A stretch of 64,000 nt of DNA from Labilithrix sp. GTDB taxonomy: Bacteria; Myxococcota_A; Polyangia; Polyangiales; Polyangiaceae. Positions 1 to 64,000 of the stretch are shown here, one piece after another (positions within the stretch are counted from its first letter, which is position 1; each line of letters starts with the position of its first letter). The translations under genes and the position numbers were made by a program. The DNA is taken from assembly GCA_019637155.1 (NCBI GenBank), contig JAHBWE010000014.1:62001-126000 (forward strand), given 5' to 3'. The notes under the pieces are model-generated. The model was not told the DNA's origin and made no database searches. It saw only the letters and a list, made by a program, of their open reading frames with translations.

Positions 1-389
1 AGGTCATCGTCCTCCTCGTCGCGATCCGCATCTTCGCGCCGCACGGCCCGCTCTGGACCTGCGTCGGCGTCGGCGCGACGTTCGTGCTCGACACGTACCT
101 GTGCCTCCTCTTCGTCCGCGTGCTCGACGGCGTGAAGATCCTCCCGATCCTCGTCGGGCTGATCCCGGTCGTGATCACGTCCGTGATCATGTTCGCCGGC
201 GTCTACGGCGCGCAGCTCGGCCTCCGCCAGCTCGGCCTCCGCCCCGGCTTGCTGTCGCTCCTGCTCGAGGTGGTCGCCGGCGGCGCGGTCTACGTCGGCG
301 CCGCGTTCGTGGTCGCGCGGCCGCTCGCGATGGACATCGTGGAGCAGCTGATGAAGATCATCCGGCGGCGACGCGCTTCACCATCGTGA
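1..389 (+). CDS. Polysaccharide flippase-like membrane protein, C-terminal part (cut by window start)
   Basis: The reading frame is open from base 3 and ends at the TGA at 387-389; the start lies before the window. About 128 residues are visible, with at least three hydrophobic stretches and a basic tail (KIIRRRR). This is the look of the last helices of a Wzx/MATE-type flippase, which moves lipid-linked sugar repeats across the inner membrane. The polymerase/ligase genes nearby support this, but no diagnostic motif is visible in so short a piece. Its last 32 bases overlap the convergent response-regulator gene. An unrelated multi-pass protein cannot be excluded. Confidence 0.5.
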   Translation, partial: VIVLLVAIRIFAPHGPLWTCVGVGATFVLDTYLCLLFVRVLDGVKILPILVGLIPVVITSVIMFAGVYGAQLGLRQLGLRPGLLSLLLEVVAGGAVYVGAAFVVARPLAMDIVEQLMKIIRRRRASPS

Positions 390-1236
390 GCGTGCGCCCG
401 CCGTCGCTGTGCTCGACGTCGTCCATGAACGTGCGGATGAGGAAGAGCCCGCGCCCCGACGCGCGCTCGAGGTTCGCGGGATCCATCGGGTCGGGGAGCG
501 ACGCGACGTCGAAGCCCGGCCCCTCGTCCGACACGACGTAGGTCACCTCGCCGGGGACCTCCGTCGCCGTGACGCGGACCTTGCGCTCGCGGTACGGCGA
601 GATCTTCCGCCGCTCCTCGACGAGGCGATCGTGCGCGGCGGGATCGGTCTCCTTCTCGGCGGAGGAGACCTCGAGGTTGCCGTGCAGCATCGCGTTCACG
701 ATCGCCTCGCGGAGCGCGACGGAGATCTGGAGGAGCGCGGTCTCGTCCGAGAGGCCGAGCCGCTGGAGGCGCCCTTCGAGCACCGCGATGACGGGCGTGA
801 TCTCGGCGAGGTCGCTCGGGAGCTCCCAGTGCATCGCCGGCTGCCGCACCGACGGCGGCGCCGCGTCGAGGACGTCGGTGAGGGAGAGCACGGACGCGAC
901 CGTCTCCACGAGCGAGCGGCCGAGATCGCGCTTCGGCACGTACGACGCCGCGCCGCGCTGGAGCGCGCGCACGGCGAGGTCCTCGCTCCCGTGCGCGGTC
1001 ATGAGGATGATCGGGATGTCGGTGTACTGCGAGCAGATCGCGTCGACGAGGGTGAGCCCGTCCATCCCCGGCATCTGGAGGTCGGTGAGGATGAGGTCGG
1101 CGCGCTCCTTCTCGAGCGACTTCAGCGCGAGCTCGCCGTTCTCGGCGAGGCGGGTCTCGTACCCCGCGCGCGTGAGGAGCCCCGCCGCGAGCCGCCGATC
1201 GATCGGAGAGTCGTCGACGACGAGCACGACCGTCAT
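358..1236 (-). CDS. Response regulator with RsbW-like ATPase output domain
   Basis: 292 residues starting at ATG 1236, whose codon overlaps the stop of the upstream hybrid kinase (ATGA), so the two are translationally coupled. Residues 1-120 form a receiver domain with the acidic pair D8/D9, phospho-acceptor D52 ([11 protein letters not shown]) and K104-type lysine in YVPKRD. The C-terminal half is a GHKL ATPase of the anti-sigma-factor kind: [12 protein letters not shown] is the N box, VSDEGPGFD the G1 box and SGRGLFLIR the G2 box. It has no DNA-binding domain. The expected role is to control a partner protein, such as a sigma factor or an anti-sigma-factor antagonist, once phosphorylated by the kinase encoded just upstream. 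The target is not visible. Confidence 0.85.
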
Positions 1237-3248
1237 GACGGGGCTCCGAGGGCGCGCATCGCGGGGAGCGCGGCGTCGATCGCCTCGCGGAGCGCGGCGA
1301 CGCTCTCGTCGACGCGGGCGGGGTCGAGCGTCGTGTCCTTGCCGAGCTTCTCGAGCGCGGCGGCGGCGGCGAAGCCTCCGCGCACGCCGCACGTGTCGGC
1401 GGCGCTCTTCACCTTGTGCGCCACGTTGCTGAGCGCCGCACCGTCCTTCGCCTTCGCCGCGGCCGCGAGCTCGGCGAGCCACCCCGGCGCCTCGGCCACG
1501 AACACGGAGACGAGCTCGCGCACGAGCTCCGCGTCGCCGCCCACGCGCGCGAGCGCGGCGCGCTCGTCGAACCCGGTGTCTTCGCCTCGTTCACGCACGG
1601 TGCGAGGCGGCGGCGCCACCGTCTTGACCGGCGGCGCCGCGGGCTTCTCGAGCAGGCGCATGGAGTCGGGGAGCACTGCGGCCAACGTACCAAGGAGCTC
1701 GGTGAACGACACCGGCTTCGTGATGTAGCCATCGTAGCCCGCCGCGAGGCAGCGGTCGCGATCGCCCTTCATCGCGTGCGCGGTGACGGCGATGAGGGGA
1801 GTCCGCGTCCCCGTCTTCTTCTCCCGCTCGCGGATCGCCGTCGCCGCCGCAAAGCCATCCATCTCGGGCATTTGGATGTCCATGAGGACGGCGTCGAAGC
1901 TCCGCGTCTCGAGCGCGTCCAGCGCTTGCCGGCCGTTGCCGACGAGGACGGTGCGGTGCCCTTCGCCTTCGAGGAAGCGCGTCATCAGCGTGCGGTTGAC
2001 CGGGTTGTCCTCCGCGACGAGGAGCTCGAGCGGACGGAGCGTCGCGGCGGGGAGCGGCAGCGGCGTGACCGCGAACGTCTCCGTGCTCACCATCTTGCGG
2101 AAGCGCGCGGTGAACGAGAACGTCGCGCCGCGCCCGGTCTCGCTCTCGACCCCGAGCGATCCATCCATCATCTCGACGAGGCGCTTCGAGATCGCGAGGC
2201 CGAGCCCGGTGCCGCCGAACTTCCGCGTCGTCGATCCGTCGGCCTGCGAGAACGCGTCGAAGATGAGGTCTTGCTTGTCCTTCGGGATCCCCATCCCGGT
2301 GTCGCGCACGGAGACGCGGAGGACGATCGTCTCGCCGTCGTCGCTCGCGACCGTCACCTTCAGGTCGACGCTGCCCTCCTTCGTGAACTTGATCGCGTTC
2401 CCGAGCAGGTTGACGAGCACCTGCCGGATCCGCAGCCGATCGCCGACGATGCGGACCGGCACGTCGTCGGCGACGTCCCACGTGATCGCGAGGCCCGCCT
2501 CCTCCGCGCGGTGCTCGAACGACCGCACGCACGTCTCCACCACCTCGCGCACGTCGAAGGGGAGCGGCTCGAAGTCGAGCCGGCCCGCCTCGATCTTCGA
2601 GAAGTCGAGGAGGTCGTTGATGAGCGCGAGGAGCGCCTCGGCCGAGGTCCGCACCGTCTCGAGGTACTCGCGCTGCCCCGGCGTGAGGTCGGTCCGGAGC
2701 GCGAGGGCGGTCATGCCGATGACGCCGTTCATCGGGGTGCGGATCTCGTGGCTCACGTTCGCGAGGAACTCGCTCTTCGCGCGGCTCGCCGCCTCGGCCG
2801 CGTCCTTGGCGCGCGAGAGGTCGGCCTCGACGCGGCGCTGCTCCTCGAGCATCTGCCGCAGCGACGCCGAGTGCTCGCGCTCCTTCTCGAGCGAGCGCGC
2901 GGTGATGCGGTCCGCGCGCCGCTTCGCGAGCCCCGCCATCGCCGCCATCGCCGGCGTCGTGATCGCGAACACGATCCCGCGCGTCAGGTTGTCGTCGAGG
3001 ATGTTCAGCGGCCACGTCGGCGGGGCGAGGATGAACGTGAACCACGCGCACGCGATCGCGGCGCTCACGAGGCCGGGGCGGAGCCCGCCCATGAAGGCGG
3101 CGGCGACGACGAGGGTGAGGACGATCGCGGGCGGGTTCGGCACGCGCACGCCGAGCTGGGTGACGATCTCGATGAGGACACAGAGGCCGAGGACGGACGC
3201 CGGACCGGCGACGGTGAAGAACGGAAGCGGCGCCTTCCGTTCCGCCAT
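1233..3248 (-). CDS. Hybrid sensor histidine kinase with receiver and Hpt domains
   Basis: 671 residues. An N-terminal membrane region of about four helices (residues 10-105) resembles a DUF4118-like sensor. A coiled coil (about 115-155) leads to the HisKA domain with H167 in [12 protein letters not shown] and a HATPase domain ending in [17 protein letters not shown] receiver domain follows with D457 in [11 protein letters not shown], and the C-terminal Hpt domain carries H611 in NVAHKVKS. This is a complete internal phosphorelay (His-Asp-His) at the inner membrane. The next gene, overlapping by four bases, encodes a receiver protein that is the likely final acceptor. The ATG start shares one base with the stop of the outer-membrane protein gene upstream (TGATG). 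Position in a polysaccharide operon suggests control of surface sugar production, which is inference. Confidence 0.93.
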
Positions 3249-4561
3249 CACGGTCCCGGCGATTGCGACGGCGGCGGCGTCACGATCGGGGCGGGGACGC
3301 GCTCGCCGCTGCTGAACGCGCCGGTCGCGGGCTGGGTGGGATCGTTGCCGTCGGCGCGCTGCGAGAAGCGCGACGGCACGCGGCGCGGCCGTCCGCCGGG
3401 GCGCGACGCGAACAGCTCGATCCCGAAGATGAGCCCGTGCCGGACGATCGCGGGGGTCGGGATCGGCCCGCGGCCCGAGGTCTGACCGATGAACTGGTAG
3501 CGGAGCGACAGCGTGAGGAAGTCGACCGGCTCCCACGTCAGCTCGGCGTCGTGGAGGACCGCGTCGAACGAGCTGTCGAGGTCGCCGCTCTCGGCGAGGT
3601 CGAGCGTCTCCGCGTGGAGGTACCCGCCGGAGGCGCCGATGATGACCTTGTTCTTCTCCGAGAGCGGCGTGAACGCGCGGAGCGTGGCCTGCTGGGACTG
3701 GAGGAGCGTCCCGATGAGGAGGTTCGGCTCGATGCCGCCGGCGTACTCGAGCCCGATCCCGGTCACCGCGGTGCCGTAGAACAGCGTGGCGCGCGCGGCG
3801 GGGCCGAACCGCGCGCCGAGGTTCGCGTCGGTGCTGGCGGCGACCTGGCCCGAGGCCGCGAGCGACATGTTGAAGTTCGTCGAGAAGTCGTGGTCCCACG
3901 TCGGGCCCGCCGCGACGGTGTAGACCGTCGAGTTGATCGGCGGGAACTTCGTGCGCGCGTACTGCAGATCGAGCTGCGCGCCGATCGCGTTGAAGTCGAA
4001 GGCGCGCTCGAGCCCGAGCGACGCGGTCGCGAGGGTGTTGTCGAGCTCGAGGTCGTCGTCGAGGGAGGTGATGTGGCTCGCGCCGGCGAGCTGGGTGAGG
4101 CGGAGCCGCGGCGAGAGCTCGTGCTGCAACCCCTCGTTGGCGGAGATCGTGAGGAGGTTCGAGTTGAGGCTGTTGATGTTCCCGAGCGTCGTGTTGGTGG
4201 CGCGCCGCACGAGGATGTAGTTGCCGAGCAGCGCCTGGAGGCCCTCGACGCCGAACAAGAGCCGCGTCGTCGGCGTGACCTCCGCCGCGGTCGTGATCGC
4301 GAGGCGGTTCGAGACGCCGTTGGGGAGCACGGTGTCGATCGAGCCCGTGAACGCGTAGGTGAGCTGAATGAGCTTCCGGTCGCCCTCGATGAAGTAGCTG
4401 AGCTGCGGCGTCGCGGCGGCGAAGTAGCCGTCGGTGTTGATCCCCGGACCGCGCGTGACGGTGGCGCCCGTCTGCAGCGTCACCGACGGCACGAAGTCGT
4501 TCGCGGCCGCAGGGGTCGCCCAGGCGATACACGCGAGGAGCACGAGCCACGCCGGCCTCAA
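3248..4561 (-). CDS. Outer-membrane beta-barrel protein of the polysaccharide operon
   Basis: 437 residues from a TTG start at 4561 that overlaps the TGA stop of the polymerase gene (TTGA). The TTG is chosen because it directly precedes a signal peptide ([19 protein letters not shown], then NDF). The mature protein is rich in alternating polar/aromatic strands (for example [10 protein letters not shown] and [10 protein letters not shown]) and contains no cysteines, as expected for a monomeric barrel. The C-terminal tail after about residue 395 is proline-rich and probably disordered. Barrels in such operons are thought to act in polymer export (Wzp-like) or are the uncharacterised outer-membrane proteins of PEP-CTERM loci. 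Family assignment is by overall appearance only. Confidence 0.7.
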
Positions 4562-5976
4562 CGCAGCTTGATCCTCACGTAGACGAGGATGAGGAACAGG
4601 AGCGTGAGGTTGGCGAACACGATCCCGAACATCTCGTTTTGCCGGAACCTCACCTTGAAGTCCGGGAAATCTCGCTTCACGCACCCACACAACGCACCCG
4701 AGAACCCAACGTAGATCCAGAGGATGGGGTGGAACGAGAACGAAAGGAAGAACGACCCGACGACGAGGCCGGCGACCGACGCGAGCATCGCCGACGACCA
4801 CGCGCGCGCGCGCTCGGCGGCGGCCCCCTTCTGCGTCTTCAGGTACTTGAGCGCGGAGAGCGGGATCTTCACCGCGAGGTAGAGCACGAAGCTCCAGATC
4901 GCGAACCCGACGAGCCCCGTCTCCGCCGCCGCGAGCACGTACGAGTTGTGCGCGGTGAGGAAGTGATACTCCCCGAACTGGCCCTTCCCGACGCCGATGA
5001 TCGGCGAGCCCTTGATCAGATCGATGCCGACCTGAAGGCACTCGACGCGCTCGAGCGCGGACTCGTCGGCTTCTTGTCCGGAGCGCCCGCCGAGCGCGGC
5101 GAGCGCGGCCATGCCTGGGACGCCGACGACACCTCCGGCGATGGCGCCTGCTTTCCAGCCGAATTTCAGACAGAAGAAGACGCCGAGCACGACGACGAGC
5201 ACGAGCTGACCGCCGCGCGACTGACTGTAGAGGACACACGACGTGACGAGGGCGAACGACGCCAGCATCAACAAGAGCCGCACGACCGACCGCTTCCGCA
5301 TGAAGAAGCCGGCCATGAAGGGGAACCCGATGCCCACCGTGAGAGACAGCTCGTTGGGGTCCTCGAGGTTGCCGCGGAAGCGAATACGCCCCGACACCGA
5401 CGCGGTGTTCATGAGGCCGGCGTGCTCGCAGACGTAGTTGCGGCCGTGGTCGTTCTCCTCGTCGCCGTCGTAGCACTCGATCTCGCCCTCGGGCCCGCTG
5501 CACGGCTTGCCGTCGTAGTGCAGGATCGTGCGGTCGATCGGATCGATCCAGTGGCATTTGAAGGGCGCGCTCGCCTGGTGCGTGCCGACGAAGCTGAGGA
5601 ACAGCGAGAGCGCCAACATGAACGCGCCGAGCATCTCGAAGGCGCGCCACGTCTTGATGCTGTGCGCGATCGCGAACGACATGATCATCGGCGTGCTGAA
5701 CATCACCGCCTGGGTGACGACGTCGCTCGGCTGCTTGATGAGGATCGTCAGCATCGACCACGCGAAGAAGAAGCCCGCGAACTTCGCGAAGGGCGCCGCG
5801 CCCATCCTCCCGACGCGGCGGCTGGTGTCCTGCATCAGCGCGTCGAACATGAAGCCGACGCCGATCAGCGCGGGGAGCGTGTAGAGGGGCTTGAAGGCCA
5901 GCAGCTCCTCGTAGAGCTCCTGAGGCTTCAGGAGCACGAAAAGCACCTCCAGCAGGATCGGCGCGAACGAGAACAT
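4558..5976 (-). CDS. O-antigen polymerase/ligase family membrane protein (Wzy/WaaL-like)
   Basis: 472 residues with about ten to twelve membrane helices. Family features seen are the periplasmic DPNELSL segment, SQSRGGQ after a helix, and the C-terminal IGVGKGQF followed by [17 protein letters not shown], which is the usual Wzy_C pattern with its conserved histidine. Such proteins polymerise lipid-linked repeat units or attach glycans to an acceptor at the periplasmic face. It is the first gene of a four-gene minus-strand operon with the barrel, kinase and regulator. A larger soluble loop (about residues 155-210) with several cysteines is unusual. Polymerase and ligase cannot be told apart from sequence alone. 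Confidence 0.85.
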
Positions 5977-5998
5977 CGACGCGGGGGTAGTATCGCAC

Positions 5999-7123
5999 GT
6001 GATGGCTGGCCCGCTGCAAAAGCTCCTCGACTACAACCTCGACCGGTGGCTCCCAGGCTACGCGCGCGAGATCGCCCGGCGCACGGTGCGCCGCGAGCGC
6101 GTCGCGGGCCCGCGTCACCTGCTCGTCGCGGTGTGCGATCACTACGAGCCGCTCTGGCCCGGCACGACCGACGAGGCGAAGGGCAACGAGCGCGTGAAGG
6201 CGTGGCACGAGGGCTACCCGAAGCTCGCCGACGAGTACCGCGACGCCGACGGCAAGCGGCCGCGTCACAGCTTCTTCTTCCCGGGCGAGGAGTACCGCCC
6301 CTACTTCCTCGACGCCCTCGCCGACCTCGCGAAGCGCGGCTACGGCGAGGTGGAGGTGCACCTCCATCACGACGGCGACACCGCCGCGACGCTCACCGAG
6401 AAGCTGGAGAAGACGCTCGCCGACTTCAAGCAGCACGGCCACTTCTCGCGCGACGCGAACGACGCCCCGCGCTGGGCCTTCATCCACGGCAACTGGGCGC
6501 TCGCGAACCCGCGCCGCGACGGCAAGTGGTGCGGCGTCGACGAGGAGCTCCCGCTCCTCCATCGCCTCGGCTGCTACGCGGACTTCACGTTCCCCTCCGC
6601 GCCGGACGAGTGCCAGCCGAACAAGGTGAACCAGATCTACTGGCCGACCGGCGACCTCACGAAGAAGCGCTGCTACGAGCACGGTACGCGCGCGCGCGTC
6701 GGCGAGGTGATGACCGATCGCCTCTTGATGGTGACGGGCCCGGTCGCGCTCGCGAAGCGACCGGGTCGTTTGTCGGGGCGGATCGAGGGCTCGGCGCTCA
6801 CCGCGACGGACCCCGCGTCGGAGGCGCGCGCGCGCACGTGGACGCGCCAGAACATCCACATCGAGGGGCGTCCGGAGTGGGTCTTCGCGAAGCTCCACAC
6901 CCACGGCGCCCCGGACCGCGAAGCGAAGTCCCTCCTCGGCGACGGCGGCCACGCGCTCCACCGCGTCCTCACCACGCGCTACAACGATGGCCGGAAGTGG
7001 ATCCTCCACTACGTGACCGCGCGCGAGATGTTCAACGTCGCGATCGCGGCGATGGAGGGCAAGACGGGCGACCCGAACGACTACCGCGACCACGTGCTCT
7101 CGCCGCCGCCGATCGCCTCCTGA
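5999..7123 (+). CDS. NodB-like (polysaccharide deacetylase-type) hypothetical protein
   Basis: 374 residues from GTG 5999 or the adjacent ATG 6002. No signal peptide is seen. Several segments recall a carbohydrate-esterase-4 fold: LVAVCDHYEP near the N-terminus (candidate metal aspartate), EVEVHLHHDGD (paired histidines), FIHGNWALAN, and YADFTFPSAPDECQPN. A late IHIEGRPEWVFAKLHTHGA contributes further histidines. The canonical TFDDG motif is absent, so this would be a divergent member. It sits divergently from the polymerase operon with about 22 bases between starts, and its stop lies in a hairpin shared with the next gene. A role in modifying the exported polymer is inferred from context. 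Confidence 0.55.
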   Translation: MMAGPLQKLLDYNLDRWLPGYAREIARRTVRRERVAGPRHLLVAVCDHYEPLWPGTTDEAKGNERVKAWHEGYPKLADEYRDADGKRPRHSFFFPGEEYRPYFLDALADLAKRGYGEVEVHLHHDGDTAATLTEKLEKTLADFKQHGHFSRDANDAPRWAFIHGNWALANPRRDGKWCGVDEELPLLHRLGCYADFTFPSAPDECQPNKVNQIYWPTGDLTKKRCYEHGTRARVGEVMTDRLLMVTGPVALAKRPGRLSGRIEGSALTATDPASEARARTWTRQNIHIEGRPEWVFAKLHTHGAPDREAKSLLGDGGHALHRVLTTRYNDGRKWILHYVTAREMFNVAIAAMEGKTGDPNDYRDHVLSPPPIAS

Positions 7124-7148
7124 GCGGCGCGCCGGTCGCGCCGGCTCA
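7121..7148. terminator. Inverted repeat spanning two convergent stop codons
   Basis: The stop of the plus-strand gene (TGA 7121-7123) and that of the minus-strand gene (TCA 7146-7148) form the ends of one imperfect hairpin. The arms TGAGCGGCGCG and CGCGCCGGCTCA pair over 11 base pairs with one bulged base. There is no T-run. Placement between convergent genes fits a bidirectional transcription end. Confidence 0.5.
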
Positions 7149-8519
7149 GTCGAGCTCCATGATGAAGTCGTTCGGGTTCTGCGGGTGCACCCGCACCGCG
7201 ATCGACGCGCCGATGTCGGCGCGGCGGCCGAGGGCGGTCGTCGAGGCATTGTAGGGCGCGCGCGTCGGGATGCGGATCTCGAGCGTGTAGCGGAGCTGCG
7301 GGACGTGGTTGATCGACACGCCCGTCGGCGAGACGTCGCGCACGACGCCGGTGCCCGCGACGCCGTGCATGCGAAGCCACGCCGCCTTCTCCGCGCTCTT
7401 CTTCATCGCGTAGCCGATGCCGCCGAAGATGAGCCCCATGAAGAGGAAGGTGCCGCCGGTGATGCCGAAGCCCATGAAGCCTTCGATGCCCATGTCGAGG
7501 GCGAGGAAGCCGAGCGGCACGGCGGCGAGGCACAGCGCGCCGACGACGGCCATGAGGACGCCGAGCGGGAAGAACACCTTGTGGATGCCGCCGCTCACGT
7601 GCTGCGCCGCCTTCTCGCTCGCGATGTGGGCGTAGCCCGCCGCCGCCTGCGGGTAGCTCATCGCGCAGAGGTGCCACTGCGCGTAGCGGTGCACGACGCG
7701 CTCGATCGTCTGCCGGCCGGAGCCGCCGCCGGCGCCCATGCGCTCGCGGAGGAGGTGGACCGCGAGATCGGCGCGCCCCATCTTCTCCCACGCGTTCGCG
7801 CGAAAGACGGCGCAGACGTCGTCGGAGGCGTCTTCGATCGGGACCTCCTGCGCGTTCTGGCCGAGGACCTGCAAGACGCGCTGGAAGTTGCCGGTGGCGG
7901 TGTCGATGAAGGCGCGCGTGAAGCGGTACGCGCTGTCGGACTGGAGGTCGTCGGAGGCGGGGTCGCACGGCGCGAGCCAGGCCTCGGCGGCTTGGATGTC
8001 GTTCTCCCGCACCGCGGCGCGCGCGAGGAAGCCGCGAACGATCTGGCGATGGCGCGGCAGCTTCACGACGTCGAGCGCGCCTTCGAGGAGCGCGCGCTGG
8101 CGAAGCTTGTCCTCCTTCCCTTCGGAGAAGTGCTGCACGAGGACCATCGACAGGAAGACGATGCGCTCGGCGGCGTCGTAGCTCCCAGGCTGCGCGCGGA
8201 GCTCCTGGCGCGCGCTGTTCCAGACCGCGATCGCCTCTTCGACCTTCCACTCCTCGAGCCGCCCCGCCGGCATGAGGTGCGTGATGCTCGGCGGGGGGAG
8301 GAGCGGCCGTCCGTCCTGCATCCGGAGGCGCGCGACGCGCTCGTGCTCGGGGACGGGCTGGCGCGGCGGCGCGAGGAGCCCTTCGTCGCGCAGCGCGATC
8401 TGGTTCTGCGCGTGGCAGTACCGGCACTCGAAGCTCCCGCCCGCGACGTTGACCTCGAGCGGCGCCCCGCACCGATCGCAGGCGGCGACCCGCAGCTGAT
8501 AGCTAAACGACGTATTCAC
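7146..8519 (-). CDS. Zinc-ribbon membrane protein of unknown function
   Basis: 457 residues from GTG 8519. The N-terminus has a zinc ribbon (CDRCG at C14/C17, CRYCH at C32/C35). The middle (about 80-295) is helical and alanine-rich, resembling TPR-type repeats. Two or three membrane helices follow (about 300-360), then a C-terminal cytosolic domain with GTGVVRDVSPTGVSIN and VRVHPQNPNDF, similar in style to domains in bacterial proteins that carry short membrane-anchored regulatory modules. It is the last gene of the acyl ligase operon, eight bases after the ligase stop. I do not recognise a function. It may be a housekeeping neighbour rather than part of the pathway. Confidence 0.75.
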   Translation of the reverse strand: MNTSFSYQLRVAACDRCGAPLEVNVAGGSFECRYCHAQNQIALRDEGLLAPPRQPVPEHERVARLRMQDGRPLLPPPSITHLMPAGRLEEWKVEEAIAVWNSARQELRAQPGSYDAAERIVFLSMVLVQHFSEGKEDKLRQRALLEGALDVVKLPRHRQIVRGFLARAAVRENDIQAAEAWLAPCDPASDDLQSDSAYRFTRAFIDTATGNFQRVLQVLGQNAQEVPIEDASDDVCAVFRANAWEKMGRADLAVHLLRERMGAGGGSGRQTIERVVHRYAQWHLCAMSYPQAAAGYAHIASEKAAQHVSGGIHKVFFPLGVLMAVVGALCLAAVPLGFLALDMGIEGFMGFGITGGTFLFMGLIFGGIGYAMKKSAEKAAWLRMHGVAGTGVVRDVSPTGVSINHVPQLRYTLEIRIPTRAPYNASTTALGRRADIGASIAVRVHPQNPNDFIMELD

Positions 8520-8527
8520 GCACTCAG

Positions 8528-10123
8528 CTACAGCTCGTCGCCGCCGGTGCGGGCGCCGGTGGCGTGGTCCCAGATGTTCTTCTTCGTGATCTTGCCGCTC
8601 GGGGTCTTCGGGACCGAGGACACGAACGTCACGTACTTCGGGACCATGAAGGCCTCGAGGCGCGCGGCGCAGTGCGTGACGACGTCGCGCGCCTCGTACT
8701 TCGTGCCCTCCGTCAGGACGACGAAGGCGCGGATGGACTGGCCGAGGACGTCGTCCTTCTGCCCGACGACGGCGGCGTCTTGCACGCCGGGGAGCGCGTA
8801 GATCGCGTTCTCCACTTCCTTCGGCGCCACCTTCTCGCCGCGCGTCTTGATGATGTCGTCCTTGCGGCCGACGAAATACAGGTGACCGTCGGCGTCGCGC
8901 TTGAACTGGTCGCCGGTGTGGAGCCACATCTCGTTGGGAATGTGCGGGCTCGGCTTCAGCCAGTCGGCGGTGATTTCGGGCTTCTCCCAATAACCCTTCA
9001 TCACGTGCGGGCCGCGGACGACGAGCTCGCCGACCTCGTCCGGGTCGCAGACCGTGCCGTCGGGGCGGAGCACGAAGACCTCCATGTTCGGCATCGGGAC
9101 GCCGACGCTGAGGGGCTTCTTGTCGAGGAGCGAAGGATGCAGATAACAGACGCGCTTGCACTCCGTCAGGCCGTACATCGAATAAAGGCGCGCGTTGGGG
9201 CAGAGCTTCTTGAGCGTCTCGATGTGCGTGAGGGACAGCGCCGCCGCCGTGTTCGTGACGTAGCGGATGTTCTCCAGCTTCGCGCCCTTCTCCTGCCACT
9301 GGCGGAGGATGCTCGCGATGGTGGGGACGACGGGGAGGCCGGTGACCTTCTCCGTCTCGATGACCTTCAGGATCGCGGCGGGATAATTGAATGACTGCTC
9401 GAGGACGAGGGTGCCGCCGAACTGATTGACCATCAGCCATTGATAAAGGCCATAGTCGAAGGAGAGCGGGAGGACGCAGAGGACGATGTCGTCCGGCTGG
9501 TTCTCGAGGTACGTCGTGATCGACTCCGCCGCCGACACCATGTTGTGGTGGGTCAGCATCACGCCCTTCGGATCGCCGGTGGAGCCCGACGTGTAGATGA
9601 TGGCGGCGAGGTCGGTGGGGATCCGCTTGGCCGCGGGCCACTCCGCGGAGGCGGGGCCGACCGTCTTCACGAAGTCGTGGCACGTGACGCCGCCGAGCTT
9701 CGTGGGGCCGTCGGCGAGGTCGACGATGAGGGCGTGCTCGAGGTGCTTCGCCTGCTCGAGCGCGGGCTTGTAGAACGACTCGAGGACCTTGTCCGTGATG
9801 ATGACGCGCGCGCGGCAGTCGTTGAGGACGTACGCGAGCTTGTCGGACTTCGTCTGCGCGTTCACGACGACGAAGATCCCGTCGGCCGCGAGGGCGCCGA
9901 AGATGCCGAGCGCGAGCTCCGGGGAGTTGTCGAGATAGAGGACGACGCGATCGCCGCGCTGGAGGCCGAGCTGCTTGAGAGAGCTCGCGATGCGGCCCAC
10001 CTGCGCGTGCACCTCACGCCACGACAAGCGCTGCTTCTTGAAGACGAGGGCGGTCTTGTCGGGAGACGCCGCCGCGCTCCGCTCCATGTACTCGTGGAGG
10101 AGGGTGACGTGAGAGACGCGCAT
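8528..10123 (-). CDS. AMP-forming acyl-CoA/acyl-ACP ligase, exosortase-A-associated type
   Basis: 531 residues, full length for the ANL superfamily. The phosphate loop is YTSGSTGDPKG (177-187), followed by YGLTE, the HTGD adenylate-binding motif, the hinge GRKDDIIKTRGEKVAPKE and the catalytic lysine in PKTPSGKITKK near the C-terminus. It activates a carboxylic acid as the acyl-AMP and transfers it to CoA or a carrier protein. The acyl carrier protein gene ends three bases upstream and the PLP decarboxylase precedes it. This ligase-ACP-decarboxylase order matches the set recalled from XrtA/PEP-CTERM polysaccharide loci (TIGR03098-like). The substrate is unknown; an acyl decoration of the polymer or its lipid carrier is a reasonable guess. 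Confidence 0.9.
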   Translation of the reverse strand: MRVSHVTLLHEYMERSAAASPDKTALVFKKQRLSWREVHAQVGRIASSLKQLGLQRGDRVVLYLDNSPELALGIFGALAADGIFVVVNAQTKSDKLAYVLNDCRARVIITDKVLESFYKPALEQAKHLEHALIVDLADGPTKLGGVTCHDFVKTVGPASAEWPAAKRIPTDLAAIIYTSGSTGDPKGVMLTHHNMVSAAESITTYLENQPDDIVLCVLPLSFDYGLYQWLMVNQFGGTLVLEQSFNYPAAILKVIETEKVTGLPVVPTIASILRQWQEKGAKLENIRYVTNTAAALSLTHIETLKKLCPNARLYSMYGLTECKRVCYLHPSLLDKKPLSVGVPMPNMEVFVLRPDGTVCDPDEVGELVVRGPHVMKGYWEKPEITADWLKPSPHIPNEMWLHTGDQFKRDADGHLYFVGRKDDIIKTRGEKVAPKEVENAIYALPGVQDAAVVGQKDDVLGQSIRAFVVLTEGTKYEARDVVTHCAARLEAFMVPKYVTFVSSVPKTPSGKITKKNIWDHATGARTGGDEL

Positions 10124-10126
10124 GGC

Positions 10127-10384
10127 TCAGCTTCCCTTCTTGCGTTCGACGTAGGCGACGATGGCGTTCACCGTGTCGAAGTTCTCCGGGACCGCGTCGT
10201 CGTTCTCGACCGTGAAGCCGAAGGTCTCCTCGATGAACATGATGAGCTCGAGCGTGCGAACCGAGTCCACGATGTGCGCGCGCTCGAGGGACACGTCGTC
10301 CTTGAGCGTCTCCGGCGCGGCGCCCTTCAGGAAGTTCTCGAGGAGCATCGTGCGGATCTTCTCGCGGGTCTCGGCTTCACTCAT
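10127..10384 (-). CDS. Acyl carrier protein
   Basis: 85 residues. The phosphopantetheine site is S41 in the HIVDSVRTLEL segment, where the usual DSL is DSV, followed by the acidic helix IMFIEETFGFTVENDD typical of carrier proteins. It would carry the acyl or aminoacyl group made by the neighbouring ligase. The gene lies between the decarboxylase (10 bases) and the ligase (3 bases) on the same strand, which makes it dedicated to this pathway rather than general fatty-acid synthesis. No fatty-acid synthesis genes are nearby. Confidence 0.93.
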   Translation of the reverse strand: MSEAETREKIRTMLLENFLKGAAPETLKDDVSLERAHIVDSVRTLELIMFIEETFGFTVENDDAVPENFDTVNAIVAYVERKKGS

Positions 10385-10394
10385 GGCGCCGAGC

Positions 10395-11657
10395 CTACCA
10401 GAAGCGCGTGGCCGGCATCCGGGTCCGTGCGACGGACACCTCCCCCCCGTGCTTCACCAGCTCGAGCGGGGTGTCGTGGCTCAGGAAGAGGAGGGGGCTC
10501 GCGGCGAAGGAGTACGCCCCCGACGCGAAGAAGCCGACGAGGTCCCCCGGCTCCGCGCGCGCGATGCGGACGCCCCGCGCGAGCGAGTCCATCGGCGTGC
10601 AGAGCGGGCCGCAGACCTCCTGCGGGGCGTTCGCGTCGGACTCGGGCTCGGCGCCGCCGCGGGTGAGGTTCGCGACGGGGTAGTTCTTCTTCACGAGCTG
10701 GCCGAAGTTGCCGGTCGCGGGGAAGACGTGGTGCATCCCGCCGTCGAGGATGACGTACCGCTTGCCGCGCGTCTCCTTGATCTCGGTGACGCGTGAGACG
10801 TAGGCGCCGAAGCGGCCGATGAGGAAGCGGCCGAGCTCGAAGACGAAGCGCGTCTTCGCGAAGCGCGGGTGCGCGGCGCGCCACTCCTCGAGCTTCGCCC
10901 CGATCGCGCGGCCGAGGGAGGCGGTGTCGACCTCCTTCTGCCCCGCGAAGTAGGGGATGCCGAAGCCGCCGCCGAGGTTCACGACGTCGGGGTGGAGATC
11001 GTGCGAGTCGGCGAGGCGCGCGACGATGGAGAGCGAGCCCGCCATGTTGTCGACGAGGGCGCGCTCCTCGAGGCACTGCGTGCCGGCGTAGATGTGGAGG
11101 CCGGCGAGGCGCACGCCCGCCTCCGCCTTCACCGCGTCGAGCGCGGCCGGGGCCTCTTCCTCCGCGACGCCGAACTGGGAGGCGCCGCCGCCCATGCGCA
11201 TCGCGAACTCCTTCGGCGTCTCGGCGGGGTTGATGCGCAGGGTGACGTCTTGCCGCTTGCCGCGCGCGCGCGCGACGGCGCCGAGGCGGCCGAGCTCGGC
11301 GACCGACTCGAGCGAGACGATGCCGCACCCGCGATCGACGCAGCGCTCGAGGTCGGAGGTCGTCTTGCCGGGGCCGGCGATCGACATGTGCTTCGGGTCG
11401 TAGCCCGCCGCGATCGCCATATCGAGCTCGCCGGCGGAGGAGAGATCGAGGCCGGCGACGTGCGGGCGGAAGGCCTCGAGCACCTTCTTGTTGCCGTTCG
11501 CCTTCACGCAATAAAAGACGTCGACGACGTCGGGCAGGTTCGCGCGCAAGACGGCGAGGTGCGCCAGCGCGGCGTCGAGATCGTAGAGGTAGTAGGGCGT
11601 GCCGTGTTCCTGGGCGAGCGCCTCGGCCTCGGCGCCCGCGAGTCGAATCGCGCTCAT
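10395..11657 (-). CDS. PLP-dependent type III decarboxylase, exosortase-A-associated type
   Basis: 420 residues of the alanine-racemase-like fold III (ornithine/diaminopimelate decarboxylase family). K52 in FYCVKANGN is the PLP lysine. LNLGGGFGIPYF-type glycine loop (NLGGGFGIPYF) binds the cofactor phosphate and VCGPLCTPMDSLARG carries the catalytic cysteine region. The ATG overlaps the stop of the acyltransferase (ATGA). Such enzymes decarboxylate an amino acid, here probably supplying an amine for acyl transfer or amidation in the polysaccharide pathway. The context with ligase and ACP matches TIGR03099-type enzymes of PEP-CTERM loci, from memory. It is not lysA by context, since no lysine pathway gene is near. 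Confidence 0.9.
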   Translation of the reverse strand: MSAIRLAGAEAEALAQEHGTPYYLYDLDAALAHLAVLRANLPDVVDVFYCVKANGNKKVLEAFRPHVAGLDLSSAGELDMAIAAGYDPKHMSIAGPGKTTSDLERCVDRGCGIVSLESVAELGRLGAVARARGKRQDVTLRINPAETPKEFAMRMGGGASQFGVAEEEAPAALDAVKAEAGVRLAGLHIYAGTQCLEERALVDNMAGSLSIVARLADSHDLHPDVVNLGGGFGIPYFAGQKEVDTASLGRAIGAKLEEWRAAHPRFAKTRFVFELGRFLIGRFGAYVSRVTEIKETRGKRYVILDGGMHHVFPATGNFGQLVKKNYPVANLTRGGAEPESDANAPQEVCGPLCTPMDSLARGVRIARAEPGDLVGFFASGAYSFAASPLLFLSHDTPLELVKHGGEVSVARTRMPATRFW

Positions 11658-12334
11658 GCCGTCATCTTCTTCACGACGCGGGCGGGATTGCCCATCACGA
11701 TGGAGTCGGGGGGGATGTCGCTGCGGACGACGGAGCCCGCGCCGATGACCGAGCGCGCGCCGATCGTGACGCCTTTCAGGATCATCACGTTGCGCGAGAT
11801 CTGGACGCCGTCCTCGATCGTCACCGGCGCCACGTCGCTGTCGCCGGCGGGGACCTCCCAGATCGGGCGCTGCGGGTTGTAGTGGCTGTGGCCCTCGGTG
11901 TCGGCGATGTACGAGCCGCCGCCGACGGAGGCGAACTTGCCGATCGTGATGCGCTCCGCGATCGCGAAGTTGGTGCCGTGGCCGATGAAGACGCCGTCGC
12001 CGATGATGAGCGTGGGGGTGCCCTTCGACGCCGCGCCGATCCCGATGAGGCCCGAGATGCGGATGTTCGAGCCGAGCTCGATGTGAGGATTGCCGTTGAT
12101 GTACGGGACGCGATCGACGGCGATGTTGTCGCCGTACTTCGCACACTGGGAGAGGAAGAGCGGCGTCGCGACCATCGAGCGGCGGCCCCACTCGAAGGCT
12201 TCGCGCGCGTAGAAGCCCGCGTGCGCGAGGCCGCTCAAGAGCGGCTTGGCCGGGCCGACGGGCTGGATGCTGCTGTAGATGACCCGCTTCGCGATGGGCT
12301 TGATGAAGCGTCGGAAGGCTGAGGGTCCGGGCAC
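11654..12334 (-). CDS. Left-handed beta-helix (hexapeptide) acyltransferase
   Basis: 226 residues from GTG 12334. From about residue 85 it shows repeated hexapeptide turns (IELGSNIRISG, LIIGDGVFIGHG, ITIGKFASVGGG, VTIEDGVQISRN, VTIGARSVIGAG) and ends with the usual SIVMGNPARVVKK. H-loop residues DTEGHSHYNP contain the probable catalytic histidine. These enzymes O- or N-acetylate sugars. The N-terminal 80 residues are a less conserved helical extension, perhaps for membrane contact. First gene of the decarboxylase-ACP-ligase operon; the divergent deacetylase starts 64 bases away, so both promoters must fit in that short gap. Confidence 0.88.
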   Translation of the reverse strand: MPGPSAFRRFIKPIAKRVIYSSIQPVGPAKPLLSGLAHAGFYAREAFEWGRRSMVATPLFLSQCAKYGDNIAVDRVPYINGNPHIELGSNIRISGLIGIGAASKGTPTLIIGDGVFIGHGTNFAIAERITIGKFASVGGGSYIADTEGHSHYNPQRPIWEVPAGDSDVAPVTIEDGVQISRNVMILKGVTIGARSVIGAGSVVRSDIPPDSIVMGNPARVVKKMTA

Positions 12335-12397
12335 GACGTTTCATCTAGCATCACTTGTGCGAGGGGGGAATGTCCGGGCTATCCTCCGAAGCTGGGC

Positions 12398-13441
12398 ATG
12401 TGGCACCTTCGCGTTCGCGTGATTTCGCTCCTCGACGCGGTGGGCGCGCTCGAGGCAGCCATGATCGCGCGCAAGTACGTGCGGCTGCCGTTCTTGCCGA
12501 TCGTGACCTATCACCGGCTCGGCGATCCCGACCGCGACGCGAGGTACCTCGACGAGAGCGTCGTCGACGCCACGAAGGAGGGGTTCGAGCGGCAGGTCGA
12601 GCTGATGATGCGGCGGTTCACGCTGCTCAGCGTCGAGGACCTTCGCCAGTTCTTCTTCGAGAAGAAGCCGCTGCCGAAGAACCCCGCCCTCATCACGTTC
12701 GACGACGGTTACAAGGCGTGTCACGACATTGCGCTCCCGGTGTTGAAGCGCGCCGGCGCGCGGGCGGTCTTCTTCATCTCGACCGGCCACATGAGCGACC
12801 GGAAGACGTTCTGGTGGGATCGCGCGAACTACCTGATCAAGAAGTCGAAGAAGAACCGGATCGAGATCGACTACCCGAAGCACAAGGTCTACGACCTCGC
12901 GAAGAACCGAAACGACGCCATCACCGACATCCTCGACACGATCAAGCTGACCTTCGGCCTCGACGTCGAGCGGTACCTCGAGGTCCTCGGGAAGGCCCTC
13001 GACGTTCCTTGGGGGCCCGAGCAGGAGAAAGAGATCACCGACGAGGTGCTGATGACGTGGGACCAGGTCCGCACCCTGAGCAAAGAGGGGATGGACGTCG
13101 AGTCCCACACCCACACGCATCGCGTGCTCACCACGCTCGCGGAGAGCGAGCTCAAGGACGAGCTCGTCGGATCGAAGAACCTGCTCGAGGAGCAGCTCGA
13201 TCAGCCGATTCGCGCGCTCGCGTACCCGGTGAGCCTCAGCATCGCGAAGCACAACCACATCCTCGACGCGGTGAAGGAGGCCGGCTACGACCTCGGCTTC
13301 TCGACGTCGTGCGGCCTCGGCCCGCTCGGCCCGAAGACCCACCCGCTCGACATCCAGCGCTTCTGGGTCGACCCGACGCTGCCGCACTCGTACTTCCGCG
13401 CCGCCCTCGCGATGCCACAGCTCACCTACCGCCGAAGGTAG
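12398..13441 (+). CDS. Polysaccharide deacetylase family protein
   Basis: 347 residues with a NodB domain: the metal motif TFDDGYK at 100-106 and the zinc motif SHTHTHR with H237 and H239. The preceding FLPIVTYHRL is a common lead-in of this family. No clear signal peptide is seen, so it may act in the cytoplasm or on lipid-linked sugars at the membrane. It removes N- or O-acetyl groups from polysaccharide. An insert between the two motifs (about 130-225) is rich in Lys and Asp. It is divergent from the acyltransferase operon, so opposing acetylation and deacetylation steps may be regulated from one short intergenic region. Confidence 0.9.
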   Translation: MWHLRVRVISLLDAVGALEAAMIARKYVRLPFLPIVTYHRLGDPDRDARYLDESVVDATKEGFERQVELMMRRFTLLSVEDLRQFFFEKKPLPKNPALITFDDGYKACHDIALPVLKRAGARAVFFISTGHMSDRKTFWWDRANYLIKKSKKNRIEIDYPKHKVYDLAKNRNDAITDILDTIKLTFGLDVERYLEVLGKALDVPWGPEQEKEITDEVLMTWDQVRTLSKEGMDVESHTHTHRVLTTLAESELKDELVGSKNLLEEQLDQPIRALAYPVSLSIAKHNHILDAVKEAGYDLGFSTSCGLGPLGPKTHPLDIQRFWVDPTLPHSYFRAALAMPQLTYRRR

Positions 13442-13528
13442 GCCTACGACCTCGGGCGATCGGTTTGAAATGACTATGGTTGCGCGTCCGGCGGCGTGTG
13501 TACGCTCCCGAGCGAGGTGGGCGCTGTC

Positions 13529-14299
<771 letters not shown>

Positions 14300-14362
14300 G
14301 CGCATCGACCGCGGCGGCGTGCTCGTGATCGCAAGCTCCGTAGCCGGTGCTACGCTCCAACG

Positions 14363-15151
14363 ATGCAGCGCTTCCCCGGCAAAGGTGGGATCCCCGTCGA
14401 CGAGCGCATCGTCAAGCCGGAGTCGCGCGCCGAGATCATCGAGGGCCGGCTCGTCTTCGCGCCGCCGTCGGAGGAGCCGCACGCGGTCCCGCACGCCGAC
14501 CTCACCTACGTCCTTCGCGCGCACGTGAAGCCCGGCTACCTCGTCGCGGTGGACATGCTCACGCGCGCCGGCCTCGAGCAAGACTTCGCGCCCGACGCGA
14601 GCGTGTACCCCGCCGCGCGCGACGAGGAGACGGGCGGCCGGAAGCTCGAGGAGCTCGCGTTCGAGATCGTGAACGAGCAAGCGCTCTCGACGCAGACGAC
14701 GAAGGCGCGCGAGCTCGCCCGCCGCGGCGTGCGCCGGATCTTCGTCGTCCAGGTCAAGCGCAGCAAGGCGCTGGAGTGGTCGCGCGACACCGACGCATGG
14801 TCGGCGACCCCGATCGACACGATCGACGATCCCTGCTTCGTCCGCCCGCTCTCGATGAAGGCCGTCATCTCCGCGATCGACGCCGACGAGGCGGTGCTGC
14901 GCGCGCTCCGCGCCAAGGGCCACCCCGTCCTCGACGAGATCCGCGACGAAGGCCGCGAAGAGGGCCGCAAAGAAGGCCGCGAGACCGGCCTCGCGCGCGG
15001 ACTTCGCGTCGCGGTGCGCGATCTCTGCGAGGCCTACGACGTCGCGCTCGACGACGATCGCGTCCGTCGCATCGACACCATGAGCGCCGAAGAGCTCGAG
15101 GCCCTACGCGTCGCCCTCAAGCGCACCCACACATGGCCTGTTTCAACGTAG
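14363..15151 (+). CDS. Uma2-family (DUF820) putative endonuclease
   Basis: 262 residues. The Uma2 pattern is visible: an early glutamate-rich IIEGRLVFAPP, then DFAPDASVYP, then LAFEIVNEQ and a RRGVRRIFVVQV strand, which together form a PD-(D/E)XK-type core. The segment between about 190 and 215 has repeated basic/acidic GREEGRKEGRE-like units, a tail often seen in this family and in Rpn-type proteins. Its cellular role is not established for the family. It stands alone between a lipoprotein and the asparagine synthetase, and it looks like a dispersed accessory gene rather than part of the polysaccharide pathway. Confidence 0.8.
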   Translation: MQRFPGKGGIPVDERIVKPESRAEIIEGRLVFAPPSEEPHAVPHADLTYVLRAHVKPGYLVAVDMLTRAGLEQDFAPDASVYPAARDEETGGRKLEELAFEIVNEQALSTQTTKARELARRGVRRIFVVQVKRSKALEWSRDTDAWSATPIDTIDDPCFVRPLSMKAVISAIDADEAVLRALRAKGHPVLDEIRDEGREEGRKEGRETGLARGLRVAVRDLCEAYDVALDDDRVRRIDTMSAEELEALRVALKRTHTWPVST

Positions 15152-15173
15152 GGGGCTTCGCCGGCAAGCGACT

Positions 15174-17081
15174 CTAGAGAAGCGCTCGCACGTCGTCGCC
15201 GGGCTTCATCGTGCGCTCGACGAAGATGCGGTCCCAGAGCTCGAGCCACAAGAGCGCCCAGAGACGATGCGTGTGCTCCGCCGTCGCGTTGGTGTGCTCG
15301 CGGATGAGCCGCTCCACCTCCGCGCGCTGGAACCAGCCCTTGCCGACCAGGTTGCCGTTCGGCAGCGTGCGGCGGAGGAGCGGCGCCATCTCCTTGCGGA
15401 GCCAGTGCTTGAGCGGGAGCGAGAAGCCCTTCTTCGGGCGGTAGATGACCTCCCACGGCAGGTAGCGCTCGGCGAGCTTCTTCGGCAGGTACTTCTGCAC
15501 GCCGCCTTTGACCTTGAGGCGCGGATCGAGCGCGCTCGCGAGGGCGCAGAGATCGGTGTCGAGGAACGGCGAGCGGAGCTCGAGCGCGACCTTCATCGAC
15601 GCGACGTCCACCTTCACGAGGTAGTCGTTCGGGAGGCGGTTCATCAGCACGTGGTAGAGGTTCTGGTCGAGCACGTTGAGGCCCGCCATGTCGTCGGCGT
15701 GCCGCTCGTAGACGTGCCACGGGCGATGAGCGCCGAGCGACGCGCGGAAGCTGTCGGTGTAGAGCGCGTCGCGCTGGCGCTGGTTGAACGCCATCGAGTA
15801 GCCGTGGCGTCGCGAAGGACCCGGCGACGCGTGGGTCGCGAGCGTCTTCGCCTTCTGGAGGACGCCGCGGCGCTCCTTCTCGAAGAGCCAGTCCTCGAAG
15901 AGCCGTCGCGGGAGGCGCGGCGCGAAGCGGTCGTACGTCATCGCGTGGTAGGAGGCGCGCGCGATGTCGTAGCCGCCGAACTGCTCGTCGCCGCCGTCGC
16001 CGGTGAGGGCGACCGTCACGAACTGCCGCGCCGCCTTCGACACGTAGTAGGTCGGCACCGCTGACGAGTCGGCGAAGGGCTCGCCGTACTCCCACACCAG
16101 CGGCGCGAGCACCTCGAGGACGTCGGGCTTGAGGCGGATCTGCTCGTGCTCCGTGCGGTAGCGCTTCGCGACCGCGTTCGCGTACTCGAGCTCGGAGAAG
16201 TCCTGCTCCTCGAAGCCGATCGTGAAGGTCTTCACCGGCTTCGACGAGAGCTCGCTCATCATCGCGACGACGAGGCTCGAGTCGACGCCGCCGCTGAGGA
16301 ACGCGCCGAGCGGCACGTCCGCGACCATGCGCTTCCGCACCGCCTCCTTCAGCGTCGCGTCGATGCGCTCGATCGCCTCCGCCTCGCTGATCCGGATCTT
16401 GTCGCGGAAGTCCGGCTTCCAGTAGCGCTCGGTGCGGGTGCGCTCCCGCGTGACGACCATGAAGCTCGCGGGCTGGACCTTCTGGACCTCGTTCCAGATC
16501 GTGTGCTCGGTCGTGACCGCGAGGTGGTGGAGGTAGCAGTCGATCGCGGCGTGGCTCACGGTGAGGCGCGCGTCCGGGAGCGACCAGATCGCCTTCGCGT
16601 CGGAGGCGAAGCGGAGCGTGTCGCCCTCGCGCTGGTAGTAGAGGGGCTTCTTGCCGAAGCGATCGACGGCGAGGAGGAGGGACTCCTTCTTCGTGTCCCA
16701 GATCCCGATCGCGAACATGCCGTCGAGGCGCGCGATCACGCCTTCGCCCCAGACCGCGTAGCCGTGGGCGATGACCTCGGTGTCGGAGTGAGAGCGGAAG
16801 GCGCAGCCCCTCGCCTCGAGCTCCTTGCGGAGCGTCGCGAAGTTGTAGATCTCGCCGTTGAACGTGACCCAGACCGTCTCGTCGTCGTTCGGCATCGGCT
16901 GATGCCCGAGCGGGGAGAGATCGATGATCGAGAGGCGGCGATGACCGAGCGCGACGTGCCCGGAGATCCACTCGCCCCCGTGATCGGGGCCGCGGTTCGT
17001 CATCACGTCGCGCATCGTGACGAGCTCAGATGCAGAGACGGGGCGTCGGTCGAAGTGTACGATACCGCAGATAGCGCACAT
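15174..17081 (-). CDS. Asparagine-synthetase-like glutamine amidotransferase of the polysaccharide locus
   Basis: 635 residues. After Met, C2 in MCAICGIV is the N-terminal nucleophile of the glutaminase domain; RGPDHGG, FNGEIYN and the arginine region complete it. The synthetase domain has the pyrophosphate loop FLSGGVDSS (261-269) and TGDGGDEQFGGYD. It would hydrolyse glutamine and transfer ammonia to an adenylated carboxylate. Paralogues in exosortase-A loci (amidotransferase 1, TIGR03108-like, from memory) are thought to amidate uronic acids or attached acids. Its start codon is interlocked with the opposite-strand ATG at 17080, so the fusion gene next to it is divergently arranged. True asparagine synthesis remains possible but context argues against it. 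Confidence 0.9.
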   Translation of the reverse strand: MCAICGIVHFDRRPVSASELVTMRDVMTNRGPDHGGEWISGHVALGHRRLSIIDLSPLGHQPMPNDDETVWVTFNGEIYNFATLRKELEARGCAFRSHSDTEVIAHGYAVWGEGVIARLDGMFAIGIWDTKKESLLLAVDRFGKKPLYYQREGDTLRFASDAKAIWSLPDARLTVSHAAIDCYLHHLAVTTEHTIWNEVQKVQPASFMVVTRERTRTERYWKPDFRDKIRISEAEAIERIDATLKEAVRKRMVADVPLGAFLSGGVDSSLVVAMMSELSSKPVKTFTIGFEEQDFSELEYANAVAKRYRTEHEQIRLKPDVLEVLAPLVWEYGEPFADSSAVPTYYVSKAARQFVTVALTGDGGDEQFGGYDIARASYHAMTYDRFAPRLPRRLFEDWLFEKERRGVLQKAKTLATHASPGPSRRHGYSMAFNQRQRDALYTDSFRASLGAHRPWHVYERHADDMAGLNVLDQNLYHVLMNRLPNDYLVKVDVASMKVALELRSPFLDTDLCALASALDPRLKVKGGVQKYLPKKLAERYLPWEVIYRPKKGFSLPLKHWLRKEMAPLLRRTLPNGNLVGKGWFQRAEVERLIREHTNATAEHTHRLWALLWLELWDRIFVERTMKPGDDVRALL

Positions 17082-20000
17082 GAACGGGGACGCGATTAGA
17101 GGAGCCGGAGAGGCGCAGGTCAACGTTGCACCTTCCACCTCGACGGGGACGTCGCCGTCGACGCGGCCGACGCCGCGCGGGACGAGCGCGTCGGTGCGGC
17201 CGACCGCGTTCAACGCGCCGTCCGAGGCGCGCCTCACCTTCGCGCTGATCGAGGACGTCGCGCAGCTCCACGCGATGGCGGACGACTGGGCCGCGCTGCT
17301 CGAGCGCAGCCTCACGAACGAGCTCACGCTGCACCCCGACTGGATGCTCACGTGGTGGGACGTGTTCGGCACGACGGGGGGGCGCGCGCTGCGCAGCGTC
17401 GCGTTCTATGACGGCTCGAGCCTCGTCGGCCTCGCGCCGCTCCTCGCGCGGAAGCACAAATACAAGTTCGGCCTGCCGTTCCGGCGCCTCGAGCTCCTCG
17501 CGTCGGGCGAGGACGAGATGGACGAGATCGCGTCCGACTACATCGGCCTCGTCGTCGAGCGGGGCTACGAGGCCGCGGTGGCGGCCGCGTTCGCGAGCGC
17601 CCTCGAGGCGGGCGAGCTCGGGCCGTGGGACGAGCTCGTCCTCCCGGTGATGAACGGCGACTCGCCGCTGCCGGGCCTCATCCGCGACGAGCTGAACGCG
17701 CTCGACGTGCCGACCACGCTCGAGGAGCGAACGGTGTCGCCGTACATCCCGCTCCCGCCGACGTGGGAGGAGTACCTCGCGCTGCTGAAGCCGAGCAAGC
17801 GCTCGCAGCTCCGGAAGTCGCTCCGTCTCCTCGAGTCGTGGTCGGGCGGCACGCTCGCGATGGAGCGCGTGCGCAGCGCCGACGAGCTCGAGGACGGCAA
17901 GCGCATCCTCGAGCGCCTCCACCGCGAGCGCTGGGGCGGCGACGGCGTCTACCGCTCCGATCGCTACCGCGCGTTCCACGACCGCATGATGCCCAAGCTC
18001 CTCGAGCTCGGCGCGCTCGACCTCGGGTGGATGAACGTCCGCGGCGAGCCGGTCGCTGCATATTACAACCTTCGCTGGAAGCGGCGCGTCGGCTTCTACC
18101 AGGCGGGGCGCAAGCTGAACGTGCCGGAGGACGTGCGCGTCGGCGTCACGATGCACGCGCTCCTCATCCGCAGCGCGATCGAGCGCGGGATGACCGAGTA
18201 CGATTTCCTCGCCGGCACCTCGCAGTACAAGATGGCGCTCTCGCTCAAGCAGCACCCGCTCGTGACCCTGCGCGCGGCGCGTCCGTCGATGGTCGAGACC
18301 GCGCGCCGCGCGACGGAGGAGGCGAAGCGCATCCGCGACGTCGCGGCGGCGCTCACCGGCGAGCCGATCCCGGAGGCGGAGGAGAGCGATCCCGTCCTCG
18401 AGACGACGGAGATCTCGATCGTCACCCTCGGCGCGCACGGCCTCGACGACAGCGTGCGCCCGTTCTTCTTCGGGAAGGAGCCACGCAGCCTCTTCGGCTG
18501 GTACCACCCGTCGCGCGCGACGATCTCGCAGCGGCGCGCGGTCGTGATCGCCCCGCCGCTCGGCTACGAGAACATCTGCGCGTACCCCGCGATGCGCGCG
18601 ATGGCGGAGCGCCTCTCCGACGCGGGCTACCCGGTGCTGCGCTTCGACTACGACGGCACCGGCGACTCCGGCGGCGCCGACGCCGATCCCGGCCGCGTCC
18701 GCGCGTGGATCGACAGCGTCGGCGACGCGATCGATCAGGCGCGCGCGCTCTCCGGCCTCGACGAGGTGTGCCTCTTCGGGATCCGCATGGGCGCGACGAT
18801 CGCCGCCGCGGCGGCGGCGGAGCGCGGCGACGTCGAGCGCCTCGTCTTGTGGAACCCGTGCGCGACGGGACGCGCCTACGCGCGCGAGATGAAGATGTTC
18901 CGCCAGTACGCGGAGTCGACCGGCGAGCTCCAGACGCGCCCCAACGCACTCGCCGACGGCGACGAGGAGTCGGGCGGCTTCCTCCTCACGAAGGAGACGC
19001 TCGCGGACCTCAAGAAGCTCGACCTCGCGAAGATCGACAAGCGTCCCGCGGGGCGCGTGCTCGTGCTCGGCCGCGACGACGTGCCCGACGACGACAAGGT
19101 CGCGCGCGCGTTCGAGGCGCTCGGCGCGGTGACGACGTACGAGAAGCCGGCGGGCTACGCCGAGATGATGGTCGCGCCGCACAAGTCGGTGTTCCCGGAG
19201 CAGGTGTGGAATCGCTTCCGCGACTGGCTCGGCGAGGCGAAGCCCGCGCTGCTCGAGTCGCCGCGCGCGCGCCCGGCCACGACCGCGCGCAAGGAGGGCA
19301 TCGTCGCGCCCGGCGTCCGCGAGGAGTCGATCCGCTTCGGCGTCGCGGACGCGCTGTTCGGCATCCTCTGCGAGCCGATCGACCAGGAGCTCTCGCGCGG
19401 CAAGCCGCTCATCATCTTCACGAACACGGCCGGCAACTACCGCATCGGCCCCAACCGCATGTACGTCGAGATGGCGCGGAAGCTCGCCGGCCTCGGCATC
19501 GCGTCCGTGAGGATGGACGTCTCCGGCATCGGCGACAGCACGATCTACGAGCAGGAGGAGCTGAACCATCCGTACGGCGATCAGCTCGCGAAGGACGTCC
19601 GCTCCTGCGTCGCGTACTTCACGCAGCGGGGGCGCGCGAAGAGGTTCGGCGTCGCCGGGCTCTGCTCGGGCGCCTTCGTCGCCTACCACGCCGCGCTGCA
19701 GGAGCCGCTCATCGAGAGCATCACCCTCATCAACCCGCAGACGTTCGTGTGGGAAGCAGGGATGTCGCTCGAGGTCAACGCCCTCTCGCGGCGCGACGCG
19801 GCCGAATACTACAAGCGCCGGATGTTCTCGAAGGAGGCGTGGGCGAAGCTGCTCAAGGGCGGCGTCGACCCGCGGCACGCGTTCGGCGCGGTGAAGGGAC
19901 GCGTCGCCGACGCCGCGCGCTCCGGCATCGCGAAGGCGAAGGCGGCGATGCCGGGCGCCGCGTCGCGCGGGAGCGAGCTCGCGCGCGCGTTCGACGCGCT

Positions 20001-20220
20001 GTGCGAGCGCGGCGTCGACGTGCACATCGTCTTCGCCGCGAACGACCCCGGCATCGTGAACCTGCACGAGAAGCTCGGCGCGAGCCTCCGCGCCCTCGAA
20101 AAGCGCCCAAACTTCAAGGTCGACACGATCGAAGGCCCGGACCACTCCTTCACCCCACTCTGGGCGCAAGAGGAGCTCGACAAGGTCCTCGTCGGTCATC
20201 TCACGAGCCGCTACCGCTGA
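17080..20220 (+). CDS. FemAB-like acyltransferase fused to two exosortase-A-type alpha/beta hydrolases
   Basis: 1046 residues if read from ATG 17080; GTG 17189 is an alternative and the first 40 residues look unstructured. Residues about 45-440 resemble CelD/FemAB GNAT-type transferases (HPDWMLTWWDVF, KPSKRSQLRKSLR, YDFLAGTSQYKMALS). Residues about 450-730 are an alpha/beta hydrolase whose elbow reads GIRMG, with R569 in place of the nucleophile. Residues about 745-1046 are a second hydrolase with GLCSG, putting C862 at the elbow, and H1022 in GPDHSF. These three are normally separate genes in PEP-CTERM loci (FemAB, hydrolase 2, hydrolase 1, recalled). The fusion implies that they work on one substrate. 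The last 10 bases overlap the convergent cupin gene. Confidence 0.88.
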   Translation: MNGDAIRGAGEAQVNVAPSTSTGTSPSTRPTPRGTSASVRPTAFNAPSEARLTFALIEDVAQLHAMADDWAALLERSLTNELTLHPDWMLTWWDVFGTTGGRALRSVAFYDGSSLVGLAPLLARKHKYKFGLPFRRLELLASGEDEMDEIASDYIGLVVERGYEAAVAAAFASALEAGELGPWDELVLPVMNGDSPLPGLIRDELNALDVPTTLEERTVSPYIPLPPTWEEYLALLKPSKRSQLRKSLRLLESWSGGTLAMERVRSADELEDGKRILERLHRERWGGDGVYRSDRYRAFHDRMMPKLLELGALDLGWMNVRGEPVAAYYNLRWKRRVGFYQAGRKLNVPEDVRVGVTMHALLIRSAIERGMTEYDFLAGTSQYKMALSLKQHPLVTLRAARPSMVETARRATEEAKRIRDVAAALTGEPIPEAEESDPVLETTEISIVTLGAHGLDDSVRPFFFGKEPRSLFGWYHPSRATISQRRAVVIAPPLGYENICAYPAMRAMAERLSDAGYPVLRFDYDGTGDSGGADADPGRVRAWIDSVGDAIDQARALSGLDEVCLFGIRMGATIAAAAAAERGDVERLVLWNPCATGRAYAREMKMFRQYAESTGELQTRPNALADGDEESGGFLLTKETLADLKKLDLAKIDKRPAGRVLVLGRDDVPDDDKVARAFEALGAVTTYEKPAGYAEMMVAPHKSVFPEQVWNRFRDWLGEAKPALLESPRARPATTARKEGIVAPGVREESIRFGVADALFGILCEPIDQELSRGKPLIIFTNTAGNYRIGPNRMYVEMARKLAGLGIASVRMDVSGIGDSTIYEQEELNHPYGDQLAKDVRSCVAYFTQRGRAKRFGVAGLCSGAFVAYHAALQEPLIESITLINPQTFVWEAGMSLEVNALSRRDAAEYYKRRMFSKEAWAKLLKGGVDPRHAFGAVKGRVADAARSGIAKAKAAMPGAASRGSELARAFDALCERGVDVHIVFAANDPGIVNLHEKLGASLRALEKRPNFKVDTIEGPDHSFTPLWAQEELDKVLVGHLTSRYR

Positions 20221-20615
20221 GCGACGAGCTTCTTCACCGCCGACGCGAGGCGCCGGATACGACTCCGCTTCCGCGCGCGCATCACGAACATTTTCTTCAC
20301 GTAGGTCTCGACCGTCCACACCGTCTCGAGGCCCTCGGGGAAGAAACAATTCGTTCCGGGGACGAGGTGGTGCGTGCGCGTGCCGTCGTCGACGCGGACC
20401 TCGCCTTCGAGGATGTGGACGATCTCGTCGAGCGGGTAGATCCACTGGAACACGCCGGCGGTGCAGTCCCAGAGCCCCGTCGTGCAGAGCCCGTCCGCCG
20501 ACTCCGCGAGCGTGATCGCACGTGCGACCGGGGTCCCCTCCTTGATCCACGAGGGCTCGATGGGATGAGAGACGAGGTCGCCTCGCGTGGACTCGAACGC
20601 GCTCGCTTTGAACAT
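20211..20615 (-). CDS. Small cupin protein (DUF861/EutQ-like)
   Basis: 134 residues. The single cupin core is seen in LWDCTAGVFQWIYPLDEIVHILEG and VPGTNCFFPEGLETVWTVE: W-x-Y-P-x-D-E is the family signature of Cupin_3. The C-terminal tail is strongly basic (RARKRSRIRR). The function of such small cupins varies from sugar isomerisation to sensing; none can be assigned here. It overlaps the end of the fusion gene convergently by 10 bases and starts 36 bases from the divergent polymerase gene. Confidence 0.85.
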   Translation of the reverse strand: MFKASAFESTRGDLVSHPIEPSWIKEGTPVARAITLAESADGLCTTGLWDCTAGVFQWIYPLDEIVHILEGEVRVDDGTRTHHLVPGTNCFFPEGLETVWTVETYVKKMFVMRARKRSRIRRLASAVKKLVAQR

Positions 20616-20651
20616 GGGGCGAGGGTACTGGTACGCTGAGCGCGGCGTGCA

Positions 20652-22346
20652 ATGAACCGACCGCCTGGAGGCTCCACCCGTCCTCCGCAGCTCTCGCGGC
20701 CGCCGCCCGACCGCAACCAGCTGCAGGCCCGCGTGCGCGCGCAGTTCGGATCGATCGTCGGATCGATGCCGTCGCTCGGCCGCCCGACCCAGGAGCTCGG
20801 GCCGCAGTTCGACGAGCGCGAGCTCCTCCAGGACGACTACCTGAAGACGACCGTTCGCCTCATCGCGTTCGTGTTCGGCCTCTCGCTCTTCGCGTGGATC
20901 GCGACGAGCACCACCTTCGACGCGCCCGGCATCTGGGCGAACTCGTTCCGCTTCGACACCGCGCTCGTGGTGGTGTGGGGCCCGCTCCTCATTTGGGCCC
21001 TGCGCCGGCTCCGGGTGAAGAACGCGGTCCGCATCTACCTCGTGCTCGCGCTCTTCATCGAGCCCTTCAGCGAGACGATGATGAAGGGCCAGGGCGACGG
21101 CTACTGGGACTCGTACATGTGGCCCGCCGCGGTCGCGTATTACGGCACGATCAAGGAATGGAGCGGGATGCCGGGCGCGTCGCTGCCCGTCTTCTTCTTC
21201 GTCACGGTCGGGCTCCTCTACCGCGCGGTCTGGGGGAAGAAGTCCGGCGACTACATCGCGCCGCCGAAGTGGTCGCGCACGATCTACTTCGTCTTCATGG
21301 GCGGCGTGCTCGCGCTGTGCGTCTGGGGCCTCATCCACGGCGGCTCGTTCCAGTCGGAGGTGCGGCAGGTCCTCCACCTCTTCCAGCTCCCGATCATCGG
21401 CCTCCTCTTCCTCTACGCGCTCCGCGTCCCCGAGGACGTCCCCGCGATCGGGACGATCTTCGTCGCGACCGCGATGCTGCGCGGCGTGCTCGTCTTGTGG
21501 ATCTACTTCGGCGTGTTCGTGCCGGCGGGGATCACCCAGCGGCCGGGGCATCCGGAGTGGTGCACCACCCACTCGGACTCCGTCCTCTTCGTCATGGGGA
21601 TCCTCATCGTCGTGCTCCACGCCTTCGAGCAGCGAACGAAGCGCACGATTTACCGCGCGATCGGCATCTCGGCCTTCCTCCTCCTCGCGATGGCGTTCAA
21701 CAACCGCCGCCTCGCGTTCGTCAGCCTCGCGATCGCGCCGGCCGCGATCTACATCGCGCTCAAGCCGAGCAAGCGAAAGCGCCGCGTCACGACCGCCCTC
21801 GCGATCGGCATTCCGCTCCTCCTCGGTTACGTCCTCGTCGGGTCGGAGATCAACTCGCCGAGCCCGCTCCTGAAGCCGGCGAAGCTCGTGATGTCGGTCC
21901 TCGAGCAGAAGGACACCTCGAGCCAGTCGCGCGACATCGAGAACGAGAACCTGATCTACACGTTGCGCGAGAACGTCCTCGTCCCGACCGGCTTCGGCTC
22001 CGAGTACCAGTATTCGCCGAACAACCCGCCCGTCGACCTCACCGACGTGTTCGTGAACTACCGCCTCATCGCGCACAACGGCGTGCTCTGGCTCTGGTCC
22101 CTCGGCGGCGTGGTCGGCTTCACGGTGCTCTGGCTCATCTTCCCGATCACGGGCACGCTCGCCTTACGCGCCTACCGCAGCGCCCCCACCGCGCTCGAAC
22201 GAAGCGCGGCCCTGACCTCCTTCGGCAGCGTCGCCGTCTGCATCGTCCAGATCTGGGGCGACCAGGGCGCCAACGGCTACATGACCCCGGTCACGATCGC
22301 CGTCTCCTACGCCATCGCGACCCGCCTCGCGATGCGCACGGCGTAG
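20652..22346 (+). CDS. O-antigen polymerase/ligase-like membrane protein (second copy)
   Basis: 564 residues. A proline-rich cytosolic leader of about 70 residues precedes ten or more membrane helices. The family signature region is NNRRLAFVSLAIAPAAIY (arginines after a helix) and, later, LVPTGFGSEYQY with YRLIAHNGVLWLWSLGGVVGF, which corresponds to the Wzy_C histidine segment. It is less like the protein encoded at 4558-5976 than that one is like textbook members, so the two probably have different acceptors: one may polymerise and the other ligate. Last recognisable gene of the polysaccharide region. Confidence 0.8.
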   Translation: MNRPPGGSTRPPQLSRPPPDRNQLQARVRAQFGSIVGSMPSLGRPTQELGPQFDERELLQDDYLKTTVRLIAFVFGLSLFAWIATSTTFDAPGIWANSFRFDTALVVVWGPLLIWALRRLRVKNAVRIYLVLALFIEPFSETMMKGQGDGYWDSYMWPAAVAYYGTIKEWSGMPGASLPVFFFVTVGLLYRAVWGKKSGDYIAPPKWSRTIYFVFMGGVLALCVWGLIHGGSFQSEVRQVLHLFQLPIIGLLFLYALRVPEDVPAIGTIFVATAMLRGVLVLWIYFGVFVPAGITQRPGHPEWCTTHSDSVLFVMGILIVVLHAFEQRTKRTIYRAIGISAFLLLAMAFNNRRLAFVSLAIAPAAIYIALKPSKRKRRVTTALAIGIPLLLGYVLVGSEINSPSPLLKPAKLVMSVLEQKDTSSQSRDIENENLIYTLRENVLVPTGFGSEYQYSPNNPPVDLTDVFVNYRLIAHNGVLWLWSLGGVVGFTVLWLIFPITGTLALRAYRSAPTALERSAALTSFGSVAVCIVQIWGDQGANGYMTPVTIAVSYAIATRLAMRTA

Positions 22347-22348
22347 CG

Positions 22349-23293
22349 TCAGCGCGTGGGTTTCTTGGCCCTCTTCGGGCGGGCCCTTCGCAGCTTTCCC
22401 GAGGCCGCCGCTTTGCGTCGCGCCTCGACCGCGGCGGCGATCTTCTCGATCTCCGCGTTGGTGGCGCCGAGCCGCGCGGCCGCTGCCTGCGGGCTCTTCT
22501 TCCACTCGGCGTAGAACGCGCGAAGGCAGGCGCGGAAGGGACCTGCCGATACGGCGGCCTCTCGGTCCATCTCGGGAAGCAGGGTGATGAGACCGATGAG
22601 GGCGCCGAGCTGCCTGAATCGCGCCTCGAGGAGACGCGGCCGGCCGACGCCGTCGAGGCGGAAGAAGACGATCGTGACCTTCGCTCGGAGCTGCGTCGCC
22701 GCGGTCGCGGTGGGGTTGGGTATCGGTATGACGCCATTCCAACCAATCGCGTGCTCGGGGTCGACGTCGAGCGCTCCGAGCGGAAAGAGCAGGAGAGGTC
22801 GTTCGGTCTTGTTGAGCGCCGCGATGTGCTGGCGATCGGCGCCGGACGCGACGCCCGCTGCGAGCGCGATGGGGAAGCGATTGCCCTTCAGCGTCGAATT
22901 GCACGTGTAGCAGGAGACGACGTAGTTCCACGGCGAGAAGCGGAGCTCGTCGTATCCGTTCGCGTGGCCGTTGAAGACGACCTTCGGGTCGATCCCATAA
23001 TGGGCAAATCGCTCGAGCGAGAAGCGGTCGGGCCAACGGGCAGTGATGCCCTTGGGCCGAAAGTGCTCGACCGCAAACTCGCCGTCGTTCTCGGCGGGCG
23101 CGGTGTCGGCGTCGGTGATCTCGGAGCGGATGAAATCGCGAGCGCCCTCGCAATAGGCGCATAGCTCCGACTGGAGCGCGAGGTACGCCGCCTTGATATC
23201 GGACCAGCTCTTCTTCTTTTTCGCGTGCCAGTCAGGCGCGATGTTCTCGATCGTCTTCCGGAGAGCGGCTTCCGTGACTCCGATGCGGATCAC
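22349..23293 (-). CDS. ptuB: HNH endonuclease, PtuB-like (Septu defence)
   Basis: 314 residues from GTG 23293, overlapping the ATPase stop by four bases (GTGA). The nuclease core has C45/C48 in LCAYCEG, E76-H77 in FAVEHFRPKG, and C128/C131 in SCYTCNSTLKGNRFP, i.e. a zinc-bound HNH fold. The pattern CxYCE ... EHFxPK ... CxxCN ... K..FP is that of PtuB in Septu systems, from memory. Partnered with an SMC/OLD-like ATPase it is expected to cut nucleic acid on phage infection. The C-terminus is rich in Arg, Lys and Ala. An alternative is another ATPase-HNH pair, such as retron-associated ones, but no retron elements were seen. Confidence 0.75.
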   Translation of the reverse strand: MIRIGVTEAALRKTIENIAPDWHAKKKKSWSDIKAAYLALQSELCAYCEGARDFIRSEITDADTAPAENDGEFAVEHFRPKGITARWPDRFSLERFAHYGIDPKVVFNGHANGYDELRFSPWNYVVSCYTCNSTLKGNRFPIALAAGVASGADRQHIAALNKTERPLLLFPLGALDVDPEHAIGWNGVIPIPNPTATAATQLRAKVTIVFFRLDGVGRPRLLEARFRQLGALIGLITLLPEMDREAAVSAGPFRACLRAFYAEWKKSPQAAAARLGATNAEIEKIAAAVEARRKAAASGKLRRARPKRAKKPTR

Positions 23294-24531
23294 ACGAGCT
23301 CTCCGGCGAGAGCTCGCATCAAGTCGTGGGCCGCTTTCTTGTTGCCCTTCGAGGCTTCGAAGGCGAGGTCTTCGACTTTGTTGGTCGTCTCGGCGTTCCG
23401 TACGCTCGGGAGCTCGAAGATCGGAGAGAGCAGGATCTGGTCGGCGCTCTTCCCGAACAGATCGACGTCGGGAACGCTCACCGTCATCCCGCTCCTGCTT
23501 CGTTCCATCGTCCGGATTTGCTCGCGCCCGAGGCCACCGGCGACGAGAGGACTGTGGGTCGTAAATACGAATTGCAGCCGCGGGAAGGTCTTTGCGAGCT
23601 TGTCGATGATGACGCGCTGCCAGCGCGGATGGAGGAGGAGGTCGACCTCGTCGACGAGCACGAGGCCCTCCGTCTCTACCAACTTGTGACCTGTTTTGAC
23701 GCCTTTGACGACGTGGTAGAGGAGATCGGTGAGCCAGCCGAAATAGCCACGATAGCCGTCGGAGAGCGCGTGAAAGGGCACCTCTGCTCCGTGCTGGTGG
23801 AAGACGAGCTCGCCGCCTTGGGCGAGGATGTCCTCTCGCACGCTGAGCTCCTCGTCCGGTGGGCCAAGACGGCGAATCAGGGTCGAGACCTGCTTGAAGC
23901 GACCCGGGTTGCGGGCGCACAGCTCCGGAAGCCACGCGTCGGGCGGTACCAGCGTGAACGCGGCTTCGTCCTCGAGCAGGGAAGCGACGCGCTGATGACG
24001 CGGTAGTCGTTCGGCGTCGCGACCGGAGCGGTCCATGCGTTTCGAGAGCTCGCTCCACCGGCGCGAGCCGTACGCGACGATGAAGATGCTCGACGAGTCG
24101 TGAGCGTCGAGGACCTGCCGATAGGTGGAGACGGGCACCCCGCGCAGCTTCACGCCACCGAGCTTGTCGCGGCGTGTACCGCCGAGCGGCATGATGGTCT
24201 GGTGGATCTTGGCGGACTTGGCGCCCTCCCTCGGCCCGAGCTCACCGCGCGTGAAATGAGCGACGGCCGACACCGAGGCTGGCTCTGTCCTCTTGCCGAC
24301 GCGACGCACGAGCGAGTAAGGCGAATAGCTCGAGTCCTTGAGCGTCTCGCTCAACATCGCGAGCGCGATCGCCTTGAGGACGGTGGTCTTTCCGGCGCCG
24401 TTCTCGCCGAGCAGCAGGGTGACGTTGTCCGGTCCGTTCTTCGGTTTGACCGTCGCGCCCGGATGCATGAAGTCCACGGCCGCCTTCGAGAAACATCGCA
24501 GGTTGCGGATCTCGAGCCGTGAGACGTACAT
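23290..24531 (-). CDS. ptuA: SMC/OLD-like AAA ATPase, PtuA-like (Septu defence)
   Basis: 413 residues. Walker A is GENGAGKTT (42-50) after the usual LEIRNLRCF start; the signature-like ALSDGYRG, Walker B LVLVDEVDLLLHPRWQ and switch histidine in FTTHSPLVAGG follow. It is an ABC-class ATPase of the AAA_15/AAA_21 type without a long coiled coil, as expected for PtuA. It would sense infection and license the HNH nuclease. Its gene lies 29 bases after the WYL regulator on the same strand and overlaps the nuclease, making a three-gene operon. Size is at the short end of PtuA proteins. Confidence 0.8.
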   Translation of the reverse strand: MYVSRLEIRNLRCFSKAAVDFMHPGATVKPKNGPDNVTLLLGENGAGKTTVLKAIALAMLSETLKDSSYSPYSLVRRVGKRTEPASVSAVAHFTRGELGPREGAKSAKIHQTIMPLGGTRRDKLGGVKLRGVPVSTYRQVLDAHDSSSIFIVAYGSRRWSELSKRMDRSGRDAERLPRHQRVASLLEDEAAFTLVPPDAWLPELCARNPGRFKQVSTLIRRLGPPDEELSVREDILAQGGELVFHQHGAEVPFHALSDGYRGYFGWLTDLLYHVVKGVKTGHKLVETEGLVLVDEVDLLLHPRWQRVIIDKLAKTFPRLQFVFTTHSPLVAGGLGREQIRTMERSRSGMTVSVPDVDLFGKSADQILLSPIFELPSVRNAETTNKVEDLAFEASKGNKKAAHDLMRALAGELV

Positions 24532-24560
24532 GTGCCAGTTCTACTACGTTTCCTAGCGCG

Positions 24561-25202
24561 TCAGAGGTCGGGGACGATGACCTCGGCCTTCTCGATGCGG
24601 TCGAGGCGGAACTGGCGCTCTTCGTTCTTCGCGAGGTCGATCGCGTTGAGGCGGGTCTCGGTGCGTTCCATGAAGACGGAGGTGATCTTGATGTCGCGCG
24701 TCGTGCGCTCGTAGTTGGCGCTGCGGTACGTGATGCGGAGCGGCTGCTGCTCGAACCACGCGCGCTCGACCGCCGCGCGCACCGCGCGGGCGACCGGGAG
24801 CTGGGGCACGCCGGCGAACTGCAGCTCCTTCAAGCGCCCCGCGAGCTCGCGCTGCGCCGAGGTCGAGAGCGCGCCGCGAACCTTGTCGAGGGCGCGGTCG
24901 AGCGTCTCGGTGAAGGGGAGGAGGCGCATCTCCGTCGCGAAGCGGCCGAGCGCGACGAGGAGCGCGGCCTCGCGCGCGGTGAAGTTCACCGGCGGCAGCG
25001 TGTAGCGCGTGTCGAGCGCGTAGCCGCCGCCGCGACCGCGCTCGGCCGAGAGCGGGAGCGCCGCCGCGCGGAGCGAGTCGAGGTCGCGGTAGATGGTGCG
25101 CACCGTGACGCCGAACTTCTCCGCGAGCTGCTCGGCGGTGATGCCGGTCCGCCGCGCGCGCAGGTGCTCGGCGAGCGCGAAGAGCCGTTCGGTGCGGGTC
25201 AC
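24561..25202 (-). CDS. HTH/WYL-type transcriptional regulator
   Basis: 213 residues from GTG 25202 (TRTERLFALAEHLRARR), preferred over an upstream TTG-like extension to 25229 because it starts the HTH domain. The HTH_11 part reads ITAEQLAEKFGVTVRTIYRDLDSL, then GGYALDTRYTLPPVNFT of YafY-type regulators. The C-terminal domain ends in RQFRLDRIEKAEV as in WYL proteins, but the tripeptide Trp-Tyr-Leu is replaced by Thr-Arg-Leu in ETRLNAIDLA. WYL proteins often regulate phage-defence operons or bind nucleic-acid ligands. Placement upstream of the ATPase/HNH pair suggests the same here; it may instead control the divergent NUDIX gene. Confidence 0.88.
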   Translation of the reverse strand: MTRTERLFALAEHLRARRTGITAEQLAEKFGVTVRTIYRDLDSLRAAALPLSAERGRGGGYALDTRYTLPPVNFTAREAALLVALGRFATEMRLLPFTETLDRALDKVRGALSTSAQRELAGRLKELQFAGVPQLPVARAVRAAVERAWFEQQPLRITYRSANYERTTRDIKITSVFMERTETRLNAIDLAKNEERQFRLDRIEKAEVIVPDL

Positions 25203-25212
25203 CGCCGAATCA

Positions 25213-25230
25213 TGACATCCACCTGACATC
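25213..25230. promoter_or_regulatory. Tandem TGACATC repeat between divergent regulator and NUDIX genes
   Basis: TGACATC occurs at 25213-25219 and again at 25224-25230, an 11-base period that puts both copies on the same face of the helix. They lie just upstream of the WYL-type regulator start and within 50 bases of the NUDIX start. This is a candidate operator for the regulator; binding is inferred only from position and spacing. Confidence 0.45.
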
Positions 25231-25278
25231 GAGTCGAGCCGGTTGACGTCGTGGGGCGGGCGGGAGATCGTCCGCTCG

Positions 25279-25956
25279 GTGCCCTTCTCGTATCCTTATC
25301 CGCGGCCCGCGGTCACGTGCGACACCGTCGTGTTCACGATGCGCGGCGACGATCTCGCCGTCCTCCTCATCCAGCGGGGCGACGAGCCCTTCAAGGGACA
25401 CTGGGCGCTGCCCGGTGGGTTCGTGAACGAGAACGAGGCGCTCGACCGCGCGGCGGCGCGCGAGCTCGCGGAGGAGACCGGCCTCACCGGCGCGCGGCTC
25501 GAGCAGATCGGCGCGTTCGGCGATCCCGGCCGCGACCCGCGCGGGCACACCGTGACGATCGCGTGGGCGACCTTCCTCGTCGCGGAGGCGAAGGTGACGC
25601 CCGCGGACGACGCGGCGCTCGCCGAGTTCGTGCCGCTCCGCACGATCGTCATCGAAGGGGCCGCGACGCGGCGGCGGCCGATCCGGCTCGCGTTCGATCA
25701 CGCGAAGATCCTCGCGAAGGCCTACCGCCGCCTCTGCCGCCACCTCGACGATCCGGTCCGCGACCGCTCGTTCGATCTGTTCCCGAGCCGCTTCACGATC
25801 GCCGAGCTCCAGCACCTCTACGAGCGCATCCTCGGCAAGACGGCGCCGCTGCGGGCGTTCAAGAAGCAGCTGCTCGACCGCGGCCTGGTCATCCCTGCGA
25901 CGACCAAGCCGACGAAGAAACCGGCCGAGCAGCTCTATCGCTGGAACCGGCGCTGA
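25279..25956 (+). CDS. NUDIX hydrolase with C-terminal winged helix
   Basis: 225 residues from GTG 25279, with GGGAGA 12 bases upstream; a TTG at 25243 would add 12 residues. The NUDIX box is GGFVNENEALDRAAARELAEETGL in outline (G-x5-E-x7-REL-xEE-xG), with its core REL-AEETGL around residues 60-72. The C-terminal part (FTIAELQHLYERILG ... FKKQLLDRGLV) is the winged helix seen in NrtR-like and related ADP-ribose-type NUDIX proteins. It may hydrolyse an ADP-ribose derivative, regulate NAD metabolism genes, or both. It stands divergent from the WYL-type regulator, and its stop abuts that of sodB. Confidence 0.88.
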   Translation: MPFSYPYPRPAVTCDTVVFTMRGDDLAVLLIQRGDEPFKGHWALPGGFVNENEALDRAAARELAEETGLTGARLEQIGAFGDPGRDPRGHTVTIAWATFLVAEAKVTPADDAALAEFVPLRTIVIEGAATRRRPIRLAFDHAKILAKAYRRLCRHLDDPVRDRSFDLFPSRFTIAELQHLYERILGKTAPLRAFKKQLLDRGLVIPATTKPTKKPAEQLYRWNRR

Positions 25957-26544
25957 CTACTTCTTGAGGTTCTCGAGCGCGAAGTCCCAGTTCGCGAGGC
26001 TCGCGAGGAACACGTCGATGTACTTCGGACGCGCGTTCCGGTAATCGATGTAATATGCATGCTCCCAGACGTCCATCGTCAGGAGCGCCTTCTGGCCGTG
26101 CTTCAGGGGGAGGTCGGCGTTCGGCGTCTTCGTGACCTTGAGCTTGCCGCCGTCGTCGACGAGCCACGCCCAGCCGGAGCCGAACTGGGTGACGCCCGCG
26201 TTCGTGAACTCCTCCTTGAACTTGTCGAAGGAGCCGAAGTCGCGGTTGATCGCGGCGAGGAGATCGCCCGCCGGCTGACCGCCGCCGCCCGGCTTCATCG
26301 ATGACCAGTAGAAGGTGTGGTTCCAGACCTGCGCCGCGTTGTTGAAGACCGGCGTGCCGACGTCGCTGCCCTTGATGATGTCCTCGAGGCTCTTGCCCTC
26401 TTCCGGCTTGCCCGCGATGAGCTCGTTGAGCTTCGTGACGTACGCGTTGTGATGCTTGCCGTGATGGAAGTCGAGCGTCTCGGGCGTGATGTGGGGCGCG
26501 AGCGCGTCCTTCGCGTAAGGCAGGGGCGGGAGGGTGAAAGCCAT
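25957..26544 (-). CDS. sodB: Superoxide dismutase, iron type
   Basis: 195 residues, typical length. Metal ligands are H27 in LDFHHGKHH, the histidine of AQVWNHTFYW, and D and H of MDVWEHAYYIDYRN. The AQVWNHTFYWSSMKP and DYRNARPKYI sequences match Fe-SODs rather than Mn-SODs. It converts superoxide to oxygen and hydrogen peroxide in the cytoplasm. A GGAGA ribosome site lies 8 bases before the ATG. Transcription ends against the NUDIX gene with adjacent stops. The upstream 130-base gap contains a 14-base palindrome that could be regulatory. Confidence 0.96.
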   Translation of the reverse strand: MAFTLPPLPYAKDALAPHITPETLDFHHGKHHNAYVTKLNELIAGKPEEGKSLEDIIKGSDVGTPVFNNAAQVWNHTFYWSSMKPGGGGQPAGDLLAAINRDFGSFDKFKEEFTNAGVTQFGSGWAWLVDDGGKLKVTKTPNADLPLKHGQKALLTMDVWEHAYYIDYRNARPKYIDVFLASLANWDFALENLKK

Positions 26545-26636
26545 GGCGCGGTCTCCTCTTTCTCTCTCTGAACGGAGTGTGGACCGGCCACGTTAGAGCC
26601 CTCGGCAACCCTTGAGAAGAGGCGCAAGGCCACACA

Positions 26637-26650
26637 GCCAACGCGTTGGC
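26637..26650. promoter_or_regulatory. 14-base perfect palindrome upstream of sodB
   Basis: GCCAACGCGTTGGC is a perfect palindrome about 95 bases upstream of the sodB ATG and 26 bases after the stop of the small zinc protein. It could be an operator for sodB or part of a terminator of the export operon; no T-run follows. Confidence 0.35.
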
Positions 26651-26675
26651 CGAATGTCCATATGTTGTCGCGCCC

Positions 26676-26912
26676 TCACTGGCCCTTGGCGTTCTTGTAC
26701 TTCTGCCAGCAGTCGGGGCAGCGCCAGATCGGTTTGTTGCTGCCGTCGGGCTGGCGATCGAAGACGAGGCGCCACCCGAGCGTGCTGCGCAGCGTCTGCT
26801 CCTGATCGAGGTCCGGCGCCGCGCAGCCGCAGTCGAAGCACTTCGGGTCCGTCGCGCTCGAAGCGGAGGCCGGCGGTGGAATGCTCGGGCTGCTGCGGCG
26901 GATGTGGCTCAT
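26676..26912 (-). CDS. Small zinc-binding protein
   Basis: 78 residues. Two cysteine pairs, CFDCG and CPDC, separated by about 40 residues, suggest one bound zinc. The N-terminal 20 residues are Ser/Pro-rich and probably disordered; a GWRLVFDRQPDGSNKPIWRC strand leads to the second pair. It starts 12 bases after the stop of the second permease and so is probably the last gene of the export operon. I do not recognise its function. Confidence 0.7.
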   Translation of the reverse strand: MSHIRRSSPSIPPPASASSATDPKCFDCGCAAPDLDQEQTLRSTLGWRLVFDRQPDGSNKPIWRCPDCWQKYKNAKGQ

Positions 26913-26924
26913 GTCTCGGATCGA

Positions 26925-28088
26925 TCAGCCTCTCATCGCTTCGACCGGGCTCACCCGGGCGGCGCGTACGGCGGGTAAGAACCCGCCCACGAGTCCCATG
27001 AAAGCAGAGAGCGCGATCGAGGACACGATGATTTGCGGGCTGGGCTCGAAACCGAACACGACCTCCGAGAATGTGCCCATGTTCAGCATCGTGATCTTCA
27101 CCGCCTTCATCGCGAGGGAGGCGACCGCGCCGATGGCCCCGCCGACGACGGCGAGGAAGACGGACTCGAGCAGGAAGGAGAAGAGGATCGACCCCTTCGA
27201 GAACCCGAGCGCACGGAGCGTGCCGATCTCCCGCGTCCGTCCCGCCACCTGCGCGTTCATCGTGATCGTCGCGCCGATCATCGCGCCGACGCCGAAGAAG
27301 AAGGCGATCATGCCGCCGAGGAGCTTGAGGATGAAGGAGGTCCCCTCGCTCTGCTTCTCGAAGAAGTCCGCCTCCCGCATCGCGACGAGGCCCATCGTAC
27401 GGTCCTGCTCGACGAGCGCCTTGAACGCGTCGAACTTGCTCGCGCTGTCGAGCCGGACGTGCACGCTCGAGACGTAGCCCTCGCGGCCGAAGGCCTGGCG
27501 CGCGATGTGGAGGTCGACCCACACCTCCGACTCGTAGGCCGAGCCTTGGTCCTCGAAGACGCCGACCACCTTCACCGAGCGGTTCTTCTTGAGCTCGAAG
27601 CTCTGCCCGATCTCGAGGCCCTTGAAGCGCCCGCGGATGGCCTTGCCGACGATGACCTCGTCCGAGCCGGGCGACGGCATCTTGCCCTCGACGAGCTTCG
27701 CGGTGCTGCGGAACGCGAGCGCGTCCTCGGGCACGCCGCGCACGGTCACGTTCGAGACGCCGTCGACGCCGACCTTGTCGAGGAGGATGACGATGAGCAC
27801 CTCGCCGACGCCGGGCGGCTTGCTGTTCGCGCCGATCTGCTGCGCTTGCGCGAGGACGAGGTTCAGCTGCTTGTCCTCGATCGCGCTCGTCATCTCGTTG
27901 TCCGAGCCCTTCCGCAGGACGATCGCGCTCTCGGGCGCGGCCGAGCGGCCGAACGTCTTCTCGATCCCGTTCGCGAGCATGATCGCGCACGCGAACACGT
28001 AGACGACGAGGGCGAGGCCGAACATCGCCGCGGCGGTCGTGCGCTTGCGGACGACGAGGTTCCGGACGTTGTACTTGATCGGGACCAT
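26925..28088 (-). CDS. ABC transporter permease (FtsX/MacB type), second
   Basis: 387 residues. One N-terminal helix (AAAMFGLALVVYVFACAIML), a long periplasmic domain, and three C-terminal helices near 260-380 give the FtsX topology. The motif AGRTREIGTLRALGFSKGSILFSFLLES is the conserved cytoplasmic segment that contacts the ATPase, and the end VRAARVSPVEAMRG is the standard terminus. Its ATG overlaps the previous permease stop by one base. It is expected to pair with the other permease as a heterodimer driven by the ATPase, transmitting force to the periplasmic adaptor. Confidence 0.93.
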   Translation of the reverse strand: MVPIKYNVRNLVVRKRTTAAAMFGLALVVYVFACAIMLANGIEKTFGRSAAPESAIVLRKGSDNEMTSAIEDKQLNLVLAQAQQIGANSKPPGVGEVLIVILLDKVGVDGVSNVTVRGVPEDALAFRSTAKLVEGKMPSPGSDEVIVGKAIRGRFKGLEIGQSFELKKNRSVKVVGVFEDQGSAYESEVWVDLHIARQAFGREGYVSSVHVRLDSASKFDAFKALVEQDRTMGLVAMREADFFEKQSEGTSFILKLLGGMIAFFFGVGAMIGATITMNAQVAGRTREIGTLRALGFSKGSILFSFLLESVFLAVVGGAIGAVASLAMKAVKITMLNMGTFSEVVFGFEPSPQIIVSSIALSAFMGLVGGFLPAVRAARVSPVEAMRG

Positions 28089-29257
28089 CAGCCGACCCTC
28101 CGCAGCGCGTCGGTGACGGAGACCTTGCCCGCCTGGATGCTGGGGAGGAGCGAGGCGACGGCGGAGAGCAGGATCGCGATCACGAACGCGATCGCGGCCG
28201 TCTTCGGCTCGACCCGGAAGTAGGGGAACCAGGCGCCCATGTTCTCTTCGATCGCGGCGCCCATCACGTTGTTCACGAACGGGTAGGCGATGCCGACGCC
28301 GACGACGCCGGACACGACGCCGAGCGTCGCCGCCTCCGCGATGACGAAGAAGCGGATGTGCCACGGCTCGAAGCCGATCGCGCGGAGCACCGCGTACTCC
28401 TTCGTCCGCTCGCGCACGCCCATCGCGATCGTGTTGCCGAGGATGAGGAGCATGATGCCGAGGATGACGACCGAGACGATGTTGAGCGCGGAGAGGATCG
28501 CGGAGAACCCCGCCATGAACGAGACGTTCATGTTGCGCTCGCTCATCGTGATGGTCTGCACGTCGCGCTCGTCGAAGAGGCGGTCGATCTGCTGCGAGAT
28601 CTCGCCCGACCGGCTCGAGTCGGTGATGCGCGTCATGATCCAGCCGATCTGGTCCTGTCGCGCCGGCGGGAGCGAGTCGTTCATGTAGTCCCAGTGGAAG
28701 AGGAGCTCGGACTCGTCGAGCGACTTGCGGCTCGCGGTGTAGATGCCGGAGATGTTGAACTCCCAGTCGCCGGGGTAAATCGTGCCTTCGAGGACGACCT
28801 TGTCGCCGACCTTCCACCCCATCTTCTTCGCGAGGACCTGGCCGACGACGGCGCCCTTCTTGTCCTCGAGCCAGCGCTGCTTGTCCGCCGGCGAGAGCAC
28901 CATCTCGTCGAGGACCTCGACGTAGCTCGGCGCGTCGACGGCGAGGTTGGCGAAGAACTCGTCCGGCTTGGTCGGGATGCGCGCGCCGAACCAGTTCGCG
29001 TAGGTCGCCGCCTTCACGCCCGGCACCGCCTTGATGTCGTCGTGGTAGCGCTTCGGCAGCTGCATGATGAACGTCACCTTGTGACGCGTGCCGAGGCGGT
29101 CCTGCGCCGCGTACTCCTCGCCGATGTTCCAGGCCCAGAGCACGGTGCGCAGCATCACGAACGCGATCAGCGCGACCGCGGCGCCGGCGACGGTGAACGC
29201 CGTGCGGAACCAGCTGCGCTTCAGGTTGCGCGCCGCGATGAAGAAGAGGGCGAGCAT
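28088..29257 (-). CDS. ABC transporter permease (FtsX/MacB type), first
   Basis: 389 residues with the same layout: an N-terminal helix (AFTVAGAAVALIAFVML), a periplasmic domain of about 220 residues, then three helices. The ATPase contact motif is RERTKEYAVLRAIGFEPWHIRFFV and the C-terminus reads IQAGKVSVTDALRR. It differs clearly from the second permease, so the transporter is probably a heterodimer. It starts two bases after the ATPase stop. Substrates of such pumps include peptides, lipids, siderophores and antibiotics; none is indicated here. Confidence 0.92.
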   Translation of the reverse strand: MLALFFIAARNLKRSWFRTAFTVAGAAVALIAFVMLRTVLWAWNIGEEYAAQDRLGTRHKVTFIMQLPKRYHDDIKAVPGVKAATYANWFGARIPTKPDEFFANLAVDAPSYVEVLDEMVLSPADKQRWLEDKKGAVVGQVLAKKMGWKVGDKVVLEGTIYPGDWEFNISGIYTASRKSLDESELLFHWDYMNDSLPPARQDQIGWIMTRITDSSRSGEISQQIDRLFDERDVQTITMSERNMNVSFMAGFSAILSALNIVSVVILGIMLLILGNTIAMGVRERTKEYAVLRAIGFEPWHIRFFVIAEAATLGVVSGVVGVGIAYPFVNNVMGAAIEENMGAWFPYFRVEPKTAAIAFVIAILLSAVASLLPSIQAGKVSVTDALRRVG

Positions 29258-29259
29258 GG

Positions 29260-29943
29260 CTACTCGAGCTTCCCCTTGTTCAAGTGACGCGTGATGGTGG
29301 CGACCTCCGCCGCGGCGGGGTCGTGCGTGACCATCAGGATCGTCTTCTTGAACTCGGTGTTGAGCTTGGTGAGGAGCTTCAAGATGTCGTCCGCGCTCTT
29401 GCGATCGAGGTCGCCGGTGGGCTCGTCGCAGACGAGGATCGTGGGGTCGTGCACGATCGCGCGCGCGATCGCGACGCGCTGCTCCTGACCGCCGGAGAGC
29501 TGGCGCGGGTAGTGGTCCATCCGGTCCTCGAGGCCGGTGACGCGGAGCGCGGTCTGCGCGCGCTTCTTCCGCTCGCTGCCGGACACGCTCGTGAGGAGGA
29601 GCGGGAGCTCGACGTTCTCGAGCGCGGTGAGGACCGGCATCAAGTTGTACGACTGGAAGATGAAGCCGATGTGGCGCGCGCGGAACTTCGCGAGCTCGCC
29701 GTCGCTCATCTTGCCGATGTCGTTGCCGGCGACGTTGGCCTTGCCGCTCGTCGGGCGATCGAGGCCGGCGATGAGGTTCAGGAGCGTCGACTTGCCGGAG
29801 CCGGACGGTCCCATCAGCGCCTCGAACGCGCCCTCCGGGATCGTGAGGTTCAAGCCGTCGAGGACGGTGAGGGGCTCCTTGCCGCGCACGAACGTCTTCG
29901 TGACGTCGTTCATCTCGATGATGGGCTTCGCTTCCGCGCTCAC
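29260..29943 (-). CDS. ABC transporter ATPase (MacB/LolD type)
   Basis: 227 residues from GTG 29943, which overlaps the adaptor stop (GTGA). Walker A is GPSGSGKS (45-52), the Q loop is FIFQSYNLMPVLTALENVELPL in outline, the signature is LSGGQEQR and Walker B ILVCDEPTGDLD, with the switch histidine in MVTHDP. LSGGQEQR has E where LSGGQQQR is usual. The short length and PTGDLD mark the LolD/MacB class, which powers export or lipoprotein release rather than import. Confidence 0.95.
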   Translation of the reverse strand: MSAEAKPIIEMNDVTKTFVRGKEPLTVLDGLNLTIPEGAFEALMGPSGSGKSTLLNLIAGLDRPTSGKANVAGNDIGKMSDGELAKFRARHIGFIFQSYNLMPVLTALENVELPLLLTSVSGSERKKRAQTALRVTGLEDRMDHYPRQLSGGQEQRVAIARAIVHDPTILVCDEPTGDLDRKSADDILKLLTKLNTEFKKTILMVTHDPAAAEVATITRHLNKGKLE

Positions 29944-31169
29944 TTGTCCGTCTCCTTGATCCGCTGTCCGTCGGCCGTCTCGCCGGTCGGCTTCGAGACG
30001 ACCTTCGTCCCTTGCGGCGGCCCGTCGAGCAGCTCGACCGAGCTCCCGACCGCGCCGCCGACCTTCACCGGGATGGCGTGGAGCTTCCCCTCCGCCACCG
30101 CGAAGACGACCTTCTGTCCGTTTCGCTCCACGATCGCGTCGCTCGCGACCACCTTCTTCGGCTTCTCGTCCTTCGCCGCGTCGGTGATCTTCTGGGAGAG
30201 GAACGACACGCGCGCGCTCATCTCCGGCAGCACTCCTTCGATGTCGTCGTTCGGGTCGAACTTGACCTTCACCATCACCGTCGCCTTCGAGCGGTTCACG
30301 CGCTGTCCGAGCGACGCCGCCTCGCAGCGGTATCGCTTGTTCGGATAGGCATCGAGGATGATCTCGCACGGGCTGCCCATCTTCACGAGGTGGAGGCGCG
30401 GCTCCGGCACGTCGGCCTCGACCATCAGGCTCGTGAAGTCGACGAGCTCCGCGATCGGCTCCGGGTTGCCGATGCCGCCGACGAACGAGCCCGGCGTCGC
30501 GGGCTTCGTCACGACGCGGCCCGAGATCGGCGCGACGATGATGCGGTCCTTGAGGCCGACGCCGACCGTGCCGACGTCGGCCTGCGCCGCCGTCGTCTCC
30601 GCCTCCGCCGCGCTCACCGCTTCGCGGAGCGAGGCCTGCCGCGCCTTCATGTCGTCGAGGTTCGCCTTGCCGACCGCGCCGCTCTTCACGAGCGCCTCTT
30701 CGCGCTCGATCTGGAGGTTCAGCTCGTTCAGCTGCGCGCGCGCGGTCGAGCTGCGCGCCTTCGCGACGCCGACGCGCGAGCTCGTCGCCGCGAGCGCGCT
30801 CCTCTGATCGGTGTCCTCGAGCTGCGCGATGACGTCCCCTTCTTTGACGGTGTCCCCTTCTTTGACGAGGACCTTCGCGAGGCGGCCGGGCAGCTTCGAC
30901 CCGACCTTCGAGGTGACTTGCGGGATGACGTAGCCGGTCGCGGTGACCTGGACGTCGGCCTGCGACGGCGAGATCATCGCGACCTCGGTGGTGCGGACCT
31001 CGGTCTTGAAGAGCTGGCCCTGCACGCGCTGCCACCCGAAGAACCCGACCGTGCCGACGGCGGCGACGACGACGAGCGGCAGGACGAGCTTGCGCACGGC
31101 GGACGGCGGCGACGGCGCGTCGCGGTTGATGCGCAGCGAAGCGAGATCGGAGCTGAGTTGGTCGGCCAC
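29940..31169 (-). CDS. Periplasmic adaptor (HlyD/MacA-like membrane fusion protein)
   Basis: 409 residues from GTG 31169. One membrane helix at about 28-45 (LVLPLVVVAAVGTVGFFGW) is followed by a lipoyl half-domain (KEGDTVKEGDVIAQLED), a helical hairpin coiled coil (about 110-200), the second lipoyl half (IVAPISGRVVTKPATPGSFV) and beta-barrel domains. It links the inner-membrane permeases to the outer membrane or periplasmic substrate. First gene of the operon; about 109 bases separate it from the divergent lipoprotein gene, and this gap should hold both promoters. No outer-membrane TolC-like gene is visible in the window. Confidence 0.92.
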   Translation of the reverse strand: MADQLSSDLASLRINRDAPSPPSAVRKLVLPLVVVAAVGTVGFFGWQRVQGQLFKTEVRTTEVAMISPSQADVQVTATGYVIPQVTSKVGSKLPGRLAKVLVKEGDTVKEGDVIAQLEDTDQRSALAATSSRVGVAKARSSTARAQLNELNLQIEREEALVKSGAVGKANLDDMKARQASLREAVSAAEAETTAAQADVGTVGVGLKDRIIVAPISGRVVTKPATPGSFVGGIGNPEPIAELVDFTSLMVEADVPEPRLHLVKMGSPCEIILDAYPNKRYRCEAASLGQRVNRSKATVMVKVKFDPNDDIEGVLPEMSARVSFLSQKITDAAKDEKPKKVVASDAIVERNGQKVVFAVAEGKLHAIPVKVGGAVGSSVELLDGPPQGTKVVSKPTGETADGQRIKETDK

Positions 31170-31278
31170 GGCGGCAGCATCGTTAGCACGGAGACCGCGC
31201 CGCGAAAGCCCACACTCGATCGTGGCGCGATCCGTCAATCCTTTCGGTGCGAAGGCGAGCGTTGGTACGCTCCCGGGA

Positions 31279-31854
31279 ATGACCTCGCGCGCGCCCTCGA
31301 CGATTGGCCTCGTGCTCCTCGTCGCGTGCAGCGGCGAGGTGCCGCCGGCGGCCGCCCCCGCGACGAAGGCGGCGAGCGGCTCGGCGGTGGAGCAGCTCTT
31401 CCCGCTCGAGGACGGCAACCTCTACCACTACGTCACGAAGGACGGCGACGAGACGGGGATGCTGGTCGCGAAGGTGAAGCGCACCGACGACAAACACGGC
31501 GAGCTCCAGCTCTCGAACAAGACGAACCGCTTCGTCTACGCCGCCGACGGCGTCACGTACGATCATGGCGTCTACATCCTCAAGGCGCCGCTCGACGTCG
31601 GGGCGTCGTGGTCGGGGGAGCACGGCGGCGTCGTGAAGATCGCCGCGGTCGACGCGACGGCCGAGGTGCCCGCCGGCAGGTACATGGGCTGCGTCCGCAC
31701 GGTCGAGGACGGCGGCGCGCTCCCGCCGGGCAAGCGCTACGAGACGACGTATTGCCCCGGCGTCGGGATGGTCCTCCTCGTCGTGAGCGCCCCGGTCGGC
31801 CAGGCGCGCGCGGAGCTCAAGTCGTATGGCAAGCCGGTGGTGATCGCGCCATGA
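31279..31854 (+). CDS. Lipoprotein of unknown function
   Basis: 191 residues. The signal ends in the lipobox LLVACSG. The mature protein begins with an Ala/Pro-rich linker and then a beta-rich domain (LFPLEDGNLYHYVTKDGDE, YDHGVYILKAPLDVGASWSGEHG) that resembles small single-domain lipoproteins found in myxobacteria. Two cysteines (GCVRT, TYCPG) could form one disulphide. No function is recognised. It is divergent from the export operon and convergent with the hydrolase gene, 12 bases away. Confidence 0.8.
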   Translation: MTSRAPSTIGLVLLVACSGEVPPAAAPATKAASGSAVEQLFPLEDGNLYHYVTKDGDETGMLVAKVKRTDDKHGELQLSNKTNRFVYAADGVTYDHGVYILKAPLDVGASWSGEHGGVVKIAAVDATAEVPAGRYMGCVRTVEDGGALPPGKRYETTYCPGVGMVLLVVSAPVGQARAELKSYGKPVVIAP

Positions 31855-31866
31855 AGCGCCCGAAGC

Positions 31867-33054
31867 TCACTTCTGCGCGTCGGCCTCCGCGATGACCTGA
31901 CCCATGAAGTGGACGAGCGCCCACTGGTCGGCGGCGCTCGGGTTCTTGAGGTCGACGTGCTCGAGCGCGGGGGTGATGAGCGACGACTTGAGCCGCGCCG
32001 GCGGCACGTCCTCCGCGAGCCACGCGGTCTCGCTCGCCGGGATGACGGTGTCGCCCTCGCCGTGGAGGAGGTACACGTTCGCGCGGATCGAGCCGAGGCG
32101 GCCGTGCGGCGACACCGCGGCCATGTCCGCGCCGTGGCGGTCGATGAGCGCGAGCATCTCCGGGCGCAGCACCTCCGCGCCGTCGCCGACGAGGCGCTCG
32201 AACTTGTCCTTCGACGCGGGCGAGAGCGCCTCCGCCGTCTTCCGCGCGTCGTCGCGCTTCTCCCAGATCCAGAGCCGGAGCGCCTCGCGCGCCGCGGCGA
32301 CGTCGTCGGCGGGGAAGAAGTCCTCCACGTGTGTGTAGACGAGGATCATCATCCCGTAGCCGTGCGCCTCGAGTTTGCTCTGCTCGCCGTTCGGCTTCGT
32401 GATCTCGTCGGTGACGAAGAAGCGCGAGACGCGGCCCAGGTCGTCGTGCGCGCCGACCGCGACGACGAACGAGACGCGATGCGAGAACCGCTCGTCGGCG
32501 GCGGCGAGGAGCGAGATGCCGCCGCCGAAGCTCATGCCCATGAGGCCGACCTCTGCGCCGGGACCGCCGACGCGCTGCTGCAGGTCCATCACCGCGGCGC
32601 CGACGGTGTCGATCGAGCGGGGCGCGACGTGGTAGTCGGAGAGCTCGCTCACGGCCGGCGTCATCACGAGCACCCCCGCCGACGCGACCGCGCGGGCGAA
32701 GCGCTCGAGGCGCACGTCGTCGATCCCGAAGTGGTTCACGCCGTGCACGAGCACGACGCCGGGCGGGTTCGTGACGCCGGCGGGACGATAGAGACGCGCG
32801 TCGATGCGATCGCCGTCGCGATCGAACGTGGTGCGCTCGTCGGTGACGGCCGGCTTCGCGTCCTTGTCGGAGAACGTCATGAGGAGCGACGCGGCGCGCG
32901 CGTGTTGCGACGCGGGGCGGAACCCGAGCACGCCGAGGACGGCGAGCACGAACACGACGACGCGCGCACGGCGCCACCGCGCCTCCACCTTCATCGACCG
33001 CGCGCCCTTCTCGGTCCCCCCCATCGTGTCCACGTCCGGCATCGCGCTCGTCAT
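31867..33054 (-). CDS. Membrane-anchored alpha/beta hydrolase (dienelactone hydrolase-like)
   Basis: 395 residues from ATG 33054; ATG 32994 is possible and would place the helix directly at the N-terminus. A signal or anchor (VVVFVLAVLGVLGF) precedes a large alpha/beta hydrolase domain: VLVHGVNHFG gives the oxyanion region, GLMGMSFGGG holds the nucleophile serine, LLHGEGDTVIP the acid and LEHVDL the histidine. It probably hydrolyses an ester or peptide in the periplasm. The substrate is unknown. It stands alone between two lipoprotein genes. Confidence 0.85.
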   Translation of the reverse strand: MTSAMPDVDTMGGTEKGARSMKVEARWRRARVVVFVLAVLGVLGFRPASQHARAASLLMTFSDKDAKPAVTDERTTFDRDGDRIDARLYRPAGVTNPPGVVLVHGVNHFGIDDVRLERFARAVASAGVLVMTPAVSELSDYHVAPRSIDTVGAAVMDLQQRVGGPGAEVGLMGMSFGGGISLLAAADERFSHRVSFVVAVGAHDDLGRVSRFFVTDEITKPNGEQSKLEAHGYGMMILVYTHVEDFFPADDVAAAREALRLWIWEKRDDARKTAEALSPASKDKFERLVGDGAEVLRPEMLALIDRHGADMAAVSPHGRLGSIRANVYLLHGEGDTVIPASETAWLAEDVPPARLKSSLITPALEHVDLKNPSAADQWALVHFMGQVIAEADAQK

Positions 33055-33137
33055 CGTAGGCCTCCGCGCCGATCGACGCCCGTCGCCCGGAAAACCCCGT
33101 CTCCGGCGCGTGAAAGGTTGTAATTCTTTGTCACGCG

Positions 33138-33335
33138 ATGCGAGGGTCCTGCGCAGTCGTCGTGCTCCTCGGCTGCGCTCGGCCGTTCGACACGGAGGTG
33201 TCCCCGGCCGACGCCGGCACACCCGAGGTGGCCACACCCGACGCTGCCACACCGGCCGACACCGGCGCTCCGCCGGTCGCCTGCGGGGGCGACCTCGGGA
33301 CGAGCCTCGTCCAGAAGATCGCGAAGCCGCGCTGA
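33138..33335 (+). CDS. Very small lipoprotein
   Basis: 65 residues. A short signal with lipobox VLLGCA leads to a mature peptide of about 50 residues made mainly of Thr, Pro, Ala and Asp in a repeated TPxxATP pattern, ending with a CGG and IAKPR. No domain is visible. It ends six bases before the start of the polymerase IV gene, so the two are probably co-transcribed. It may be a real small lipoprotein or the remnant of a larger one. Confidence 0.6.
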   Translation: MRGSCAVVVLLGCARPFDTEVSPADAGTPEVATPDAATPADTGAPPVACGGDLGTSLVQKIAKPR

Positions 33336-33341
33336 CGTGTC

Positions 33342-34589
33342 ATGCTCGACGCGCGGCGGCAGATCCTCCACGTCGACATGGACGCGTTCTTCGCGTCGGT
33401 GGAGGTGCTCGACGATCCGACGCTGCGGGGCAAGGCCGTCGTCGTCGGCGGTCCGGCGCGGCGCGGGGTCGTCGCGGCCGCTTCGTACGAGGCGCGCGTC
33501 TTCGGCGTGCGCTCGGCGATGCCGATGGCGGAGGCGCTGCGGCGCTGCCCGAAGCTCCTCGTCGTGCCGCCGCGCGGCGATCGCTACGCCGAGGTCTCGA
33601 ACCAGGTCTTCGACGTGTTCCACCGCTACACCCCGCTCGTCGAGGGCCTCTCGATCGACGAAGCGTTCCTCGACGTGACCGCGAGCCGGAGCTTGTTCGG
33701 CGACGGCGAGGCGATCGCGAAGCGCATCCGCGCCGACGTGCGCGACGTCACCGGAGGCCTCACCTGCTCGGCCGGCGTCGCGGAGTCGAAGTTCGTCGCG
33801 AAGATCGCGAGCGACATGAAGAAGCCGGACGGCCTCACGGTGGTGCCCGCCGACGTCGCCGCGTTCCTCGCGCCGCTGCCGATCGAGCGGATGTGGGGCG
33901 TCGGGCCGAAGACCGCGCCCACGCTGCGCGCGCTCGGCTACGAGACGCTCGGCGACATCGCGAAGGCCGATCCGATCGCGCTCGAGCGCGCGATCGGTCA
34001 ATGGGGGATCGAGATCCGCCAGCTCGCCCGCGGCCACGACCTCCGCGCGGTCGTCCCCGATCGCGACGCGAAGTCGATCGGCGCCGAGTGCACGTACGAG
34101 CACGACCTCACGACGCGGGAGGAGATCGCGCGGACGCTCCTCGCCCACGCGTCGCGCTGCGCGGAGCGCCTCACCGAGAACGCCCTCGCCGCCGGCGCCG
34201 TCGTCGTGAAGCTCAAGCACCACGACTTCACGCTCGTCACGCGGCGGAAGACGCTCGACTCGCCCGCGAACGACGCGACCTCGATCCACGAGGCCTGCCT
34301 CGAGCTCCTCGCCCGGTTCCCGCTGGACGGCGCGCGCATCCGGCTCACCGGCGTCCAGGCGCAGGACCTCCGCTCCGCCGAGCCCGAACAGAAGGCGCTC
34401 TTCCGCGACGAACGCGAGCACAGACGTCGCGAGCTCCAGAGCGTGCTCCTCCGCGCGAAAGAGCGGTTCGGGAGCGTCGAGGCCCCGTTGACGTTCGCCA
34501 CGCTCCTCGAGGACACGACGCCGCGGACGGCGCCGGAGGGCGATCTGGAGAAGAAAGGAAGCTGGTCGCGGCGCGGTCGGCGCGACTAG
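33342..34589 (+). CDS. dinB: DNA polymerase IV (Y family)
   Basis: 415 residues. Catalytic acids are in HVDMDAFFASVE and LSIDEAFLDVT; the palm motif YEARVFGVRSAMP and the helix-hairpin-helix WGVGPKTAPTLRALGYETLGD follow, then the little-finger domain with KSIGAECTYEHDL. The protein performs translesion synthesis in the cytoplasm. The C-terminus (about 360-415) lacks an obvious QL-type beta-clamp motif; the QSVLLRAKERFG stretch may serve instead. A LexA-type box was not identified upstream. Confidence 0.96.
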   Translation: MLDARRQILHVDMDAFFASVEVLDDPTLRGKAVVVGGPARRGVVAAASYEARVFGVRSAMPMAEALRRCPKLLVVPPRGDRYAEVSNQVFDVFHRYTPLVEGLSIDEAFLDVTASRSLFGDGEAIAKRIRADVRDVTGGLTCSAGVAESKFVAKIASDMKKPDGLTVVPADVAAFLAPLPIERMWGVGPKTAPTLRALGYETLGDIAKADPIALERAIGQWGIEIRQLARGHDLRAVVPDRDAKSIGAECTYEHDLTTREEIARTLLAHASRCAERLTENALAAGAVVVKLKHHDFTLVTRRKTLDSPANDATSIHEACLELLARFPLDGARIRLTGVQAQDLRSAEPEQKALFRDEREHRRRELQSVLLRAKERFGSVEAPLTFATLLEDTTPRTAPEGDLEKKGSWSRRGRRD

Positions 34590-34603
34590 TATGAGGTCGG
34601 ACG

Positions 34604-35326
34604 ATGAAGCGGCAGGTGCTCCTCATTGCGGTGCTCGTCTCGACGAGCGTCTTCGCCTGCAAGCCGAAGGTGGGCGGGAGCTGCAAGGTCGAGACGAAGG
34701 AGACCTGCGTCGACGACAAGAAGGCGCTCGCCTGCCACGACGGCAAGTGGGAGGAGCTCGCGTGCAAGGGGCCGGACGGCTGCTCGAAGGCGACCGGCGA
34801 GCACATCTGCGATCAGTCCGTCGCGGAGGACAAGGACGTCTGCAACCTGAACGACGACCACGTCTGCACTGGCGACAAGAGGGGCATGCTCCAGTGCACG
34901 AAGAACCACTGGACGCTGGTGCAGAGCTGCCTCGGCGATCGCGCGTGCTCGATGGAGAACAAGAAGGTCATCTGCGACAACAGCATCGCGAAGGAAGGGG
35001 ACTCCTGCGGAGAGGAGGAGGACTACGCGTGCTCGATCGACAAGAAGACCGCGCTCGCGTGCCGGAAGGGCGTCTTCGTCCCGGCGAGCCAGTGCAAGGG
35101 CGCGAAGGGCTGCAAGGTCAGCGGGACGAAAGAGGCGGGCTTCAAGGTCGAGTGCGACGACTCGATCGCGGCGCAGGGGGACGTCTGCGAGAAGGAAGAC
35201 CACTACTCCTGCGCGGTCGACGAGAAGGCGATCCTCCGCTGCAAGAACAAGAAGTTCGAGATCGAGGACAAGTGCAAGAGCCGGGAGAAGTGCGCCATCC
35301 GCGGCGGTCAGGTCGGCTGCTACTGA
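34604..35326 (+). CDS. Cysteine-rich repeat lipoprotein
   Basis: 240 residues. Signal with lipobox SVFACK. The mature part is built of four similar modules of about 55 residues, each with the pattern C-x(4)-C-x(10)-C-x(12)-C-x(5)-C-x(8)-C, visible in [51 protein letters not shown] and [17 protein letters not shown]. It is highly charged and likely disulphide-rich and surface-located. No enzyme motif was seen. The gene lies 14 bases after dinB but has its own AGGTCGGACG-type context and starts a two-gene stretch with the metallo-hydrolase. Confidence 0.82.
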
Positions 35327-35327
35327 C

Positions 35328-36185
35328 ATGGAGCTCGTCTCGCTCGAAGGGAACACGCAGCGCCTCGACGGCGGCGCGATGTTCGGCAACTGCCCGCGCC
35401 CGGTCTGGGAGAAGTGGGCGCCGCCCGACGATCGTCACCGCATCACGCTCGCGTGCCGCGCGCTGCTGGTGAAGGAGCCTCGACGCAACGTCCTCCTCGA
35501 GGCGGGGATCGGCGCGTTCTTCGAGCCGAAGATGCGGGAGCGCTTCGGGGTGCAGGAGGACCGCCACGTCCTCGTCGAGTCGCTCGCGAAGGCGGGCCTG
35601 CGTCCGGACGACGTGGACGTCATCGTCCTCTCGCATCTCCATTTCGATCACGCGGGCGGCCTCCTCACCGCGTGGGAAGAAGGCAAGGCGCCCGCGCTCG
35701 TGTTCCCGAAGGCGTCGTACGTCGTGAGCAAGCGGGGTTGGGAGCGCGCGCGGTCGCCGCACTCGCGCGACCGCGCGTCGTTCATTCCGGAGCTGCAAGG
35801 CCTCCTCGAAGGCACCGGCCGCCTCGAGATCGTGGAGGGCGAGCGCAGCGCGACGCTCGGCGACGCGTACTCGTTCACGATCTCGGAGGGCCACACGCCG
35901 GGCCTGATGCTGACGCGGGTGGAGGGCTGGAGCGAGGGCCCGGTCACGTTCCTCGGCGACCTCGTCCCCGGCGCCCCGTGGGTCCACCTCCCGATCACGA
36001 TGGGCTATGACCGCTATCCGGAGCTGCTCATCGACGAGAAGAAGGCGCTCCTCGACCGCATCGTCGCCGACGACGGCTGGGCGTTCTTCACGCACGATCC
36101 GACCGTCGCCGCGGCGCGCATCGAGAAGGACGCGAAGGGGAAGTACGGCATCGCCGAGCCCCGCGCCCGCCTCGCGCCCACCTGA
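35328..36185 (+). CDS. MBL-fold metallo-hydrolase
   Basis: 285 residues. The HLHFDHAGG metal motif, preceding VDVIVLSHL, marks the fold; further ligands are in EGHTPG and FLGDLVPG. Family relatives include lactonases and AHL-lactonase-like enzymes. [23 protein letters not shown] at the N-terminus fits quinone- or lactone-type members. It is cytoplasmic by sequence, with no signal peptide. It starts two bases after the previous stop, so the lipoprotein and this enzyme are likely one transcript. Substrate unknown. Confidence 0.88.
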
Positions 36186-36307
36186 GCCACGAGCCCACCT
36201 GACCCAAGACCTTGGCGTCGACTTGCGCCTTCTTGCCGCAATCGTTTAGCCTCTTCACACGCCGGTTCTCCCGCGAGGAGGTCCGGTTTTTCTTGCGGAG
36301 GCGCCTT

Positions 36308-38524
36308 ATGAATCGTGGCCACCATCGTCGGCTCGTCCCGTGCCTTCAGGCACTCGTCACCCTCGCGACGGTCGCGGCGCTCGTCCACTGCGGCGGCGGC
36401 GAGCTCCCGCCCGCGGCGGGTGAAGACCCGGTCGACTCGGGCCCGCCGGACGTCGTCGGCGGCGGCGGCGCGGTCACCATCCTCGACGTCGACCTACAGG
36501 CCGGCCTCACCTTCGGCGAGAACGGCTTCACGGACTGCGGCGGTCAAGCGAGCTCGAAGTCGATCATCCTCCAGAACACGCTCAACGACGTCGTGAACTA
36601 CCAGGCCGAGATCGTGGTCGGAAAGACCGCGTACACCGTAACCCCAGACAAGGGCGGCATCCCCGCGCGCGGCCAGGCGACGCTCCAGATCGTTCCGGCC
36701 GCGATCCCGCAGGAGGCTGAAGTGACGACGGACCTCTTCGCCGGCACGCTCGAGATCCGCTACCCCGGCCGCGGGACGCCGACGCAGATCCGCCTCCACC
36801 AGACCGCGCGCGGCGCGATCGTCTCGATGGCGGCGAACAGCTACGCGCTCGGCTCGGTCAAGGTCGGCGAGAAGAAGTCGCTCCCGATCAACCTCACGAA
36901 CGCCGGCAACATGGAGGTGACGGCGACGCTCGCGGTCGGCACGCCGGTCTACACGGTCGGGAACGCGCCGAGCACGCCGGTGCCGCTCAAGCCCGGCGTG
37001 GCCGAGTCGCGCCTCATCGAGTTCGCGCCGCTCACCGCCGGCGATGCGCCGGACACGCTCGCGATCTCGTTCAACCCGTCCGCCGTGCACTGCAAGGCTC
37101 CGCCGTTCAGCGCGGCGGTCACCGGGACGGGGACGACCGGCGTCGGCCTCACGCCGGGCGCGCTCGACTTCGGCGACGTCAACTGCGGGACGACGGCGCC
37201 GCCGCAAGACCTCACGATCTCGAGCACGATCGCGATGACCTTCACGGCGTCGCTCGACAAGGGCGGCGCGTCCGCGTTCTCGCTCGCGGACGCGGCCGAC
37301 ACCCCGATCGTCCAGGGCGCCGAGATCGAGATCCCTCCCGCCTCGACCTACAAGCTGCGGGTCGTGCCGAAGCCGATTCCCCCTGTTTCTCCGATAACGG
37401 CGAATTTCTACGGAGACAACCTCCGCATCACGACGAACGTCCCCGGCGACACGCCGAAGACGATCCCCGTGCGGATGGGCGCGAAGGGGGCGATCCTCGC
37501 GTTCACGCCCGCCGGCGGCATCACGGTCACGGGCACCGACATCAACGCGATCGCCCAGACGAACTTCTCGCTCAGCAACACGGGCAACGTGCAGATCCCG
37601 TATCAGATCAAGCTGGTCAACCCGAACGGCCAGCCGTTCAGCGGACCCGACGGCACGTTCGGGATCGGCAACCAGACGACGGTGAACGGCAACGCCAATA
37701 TCGGAGCGACGGCGCTCGTGCTCAACACGAAGGCGCCCCCGACGTACAGCACGACGATCGAAGGAGCGCTCGAGCTGAGCGTGACGACGAGCGCGACGGC
37801 CGCCCTCTGCGCCGATCTCCCCGCGCGCTACAACGTAACGTCGCGGACGAACGCAGGCACGTCGATCACGCTGACGCCTCCCGCGCTCCAGTTCGGCGAG
37901 GTCCTCTGCGGGACGACGGCTCCGCCGCAGACCGTGACGCTGAAGAGCGTGGTCGCGACGACGTTCGCCCCCGACCTGGTGAAGGGCGAGAACTCCCCGT
38001 ACATCCTGAAGAACAACGGTACGCCGCTCACGCTCGGTCAGGACATCCCGATCGCGGCCGGCGCCGAGTACGTCATCACGGTGGAGCCGAAGCCGATGCC
38101 GGCGCGCCCGCTGATCGGCACGACGGACAACGGCTTCGGCGACACGATGACGATCAAGAGCCCGGTCGACGCGACGAAGAACTACGAGCTCCGGCAGACG
38201 GCGAAGGGGGCGATCCTCGTCTTCTCGCCCACCGTGATGCCCCAGCCGCTCGGTAACCCGCCGACGGTGCCGGCCGAGTCGCGCGCGTTCATCCTGCGCA
38301 ACAACGGCAATCAGACCGCCCACTACACCTTGACCACGAGCGGGTCGATCTCGACCAACATCCCCACCGGCAGCGCTCCGCGCGGCGACACGAACGGCGT
38401 CGTCACGGGCGTCGGCAGCGGCCGGATCACCGTGTCGCTGACGTCGCCCCAGCCGGCGCCGCCCGCCGAGCCGACGACCCTCTGCGCCGACCTGCCGGGC
38501 GACCTCATCATCGGCGCGCCCTGA
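36308..38524 (+). CDS. Large lipoprotein with tandem beta-sandwich (ASH-like/choice-of-anchor D) domains
   Basis: 738 residues from ATG 36308, which follows GGAGGCGCC and begins the signal (ALVHCGGG lipobox). An in-frame ATG at 36212 is unlikely. The mature protein has several similar beta domains of about 110 residues. Two of them carry nearly the same hallmark, LDFGDVNCGTTAPPQ and LQFGEVLCGTTAPPQ, followed by similar tails ending in VxPKPxP. Such domains occur in secreted proteins that decorate the cell surface. The segment GARGAILxF recurs (KGAILAFTPAG, KGAILVFSPTV). Function is unknown. Confidence 0.85.
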   Translation: MNRGHHRRLVPCLQALVTLATVAALVHCGGGELPPAAGEDPVDSGPPDVVGGGGAVTILDVDLQAGLTFGENGFTDCGGQASSKSIILQNTLNDVVNYQAEIVVGKTAYTVTPDKGGIPARGQATLQIVPAAIPQEAEVTTDLFAGTLEIRYPGRGTPTQIRLHQTARGAIVSMAANSYALGSVKVGEKKSLPINLTNAGNMEVTATLAVGTPVYTVGNAPSTPVPLKPGVAESRLIEFAPLTAGDAPDTLAISFNPSAVHCKAPPFSAAVTGTGTTGVGLTPGALDFGDVNCGTTAPPQDLTISSTIAMTFTASLDKGGASAFSLADAADTPIVQGAEIEIPPASTYKLRVVPKPIPPVSPITANFYGDNLRITTNVPGDTPKTIPVRMGAKGAILAFTPAGGITVTGTDINAIAQTNFSLSNTGNVQIPYQIKLVNPNGQPFSGPDGTFGIGNQTTVNGNANIGATALVLNTKAPPTYSTTIEGALELSVTTSATAALCADLPARYNVTSRTNAGTSITLTPPALQFGEVLCGTTAPPQTVTLKSVVATTFAPDLVKGENSPYILKNNGTPLTLGQDIPIAAGAEYVITVEPKPMPARPLIGTTDNGFGDTMTIKSPVDATKNYELRQTAKGAILVFSPTVMPQPLGNPPTVPAESRAFILRNNGNQTAHYTLTTSGSISTNIPTGSAPRGDTNGVVTGVGSGRITVSLTSPQPAPPAEPTTLCADLPGDLIIGAP

Positions 38525-38545
38525 GCGCGAGGCGCGCCGAGCGCG

Positions 38546-39514
38546 TCAGCTCGTCTTGATGCGTTCGGCGAGCTTCTTTTCGAGATCGACGATGGCCTTG
38601 GTGAAGCCTTCGATGCCTTCGGAGAGCTTGTCCTTGGCCATCTGATCTTTGTCGTGCATCTCGCGGAAGATCTGCTCGTTCATCTCGATCTTCGGGACGG
38701 CCTTCGCCTTGGCCTTTTCGGGATCGAGCTTGCGCGGGAGGTCGCCCGTCGCGGCCTCGAGCTCGCCTAGGAGCGCAGGGGAGATCGTGAGGAGATCGCA
38801 GCCGGCGAGCTCCGTGATCTCGCCCATGTTGCGGAAGCTCGCGCCCATCACCTCGGTCTTGTAGCCGTGGTGCTTGTAGTACTCGTAGATGCCCGTGACG
38901 CTGATGACGCCGGGATCCTCCGCCGGCGCGTACTCCGTCTTGCCGGTCGACTTCTTGTACCAGTCGAGGATGCGGCCCACGAACGGTGAGATGAGCGTGA
39001 CCTTCGCCTCCGCGCACGCCACCGCCTGATGCATGCCGAAGAGGAGGGTCAGGTTGCAGTGGATGCCCTCCTTCTCGAGTAGCGAAGCCGCCTGGATGCC
39101 CTCCCACGTCGACGCGAGCTTGATGAGGATGCGCTCGCGGCCCACGCCGAGCTTCTCGTACGCAGCGATGATGTGGTGCGCCTTCTCGATCGACGCCGCC
39201 TTGTCGTAGCTGAGGCGCGCGTCGACCTCGGTCGAGACTCGGCCCGGGATGATCTTCAGGATGCGCGCGCCGAACTCCACCGCGAGGCGATCGACCGCCG
39301 CCTTCGCGACGTCCTCGACCGAGCCGCGCGTCTCCTTCTTCGCCCACGTGAGGCCCTCGTCGACGATCTTCGCGTACGCCTCCATCCCCGCTGCGGCGGT
39401 GATGAGCGACGGGTTCGTCGTCGCGTCGCGCGGCTTGAACTTCTCGACGGAGTTGAAGTCGCCCGTGTCCGCGACGACCACGGTCATGCCCTTGAGCTGC
39501 TCGAGGAGGTTCAT
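38546..39514 (-). CDS. tal: Transaldolase
   Basis: 322 residues, full length for class I transaldolase B. The Schiff-base lysine is K132 in [21 protein letters not shown] and [11 protein letters not shown] are further family signatures. It swaps dihydroxyacetone units between sedoheptulose-7-phosphate and glyceraldehyde-3-phosphate in the pentose phosphate pathway. The gene stands alone, convergent with the lipoprotein gene, with 21 bases between the stops. The upstream 250-base gap holds a small GNA-type hairpin. Confidence 0.97.
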
Positions 39515-39541
39515 GACCTTTGGCTTACCACAGTCTTGTTC

Positions 39542-39562
39542 GAGCGGGGCTCCGCCCCTCTC
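39542..39562. repeat. Small TCC-loop hairpin in intergenic region
   Basis: GGGGC-TCC-GCCCC (39546-39558) forms a five-base-pair stem with a three-base loop, extended outward by GAG/CTC across a mismatch. On the other strand it reads GCGGAGC, the same kind of GNA mini-hairpin as those at 50243-50362. It lies about 30 bases upstream of the transaldolase start on that gene's 5' side; the rest of 39515-39765 shows nothing recognisable. Confidence 0.4.
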
Positions 39563-39765
39563 GCGCTCGCCGCCCCCGGACCCCCGCAGACGAGAGAGAA
39601 AGCGTCACATGGTGCTTTTGGCATCGTCCCCGGCATCGTCCCCGGCGCTTGCGCGCGGAGGGCGCACGCGCGCACATCGATGGACTTCTAGCGGTGCTTA
39701 CGAAAGCGCCACGTTTTCCGGCCATTACTTGGCCCGACGGCGCGCGGGTTGCTGTCTTCGTGAGC

Positions 39766-40185
39766 ATGACGCGCCCTCTCCTCGTTGCTCTCACTGCCCT
39801 GGCCGCCACGACGACCACGAGCCTCGCGGGGGCGACGGAGTCGCCGGCGCCCATCGCCGTCGGCGAAGTCGCAGCCGACGCGGCGAGCGCGGACGTCGCG
39901 TCGCTCCGGGACACCGCCGAAGGCGAGATCCGGCAGATCGACACCTCGAAGCTCAAGCGCCGCTACGTGGTCTCCTTCTCCGTCGCGCGCGCCGCCGCCG
40001 GCGACGCCGTCGCGTGCACCGCGAACGCGATCCTGCGCGACGCGAAGACCGGCGCGATGATCGCGATCATCGAGGCCGGCGCCCACGCCGCGGGCACCAC
40101 CTCCGACGAGGCCGCGAAGCGCGTCGCCCACGCCGCCGTGCGCTCCGCGATGCGCCGCATCCCCACCGCCCTCGGCGCGAAGTAG
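39766..40185 (+). CDS. Small secreted protein of unknown function
   Basis: 139 residues from ATG 39766; a GTG at 39760 would add two residues. A signal peptide (RPLLVALTALAATTTTSLAGA) is followed by a compact domain with two cysteine-poor segments: KLKRRYVVSFSVARAAAG and ILRDAKTGAMIAIIEAGAHAAG, ending in AAVRSAMRRIPTALGAK. The latter looks like a conserved helix. No family was recognised. It is convergent with the TAXI gene. Confidence 0.7.
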   Translation: MTRPLLVALTALAATTTTSLAGATESPAPIAVGEVAADAASADVASLRDTAEGEIRQIDTSKLKRRYVVSFSVARAAAGDAVACTANAILRDAKTGAMIAIIEAGAHAAGTTSDEAAKRVAHAAVRSAMRRIPTALGAK

Positions 40186-40224
40186 CCCCCGCGCCGCGAC
40201 CCGCGCGCCCCCCACCCCCCGCGA

Positions 40225-41571
40225 CTACGCGCGCGCCCGCAGCTGGCGGAGCAGGTCGTCCTCGATCGCGCGGAGGCCCTCCTGCAGCACGCGGAACGCC
40301 TCGTTCGCCTCGAGGCGCTCCGAGGCGAGCTCGCCGAGGGCCTTGGCCTCCGTCTCGTTCAACGCGCGCAGGAGCTCCTCGAGCTCCGTCGTCGTCGTCG
40401 CCGCGCGCGCGCTCTTCGTGAGCTCGGCGAGGTTCGCGAAGTACAGCTCGATGCGCCCCTTCTGCGAGCGCTTCCGCCACGCGTGGAGCGCGGTGACGCC
40501 CGACCAGCCGATGCCCGCGACCGCGAGGAGGAAGCTGAAATACTCCGCGTTCTGCTCGAAGACCGAGGGCTCGTTGCGCCGGAGGTAGCGATCGGCGCCG
40601 GGGTGGACCGGGTACGGCGCCTCCGCCGGATCGAACTTCTCGCTGAGCTGCGCGAGGAGCTTCTCCTTCTGCGCGAGCCGCAGCTTGTTCGCGAAGAGGC
40701 TCTGCGTGAGGTCGTAGACGAGGTCGTCGTCGAGGTCCTCGCGCACGACGAGGAGCGCGCGCACGCTGACGGTGCCGACCGGCTCGACCGGTTTGTCGCC
40801 GTAGGTCCGCTCCGGGACGACGGCGGAGAGGAGGTACGGCGCGTCGACGTGGATGCCGTCGATCGGCCCGCCGACCTTGTCCGGCGGACCGAGCGAGAGG
40901 AGGGAGAGCTCCGGCCGCGCGAGCATGCGCTCCACCACCGGCGCGCGCAGGCCGGCGACGACGAACACCGCGTCGATCTCGCCCTTCTCGAGCTGCGTCG
41001 CGGCGTCGAGCGGCGGCATGTTCAGCGCGGTGATGCGTGTCTTGTCGATCTTGAAATGTTCGAGCACCTGCCACGCGATCTGCTCGGTGCCGCTCGCGGC
41101 GGGGCCGATCGCGACGCGCTTGTTCGCGAGGTCGCCCGGCGTCGCGATGTTCGCGCCCGCGCGGACGACGACCTGGAGCGTCTCCGGGTAGAGCGGCGCG
41201 ATGAGGCGCACGTGCTCCCCTTCGAGCTCCTGCCCCGTGCTGTTGTTCGACACCAGCGCGAGCTCGACCTCCTTCTTCTCGAGCATGTCGATCGAGAACG
41301 GAGAGCCCTTGCTCTCGATCACCGTCAGCCGGACGTTCGGGTGCTCGCGTTGCACGTTCCTCGCCAGCTCGACGCCGAGCGGCAGGAACGTCCCGCCCTT
41401 CTGGCCCGTCGCGATGCGGAGCTCCGTCGTTCGTCCGCGGCGGATGAAGAGGAAGACCGCCACGAGGGCGACCGCGAGCAGGACCCCGATCGCGACGACG
41501 CGACCGCGCCTCCGCGGCGGGGGCGCGGCCGGGACCGGCGGCGGCGGCACGGTGGGGACCTTGGCCGGCAT
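40225..41571 (-). CDS. TAXI-family TRAP-type solute-binding protein with membrane anchors
   Basis: 448 residues. A Pro-rich leader and one helix (VVAIGVLLAVALVAVFLFI) precede the binding domain, which opens with LRIATGQKGGTFLPLGVELA and contains VSNNSTG and KRVAIGPAASGTEQIA, the TAXI pattern for carboxylate ligands. After about residue 350 comes a second helix (FSFLLAVAGIGWSGVTALHAW) and a charged coiled-coil tail. The tail is not usual for simple binding proteins and suggests a sensor-like or docking role. The ATG overlaps the POTRA gene stop (TGATG). No TRAP membrane subunit is present in the window. Confidence 0.85.
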   Translation of the reverse strand: MPAKVPTVPPPPVPAAPPPRRRGRVVAIGVLLAVALVAVFLFIRRGRTTELRIATGQKGGTFLPLGVELARNVQREHPNVRLTVIESKGSPFSIDMLEKKEVELALVSNNSTGQELEGEHVRLIAPLYPETLQVVVRAGANIATPGDLANKRVAIGPAASGTEQIAWQVLEHFKIDKTRITALNMPPLDAATQLEKGEIDAVFVVAGLRAPVVERMLARPELSLLSLGPPDKVGGPIDGIHVDAPYLLSAVVPERTYGDKPVEPVGTVSVRALLVVREDLDDDLVYDLTQSLFANKLRLAQKEKLLAQLSEKFDPAEAPYPVHPGADRYLRRNEPSVFEQNAEYFSFLLAVAGIGWSGVTALHAWRKRSQKGRIELYFANLAELTKSARAATTTTELEELLRALNETEAKALGELASERLEANEAFRVLQEGLRAIEDDLLRQLRARA

Positions 41572-42677
41572 CAGCTCCCTCCTTCGATCTCGCGCAGCTC
41601 GATCTCGATCTCGATCGTCTTCGCCTTCTGATCCGTCTTCGTGAGCGGGTTCACCTCGACCTTCTTCCCCCGCTTCGCGAAGAGCTCGCGGATGCGCGCG
41701 ATGTCCGCCTGCAACATGCTCCGGTCGAAGACCGCCTTCGTCCGCGTCTTCATCGCCGCGCGGAGCTCACCCTCGAGCTTGTCCGCCGGCGCGCCGCTGA
41801 AGCTCACCTTGCCGACGCTGAACCGCTCGCCCTCTTGCACCGGCCACGTCACCGTGACCGCGCCGTCCGCCGCCACGTCGCGCTGGAGCTCCTCCATCCG
41901 CACGTTCACGTAGCCGCGATCGTAGTAGGCGTTCACGATCCGCTGCGCCGCCTGCGCCAGCGCGGTGGGATTCCACGCGCTCCCCGGCGTGAGCCCGCTC
42001 AGCGCGCGGAGCTCCGCCTCGGAGAGCTTCGTCGTCCCCGGGAACGAGATCTTCGCGAGCTTCCACGGCGTGCCCTCCACGACCTTGAAGCGCACGCGCA
42101 CGAAGCCCGGCTTCGTCGGCTCCGTCACGAAGGTGACCTTCGCCGCGCCGTACCCGTGGAGGTGGTACTCGCTCTCGATCTTGTCGGCCGCGGCGGCGAG
42201 GACGAAGCGGTCAATCGGCTTGTCGTACTCGACCGGGCTCGTCATCTGCGCGGCGGACGCGCCGTCGTAGACGACCTCCTCGACGCGCGGGCGCTCGGTG
42301 AGGACCACGTGCACGAGCGCGCCGTTGCCCCGCTTCTCCGCGCCGATCGCGACGTCGTCGAAGAGCCTCGTCGCGACGAGCGCCTCGATCGAGGCGCGCA
42401 CCTCCTCCGTCGCGAGCGGCGCGCCGATCCGGAACGTGAGCGCGCGCTCGACCTCGGCGCGGTTCGCGTCGCTCGCGCCGTACGTGCACACGCGCTCGAT
42501 CGCGAGCGACAGCGGCGCGGCGGGCTCGAGGTCCTCGGCGGCGAGCTTCGGGGCGGCGGAGGGGCAGCTCGTCACGACGGTAGTGCCTTCACGCGTCTTT
42601 GGCGATGCTGGCGATTTGGGCGGATTGGACGAGCAGGCGACGAGCAGCGCCGCGCCGGCGACGAGCGCGCGCTTCAC
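41571..42677 (-). CDS. POTRA-domain lipoprotein without beta-barrel
   Basis: 368 residues from GTG 42677, which overlaps the SurA-like stop (GTGA). The signal ends in LLVACSS, so it is lipidated. The mature part shows at least three POTRA repeats: [30 protein letters not shown], then [26 protein letters not shown] with [11 protein letters not shown], then [20 protein letters not shown] with [14 protein letters not shown]. In BamA, TamA and two-partner secretion proteins POTRA domains precede a barrel; here the protein ends after them. It could recruit client proteins in the periplasm with the chaperone encoded upstream. Confidence 0.82.
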
Positions 42678-43252
42678 CACCGCACCTCGATGAACGACTC
42701 GCCGCGGAGCTCCTGGAGCAGCTTCTTCTTCTCCTCCGTGAGCAGCGCCTCCACCGCCGCCTTCTTCTCCTCCTCCGTCCCCGTCACCGGCGCCTGCACG
42801 CGCGGACGCACGACGAAGCTCGTCCACTTGGCCTCCATCAGCTGCCGCCGCAGCTCCGCGCGGTAGGTCTCCTCGCTGAACCCCTGCGCGCGGACCGACG
42901 CGAAGAGCGTGGCCCGATCCGTCTTCGCGCTCCTGGCGATCTCGTCGATCGCGGCCTCGATCTCGTGCTTCTCGACCCCGATGTGGACGCGCGCGCAGTC
43001 CTTCTCGACGAGCTTGTCGTCGATCATCTCGTCGAGGACCTGGCGCGCCAGCTCGAGGTGGCGCTTCGGATTGCTCATGTTCCGCTTCGCGAGGAGGGCG
43101 ACGTGCGGCCGCGTCCGCGCGACGACGTCGGAGCGGTAGATCGTGTACGCGTCGATCTGCGCGACGATGCGATCGAGGAGCACCGGCGTCTCGGCCTGCG
43201 CGAGCGACGGTGCGAGGAGGACGGCGGCGAGGACGGCGATGCGGCGGAGCAC
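42674..43252 (-). CDS. SurA N-terminal-type periplasmic chaperone
   Basis: 192 residues from GTG 43252. A signal peptide ([14 protein letters not shown]) is followed by the SurA_N region: [38 protein letters not shown] and [19 protein letters not shown]. The parvulin isomerase domains of SurA are absent, so only the client-binding module remains. It ends with a short helical tail. First gene of a three-gene operon with the POTRA lipoprotein and TAXI protein, and divergent from fumC. Confidence 0.83.
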
Positions 43253-43312
43253 GGTGCCGCATCTTCTTCGAGACCACCTGCGCTGTCACGCGAGAGTGGT
43301 AGGAACGGAAGG

Positions 43313-44698
43313 ATGACGGCGACGCGGACGGAGCACGACACGATGGGGGAGATCGAGGTGCCGGCGGATCGGTACTGGGGGGCGCAGACCGAGCGCTCGC
43401 GGCGCAACTTCGCGATCGGAGGGCAACGGTTCGCCCCCGCCGTCGTCCACGCGTTCGGGATCGTCAAGAAGGCGGCCGCGCTCGTGAACGAGGACCTCGG
43501 CAAGCTCGACGCCGAGCGCGCCGGCGCGATCGCGCGCGCCGCCGACGAGGTCATCTCCGGCGCGCTCGACGATCACTTCCCGCTCGTCGTCTGGCAGACC
43601 GGGAGCGGGACGCAGACGAACATGAACGCGAACGAGGTCATCGCGCACCGCGCCGCGATGCTGCTCGACGACGCGGCGACCAAGATCGAGATCCACCCGA
43701 ACGACCACGTGAACATGTCGCAGTCGTCGAACGACGCGTTCCCCACCGTGATGCACGTCGCGGTCGCGACGCGGATCCGGACGCGCCTCCTCCCCGCGCT
43801 CGACGGCCTCCGCGCCGCGATCGAGGAGCGCGCCGCCCGCTTCGCCGGCGTCGTGAAGATCGGGCGCACGCACATGATGGACGCGACGCCGCTCACGGTG
43901 GGGCAGGAGATGAGCGGATGGGCGGCGCAGCTCGCGGCGGCGGAGCAGGCGATCGGCCTCGCGCTGAACGGCCTCTACGACCTCGCGCTCGGCGGCACCG
44001 CGGTCGGCACCGGCCTCAACGCGCACCCCGACTTCGCGCCGCGCGTCGCGGCGAAGATCGCCGAGCTCACGAGCGCGCCCTACCGCAGCGCGCCGAACAA
44101 GTTCGCGGCGCTCGCCGGCCACGACGCGCTCGTCGCGACGAGCTCCGCGCTGCGCCTCCTCGCCACCGCCGGCATGAAGCTCGGCAACGACGTGCGCCTC
44201 CTCGCGAGCGGTCCGCGCGCCGGCCTCGCCGAGCTCCTCCTCCCCGAGAACGAGCCGGGCAGCTCGATCATGCCGGGGAAGGTGAACCCGACCCAGGCCG
44301 AGGCGCTCACGATGGTGTGCGCGCAGGTCATGGGCAACGACGTCACGGTCGGCATCGCCGGCGCGAGCGGGCACCTCCAGCTCAACGTGTTCAAGCCCGT
44401 CATCGTCCACAACGTCCTCGAGAGCGTGGAGCTCCTCGCCGACGCGTGCGAGAGCTTCCGCGATCACTGCGTCGTGGGGATGGAGCCCAACCTCCCCGCG
44501 ATCCGGCGCCACCTCGAGAGCTCGCTCATGCTCGTGACCGCGCTCGCCCCCCTCGTCGGCTACGCCGCCGCCGCGAAGATCGCGAAGAAGGCGCACGCCG
44601 ACGGCACCACCCTGAAGGAGGCCGCCCTCTCCCTCGGCCTCGTCACCGCAGACCAGTTCGACGACCTCGTTCGCCCCGAGACGATGACGCATCCGTAG
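43313..44698 (+). CDS. fumC: Fumarate hydratase class II
   Basis: 461 residues. The signature [16 protein letters not shown] is present, with [16 protein letters not shown] and [18 protein letters not shown] also typical. It hydrates fumarate to L-malate in the citric acid cycle without an iron-sulphur cluster. ATG 43313 is chosen with GGAACGGAAGG upstream. It stands alone; the aconitase gene 660 bases downstream on the same strand acts in the same cycle. Confidence 0.97.
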
Positions 44699-44720
44699 CG
44701 GCGCTTGCCGACGGCATGGC

Positions 44721-44748
44721 ATGCGCATACCATGCGCATACCATGCGC
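44721..44748 (+). promoter_or_regulatory. Tandem palindromic repeat at ccdA start (candidate autoregulation operator)
   Basis: ATGCGCATACC occurs twice in perfect tandem (44721-44731, 44732-44742) and a third partial copy ATGCGC includes the ccdA start codon (44743). Each full copy contains ATGCGCAT, a perfect 8-base palindrome. The period is 11 bases. Toxin-antitoxin operons are usually repressed by their own complex, so this is a good operator candidate. Confidence 0.6.
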
Positions 44749-44982
44749 CTCACCGGAGCCAAGCGTTCGGTCAACCTCTCGCTGAACGCAGCCCTCGTCG
44801 CGCGTGCACGACGAATCACCGACAACCTCTCCGCCGAGGTCGAGACCCTGCTCGCCGATTTCGTGGCCAAGAACGAGGCGTTGCACAACGCCGAGGGGGA
44901 GCAGCTACGCCGCACGGCGACCGCATGGGACGACTTCACCGCACGGCACGGCTCCCTCGCCGACGAGTTCTCTCCGCTCTGA
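44743..44982 (+). CDS. ccdA: Antitoxin of the CcdA family
   Basis: 79 residues. The N-terminus (AKRSVNLSLNAALVARARRI) is the ribbon-helix-helix DNA-binding part of CcdA, with the family's NLSAEVETLLADFV helix next. The C-terminal region (ALHNAEGEQLRRTATAWDDFTARHG) contains the Trp-Asp-Phe stretch that wraps the toxin. It neutralises CcdB and represses its own operon. The toxin start lies five bases after its stop. Confidence 0.9.
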   Translation: MRLTGAKRSVNLSLNAALVARARRITDNLSAEVETLLADFVAKNEALHNAEGEQLRRTATAWDDFTARHGSLADEFSPL

Positions 44983-44986
44983 TCTG

Positions 44987-45304
44987 ATGGCGCAGTTCGA
45001 CGTCCACCGTAACCCAGGCAAGCAAGCGGCCGTTCCGTACGTCGTCGTCGTGCAGTCGAAGATCTTCGACACCTATCGGCGCCGCGTCGTCGTGCCGCTC
45101 GTCAAACGAGCCGTCTTCGGCGCGCCGCTGAGCGCTCGGCTCAACCCCGCGTTTACAGTTCGAAAGGATGTCGTCGTGTTGCATCCTCTCGACATCGTCT
45201 CGGTCCCTCGGGAAGCTCTCGGGAAGCCCATCTCTTCGCTCGAGCAGCATGGTTCCAGCATTCTCGATGCGTTGGATACGCTGCTCACTCGCGCCTATGG
45301 TTAG
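44987..45304 (+). CDS. ccdB: Gyrase-poisoning toxin of the CcdB family
   Basis: 105 residues. The N-terminus AQFDVHRNPG and following VPYVVVVQSKIFD are the CcdB signature; FTVRKDVVVLHPLDIVSVP and the end SSILDALDTLLTRAYG are also conserved. The C-terminal Trp-Gly-Ile tail of plasmid CcdB that poisons gyrase is replaced by Ala-Tyr-Gly, so potency against gyrase may differ. Chromosomal ccdAB pairs are frequently remnants of mobile elements, but no other mobile genes are nearby. Downstream lies aconitase, 57 bases away. Confidence 0.9.
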   Translation: MAQFDVHRNPGKQAAVPYVVVVQSKIFDTYRRRVVVPLVKRAVFGAPLSARLNPAFTVRKDVVVLHPLDIVSVPREALGKPISSLEQHGSSILDALDTLLTRAYG

Positions 45305-45360
45305 TCGACAATCGCTGAGGATTGCCGCGCGGCGTCATGCAGCCCTATAGTCCCGCGGCG

Positions 45361-48072
<2,712 letters not shown>

Positions 48073-48105
48073 CGCCCCGCCCCGCCCCAAGCACGCGGCG
48101 GCTCC

Positions 48106-48159
48106 GTCGAGCGCCGCAGCTGCGTCGAGCGCCGCGGCCACATCGAGCGCCGCAGCCGC
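48106..48159. repeat. Three-copy 18-base tandem repeat
   Basis: Copies at 48106-48123, 48124-48141 and 48142-48159 share the core TCGAGCGCCGC and differ at two to four bases. It starts 34 bases after the acnA stop. A further related motif ATCACGTCGGTCC / ATCACGTCGGACC recurs at about 48166 and 48199. Confidence 0.7.
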
Positions 48160-48692
48160 GGCCGCGATCACGTCGGTCCACCGCGCCGAGCGCTGCAATC
48201 ACGTCGGACCGTGTGCTTTGCCGTCTACGTGTCTTCTTTACTTAGGCGCGCACGACGCTCCAGTCCGCTGCAACGCCTTCGGTATGCGGCGTCGCGAGGA
48301 TCTGCCTTTCTGCTTCGCATCGCGCCCGCACCCCAGCCAACGCTCCATCCCCGCGTCCACAACCCCGCCCCCCGCCACGCCAGTAGCCGCCCGCATCGCA
48401 ACAACGCCTGCGCGCAGTCCCGCATGCGTTCGCCGTTCGCGTTCCGCGCGCGCTCCGCCCTCTTCGGCTTCCGCCGTCCGCGTTCGCTCGCGCCGCGCTC
48501 GGCCCTTCCGGCTTCCCGGCATCGCGTTCGCTCGCGCCCGTCCGCATGCGTTCGGCTTCTGCGCTCGCTCGAGCAGGCGAGCGTCTCGTCGCGGAGCGCC
48601 CGGAAACCCGAGGTGCGGACGAGCGCGCCGCGACGTGGACCTAGCGCGGTGTCCGCCGTCGCGCGGCCCGACGCGAGCACACCAAGCGATCC

Positions 48693-48740
48693 GCCCCGAC
48701 ACGAGCACCAGCGATCGCCCCGACACGAGCACCAGCGATC
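48693..48740. repeat. 24-base perfect tandem duplication
   Basis: A 24-base unit (core CGACACGAGCACCAGCGATC) is repeated exactly at 48693-48716 and 48717-48740. Less perfect copies flank it at about 48666-48692 and 48741-48770 (GAGCAC...AAGCGATCC), giving about four units in all. Confidence 0.75.
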
Positions 48741-48901
48741 CGCCCGGCCGTGAGCACGCCAAGCGATCCGCGCCGGCGCGGATCCATGCCCGTTGTCGTC
48801 CGAACCGCGCGGCTTCGTCGTCACGCTTCGCGCCCGCTCGAGCTCCGGCGAACGCGCGCCACGACCGACCGACGGCGTTCGGACGAGGGCGGAGTTGAGC
48901 G

Positions 48902-49759
48902 CTACTCGCTCGAGTAGCTGCCGAAGGTCCAGAGTTGGTTGTGCTCGTCGAGGAGCGCGAAGCCCTCCTCGCCCCAGGAGTCGCTGCCGCAGGACCAGTA
49001 CCAGCGCTTCGCGAAGCCGGGGCCCTTGAGCGCGGCGGCGTGGCGGGTGAGGGAGTCGGGGCGGTGCTGGAGGAACGCGTCGACCGCTTCGCTGCCCCAG
49101 CCGCGCTGGCGGCAGAAATCGGACACGCCCGCGAGGCGCTTCACCTCGGCGACCGAAGGCTCGCCTGCGAGGACGACCGGGTTCGTCATGCGCGCCCCGT
49201 CGCGTCCCTCCGCGTTCCAGTCCGCGACGAACGACGCCATGTCGATGCCGCGCGGCTTCTTCGCGGAGGCGATCGACTTCGCGCGCTCGGCGCGGGCGCA
49301 GGCGCTGCCGACGACGCGATCGCGCGCGGCGTCGCAGGCGACCTTGCCCGACGCGAGCGTCGCGGCCGGGATCTGCGTGGGCAGCCACGCCGCGAACTTC
49401 GCGGCGAGCTCGCTCACCGCGAGCTCGGTCGCCTCGTTGTAGCGAAGGAGCGCGCGGAACGTGTCGGCGAACGCGTGATCGACGTCGTTCGTCGACCAGC
49501 CGTCGTGCTGGATCCTGCGCTCGACGAAGTCGCCGATGTTCGACGTCGTGAGCGCGCGCACGTCGGGATGCGCCGCGGTCAGGAGCGCGAGGCGGTCGGC
49601 GAAGTCCTTCTTCGCGGCGGTCTCGAGCTCGCTCGGCGTGAGCTCACCGAGCGGCTTGACCGTCACGAGGTCTTGCGTCGAGGACTCGGTCTCGTCGGTG
49701 GGCGCGGCGCACGCGACGGCGAAGACGGCGAAGGCAAGGCTGACGAAGGAAAGCTTCAT
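48902..49759 (-). CDS. Lipoprotein of unknown function
   Basis: 285 residues from ATG 49759, which begins a signal peptide with lipobox FAVACAA. The mature part is Ala/Glu-rich and mostly helical (about 30-190), then has a small C-terminal domain (RRQGWGSEAVDAFLQHRPDSL ... in part, WYWSCGSDSWGEEGFALLDEHNQLWTFG in outline) with aromatic residues and two cysteines. No family was recognised. It is divergent from the FKBP gene. The 48902 end adjoins the gene-free repeat region. Confidence 0.8.
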   Translation of the reverse strand: MKLSFVSLAFAVFAVACAAPTDETESSTQDLVTVKPLGELTPSELETAAKKDFADRLALLTAAHPDVRALTTSNIGDFVERRIQHDGWSTNDVDHAFADTFRALLRYNEATELAVSELAAKFAAWLPTQIPAATLASGKVACDAARDRVVGSACARAERAKSIASAKKPRGIDMASFVADWNAEGRDGARMTNPVVLAGEPSVAEVKRLAGVSDFCRQRGWGSEAVDAFLQHRPDSLTRHAAALKGPGFAKRWYWSCGSDSWGEEGFALLDEHNQLWTFGSYSSE

Positions 49760-49856
49760 GTCGGTGGCTGTAGCATCCGGGCCGACATGTGCACTCTGAA
49801 GCCGGCTCGTCCATCGAATCGTCACGCGCGTTCCAGTTCCACTAGAGTGCTTCGCC

Positions 49857-50183
49857 ATGGCTGAACTGCAGAGCGAAGATCTGAAGGTTGGGACCGGCGC
49901 CGAGGCGAAGAACGGCGACAAGGTGACGGTGCACTACGTGGGCACGCTCACCGACGGAAAGAAGTTCGACAGCTCGCGCGATCGCGGCGAGGGCTTCGTG
50001 TTCACCCTCGGAAAAGGCATGGTCATCAAGGGCTGGGACGTCGGCGTCGCCGGCATGAAGGTCGGCGGCATGCGCAAGCTCACCATCCCATCCGACATGG
50101 CCTACGGCGCCCGCGGCTTCCCCCCGGTCATCCCCCCGAACTCCACCCTAGTCTTCGAAGTCGAGCTCCTCCAAGTAGGCTGA
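49857..50183 (+). CDS. FKBP-type peptidyl-prolyl cis-trans isomerase
   Basis: 108 residues, a single FKBP domain: [41 protein letters not shown] and [29 protein letters not shown] in outline. Key aromatic and aspartate positions of the active site (Y, D, W of KGWDVG, Y of AYGA) are all present. It has no signal peptide, so it acts in the cytoplasm in protein folding. It stands alone and is followed by the hairpin-rich repeat region. Confidence 0.95.
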
Positions 50184-50187
50184 TTCC

Positions 50188-50362
50188 GGCCCGGGGCCCC
50201 AGAAGCGGCCGCGCAAGCGCGAGGGCCCTGTCTGGGGCTCGGGGGCGAAGCCCAAAAGGCCCGGGGCCCCAGAAGCGGCCGCGCAAGCGGTTGCGAAGCA
50301 ACCCTCGCGCTCCGCGCGAGGGCCGTGTCTGGGGTGGGGGTGTCGGGGGCGAAGCCCCCGAC
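50188..50362. repeat. Duplicated intergenic repeat with four GNA-loop hairpins
   Basis: A 32-base unit (GGCCCGGGGCCCCAGAAGCG core) occurs identically at 50188-50219 and 50258-50289. Each copy is followed by a hairpin of the form stem-GAA-stem: GGGC-GAA-GCCC at 50243-50253 and a nine-base-pair stem at 50342-50362. The second copy also carries an inserted pair of hairpins, GGTTGC-GAA-GCAACC (50289-50303) and a nine-base stem with TCC loop (50302-50322). This fits a REP-like element or transcription end after the FKBP gene. Confidence 0.7.
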
Positions 50363-50406
50363 GTTGAGTTGAAAGCCCATGCTTTCGGCGTACGCTGGAA
50401 GGAGCC

Positions 50407-51408
50407 ATGGAACGCTTTCGCTTCTTGCTTTCGTTGGGGATCGTGGCGTCGGTCGGGGTGTTGGCGGTGATCGCGTGCGATCCGCCGCAGGCCAAGAAGG
50501 GACCGCTCAAGACGACGCCGGCGCCCGACGACGACGACGACGACACGGTGCGCCCCGACGACGATGATGACATCACGGTGACACCGAAGCCGCCGGAGAG
50601 CGATCCGGAGCTGCCGGACGGCGGCAAGCCGCCGGGCCGCGTCTACGCGCACAGCGCGAGCGCGCTCTTCCTCTTCAATCCGCTCAACAAGAAGCTCGAG
50701 AAGATCGCCGACTTCCAGGGGCTCCACCAGACGACGATCGGCACGACCGATCGCGTCCTCGACATCGCGCTCGACAGGGACAGCGCGATGTACGGCACGA
50801 CCGACAACGGGTTCGTGAAGATCGATCCGATCGACGCGAAGGTCACCTACATAAAAGAGGAGGGGAACTTCCTCTATCCAAACGGGCTCGGCTTCGTGCC
50901 GATGGGCACCGTCGATCCGACGAAGGAGGCGCTCGTCGGCTACAAGGTCGCCCCGGACGCCGGCGTCGGCGAGCAGTTCGCGACCGACTACTACCGGATC
51001 GATCTCCAGACCGGCAACATGACGCGCATCGGCCAGCTGAACCCGCCGGGCGCGGCGATGAAGTACAAGTCCTCGGGCGACATCATCTCGATGCTCCGCA
51101 ACGACAAGGCCTACGTCGCGGTGCGTCCCTTCGATCCCAGCACCGACGCCGGCGTCCCCGACTCGATCGCGGAGATCGATCCGAAGACGGGGCAGATCAA
51201 GACCGTCCTCGACGACACCGGCTTCGCGGAGTTCTGGGGGCTCGGACAGTGGGCCGGCGCCGCCTACGGCTTCAGCAACCGCGGCGCCATCGTCGAGATC
51301 GACCTCGTCACCGGCAAGGGCAAGCTCGTCACGACCGAGCCGAGCGACGCGGGCGTCGCCCAGTGGTTCGGCGCCGGCGTGACGACGAACGCGCCGACGA
51401 AGCCCTAG
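50407..51408 (+). CDS. Lipoprotein with beta-propeller-like domain
   Basis: 333 residues. Lipobox LAVIAC, followed by an Asp/Pro-rich linker (two runs of five or six aspartates) that probably spans the cell-wall space or binds cations. The mature domain has repeats of the style ...GTTDRVLDIALDRDSAMYGTTDNGFVKIDPID, FYRIDLQTGNMTRIG and SIAEIDPKTGQIKTVLD, which read as blades of a beta-propeller of the SMP-30/NHL kind. Function unknown. It precedes the VWA gene by 57 bases. Confidence 0.75.
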   Translation: MERFRFLLSLGIVASVGVLAVIACDPPQAKKGPLKTTPAPDDDDDDTVRPDDDDDITVTPKPPESDPELPDGGKPPGRVYAHSASALFLFNPLNKKLEKIADFQGLHQTTIGTTDRVLDIALDRDSAMYGTTDNGFVKIDPIDAKVTYIKEEGNFLYPNGLGFVPMGTVDPTKEALVGYKVAPDAGVGEQFATDYYRIDLQTGNMTRIGQLNPPGAAMKYKSSGDIISMLRNDKAYVAVRPFDPSTDAGVPDSIAEIDPKTGQIKTVLDDTGFAEFWGLGQWAGAAYGFSNRGAIVEIDLVTGKGKLVTTEPSDAGVAQWFGAGVTTNAPTKP

Positions 51409-51465
51409 CGGAGAAAATATTCAGCGCGCCAGATCGAACGCGCATGGGCCGCGTCTAGGCGTGGC

Positions 51466-52911
51466 ATGTCGCTCTCGGTCCTGACTCGCTCGCCCAAGGT
51501 TCGCCGCGCCTTCGCCCTCGCCTCCGTCGTCCTCGCGACCGGCGGCCTCGTCCTCTACAAGGCGCCGTCCTCGTCGGCGCATCCGATGGATCCGTTTGGG
51601 CACTCCCAGACTCTGCCCCTCACCGCGAACGGCAAGAGCTCGGTCGCGTTCTCGGGCCCGGGCGCCCACGGCGTCTTCGCCCTGAGCCACACGAAGGTCC
51701 TCTCCGGCACGAGCACCCCCGTCTACGCCGAGGTGCGGCTCGTCGCCGATCAGACCGGTGAGGCGAAGGTCCGCGCCCCGATCTCGCTCGCGGTCGTGCT
51801 CGACACGTCGGGCTCGATGTCGGGCGAAAAGATCGAGGACGCGAAGCGCTCCGTCCTCCGCCTCCTCGCCGACATGCGCGACGAGGACGAGATCGCGATG
51901 GTTCGCTACTCCTCGAACGCCGAGGTCGTGCAGCCCCTCGCGCGCGTGGGCAGCGTGCGCTCGTCGCTCACGAGCAAGATCCGCGAGCTCCGCGCCGACG
52001 GTGGCACGAACATCCCGGAGGGACTCCGGAGCGGCCTCCGCACCCTCGACGAGGCGAGCCGGAGCCGCGTGAAGCGCATCGTCCTCGTCAGCGACGGCCT
52101 CGACAGCACGCGCGCGCAGGCCGAGTCGCTCGCGCGCGGGAGCTTCTCGAGCGGCATCACCGTGTCGTCGCTCGGCATCGGCAACGACTTCGACGAGTCG
52201 TACATGGGCGCGGTCGCACAGAGCGGCCACGGCAACTTCGCGTTCATCAAGGAAGGCGCGAGCCTCGCCGGCTTCCTCAAGCGCGAGCTCGAAGAGAGCG
52301 CGACGACCACGATCGAGAACGCGCGCGTGCAGGTGAACCTCCCGCGCGGCATGCGCTTCGTCTCCGCGACGGGCGCCGACGCGACGGTGAGCGGCGACAG
52401 CGTGGATCTCCGCCTCGGCGCGCTCTTCGCCGGCGACGAGCAGCGCGTGATCCTCGAGCTCGAGTCCGACGGCTCGAGCGGCGAGGTCACCGCGAGCGCG
52501 ACGTGGAACAAGGTCGGCGGCGGCGACACCGCGCGCGCGTCGATCCCGCAGCTCTCCCTCGTCGCGACGAACGATCGGGACGAGGTCGAACGCGGTCGCG
52601 ACGGCGCCGTGTTCGCGAGCGCGACGAGCGTGACCGCGTCGAAGCGCCAGCTCGAGGCCGCGAGCGCGTACGCGCGCGGCGACGTGACGACCGCGACCGC
52701 GCTCGTCGCCGAGAACGAGCGCGCGCTCAAGGTCGCCGCGGCCGCGGCTCCGCCCGCCGCCGCGCCCGCGATCCAGGCGCAGCTCGGCGCGTACGAGGAG
52801 CAAAAGAAGGGCTTCGCGAACGTGCGTCCGTCGAGCGAGGCGGGCAAGTCGATGGCGAAGTCCGCCGCCGCGAAGGACATGGGCAACCTCCGCCGCGCGG
52901 CGAAGTACTGA
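51466..52911 (+). CDS. Secreted VWA-domain protein
   Basis: 481 residues. An N-terminal signal anchor (FALASVVLATGGLVLY) is followed at residues 106-290 by a von Willebrand A domain with an intact MIDAS: DTSGSMS (113-119), the T of GGTNIPEG and the D of LVSDGLDST. The remaining half is beta-rich (NARVQVNLPRGMRFVSATG) then helical, ending in a charged tail. VWA proteins of this kind mediate metal-dependent contacts or assemble with membrane partners. The membrane protein gene nine bases downstream is a probable partner. Confidence 0.9.
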   Translation: MSLSVLTRSPKVRRAFALASVVLATGGLVLYKAPSSSAHPMDPFGHSQTLPLTANGKSSVAFSGPGAHGVFALSHTKVLSGTSTPVYAEVRLVADQTGEAKVRAPISLAVVLDTSGSMSGEKIEDAKRSVLRLLADMRDEDEIAMVRYSSNAEVVQPLARVGSVRSSLTSKIRELRADGGTNIPEGLRSGLRTLDEASRSRVKRIVLVSDGLDSTRAQAESLARGSFSSGITVSSLGIGNDFDESYMGAVAQSGHGNFAFIKEGASLAGFLKRELEESATTTIENARVQVNLPRGMRFVSATGADATVSGDSVDLRLGALFAGDEQRVILELESDGSSGEVTASATWNKVGGGDTARASIPQLSLVATNDRDEVERGRDGAVFASATSVTASKRQLEAASAYARGDVTTATALVAENERALKVAAAAAPPAAAPAIQAQLGAYEEQKKGFANVRPSSEAGKSMAKSAAAKDMGNLRRAAKY

Positions 52912-52919
52912 GGACCACC

Positions 52920-53819
52920 ATGAAGAAGATCGCCTTCATCGTCGCGGCCGCCACGCTCTTCGCCTTCGCTCCGCTCGCCGGGCGCTTCGGCGCGATCCCC
53001 TCCGCCGTCGCGCTCGTGTGGATGGGCGTGCTCCTCGCCGTCCTCGCGAGCGCGACCTCCGGCATGTACGGATGGTCGCTCTCGATCGGAGCCGGCGCGC
53101 TCGGCGCCCTCGCGAACGGCGTGCTCGCGACCGCGTCGCCCGCGGCCGCGGGCGCGATCCTCGTCGGCGCCGCGTTCGCGGAGCGCACGACGCGCATTCG
53201 GAGCAAGAACGGCCGCGCGGTCCACATCCTCCTCGCGCTCGTCGGCGGCGCCCTCGCCGGCTCGCTCTCGCACGCGTACACCGCCGCTGCGCTGCCGGTG
53301 CTCGTCGTCGCGGCCGTCGTCGCGGCCGTGCTCGCGGCGCTGCCGCTCCTCGTCGAGGCCGACGATCCCGTCGCGCACGCGCTCGACATCGCGGCTGCCT
53401 CGGTCACCGGCCCGGTGAAGGCCTCGTTCACGAACGGCGCCGAGCTCCGTCGCTCGTCGGCGGAGGTCCCGCTCGACCGCGCGACCGCGGCGCGCGTGAA
53501 GACGACGTGGCAGTCGCTCCTCAAGCTCGCCGACGCGCGCATGCGCCTCGAGCGCACGCGCCCGCCGATGCTCGTGCGTATCGCCAACGCAGAGCTCGAG
53601 GGCCCGCCCCCGCCGCCGACGGCCGCGGAGTCGGTGCTCGGGATGCTCGATCAGAAGATCGCCGAGCACGTGACCGTCCTCTCGAAGGCGTACACCGCGG
53701 TCGACGCCGCCTCCGCCGCGCGCATCGGCCTCGACGACTCCGCGCTCAAGACGGTCGAGTCGCTCGGCGACAACCTCGAAGAGGTGAGCCGCGCGCTGGT
53801 GGAAGTCCGCGGCTCGTAG
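52920..53819 (+). CDS. Membrane protein of unknown function linked to the VWA gene
   Basis: 299 residues. Five or six hydrophobic helices in the first 140 residues (MKKIAFIVAAATLFAFAPLAG through VVAAVLAALPLL) are followed by a soluble, highly charged domain of about 160 residues with amphipathic helices (RVKTTWQSLLKLADARMRLERTR, LGMLDQKIAEHVTVLSKAY). No enzyme motif. It begins nine bases after the VWA stop and is probably translated with it. No known family was recognised. Confidence 0.75.
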   Translation: MKKIAFIVAAATLFAFAPLAGRFGAIPSAVALVWMGVLLAVLASATSGMYGWSLSIGAGALGALANGVLATASPAAAGAILVGAAFAERTTRIRSKNGRAVHILLALVGGALAGSLSHAYTAAALPVLVVAAVVAAVLAALPLLVEADDPVAHALDIAAASVTGPVKASFTNGAELRRSSAEVPLDRATAARVKTTWQSLLKLADARMRLERTRPPMLVRIANAELEGPPPPPTAAESVLGMLDQKIAEHVTVLSKAYTAVDAASAARIGLDDSALKTVESLGDNLEEVSRALVEVRGS

Positions 53820-53840
53820 CGGCGTTATGCTCGGCGCCTC

Positions 53841-55826
53841 ATGCGCCGGCTCTTCTTCGTGCTCCTCCTGATCGCGGCCTGCGATCGCAAAGCGAATACG
53901 ACCGAGGCGCAGCCTGCTTCTTCCAAAGCAGGGCCTGCGCCTTCGGCGTCCATCGCGGCGCCGGTGGACGCGGGGCCGCGCGCGTGGCCGGTGTGGACCG
54001 CGAAGATCGCGAACGAGGAGGAGTTCGAGCACTACTCCACGCAGACCGGGAACGAGCGGTTCCTCAAGCTCGTCGTCGACCTGCACACGAAGGCGACGTA
54101 CTACGCGGACGCCGACCTCTACCCGATGCACAAGGACTTCATCTTCGCGGAGATCCTGAAGAAGCCGCGCACGCCGGAGGCGGTCGCCGCCTTCGACAAG
54201 AACTACGGGAAGGACAAGCCCGACTTCTTGATGCTCTACGTCGTGCATCACCTGAAGCAGGACGTCTGGACGCTCGCGTACTGGGAGGGCGACAAGGCGA
54301 CGGCGGCGCATACGCGGCTCGCGTTCGAGCGCCTGAAGGCGACGTTCTACGCCGCGGAGAAGGTGAAGCTCCGGCCGTGCTCCAACGATCAGGAGGCGGT
54401 CGCGAAGGAGCTCGCTGGCGAGATCGAGAGCATCTCGAACGACGCGCTCTACAAGGCGCTCAGCTACCAGCTGTTTCACGCCGGCGTCGCGGTCGGGAAG
54501 CTCCGCGTCGTGCGCGGGAACCCGGAGCGAGCGGTCTTCGCGCCGGACGAGATCGTCATCCTCTCGGAGCCGCTCACCGATCTCACGCCCGTCGCCGGCA
54601 TCGTCTCCGAGTCGTTCTCCACCCCGCTCTCGCACGTGAACCTCCGCGCGGCGGCGTGGGACGTCCCGAACGCGGGGATGAACGGCGCGACGAAGGCGTT
54701 CGCCGCGCTCGAGGGCAAGGTCGTCCGCTACGAGGCGGGCACGCTCGGCGCCGACATCCGGCTCGCGACGCCGGAGGAGATCGCGGCGGCGCAAAAGGCA
54801 AAACGCGAGCGGACGACGATCCAGGTCCCGAAGGCGAACCTCGGCGCGACGTCGCTCGCGACGTTGAACGAGCTCCACGCCGCCGACGCGAGCGCTTATG
54901 GCACGAAGGCGGCGAACCTCGGGGAGATCGTGAATGCCAAGTTGGCGGGCGTCGCGGTCCCGCCCGGATTCGGAATACCGATTGGCTACTACGCAAAACA
55001 CGTCGAGGCGATCGGGATCCCGGCGCAGCTCGACGAGCTCCTCGCCGATCCGAAATTCAAATCGAGCCCCGCCGAGCGCAAGTCCGCTCTCGAGAAGGTG
55101 CGAAAACGGATCAAGGACGCGCCGCTCGCGCCGGAGCTCGTCGCGCTGCTCCGCGACTCGCTCGCCAAGCTCACCGAGGACGCCGGCGCCGACCCCGGCG
55201 TCTTCGTGCGCAGCTCCACCAACGCGGAGGACCTCGACGGCTTCTCGGGGGCGGGGCTCTACGACACGGTCCCGAACGTGCACGGCGCGGCGGCGGTGGG
55301 CGACGCGGTGAAGCAGGTCTGGGCGAGCGTCTGGAACCTCGCCGCCTACGAGGAGCGTGAGCTCTACAAGGTCGATCAGAAGCAGGTCTACGGCGCGGTG
55401 CTCGTCCAGATCGGCGTGCCCGCGACCGCGGCGGGGGTCCTCGTCACCGCGCACCCGACCGACAAGAAGGACAAGCACACGATCCAGATCAACGCGAAGA
55501 GCGGCCTCGGCATGCGCGTCGTCGACGGCAAGAAGCTCCCCGAGATCGTCCTCTACAACACGTTCAACAAGGGCCTCCGCATCGTGTCGCGCTCCGATGA
55601 AGACACGATGCTGGTGTTCTCCGGCGACGGCGGCGTGCGCGAGGTCCCGAACCCGAAGAAGGGCGAGCCGATCCTCACCAACGCGCGCGTCGAGAAGCTC
55701 GCCGCCGCGGCGCTCAAGCTCCGCGGCGTCTTCCCGAAGGAGCGCCCGCTCGACATCGAGTGGGTGCTGAAGGGCGAGGAGCTCTTCATCGTCCAGTCCC
55801 GCCCGTTCATGGGCGGCCCGGACTAG
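53841..55826 (+). CDS. Lipoprotein with glucan-water-dikinase-like phosphohistidine and ATP-grasp domains
   Basis: 661 residues. The signal ends in LLIAACD, so the protein is lipidated and outside the cytoplasm. Residues 45-215 show no known motif. At 245-310 is a swivelling phosphohistidine domain with H265 in TPLSHVNLRA. From about 350 to the end is a PPDK-type ATP-grasp domain: GTKAANLGEIV, R457 in FVRSSTNAEDLDGFSGAGLYDT and VQSRPF at the end. The order His domain then ATP-grasp matches starch/glucan, water dikinases rather than PEP synthase. It may phosphorylate a glucan. An ATP-dependent lipoprotein outside the inner membrane is puzzling and may mean a different phosphodonor or a dead enzyme. 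Confidence 0.75.
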   Translation: MRRLFFVLLLIAACDRKANTTEAQPASSKAGPAPSASIAAPVDAGPRAWPVWTAKIANEEEFEHYSTQTGNERFLKLVVDLHTKATYYADADLYPMHKDFIFAEILKKPRTPEAVAAFDKNYGKDKPDFLMLYVVHHLKQDVWTLAYWEGDKATAAHTRLAFERLKATFYAAEKVKLRPCSNDQEAVAKELAGEIESISNDALYKALSYQLFHAGVAVGKLRVVRGNPERAVFAPDEIVILSEPLTDLTPVAGIVSESFSTPLSHVNLRAAAWDVPNAGMNGATKAFAALEGKVVRYEAGTLGADIRLATPEEIAAAQKAKRERTTIQVPKANLGATSLATLNELHAADASAYGTKAANLGEIVNAKLAGVAVPPGFGIPIGYYAKHVEAIGIPAQLDELLADPKFKSSPAERKSALEKVRKRIKDAPLAPELVALLRDSLAKLTEDAGADPGVFVRSSTNAEDLDGFSGAGLYDTVPNVHGAAAVGDAVKQVWASVWNLAAYEERELYKVDQKQVYGAVLVQIGVPATAAGVLVTAHPTDKKDKHTIQINAKSGLGMRVVDGKKLPEIVLYNTFNKGLRIVSRSDEDTMLVFSGDGGVREVPNPKKGEPILTNARVEKLAAAALKLRGVFPKERPLDIEWVLKGEELFIVQSRPFMGGPD

Positions 55827-56563
55827 CGGAACTGCGCGTCGCCGGTGATGGTCTTGTCCGCCTCGATCTCGCCGGGCAACGTGTCGACGAGCGTCTGGCC
55901 GTCGTCGCTCGTTACGCGGAGCTTGAGGCCGTTGGGCTGGTCGCCGACGCCCTTCTGGACGACGAAGTAGTTGTAGTCGAGGCGCGGGATCGCGACCCAC
56001 GCGCCGTCCTTCTCGTATTCGAGCTTCGCGATCGGGTGCTTGTGGTTCCGGACCTGGATCGCGGTCCACCACTTCGAGCTGCCGTCCTTGAACCGGTAGG
56101 CGACGTTGCCCGTCACGGAGCAGGGGACCTCGGCGTAGCTGACGTCGACGCGGCCTTGCTTCGGCTCCGCGATCTTCGCGAAGGCCTTGGCGCCGAGATC
56201 GAGCGTGACGCCCTTCGACTCGCAGCCGGGGCAGCGATCGGTGACGCGCACGGTGACGATGCCCTTCGGTCCCTTCACGCGCAGGCACGCGCCGCACGCC
56301 TTGCTGCCGTTGTACTCCGGGTGCGCGAGCGCGACGACGTCGAGGTCGTCCGGCGTCGCGTCGAAGCTGCAGCTGCCCTCGCCGTTCGCGTCGTAGAACG
56401 TCGCGACGCCGTCCGTCGCGGAGGCAGGGAGCGAGCGCTCGTCGTCGACCGGAAGCCGCGCCGACTTGAGCGCCCCTTCGCTGCCCTCTCCCTCGCTCTC
56501 CTGGTCGGCCCCGCAAGCGACGAGCCCGACGGCGACGGCGAGGACGACCAACACGCGCTTCAC
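55823..56563 (-). CDS. Bacterial expansin-like lipoprotein
   Basis: 246 residues. Lipobox GLVACGA. The DPBB (RlpA/GH45-like) domain shows DGVATFYDANGEGSCSF, VRVTDRCPGCESKGVTLDLGAKAF, with the conserved Thr and Asp residues of expansin EXLX1. The second domain has SSKWWTAIQV and LDYNYFVV, which match the two tryptophans and one tyrosine of the flat cellulose-binding face (CBM63). Expansins loosen plant or bacterial cellulose without hydrolysis. Being a lipoprotein is unusual, since characterised ones are secreted. It overlaps the end of the dikinase-like gene by four bases, in opposite direction. Confidence 0.85.
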   Translation of the reverse strand: MKRVLVVLAVAVGLVACGADQESEGEGSEGALKSARLPVDDERSLPASATDGVATFYDANGEGSCSFDATPDDLDVVALAHPEYNGSKACGACLRVKGPKGIVTVRVTDRCPGCESKGVTLDLGAKAFAKIAEPKQGRVDVSYAEVPCSVTGNVAYRFKDGSSKWWTAIQVRNHKHPIAKLEYEKDGAWVAIPRLDYNYFVVQKGVGDQPNGLKLRVTSDDGQTLVDTLPGEIEADKTITGDAQFR

Positions 56564-56839
56564 GTCACTCAGCGTAGCCGGACACGCCGCGCAGGCGGAG
56601 TCTTCGAACGCGTGACCTCTCGATGTCGCAGGTGGGCACCTGCACTATGCAACCATGTCGCCCACGACCGCCCCTGGGTGGCCGTCGATGATGCCCTCGT
56701 ACATCTCGCGGAGAAGGCTGGCGATGTGGGCGGAGCTGCCGAAGCTGCTCCTCGACCGCGACGTCGCGCCCGACCCGGCGCACGCGTGGCTCCGGCGCCT
56801 CGTCGCGAGCGTGAGCCGCGCGAGCTGATCAAGTGCAGA
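56564..56839. other. Intergenic gap
   Basis: About 275 bases between two minus-strand genes. Open frames are short and do not resemble protein. It may hold the promoter of the expansin gene; no clear hairpin was seen. Confidence 0.4.
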
Positions 56840-58462
56840 TTACATGCACTCGAGCTTGTACGTCTTGCGCCCGGTCGTGGGGTCGATCGTGAAGTTCTGC
56901 TCGCAGCCCTTCTTCACCGGCGTCGCGCTCGCCTTCGGCGCGGGGGCGGGCTGCGGGCGCGGGTGGACGATCGGGGCGCGCGGCGCCGTCGGCCGCGGCT
57001 TCTCCGGCTCCGGCTCCGGCTTCGCGTCGTCGTCGCCGAGCTCCAGCGGCTCGTCGTTCGCCGCCGCGGAGGCGGGCGGATCGGGGATCGCGCGGTCGGG
57101 GCTCGCCGGCGCGCTGCTCGGCGCGGGATCGCCGCCGCTCGCGGCCGGCGCGTTCGACGCGATCGGCTTCGGCGCGTCCCCGGCCTTGCCCGCGACGACG
57201 AACACGACCACGACGATCAGCACGAGGAGCCCCGCGAGCGACGCGAAGATGGGGAGCTTCCGGCTCAGCGGGAGCTGCATCGTGCTGGTGAAGAGGTTCG
57301 AGCGCGTGCGCGTGCCGGTGTCCTCCGGCGTCGCGCGCTTCGGCGGGACGTGCCCCGGCGCGTGCTCGGAGCCGTACGGGATCGTGTCGATCGCGCCGCC
57401 CGCGGCCGCGACGATCGCGCGGGAGGAGCGAGCGAAGTCGGAGTCGCTGCTCTCCGGCGGCGGGATCGACTGCGACACCGTGATGCTCTGCGAGCTGAGC
57501 TCGATCTGGGCGATCGCCTCCTCGCGCGCGTTGAGCGACGGACCGACGAGGTCCTCGACCCACTCGCCGACCTCGGTCGGGCTCGCGATCCCGACGCACC
57601 GCTCGAGCTCCAGCGCGAGCTCCTTCGCGGTCGCGTGACGCTTCGTCGGATCGCGCGAGAGCGACTTCAAGACCGGCGCGTTGAACTCGCGCGGGACGCC
57701 GGCGTAGACCTCGCTCGGGGAGGGGACCGGCGCGCGGAGGATGCGCGTGAGCGTCTCCGCCTCGGTCTCCGCCTTGAAGAGGCGCTCCGCGGTGAGGGTC
57801 TCCCACATGACGACGGCGGACGCGTAGATGTCGACCGCGCGCGAGAGCTCGCGGCCGGCGAGCTGCTCCGGCGGCATGTACGCGAGCTTGCCCTTGATCT
57901 GGCCGTCGCGCGTGACCTGGATGCGTCCCGCTGCCTTCGCGATGCCGAAGTCGAGGACGCGCGGGATCCCATCGGCGCCGACGAGGACGTTCTGTGGCGA
58001 CACGTCGCGATGGACGAGGTTCAGCGGCGAGCCGCGCTCGTCCTTCGCCTCGTGCGCGGAGTGCAGGCCGTGGAGGAACCCGCACATGATCGCGGCGGCG
58101 ATGCGCGGCGGCACGTGCGCGTTCTTCTTGCGCACCATGCGGAGCAGCTTCGAGAGCGACTCGCCGCGGACGTAGTCCATGATGAGGAACAGCTCGCCGT
58201 CGGTCGCGACGACGTCGATCGTCGCGACGACGTTCGGGTGCTGCACGCGCGCGGCGAGGCGCGCCTCGTCGAGGAACATCGAGACGAACTCGGGGTCCTT
58301 CGCGTACTGCGGGTGCAGCCGCTTGACCGCCACCGTGCGCGCGAAGCCGACCGGCCCGAGGAGGCGGCCGAGGTGGATCGTCGCCATGCCGCCGGCGGCG
58401 ATCTCGTTGTAGAGCGCGTAGCGCCCTACCACGCGGATCGGTGAGCGCGCGGCAGCCATCAT
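56840..58462 (-). CDS. Membrane-anchored serine/threonine protein kinase
   Basis: 540 residues. Kinase domain at about 10-275: YALYNEIAAGGMATIHLGR (glycine-rich loop), VAVKRL (lysine), LVHRDVSPQNVLV with the HRDVSPQN form typical of myxobacteria, DFGIAKA and the APE region as MPPEQLAG. A long linker follows, then one helix (about 405-428, LPIFASLAGLLVLIVVVVFVV) and an Ala/Pro/Glu-rich periplasmic tail ending in CEQNFTIDPTTGRKTYKLECM, which has a possible disulphide. It probably senses the envelope with its tail and phosphorylates cytoplasmic targets. Confidence 0.92.
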   Translation of the reverse strand: MMAAARSPIRVVGRYALYNEIAAGGMATIHLGRLLGPVGFARTVAVKRLHPQYAKDPEFVSMFLDEARLAARVQHPNVVATIDVVATDGELFLIMDYVRGESLSKLLRMVRKKNAHVPPRIAAAIMCGFLHGLHSAHEAKDERGSPLNLVHRDVSPQNVLVGADGIPRVLDFGIAKAAGRIQVTRDGQIKGKLAYMPPEQLAGRELSRAVDIYASAVVMWETLTAERLFKAETEAETLTRILRAPVPSPSEVYAGVPREFNAPVLKSLSRDPTKRHATAKELALELERCVGIASPTEVGEWVEDLVGPSLNAREEAIAQIELSSQSITVSQSIPPPESSDSDFARSSRAIVAAAGGAIDTIPYGSEHAPGHVPPKRATPEDTGTRTRSNLFTSTMQLPLSRKLPIFASLAGLLVLIVVVVFVVAGKAGDAPKPIASNAPAASGGDPAPSSAPASPDRAIPDPPASAAANDEPLELGDDDAKPEPEPEKPRPTAPRAPIVHPRPQPAPAPKASATPVKKGCEQNFTIDPTTGRKTYKLECM

Positions 58463-58494
58463 CGCTCGAAGAGGATACCGCCCCGCGGTCTAGA

Positions 58495-59013
58495 TCACTG
58501 CACTTTCGACGCTTCGGCGCAGGCGGTGGCGTCGACGGCGCCGCTCGCCCACCCGAAGAGGCACTTCCACCCGTTGTCGTCCTCGGCGTCGGTCAGGACC
58601 GGTCCGCCCTTGTGGCGCATTCCACCGTTCTCGAGGCTGAGGGGTTTCTTCAGCAGCTGCAGCAGAGTGTAGTCCTCACCCTTCGTGTCGTAGCACTTGG
58701 CGAGCTCCTCCGGCTCGAGCGACACGACCGCGCGGTAGTTCGCGACCCGCTCCGCCTGCGTCGTGGCCTTGGCGACGCGCTGGCCGTTCTTGTCCGCCTC
58801 GAGGCGGAGCCCCCACTCCGAGAAGAGGCGCAGCGGGCGGCCCTCCTGCCCGTGGCAGTCGAGCATGCCGCAGCGGCGCTCCATGTAGTCGGAGACCTTC
58901 CCGTCGATGAACGACTTCTGATCGGGCACCGCGCCGACCTCGCCGTCGGCGGTCGCGATCGAGCACGAGAGCGCGCTGACGGCGATCGTGACGAGGAGCG
59001 TGGCGCGGGACAT
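58495..59013 (-). CDS. Small secreted protein with CX4CH motif
   Basis: 172 residues from ATG 59013. The signal has a lipobox-like VSALSCS. The single CGMLDCHG motif spaces its cysteines by four residues (CX4CH), instead of two as in ordinary c-type cytochromes. The rest has AEEW-type helices and a FGWASGAVDATAC end with further cysteines. A non-standard c-type haem site is possible; so is a zinc or disulphide site. It lies downstream of the two-CXXCH gene on the same strand, 8 bases away. Confidence 0.75.
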   Translation of the reverse strand: MSRATLLVTIAVSALSCSIATADGEVGAVPDQKSFIDGKVSDYMERRCGMLDCHGQEGRPLRLFSEWGLRLEADKNGQRVAKATTQAERVANYRAVVSLEPEELAKCYDTKGEDYTLLQLLKKPLSLENGGMRHKGGPVLTDAEDDNGWKCLFGWASGAVDATACAEASKVQ

Positions 59014-59021
59014 CGGGATCA

Positions 59022-59579
59022 CTAGAGCGTCTTGTAGATCTGCCCGGCGGAGGCGCGCGAGAGATCGATCGTGGTCGCTGGATCGTCGGTCTCTTTCGGA
59101 TCGACGTTGGGCTGGTGGCAGAAGTTGCAGGACGGCTCGCGACCGATGAGGCTCTTCATCACCTGCAACGGCGGATCGCCTTCGCGGTCGTAGATCGCGA
59201 CGCGGACGGGGAACGCGAGATCGGGCCAGTCCTCGATCGGGACGTAGAAGTTCCCGGTCGGGCCCGTCTCCGGGATCGCGGCCGGCTTGTTGCCGTTCGC
59301 GTCGACGAACTGCACGACGACCGCCGGCGCGCCCTTCGAGCCGACCTTGCGCGTCTCGTAGACCGTCCCCGCGATCGCGAACGACTTGCTCTCCGCGGGC
59401 CCACCTTCGGAGTGGCAGAGGACGCAGGGCTGGCCGGGACGATGGTCCTGGTTCGGCGCCTCGGTGTCGGGGCCGAGCGCCTCGATCTGCGCGGTGCGCA
59501 CGGGGTCGGAGCAACCTGCGCCGACCTCGGTGCCGAGGACGGCGAGCACGGAGAGCGTGATCGAGAGGGCCCGGTTCAT
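59022..59579 (-). CDS. Secreted protein with two CXXCH motifs
   Basis: 185 residues. A signal peptide with the lipobox-like GAGCSD is followed by a CVLCHSEGG motif, a beta-rich centre (FAIAGTVYETRKVGSKGAPAVVVQFVD, resembling a small carboxypeptidase-regulatory-like domain) and a CNFCHQPN motif. The CXXCH motifs suggest two c-type haems. It could move electrons at the outer surface with the neighbouring proteins. Its stop is two bases from the next gene's first base on the upstream side. Confidence 0.78.
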   Translation of the reverse strand: MNRALSITLSVLAVLGTEVGAGCSDPVRTAQIEALGPDTEAPNQDHRPGQPCVLCHSEGGPAESKSFAIAGTVYETRKVGSKGAPAVVVQFVDANGNKPAAIPETGPTGNFYVPIEDWPDLAFPVRVAIYDREGDPPLQVMKSLIGREPSCNFCHQPNVDPKETDDPATTIDLSRASAGQIYKTL

Positions 59580-59580
59580 C

Positions 59581-61353
59581 TCAGAATTCGCCTTCGACGC
59601 CGACGGTGCCCCACAGCGCGGTGCGGCCCGTGATGTAGAGCGACTCGAGGTACTTATTGTACATCACGTCCGCGGACACCACGACGCCGAGCATCGGGAA
59701 CGAGCCGGGGGTCGTGAGCGTGAGGCGGACGCCGCCGCCGCCGGTGAGCCCGATCATCGGCGCGAGCTCGCGGTCGGTCGTCCGGAACTGCGGCACGATG
59801 ATCGCCGCGTCGCCGGTGCCTCCCGCCGCGACGTAGGCGAGCTGGTGGAACGAGGCGCCGGTCTGCGCGTGGAAGCGCCCGTGCGGCCACACCCGGATGC
59901 GATCGCTCAGGTCGATGAGGTAGACCCCATCCGTGGTCGACGCCGAGATCCCCCAGTTGTCGTTGTAGAGCCGCTCCTCGAGCCGGACCGTGCCGCTGGG
60001 GCTGACCTTGTAGTTCAGGCGGCCGTTCGCGGCGACGCGGAGGCGTTGCTGGGGGAGGTTCTCGCGCGGCCGGAGGTCGATGCGGTTGAAGTTGACCGCG
60101 TCGGGTGAGAGGCCGGGCTGCACGCGCGCCGCGACGTCCTCCGTGAACATCGGGACGAAGCGGTAGAGCTTGGCCTGCTCGCCCGCCTCGTACATGAGCG
60201 TGAGCGTCGCGACGACGAGCATGTCGGGGGCGACGATGAACGTCGCGCCGCCGTCGAGCGTGTGCGTCGTCAGCGACTTCGAGAAGTTCTCGAACGGCGT
60301 GTCGCGGTAGCCGAGCGTGTTGAGGCCGACGCGGTAGCCGACCTGCGGCATGATCATGCCGTCGCTCGTCTCGGTGTCGTAGGTCGCGCCGAACGAGATC
60401 GAGCGGTAGTCGGGCTCGGTCGAGAAGTAGCCGAGCGCGCCGACGCGACCGAACGCGAACTTGTAGGCGCCGTTGCCGCTGGCCTGATGGCGCACCTCGC
60501 GGAAGCGGCGCGACGCGCTCGACACCATGTCGGGCGAAGCGGCGGTGATGAGGTCGACGAGGTAGCCGCCGCCCGCGCGCCACTCGTTGTCCGGCGCGGC
60601 GACGTTGAACGTCACCGACGGCGTGGCGAGGTGGACGTTCGCGGTGTCGGTGTACCCGCTCATGAGGAGGCTCGCCCGCGCGATCACGGCGCGCGGAGCC
60701 TTCGGCGGCGCGGGCGGACCGTCGGGCTCGCCGCTCTCCGTCTTCAGCTTCACCTCGACCGTCTTCTCGTCGCCCTCGTCGAGCGTGATCGTCGACTTGA
60801 ACGAGGCCTTCTTGCCGCTCTCGCTCTTCACCTCGAGCTTGTACTCGCCCGGATCGAGGGTGACCTTCTCCGCGAGCTGGGCCGGCTTCACCGGCTTGCC
60901 GTTGAGCGTGATCTTGAGCCCGTCGCTCTTCGCCGGCAGCTCTACCTTCAGCTTGGCGAGGCGCGGCAGGAGGTCGTTCACGCGCTTGAGCGAGGCCTCC
61001 TTGAGCTCGTCGTCGTCGTCCTGGAGCGCGGCCTGGAGCGCGGTGCGCGCGTTGATCAGCGCGTCCTTGTACTTCTTCTGCGCGGCGTAGCAGCTCGAGA
61101 TGTGGAGCCGCACGTAGGGATGGTCCTCGAGGTTCAGCGACTCGCTGTCCTTGGCGATGCACTTCTCGATGTCGCCCGCCTTCTTCGCGTCGATCCCCTC
61201 CTTCGCGAGGGCGAGCGCGTCGGGGTTGTCCCAGCCTCGGGCCGCGCTCGCCCGTCGGGAGACGACGAGCCCCAGCACGAGGAGAAAGACGCGGAGAGCC
61301 CACAGCTTACGCAATGCGGGCCGAACGATACCTCGCTCCGCGGTATGAGACAT
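59581..61353 (-). CDS. Outer-membrane beta-barrel protein (DUF3570-like)
   Basis: 590 residues. After a signal (LWALRVFLLVLGLVVSRRASA) comes a helical TPR-like domain (about 40-150: NPDALALAKEGIDAKKAGDIEKC, LKRVNDLLPRLAKLK), a small beta domain with a PEGA-like KLEVKSESG, then a long beta-barrel (about 235-590) with strands such as VGYRVGLNTLGYRDTPFENF, LRVAANGRLNYKVSP and PMLGVVVSADVMYNKY ending in GVEGEF. The barrel resembles DUF3570 proteins, which often sit with redox genes. First gene of a minus-strand set with two CXXCH-type genes. Confidence 0.8.
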   Translation of the reverse strand: MSHTAERGIVRPALRKLWALRVFLLVLGLVVSRRASAARGWDNPDALALAKEGIDAKKAGDIEKCIAKDSESLNLEDHPYVRLHISSCYAAQKKYKDALINARTALQAALQDDDDELKEASLKRVNDLLPRLAKLKVELPAKSDGLKITLNGKPVKPAQLAEKVTLDPGEYKLEVKSESGKKASFKSTITLDEGDEKTVEVKLKTESGEPDGPPAPPKAPRAVIARASLLMSGYTDTANVHLATPSVTFNVAAPDNEWRAGGGYLVDLITAASPDMVSSASRRFREVRHQASGNGAYKFAFGRVGALGYFSTEPDYRSISFGATYDTETSDGMIMPQVGYRVGLNTLGYRDTPFENFSKSLTTHTLDGGATFIVAPDMLVVATLTLMYEAGEQAKLYRFVPMFTEDVAARVQPGLSPDAVNFNRIDLRPRENLPQQRLRVAANGRLNYKVSPSGTVRLEERLYNDNWGISASTTDGVYLIDLSDRIRVWPHGRFHAQTGASFHQLAYVAAGGTGDAAIIVPQFRTTDRELAPMIGLTGGGGVRLTLTTPGSFPMLGVVVSADVMYNKYLESLYITGRTALWGTVGVEGEF

Positions 61354-61368
61354 GCTCTCCTTACGCCG

Positions 61369-61887
61369 ATGCGGGCGATCGGTCTTGCTCTCGTCCTCTT
61401 CGCCGCCTTCGTCGCGGCGGCATGCAAGGATCCCGAGACCAACTTCGGCGAGGCGAACTCCATCGTCGGGCGCGAGCTGCCCGACGAGGGCACGCCGAGC
61501 ACCTCCTCCGGCGGCAGCGGCACCGTCGAGCCGTCCCCGCCGCGGCTCTCGATGAAGGAGGCCCACGACGGCAAGGCGGGCGCGCCCGCGCCTGGCGGCA
61601 AGCTCGACTGCCTCTTGTGCCACAAGACGGGCGGCACCGCGCTGGCTTTCACCTACGGCGGCCAGTCGACGGCGGGCGCGGTGATCAGCATTCCAGGGAC
61701 CGACGCGGTGAAGGCGGACGCCGACGGCTACTTCTGGCTCCCCGGCGGCGACATGCCGGCCAACTCGAAGGTCACCTCGACGAAGGGCGGGACCTCCAAG
61801 ACGATGTCGGCGGCGCTGAGCCCGCCGACCGGCGGCAGCTGCGACGCCGCGAACTGCCACGGGAACGCGGACAACCCTGCAATTTGA
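61369..61887 (+). CDS. Small lipoprotein with CXXCH and CX4CH motifs
   Basis: 172 residues from ATG 61369; an in-frame ATG at 61345 would run into the divergent gene. The signal has lipobox FVAAACKD. The motifs are CLLCHKTGG and CDAANCHGN, one ordinary CXXCH and one CX4CH, between which lies a beta-rich stretch as in the gene at 59022. It is divergent from the barrel gene, so all four genes appear to share a control region. A c-type haem or a metal role is possible. It ends 27 bases before the kinase gene. Confidence 0.75.
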   Translation: MRAIGLALVLFAAFVAAACKDPETNFGEANSIVGRELPDEGTPSTSSGGSGTVEPSPPRLSMKEAHDGKAGAPAPGGKLDCLLCHKTGGTALAFTYGGQSTAGAVISIPGTDAVKADADGYFWLPGGDMPANSKVTSTKGGTSKTMSAALSPPTGGSCDAANCHGNADNPAI

Positions 61888-61914
61888 GCGTCCGGGCGAG
61901 TAAGCTGGCGCGCG

Positions 61915-64000
61915 GTGGAGCGCGTCATCGCCGATCGGTTCGTCGTCGAACGCCTCGTCGGCTCGGGCGGGATGGGCGAGGTGTTCCGCGCGCACGACAA
62001 GGTCCTCGGCGGCCCCGTCGCGATCAAGGTGCTCTACACGTCGATGAAGCGCGACGCGGATCGCTTCAAGCAAGAGGCGCAGATCCTCGCCGACATCTCG
62101 CATCCGCGCATCGTCCGCTACGTCGCGCACGGGATGATCGAAGGCGGGCGCCCCTGGCTCGCGATGGAGTGGCTCGAAGGCGAGGACCTCGCCGATCGCC
62201 TCGAGCGGAGCGGGCTCGGCCTCCGCGATGCGCTCCTCCTCGCGCGCCGCACCGCGGAGGCGCTCGCGGCGCTGCACGATCGGAACGTCGTCCATCGCGA
62301 CGTGAAGCCGTCGAACATCTTCCTCACCGACAACGACGTCGATCGCGCGAAGGTCCTCGACCTCGGCGTCGCGCGGCTCCTCCACGGCGCGCAGCCGTCG
62401 ACGCGGAGCGGGGTGATGGTCGGCACGCCCGGGTACATGGCGCCGGAGCAGGCGCGCGGGACGCGCGAGATCGACGCGCGCGCGGACGTGTTCGCGCTCG
62501 GCTGCGTGCTCTACGAGTGCATCGCGGGCCGGCCCGCGTTCCAGTCGGACAACATCGCCTCGCTCCTCGCGAAGATCCTCCTCGAGACGCCGCCCTCGCT
62601 CCGCGAGATCGGCTGCGAGATCCCGCTCCCGCTCGACGAGCTCGTGCAGCGCATGCTCGCGAAGGCGCCCGCCGCGCGGCCGGCCAGCGCGGCGGCGGTG
62701 TTGAAGGAGCTCGAGACCTTCGGCGCGATCGCGGACGGCCCCGCCGTGCGCGCGAGCACGCCCGCGATGCGCGCGCTCACCGCCGGCGAGCGCCGCCTCG
62801 TCTGCGTGGTGATGAGCACGGCGCCGGCGCTCGCGCAGGACGACTCGCAGCCCGACCTCGGCGCGTTCGGTCCGACCGACTCGGGGACCGAGACGATGGC
62901 GGCGTCGTTCGATCCGCGCACGCTCGTCACGAGCTTCGGCGCGGAGGCGGAGGTCCTCGCCGACGGCACGATCGTCGCGACGCTCACCGGGATGGGCGGC
63001 GCCGGCGATCAAGCCGCGCAGGCGGCGCGCTGCGCGCTCGCGCTCCGCTCGCACCTCATCGACGCGCCGGTCGTCCTCGCGACCGGGCTCGCCACCGTGA
63101 CGGGGCGGAGCGCGGTCGGTGAGGTCATCGAGCGGGCGGCGGCGATCCTCGCGTCGGCGCGCGTGCGCCACGGCGCGATCGGCGAAGATTCGCTCGGCGG
63201 CCAGAGCCCGGTGTTCCTCGACGAGACGACGGCGGGGCTCCTCGACATGGGCTTCGACGTCGGCGGCGACGAGCGCGGGCTCTTCATCCGCGGCCTCCGC
63301 GAGCGCGACGCGAAGGCGCGCACGCTCCTCGGCAAGCCGACGCCGTTCGTCGGGCGCGACCGCGAGCTCTCCACCCTCGAGGCGCTCTTCGAGGAGTGCG
63401 CGAACGAGCCGGTCGCGCGCGCGGTGCTCGTCACCGGCTTCCCCGGCGCGGGCAAGTCGCGCCTCGTCGCCGAGATGATGCGGCAGATGCAGCGCCCCGG
63501 CGTGGAGCTGTGGCTCGCGCGCGGCGACGCGATGAGCCAGGGCTCGCCGTTCGCGCTCGCCCTTCGACTGCTGCGCCGCGGCGCAGGGATCACCGGCGGG
63601 GAGCCGCTCGTCGTACGGCAGCAGAAGCTCCGCGCGCGCGTGGCGCGTCACGTCGCGGAGGCGGACGTCGTGCGCGTGACCGAGTTCCTCGGCGAGGTCG
63701 CGAGCATCCCGTTCAATGACACCGACAGCGTGCAGCTCCGCGCCGCGCGGCAGGACGTGCAGCTGATGGGCGATCAGATGCGGCGCGCGTTCTGCGATCT
63801 CGTCCTCGCGGAGTCGCGCGCGAACCCGTTCGTGCTCGTGCTCGAGGACCTGCACTGGGGCGACCTACCGAGCGTGAACCTGCTCGACGCCGCGCTGCGC
63901 GCCGCGAACGAGCAGAGCTTCATGGTCCTCGCGGTGGCGCGCGGCGAGGTGCACGACGCGTTCCCGCAGCTCTGGGCGCAGCGCTCGCTCCAGGAGGTGC
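61915..64000 (+). CDS. Kinase/AAA multi-domain regulator (PknK-like), 3' end beyond window
   Basis: At least 695 residues from GTG 61915, cut at the window end. The Ser/Thr kinase domain has GSGGMGEVF, K38 in VAIKVLY, D129 in VVHRDVKPSNI and DLGVAR. After about residue 290 comes a segment (ERRLVCVVM, GLATVTGRSAVGEVIERAAAIL) with the outline of a class III nucleotide cyclase lacking its metal-binding aspartates. Then an AAA domain with Walker A GFPGAGKS (508-515) and Walker B FVLVLEDLHWGD. The layout is common in Polyangia, where such proteins are thought to integrate signals in a STAND-like manner. Confidence 0.92.
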   Translation, partial: MERVIADRFVVERLVGSGGMGEVFRAHDKVLGGPVAIKVLYTSMKRDADRFKQEAQILADISHPRIVRYVAHGMIEGGRPWLAMEWLEGEDLADRLERSGLGLRDALLLARRTAEALAALHDRNVVHRDVKPSNIFLTDNDVDRAKVLDLGVARLLHGAQPSTRSGVMVGTPGYMAPEQARGTREIDARADVFALGCVLYECIAGRPAFQSDNIASLLAKILLETPPSLREIGCEIPLPLDELVQRMLAKAPAARPASAAAVLKELETFGAIADGPAVRASTPAMRALTAGERRLVCVVMSTAPALAQDDSQPDLGAFGPTDSGTETMAASFDPRTLVTSFGAEAEVLADGTIVATLTGMGGAGDQAAQAARCALALRSHLIDAPVVLATGLATVTGRSAVGEVIERAAAILASARVRHGAIGEDSLGGQSPVFLDETTAGLLDMGFDVGGDERGLFIRGLRERDAKARTLLGKPTPFVGRDRELSTLEALFEECANEPVARAVLVTGFPGAGKSRLVAEMMRQMQRPGVELWLARGDAMSQGSPFALALRLLRRGAGITGGEPLVVRQQKLRARVARHVAEADVVRVTEFLGEVASIPFNDTDSVQLRAARQDVQLMGDQMRRAFCDLVLAESRANPFVLVLEDLHWGDLPSVNLLDAALRAANEQSFMVLAVARGEVHDAFPQLWAQRSLQEV

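Follow-up and report, generated by a model that had tools for sequence, protein, structure and literature searches.

The closest described systems are the Septu defence pairs, in which PtuA and PtuB form an ATPase-nuclease pair and both activities are needed (excerpts of PMC13096335). Septu EcB88 and the retron Eco7 are reported to target tRNA-Tyr, and the pair from ATCC 25922 to target nicked DNA (excerpts of PMC13096335; PMC11555353). Regulators with a WYL domain have been published as repressors of BREX and CBASS (excerpts of PMC9122601; PMC9122588), and the BrxR family is described as combining a winged helix-turn-helix (wHTH) domain, a WYL domain, and a C-terminal dimerisation domain (PMC9122601, in part). 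The word Septu occurs in neither of these last two papers, and a full-text search for Septu together with WYL returned, in the text it covers, no publication linking a WYL regulator to Septu.

Here, we propose with high confidence that the 64,000-nucleotide stretch of Labilithrix DNA analysed (the window) carries an intact Septu type I pair, gained by horizontal transfer and lodged between two genes of the backbone, one for a WYL regulator and the other wzy, and that the WYL regulator is no component of the system. The features of the locus are as follows.

20652 to 22346, plus strand: Wzy-type exopolysaccharide polymerase, the convergent flank (NCBIfam Wzy_EPS, Pfam Wzy_C)
22347 to 24560, no strand: segment most simply read as inserted, from the Wzy stop codon to the WYL stop codon, holding ptuAB plus 2 and 29 non-coding bases
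22349 to 23293, minus strand: ptuB, the HNH nuclease of Septu, 314 aa from a GTG start (PADLOC PDLC00318)
23290 to 23293, minus strand: four-base overlap GTGA of the ptuB start and the ptuA stop, read directly
23290 to 24531, minus strand: ptuA, the ABC-type ATPase of Septu, 413 aa (PADLOC PDLC00301)
24561 to 25202 (longest frame to 25229), minus strand: regulator with HTH_11 and WYL domains, 213-222 aa (Pfam)
25243 to 25956, plus strand: Nudix hydrolase with an NrtR winged-helix domain, divergent to the WYL gene (Pfam)

The order of regulator, ATPase, and HNH nuclease on the minus strand, as described in an earlier note on this DNA, is present in the window sequence, and the strong family matches of all three frames argue that none is a chance reading. 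The note had also described the genes as overlapping, which holds for ptuA and ptuB (4 bases) but not for the WYL gene and ptuA, which are separated by a gap of 29 bases. The WYL gene product matches Pfam HTH_11 (1.5e-14) and WYL (2.1e-10), and its start is likelier at 25202 (GTG, codon 10) than at 25229, since its relatives align mostly from residue 8-10. Of the flanking genes, the Wzy frame matches NCBIfam Wzy_EPS at 3.6e-72, which is below the cut-off of that model, and Pfam Wzy_C at 3e-8, while the Nudix neighbour matches Pfam NUDIX (2.3e-19) and NrtR_WHD (3.4e-11). Beside wzy, the window also encodes (17017-20220) a protein of 1067 aa in which a GNAT-type acetyltransferase domain is combined with alpha/beta-hydrolase stretches.

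The Septu identity proposed earlier for the ATPase and the nuclease is confirmed by family models, sequence matches to solved structures, and fold comparison. A search with the PADLOC models, the check that the note had suggested, matched PtuA to PtuA1 (PDLC00301) at E 4.7e-117 over residues 1-410 and PtuB to PtuB1 (PDLC00318) at E 2.4e-43, rather than to unrelated families. In a sequence search of the PDB, PtuA matched the solved PtuA 8ee4 at E 8.7e-26; PtuB had no match by sequence in either Pfam or the PDB. AlphaFold models of the two proteins (mean pLDDT 79.8 and 80.9) gave as the top PDB fold match of PtuA the E. coli Septu entry 8eea (E 2.6e-21), and as the first nine fold matches of PtuB chains of PtuAB or retron I-A complexes (best E 1.6e-4), on which the PtuB model superposes loosely (best TM 0.37/0.52).

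The motifs are intact: K48, D294, E295, and H326 of PtuA are invariant in a 14-sequence alignment, and C45, C48, E76, H77, N123, C128, C131, and N132 of PtuB are kept in a 13-sequence alignment, with H77, N123, and the four cysteines invariant. By their motifs, from which we take the Walker and HNH naming, K48 is likely the Walker A and D294/E295 the Walker B residues, with H326 of PtuA and C45, C48, H77, N123, C128, and C131 of PtuB likely to be catalytic. The naming also follows mutants described in PMC13096335 (excerpts).

The locus agrees with Septu type I in both proteins and their folds, in the catalytic residues, and in the order and overlap of the genes, and ptuA is directly followed by ptuB with no reverse transcriptase, the neighbours being the WYL and Wzy genes. 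It differs in sequence, the best of the solved E. coli PtuA chains being 22-23% identical to the window PtuA and the solved PtuB-type chains only 14-17% identical to the window PtuB, while nearer relatives are found in other phyla (34-43% for PtuA and 26-35% for PtuB). In all 21 close-subfamily loci compared, ptuB adjoins ptuA. The four-base overlap is common to 11 of the 16 loci compared, the window included, which suggests that translation of ptuB is probably coupled to that of ptuA. The two genes are a complete and intact Septu type I pair and a divergent member of that type.

Because both proteins match the models and structures of PtuA and PtuB from retron Ec78, and the effector PtuAB of retrons Eco7/Ec78 has the same two folds, the pair might instead be read as the effector of a retron (Septu type II). 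We consider this barely credible, as the scores against the retron-specific models fall far under their cut-offs (135.5 against 500 bits and 33.4 against 150 bits) and, unlike those retrons, the window pair has no reverse transcriptase (ptuC) among its adjacent genes, which are Wzy, WYL, and Nudix. In addition, no Rfam match occurs anywhere in the window and an msr-msd was not found.

If ptuA and ptuB are a Septu type I pair, is the WYL regulator part of it? Its placement, read in the earlier note as one operon, invites the view that the three genes evolved as one defence operon under a dedicated regulator comparable to BrxR or CapW: the genes share a strand, the gap is 29 bases, no terminator was found between them, and the published repressors of BREX and CBASS offer a precedent. 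The regulator has the HTH and WYL domains in common with the BrxR/CapW repressors. However, it is shorter (213-222 aa), it lies on the same strand as the genes downstream, it has no conserved link to Septu, and it lacks their C-terminal dimerisation domain, the WYL match ending at residue 217 of 222 and the frame only five residues beyond. A structure of CapW is in the PDB. BrxR is also represented there (PMC9122601, in part), and a PDB search at E 0.01 found no sequence similarity of the regulator to either, its sole relative being PafBC (E 2e-4), which speaks against a dedicated regulator. With HTH-WYL regulators of the YafY/PafBC type it shares HTH_11 and WYL, although the PafBC match is a protein of 664 aa with two matched stretches and the window regulator a single short chain.

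The distribution of the regulator also bears on the question. When 108 genomes from the same family were searched, 77 had the WYL protein at E 0.001 or better, and 37 of the 108 (own genome included) hold a copy 48-100% identical over nearly the whole length, the next matches being 34-37% identical. Neither PtuA nor PtuB occurs at any of the 29 best loci of WYL orthologues outside its own genome (about 1.5 kb on each side, E 1e-8; the Septu genes were the defence genes looked for), so that every one of these 29 orthologous loci speaks against a dedicated Septu regulator. The divergent NrtR-like Nudix gene stands beside the WYL gene in 7 of the 29, and the divergent WYL-Nudix pair (24561-25956 in the window) is conserved within the genus, with a gene for superoxide dismutase adjacent. 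The regulator may have a putative link to NAD or ADP-ribose metabolism.

A survey of other Septu loci for an adjacent WYL gene, as the note had recommended, gave no support for the association. Among 377 genomes of the phylum, PtuA (PDLC00301, E 1e-30 or better) was found in 26 and the window PtuB (P0001) was matched at E 0.001 in 7, own genome included in both counts. We compared 49 PtuA places in 29 phylum genomes (45 from the PDLC00301 search and 4 from another search) with 101 WYL places: a WYL gene lies within 20 kb of PtuA at the window only, the other 48 places having none and the next nearest being 20.0 kb away, although contig ends may hide some. A scan of genome contigs returned nothing with a single PtuA sequence and 80 loci with a PtuA alignment. 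Ten same-strand frames upstream of ptuA relatives in other phyla include no WYL gene; eight match Pfam above cut-off, all to different families (penicillin amidase, Tle1-like lipase, DUF1501, xylose-isomerase-like, DUF3226, glycosyltransferase 9, FAD synthetase, and solute-binding protein). Of the other two, the first matches photolyase below threshold and the second matches nothing. Of the upstream frames of three further relatives (L061, L062, L176), only that of L062 has a Pfam match above cut-off. WYL is also not among the 25 commonest Pfam families listed for upstream genes of Septu loci (sets of 86 and 54 proteins), although a lone case would escape such a listing. A home-made WYL profile found none but missed two other WYL genes of the genome to which the window belongs and is not relied on. 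Five plasmid records (Rhizobium, Agrobacterium, and Sphingobium) hold one WYL gene, which is located past ptuB on the other strand and diverges from a CBASS cyclase, as has been described for CapW (PMC9122588, in part). A search of 50,697 phage records at E 1e-15 returned no match.

Other features of these loci deserve mention. A gene for a DUF2235/Tle1-like phospholipase adjoins ptuA in three alphaproteobacterial loci (L164:4527-5840, L248:3777-4883, and L249:3783-4931), two of them on plasmids and in both orientations, with proteins 41-57% identical; it is possibly an accessory gene of this Septu subfamily, to which the three loci belong. A patatin-like protein is encoded downstream of ptuB in one locus (L173:8341-9003, by eye) and upstream of ptuA in another (L176:4082-5962, PF01734 at 25.5 bits, just under the cut-off), and direct repeats of about 40 bases in at least three copies follow close behind the ptuB stop codon in a third (L061, minus strand, below about 7021). 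The idea that the subfamily has a conserved third gene ahead of ptuA was rejected, the upstream frames coming from differing families (L166 and L168 left out). Tight spacing behind host genes was set aside as a pattern and no claim is drawn from it.

What, then, does the site look like in relatives of the organism? In three genomes of the same genus (G054, G058, and G059), the order superoxide dismutase, NrtR-like Nudix, WYL, and Wzy is kept without Septu, with identities to the window of 89-91% for WYL and 68-72% for Wzy, and the distance from the WYL stop codon to that of Wzy is 91, 80, and 21 bases, respectively, against 2214 bases in the window. Elsewhere in the genus, WYL is followed by a different gene. 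Given this empty site in three relatives and a window interval that holds only ptuAB with 2 and 29 bases, ptuAB is most simply an insert, whose ends can be placed only to within the spacers, since these diverge. The G+C content at third codon positions (0.824 for ptuA and 0.841 for ptuB, against 0.934-0.985 in six neighbours) fits a foreign origin. An ancestral Septu at this site, lost in the relatives, is possible in principle, but the single occurrence and this lower G+C speak against it. A target-site duplication was considered and discarded, as CTGACGC (7 bases) is present at each end, yet a shared word of that length is also found in 15% of random pairs of windows with matching lengths.

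The empty sites, the Septu-free orthologues, and the single association among 49 places together lead us to reject the WYL regulator as part of the Septu system, contrary to the earlier note, and leave the dedicated-regulator reading very improbable. The regulator is an old chromosomal backbone gene with no part in Septu, and its adjacency to ptuA is a coincidence of place.

Insertion behind a resident gene nevertheless bears on expression. The note had named a terminator behind the regulator as evidence against a joint operon; none was found in the spacer between WYL and ptuA, leaving that objection without a basis, and the four terminator-like sites that the scan reported (1.7 expected) are without exception on the opposite strand. 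With no terminator found in the 29-base spacer, read-through from WYL into ptuA is possible, and Septu may be transcribed from the WYL promoter; such joint transcription, if any, would be a side effect of where the pair was inserted. A further reading, compatible with insertion and adding a transcription step to it, is that Septu inserted by chance and later came under the WYL promoter, so that its level would follow the control of the WYL gene. In keeping with this, only about 20 bases of the spacer (by eye) are unlike the spacer of the relatives and it contains no promoter match. However, the promoter scan was for the sigma-70 consensus only, and a TA-containing stretch resembling a -10 element stands immediately ahead of ptuA in several PtuA relatives (by eye), making an own promoter possible. 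We hold promoter capture as a tentative suggestion, less likely than its absence. A bolder version, that a Septu pair carrying almost no DNA of its own is read through from a resident gene, with a PafBC-like WYL regulator as its accidental control gene, we regard as unlikely. If it were true, and if the WYL protein is autoregulated or stress-sensing, one insertion event would have been enough to give Septu a new trigger.

On the preferred reading, how might the pair act? The ptuAB genes would have been acquired horizontally and inserted into the short convergent WYL-wzy spacer of a Labilithrix-like myxobacterium. The ABC-type ATPase PtuA most likely assembles with PtuB and would restrain the nuclease until phage infection, upon which PtuB would cut nucleic acid, either DNA or host tRNA, and halt phage production. 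Host tRNA and DNA are putative targets here, each having been reported for different PtuAB pairs of E. coli.

Our findings also carry a caution, that regulator-defence "operons" read from a single genome can mislead: here adjacency, spacing, and strand all fit, yet the relatives show an empty site. In turn, a new divergent Septu pair whose insertion site can be clearly seen is useful for understanding how bare defence pairs move and get expressed.

Follow-up and report, generated by a model that had tools for sequence, protein, structure and literature searches.

An overlapping gene pair for a short SurA and a barrel-less POTRA lipoprotein in Labilithrix sp. and its relatives

In Escherichia coli, SurA is reported to add the N-terminal strand of its core to the edge of POTRA1 of BamA, in an interface that forms without the remainder of BAM (PMC11970506), and the core alone is described as largely complementing a surA deletion (PMC7195389). 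Client density has been located in the SurA Core (PMC11366764). Alphaproteobacterial SurAs are described as having one PPIase domain or none (PMC2635482); a SurA without PPIase domains is therefore not new by itself. At the other end of the pathway, BepA is reported to degrade outer-membrane proteins that have stalled on BAM (PMC13067283). In the open-access literature searched we found no description of a gene pair that joins a short SurA to a POTRA protein, the arrangement reported here.

Gene layout and protein architecture

The window analysed, a stretch of 64,000 nucleotides of Labilithrix sp. DNA (assembly GCA_019637155.1, contig JAHBWE010000014.1, positions 62,001 to 126,000), carries on its minus strand a run of three genes that extends from 43252 to 40225 and encodes a SurA-like, a POTRA and a TAXI protein (Table 1). 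The original prediction, that these are three shortened envelope proteins whose genes have overlapping starts, was confirmed by domain scans and by the GTGA and TGATG overlaps. The run is bracketed by a fumarase gene and a 139-aa gene, with a transaldolase gene beyond the latter. The 139-aa protein gave no match in a Pfam scan; its gene adjoins transaldolase at four other loci (L065, L066, L144 and L145), with or without the SurA–POTRA pair. Between the fumarase and aconitase genes lies a CcdA/CcdB toxin–antitoxin pair (44743-45304, plus strand; PF07362, E 6e-13; PF01845, E 3e-28).

Table 1. Features of the three-gene run and its flanks, in window coordinates
Feature	Coordinates	Strand	Basis
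139-aa gene, conserved left flank	39766..40185	+	synteny
Membrane-anchored orphan TAXI gene, 448 aa	40225..41571	-	domain scan
Second hydrophobic helix of TAXI, residues 344-362, then charged tail	40486..40542	-	in 7/7 relatives compared
TGATG overlap, POTRA stop / TAXI start	41569..41573	-	sequence
POTRA lipoprotein gene, 368 aa, barrel-less	41571..42677	-	Pfam; model
POTRA4, residues 287-363	41589..41819	-	model
POTRA3, residues 206-285	41823..42062	-	model, Pfam
POTRA2, residues 131-203	42069..42287	-	model
POTRA1, residues 59-130	42288..42503	-	
Lipobox LVAC, Cys15	42633..42644	-	alignment, motif check
GTGA overlap, SurA-like stop / POTRA start	42674..42677	-	sequence
SurA-core gene, 192 aa: signal peptide, SurA N-domain, C-terminal helix and strand	42674..43252	-	
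C-terminal helix and strand of SurA core, residues 160-192	42677..42775	-	matches full-length SurA C-terminus, same genome
N-terminal beta strand of SurA core, residues 26-33	43154..43177	-	alignment to SurA; DSSP strand E29-33
Fumarase gene, conserved right flank	43313..44698	+	synteny

The SurA-like protein had been predicted to lack isomerase domains, and this was borne out, as a Pfam scan identified SurA_N as its sole domain (PF09312, E 7e-14, above the cut-off) and found no rotamase/parvulin PPIase domain. Its AlphaFold model (mean pLDDT 90.8) aligns with residues 25-428 of E. coli SurA (Z 16.2, rmsd 2.7, 164 aligned residues), so that the core is represented by both its N-terminal and its C-terminal part, and the isomerase domains are gone. 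In the alignment, residues 26-33 are the counterpart of the strand through which E. coli SurA docks on POTRA1 of BamA. The C-terminal segment ends as do full-length SurAs from other genomes of the order. By its predicted structure and alignment, the protein is a SurA minus the isomerase domain, with the C-terminal segment retained and a complete core. Short SurA genes are also found unpaired: one genome (G020) carries two, at L077:1644-2219 and at L076:8597-9205, the latter with no start codon. Neither has an adjoining POTRA gene, and both were left out of the pair count. The L077 copy clusters with full-length SurA in a tree that, like the POTRA tree below, is poorly resolved inside families; this clustering suggests that PPIase loss occurred more than once.

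The second protein fits the prediction of a lipidated POTRA protein devoid of a barrel. The domain scan gave POTRA matches alone (PF07244, E 3e-26) and found no Omp85/16-stranded barrel domain; the model (mean pLDDT 86.6) holds four POTRA domains, its top structural matches are BamA (best E 4e-24), and the chain terminates five residues past POTRA4, with neither POTRA5 nor barrel. The putative lipid-anchor Cys is aligned in 18/18 family members, and a simple motif check gave lipobox-like matches in 17 of the 18, with the L125 match lying upstream of the aligned Cys. In a tree of 40 sequences, into which locus L129 was entered twice, all 18 full-length BamAs group in a single clade (support 0.98), from which the POTRA lipoproteins are excluded. 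Against the TamL model the protein scored 31 bits, where the cut-off is 400.

The same genome also encodes a full-length SurA with the PPIase domain PF00639 (L083), a full-length BamA (L084) and an Omp85 lipoprotein (L085). The last of these (L085:3430-5397) has POTRA domains, a barrel (PF01103) and a lipobox-like start, and a large gene directly follows it; the arrangement resembles a lipidated TamA next to a TamB-like gene.

The third protein is a clear member of the TAXI family (PF16868, E 8e-50; TIGR02122, E 9e-55, 186 bits against a cut-off of 84). The extra helix ascribed to it is present as a second hydrophobic stretch at residue 344, and the part described as a coiled coil corresponds to a charged C-terminal tail of ∼85 residues. 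Each of the seven TAXI proteins compared shows two hydrophobic stretches, the first of them N-terminal, and a C-terminal tail; the ‘extra helix’ is therefore a trait of that TAXI group. Positively charged residues following the second helix suggest that the tail may be cytoplasmic, with a receptor-like role. The claim that the protein lacks TRAP subunits also held: none was seen near its gene, and the sole DctM of the genome is encoded next to a DctQ gene on a different contig, while the window TAXI is the sole PF16868 protein of the genome. More distant two-helix TAXIs, 27-30% identical to that of the window, occur in L078 and L081, where each is followed by a gene pair that starts alike in both genomes; these genes perhaps form a separate conserved operon.

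Distribution of the pair and of its neighbours

SurA-core and POTRA genes were found together at 22 verified loci, in 20 genomes belonging to 14 genera and three families (f1, f5 and f8) of one order. The searches were confined to the host phylum and drew on overlapping samples (58 genomes in relatives-based searches, 144 from the order, 140 from the phylum, 33 from a second family and 88 from the family), at most 292 distinct genomes (G000-G291) in all. The window order, SurA before POTRA, is seen in G000 and G001 (two loci each, one of those in G001 cut by a contig end), G007, G009, G023, G028, G033, G049, G087, G105, G127, G129, G143, G144, G145, G151 and G288; three genomes (G053, G073 and G085) have a different gene order. 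Among the 19 window-order loci, 15 show an overlap of one or four bases between the two genes. The four exceptions are L070 (19 bases, depending on the choice of start), L125 (ambiguous start), L126 (frame-shifted) and L123 (a 785-base gap). In L123 (G144) an opposite-strand gene with a RibD_C domain, at 2228-2812, lies between SurA and POTRA, the sole such gap among the same-order pairs.

An all-against-all comparison of neighbours in 22 stretches, two of them with solo copies (L077 and L122), showed that the flanks mostly differ among loci, so that the pair itself is the retained unit. Shared neighbours amounted to synteny between near relatives (the window, L065 and L066; L070 and L126; L127 and L128), an M48 gene shared with L123 and one weak match. 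The linkage of SurA to POTRA is far beyond chance. Tree distances of the partners also correlate (r 0.84, 16 pairs; none of 2000 permutations was as high, the maximum being 0.43), although this agreement is weak evidence because linked genes share their history.

The spread of the pair is patchy: 14 of the 88 sampled family genomes have it at E<=1e-84, and in the phylum sample (140 genomes, E<=1e-82) it was seen in G000, G023 and G087 only, at a strict threshold, below which divergent members are missed. Of the three SurA partners in the other family, two retain a PPIase domain. A POTRA copy in G140 stands solo, with no adjoining SurA, and was left out of the pair count; second-POTRA or short-frame matches in G097, G135 and G111 had no SurA in the fetched stretch. 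A match in G191 was rejected as a pair member, being a full-length BamA. An apparent SurA–POTRA fusion in G087 was likewise rejected: a single ORF (L126:4134-5858) matches both profiles, with the POTRA signal peptide and lipobox in a different frame, and frameshifts in the assembly are the likely cause.

Conservation beyond this genome, which the original prediction made decisive for all three genes, was found for the SurA–POTRA pair and not for the TAXI gene, which adjoins the pair in this genome only. Two congeners, Labilithrix sp. ACE_MYX8 (L145) and G007, have fumarase, the pair, a 140-aa gene and transaldolase, with no TAXI gene, whereas in ‘Myxococcales bacterium 68-20’ (L144) transaldolase is present with the small gene and fumarase, the last two 62 bases apart, and both pair and TAXI are missing. 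These arrangements make the pair a presence/absence module at this site and the TAXI gene an adjacent addition. The TAXI profile had no match in 29 stretches that contain either the pair, a single unpaired copy or a match that had been checked and found not to be a pair (352,733 bases, some overlapping). Relatives at E<=1e-60 lie beside unrelated genes (G042, G052 and G034), and a pattern scan for named TAXI relatives found none. TAXI is a recent neighbour that stands outside the conserved unit. The data support the SurA–POTRA pair as a conserved, usually overlapping unit of parts for handling outer-membrane proteins.

A gene for an M48 protease lies directly beside or between the pair members at six of the 22 loci (in G023, G087 and G144, and in G053, G073 and G085); none was present in the fetched DNA at the other 16, the locus in the window included. 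PF01435 was found in all four M48 proteins scanned (L070, L075, L129 and L227), and the HExxH motif was seen in the alignment of L070, L129 and L075. BepA was the top match in an NCBIfam scan of three out of three, at 45-63 bits against a cut-off of 570. All five starts that were read (L070, L075, L123, L129 and L227) are lipobox-like. The association of SurA, BamA-type POTRA domains and a BepA-like protease is the strongest hint of function that the loci offer.

Possible roles of the pair

Since the pair retains the client-binding core of SurA and a POTRA arm, and includes no insertase, we propose that it forms a lipid-anchored arm for capture and triage. The SurA core would be exported and bind unfolded outer-membrane proteins, while the lipoprotein would present its array of POTRA1-4, most likely at the inner surface of the outer membrane. 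Docking of the core on POTRA1 would take place through strand addition, in the manner of SurA on BamA, and would gather loaded chaperone on the membrane-tethered arm. An array without POTRA5 and barrel could not insert clients; these would be handed to BAM or, in clades that keep one, to the lipidated BepA-like M48 protease, making the arm a holding and triage station. We infer the docking, the side of the membrane, the type of client and the hand-over. That the pair is an accessory module anchored in the outer membrane, capturing and triaging unfolded outer-membrane proteins beside BAM and separately from normal SurA and BamA, is a reading to which we give an even chance. We are more tentative about its fullest form, in which a second SurA and a POTRA arm, in some clades with a dedicated BepA-like protease, and with an altered interface, would make up a barrel-less, membrane-tethered satellite of BAM that triages outer-membrane proteins off the insertase.

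The residues at the presumed docking site do not simply favour this proposal. In full-length proteins the R64(BamA)–D41(SurA) bridge is well kept, with Arg in 14 of 18 BamAs and an acidic residue in 14/14 SurAs. The short SurAs have the acid in 16 of 19, while the lipoproteins have Arg at the bridge position in 5/19 rows (L129 being counted twice; two of three in the second family), and in the window pair a Glu of the lipoprotein lies opposite the Asp. The bridge thus failed as support for docking, since it is not kept in the lipoproteins, and it counts against it. This may reflect an altered interface, or a short SurA that still visits normal BamA. The latter would suit a less probable alternative, in which the lipoprotein joins normal BAM as an accessory subunit and brings in the short SurA for some clients only, so that the pair serves delivery and neither holding nor triage. 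This calls on the same parts, docking on BamA is possible given the acid in the short SurAs (16/19) and the Arg in normal BamAs (14/18), and the genome carries normal BamA and normal SurA too. In E. coli it is POTRA5 that makes contact with BamD and the barrel, and the lipoprotein is missing this domain; the protease association, moreover, fits triage at least equally well.

The patchy distribution, and the presence of two copies in G000 and in G001, could instead reflect specialised assembly of one surface system, such as a protein for secretion, motility or outer-membrane exchange, as opposed to general handling of outer-membrane proteins. We consider this unlikely, as no client-like neighbour recurs in the all-against-all comparison of the 22 stretches, where the recurrent groups are near-relative synteny and M48. 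Decay has a still weaker claim: each protein does lack parts of its full-length relative, and the unpaired short SurA of G020 clusters with full-length SurA, as functionless duplicates of surA and bamA might. Nevertheless, lipobox, SurA C-terminal segment and reading frames have been retained over large divergence, GC3 of the SurA-core and POTRA genes (0.97 and 0.95) is like that of neighbouring genes, and the lipoproteins stand outside the well-supported clade of full-length BamAs; we regard decay as very improbable. The least credible reading is the three-part complex of the original prediction. TAXI shares the strand with the pair and overlaps it at TGATG in this genome, but its absence beside the pair in both congeners and from the 29 stretches, together with the unrelated operons of its relatives, tells against it as a third partner, and its two predicted membrane helices would place the tail in the cytoplasm if the N-terminus is inside.

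Our preferred reading, capture and triage on a lipid-anchored arm, would if true amount to a natural separation of the docking and chaperone steps from insertion in the assembly of outer-membrane proteins. How SurA hands over its clients and how failed clients are extracted are both questions in the BAM field, and the pair makes both testable with two or three soluble proteins.

Comparison with known systems

The composition of the pair suggests an undescribed extra station for outer-membrane-protein handling, and each of its parts has a known counterpart from which it departs. Like the PPIase-less SurAs engineered in E. coli or found in Alphaproteobacteria, the short SurA consists of an N-domain and a C-terminal segment without isomerase; here, however, it comes in addition to a full-length SurA and is tied to a POTRA lipoprotein gene of its own. 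The lipoprotein shares with BamA POTRA1-4 its four POTRA domains, alignable along the whole length, and differs from BamA in lacking POTRA5 and barrel, in its putative N-terminal lipid anchor and in its place outside the clade of full-length BamAs. TamL and other Omp85 lipoproteins, as presented in PMC4104836, are likewise lipid-anchored POTRA proteins but have a barrel, which the pair lipoprotein does not. As that survey describes the superfamily, the barrel defines it, and a barrel-less family could not appear there; Omp85 surveys defined in this way would overlook the POTRA lipoprotein family.

The neighbour protease resembles BepA and the M48 lipoproteins LoiP and YcaL in its M48 domain and lipobox-like start, whereas it falls far below the BepA model cut-off (best 63 against 570 bits) and is absent from the window locus. 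The window TAXI, finally, can be set beside the elongated TAXI of TAXI-GltS, which also has extra parts and no TRAP subunits (PMC12344293). In the system as that source describes it, the protein is a lipoprotein encoded beside gltS and carries its extra domains at the N-terminus, while the window TAXI has two predicted membrane helices and a C-terminal tail.
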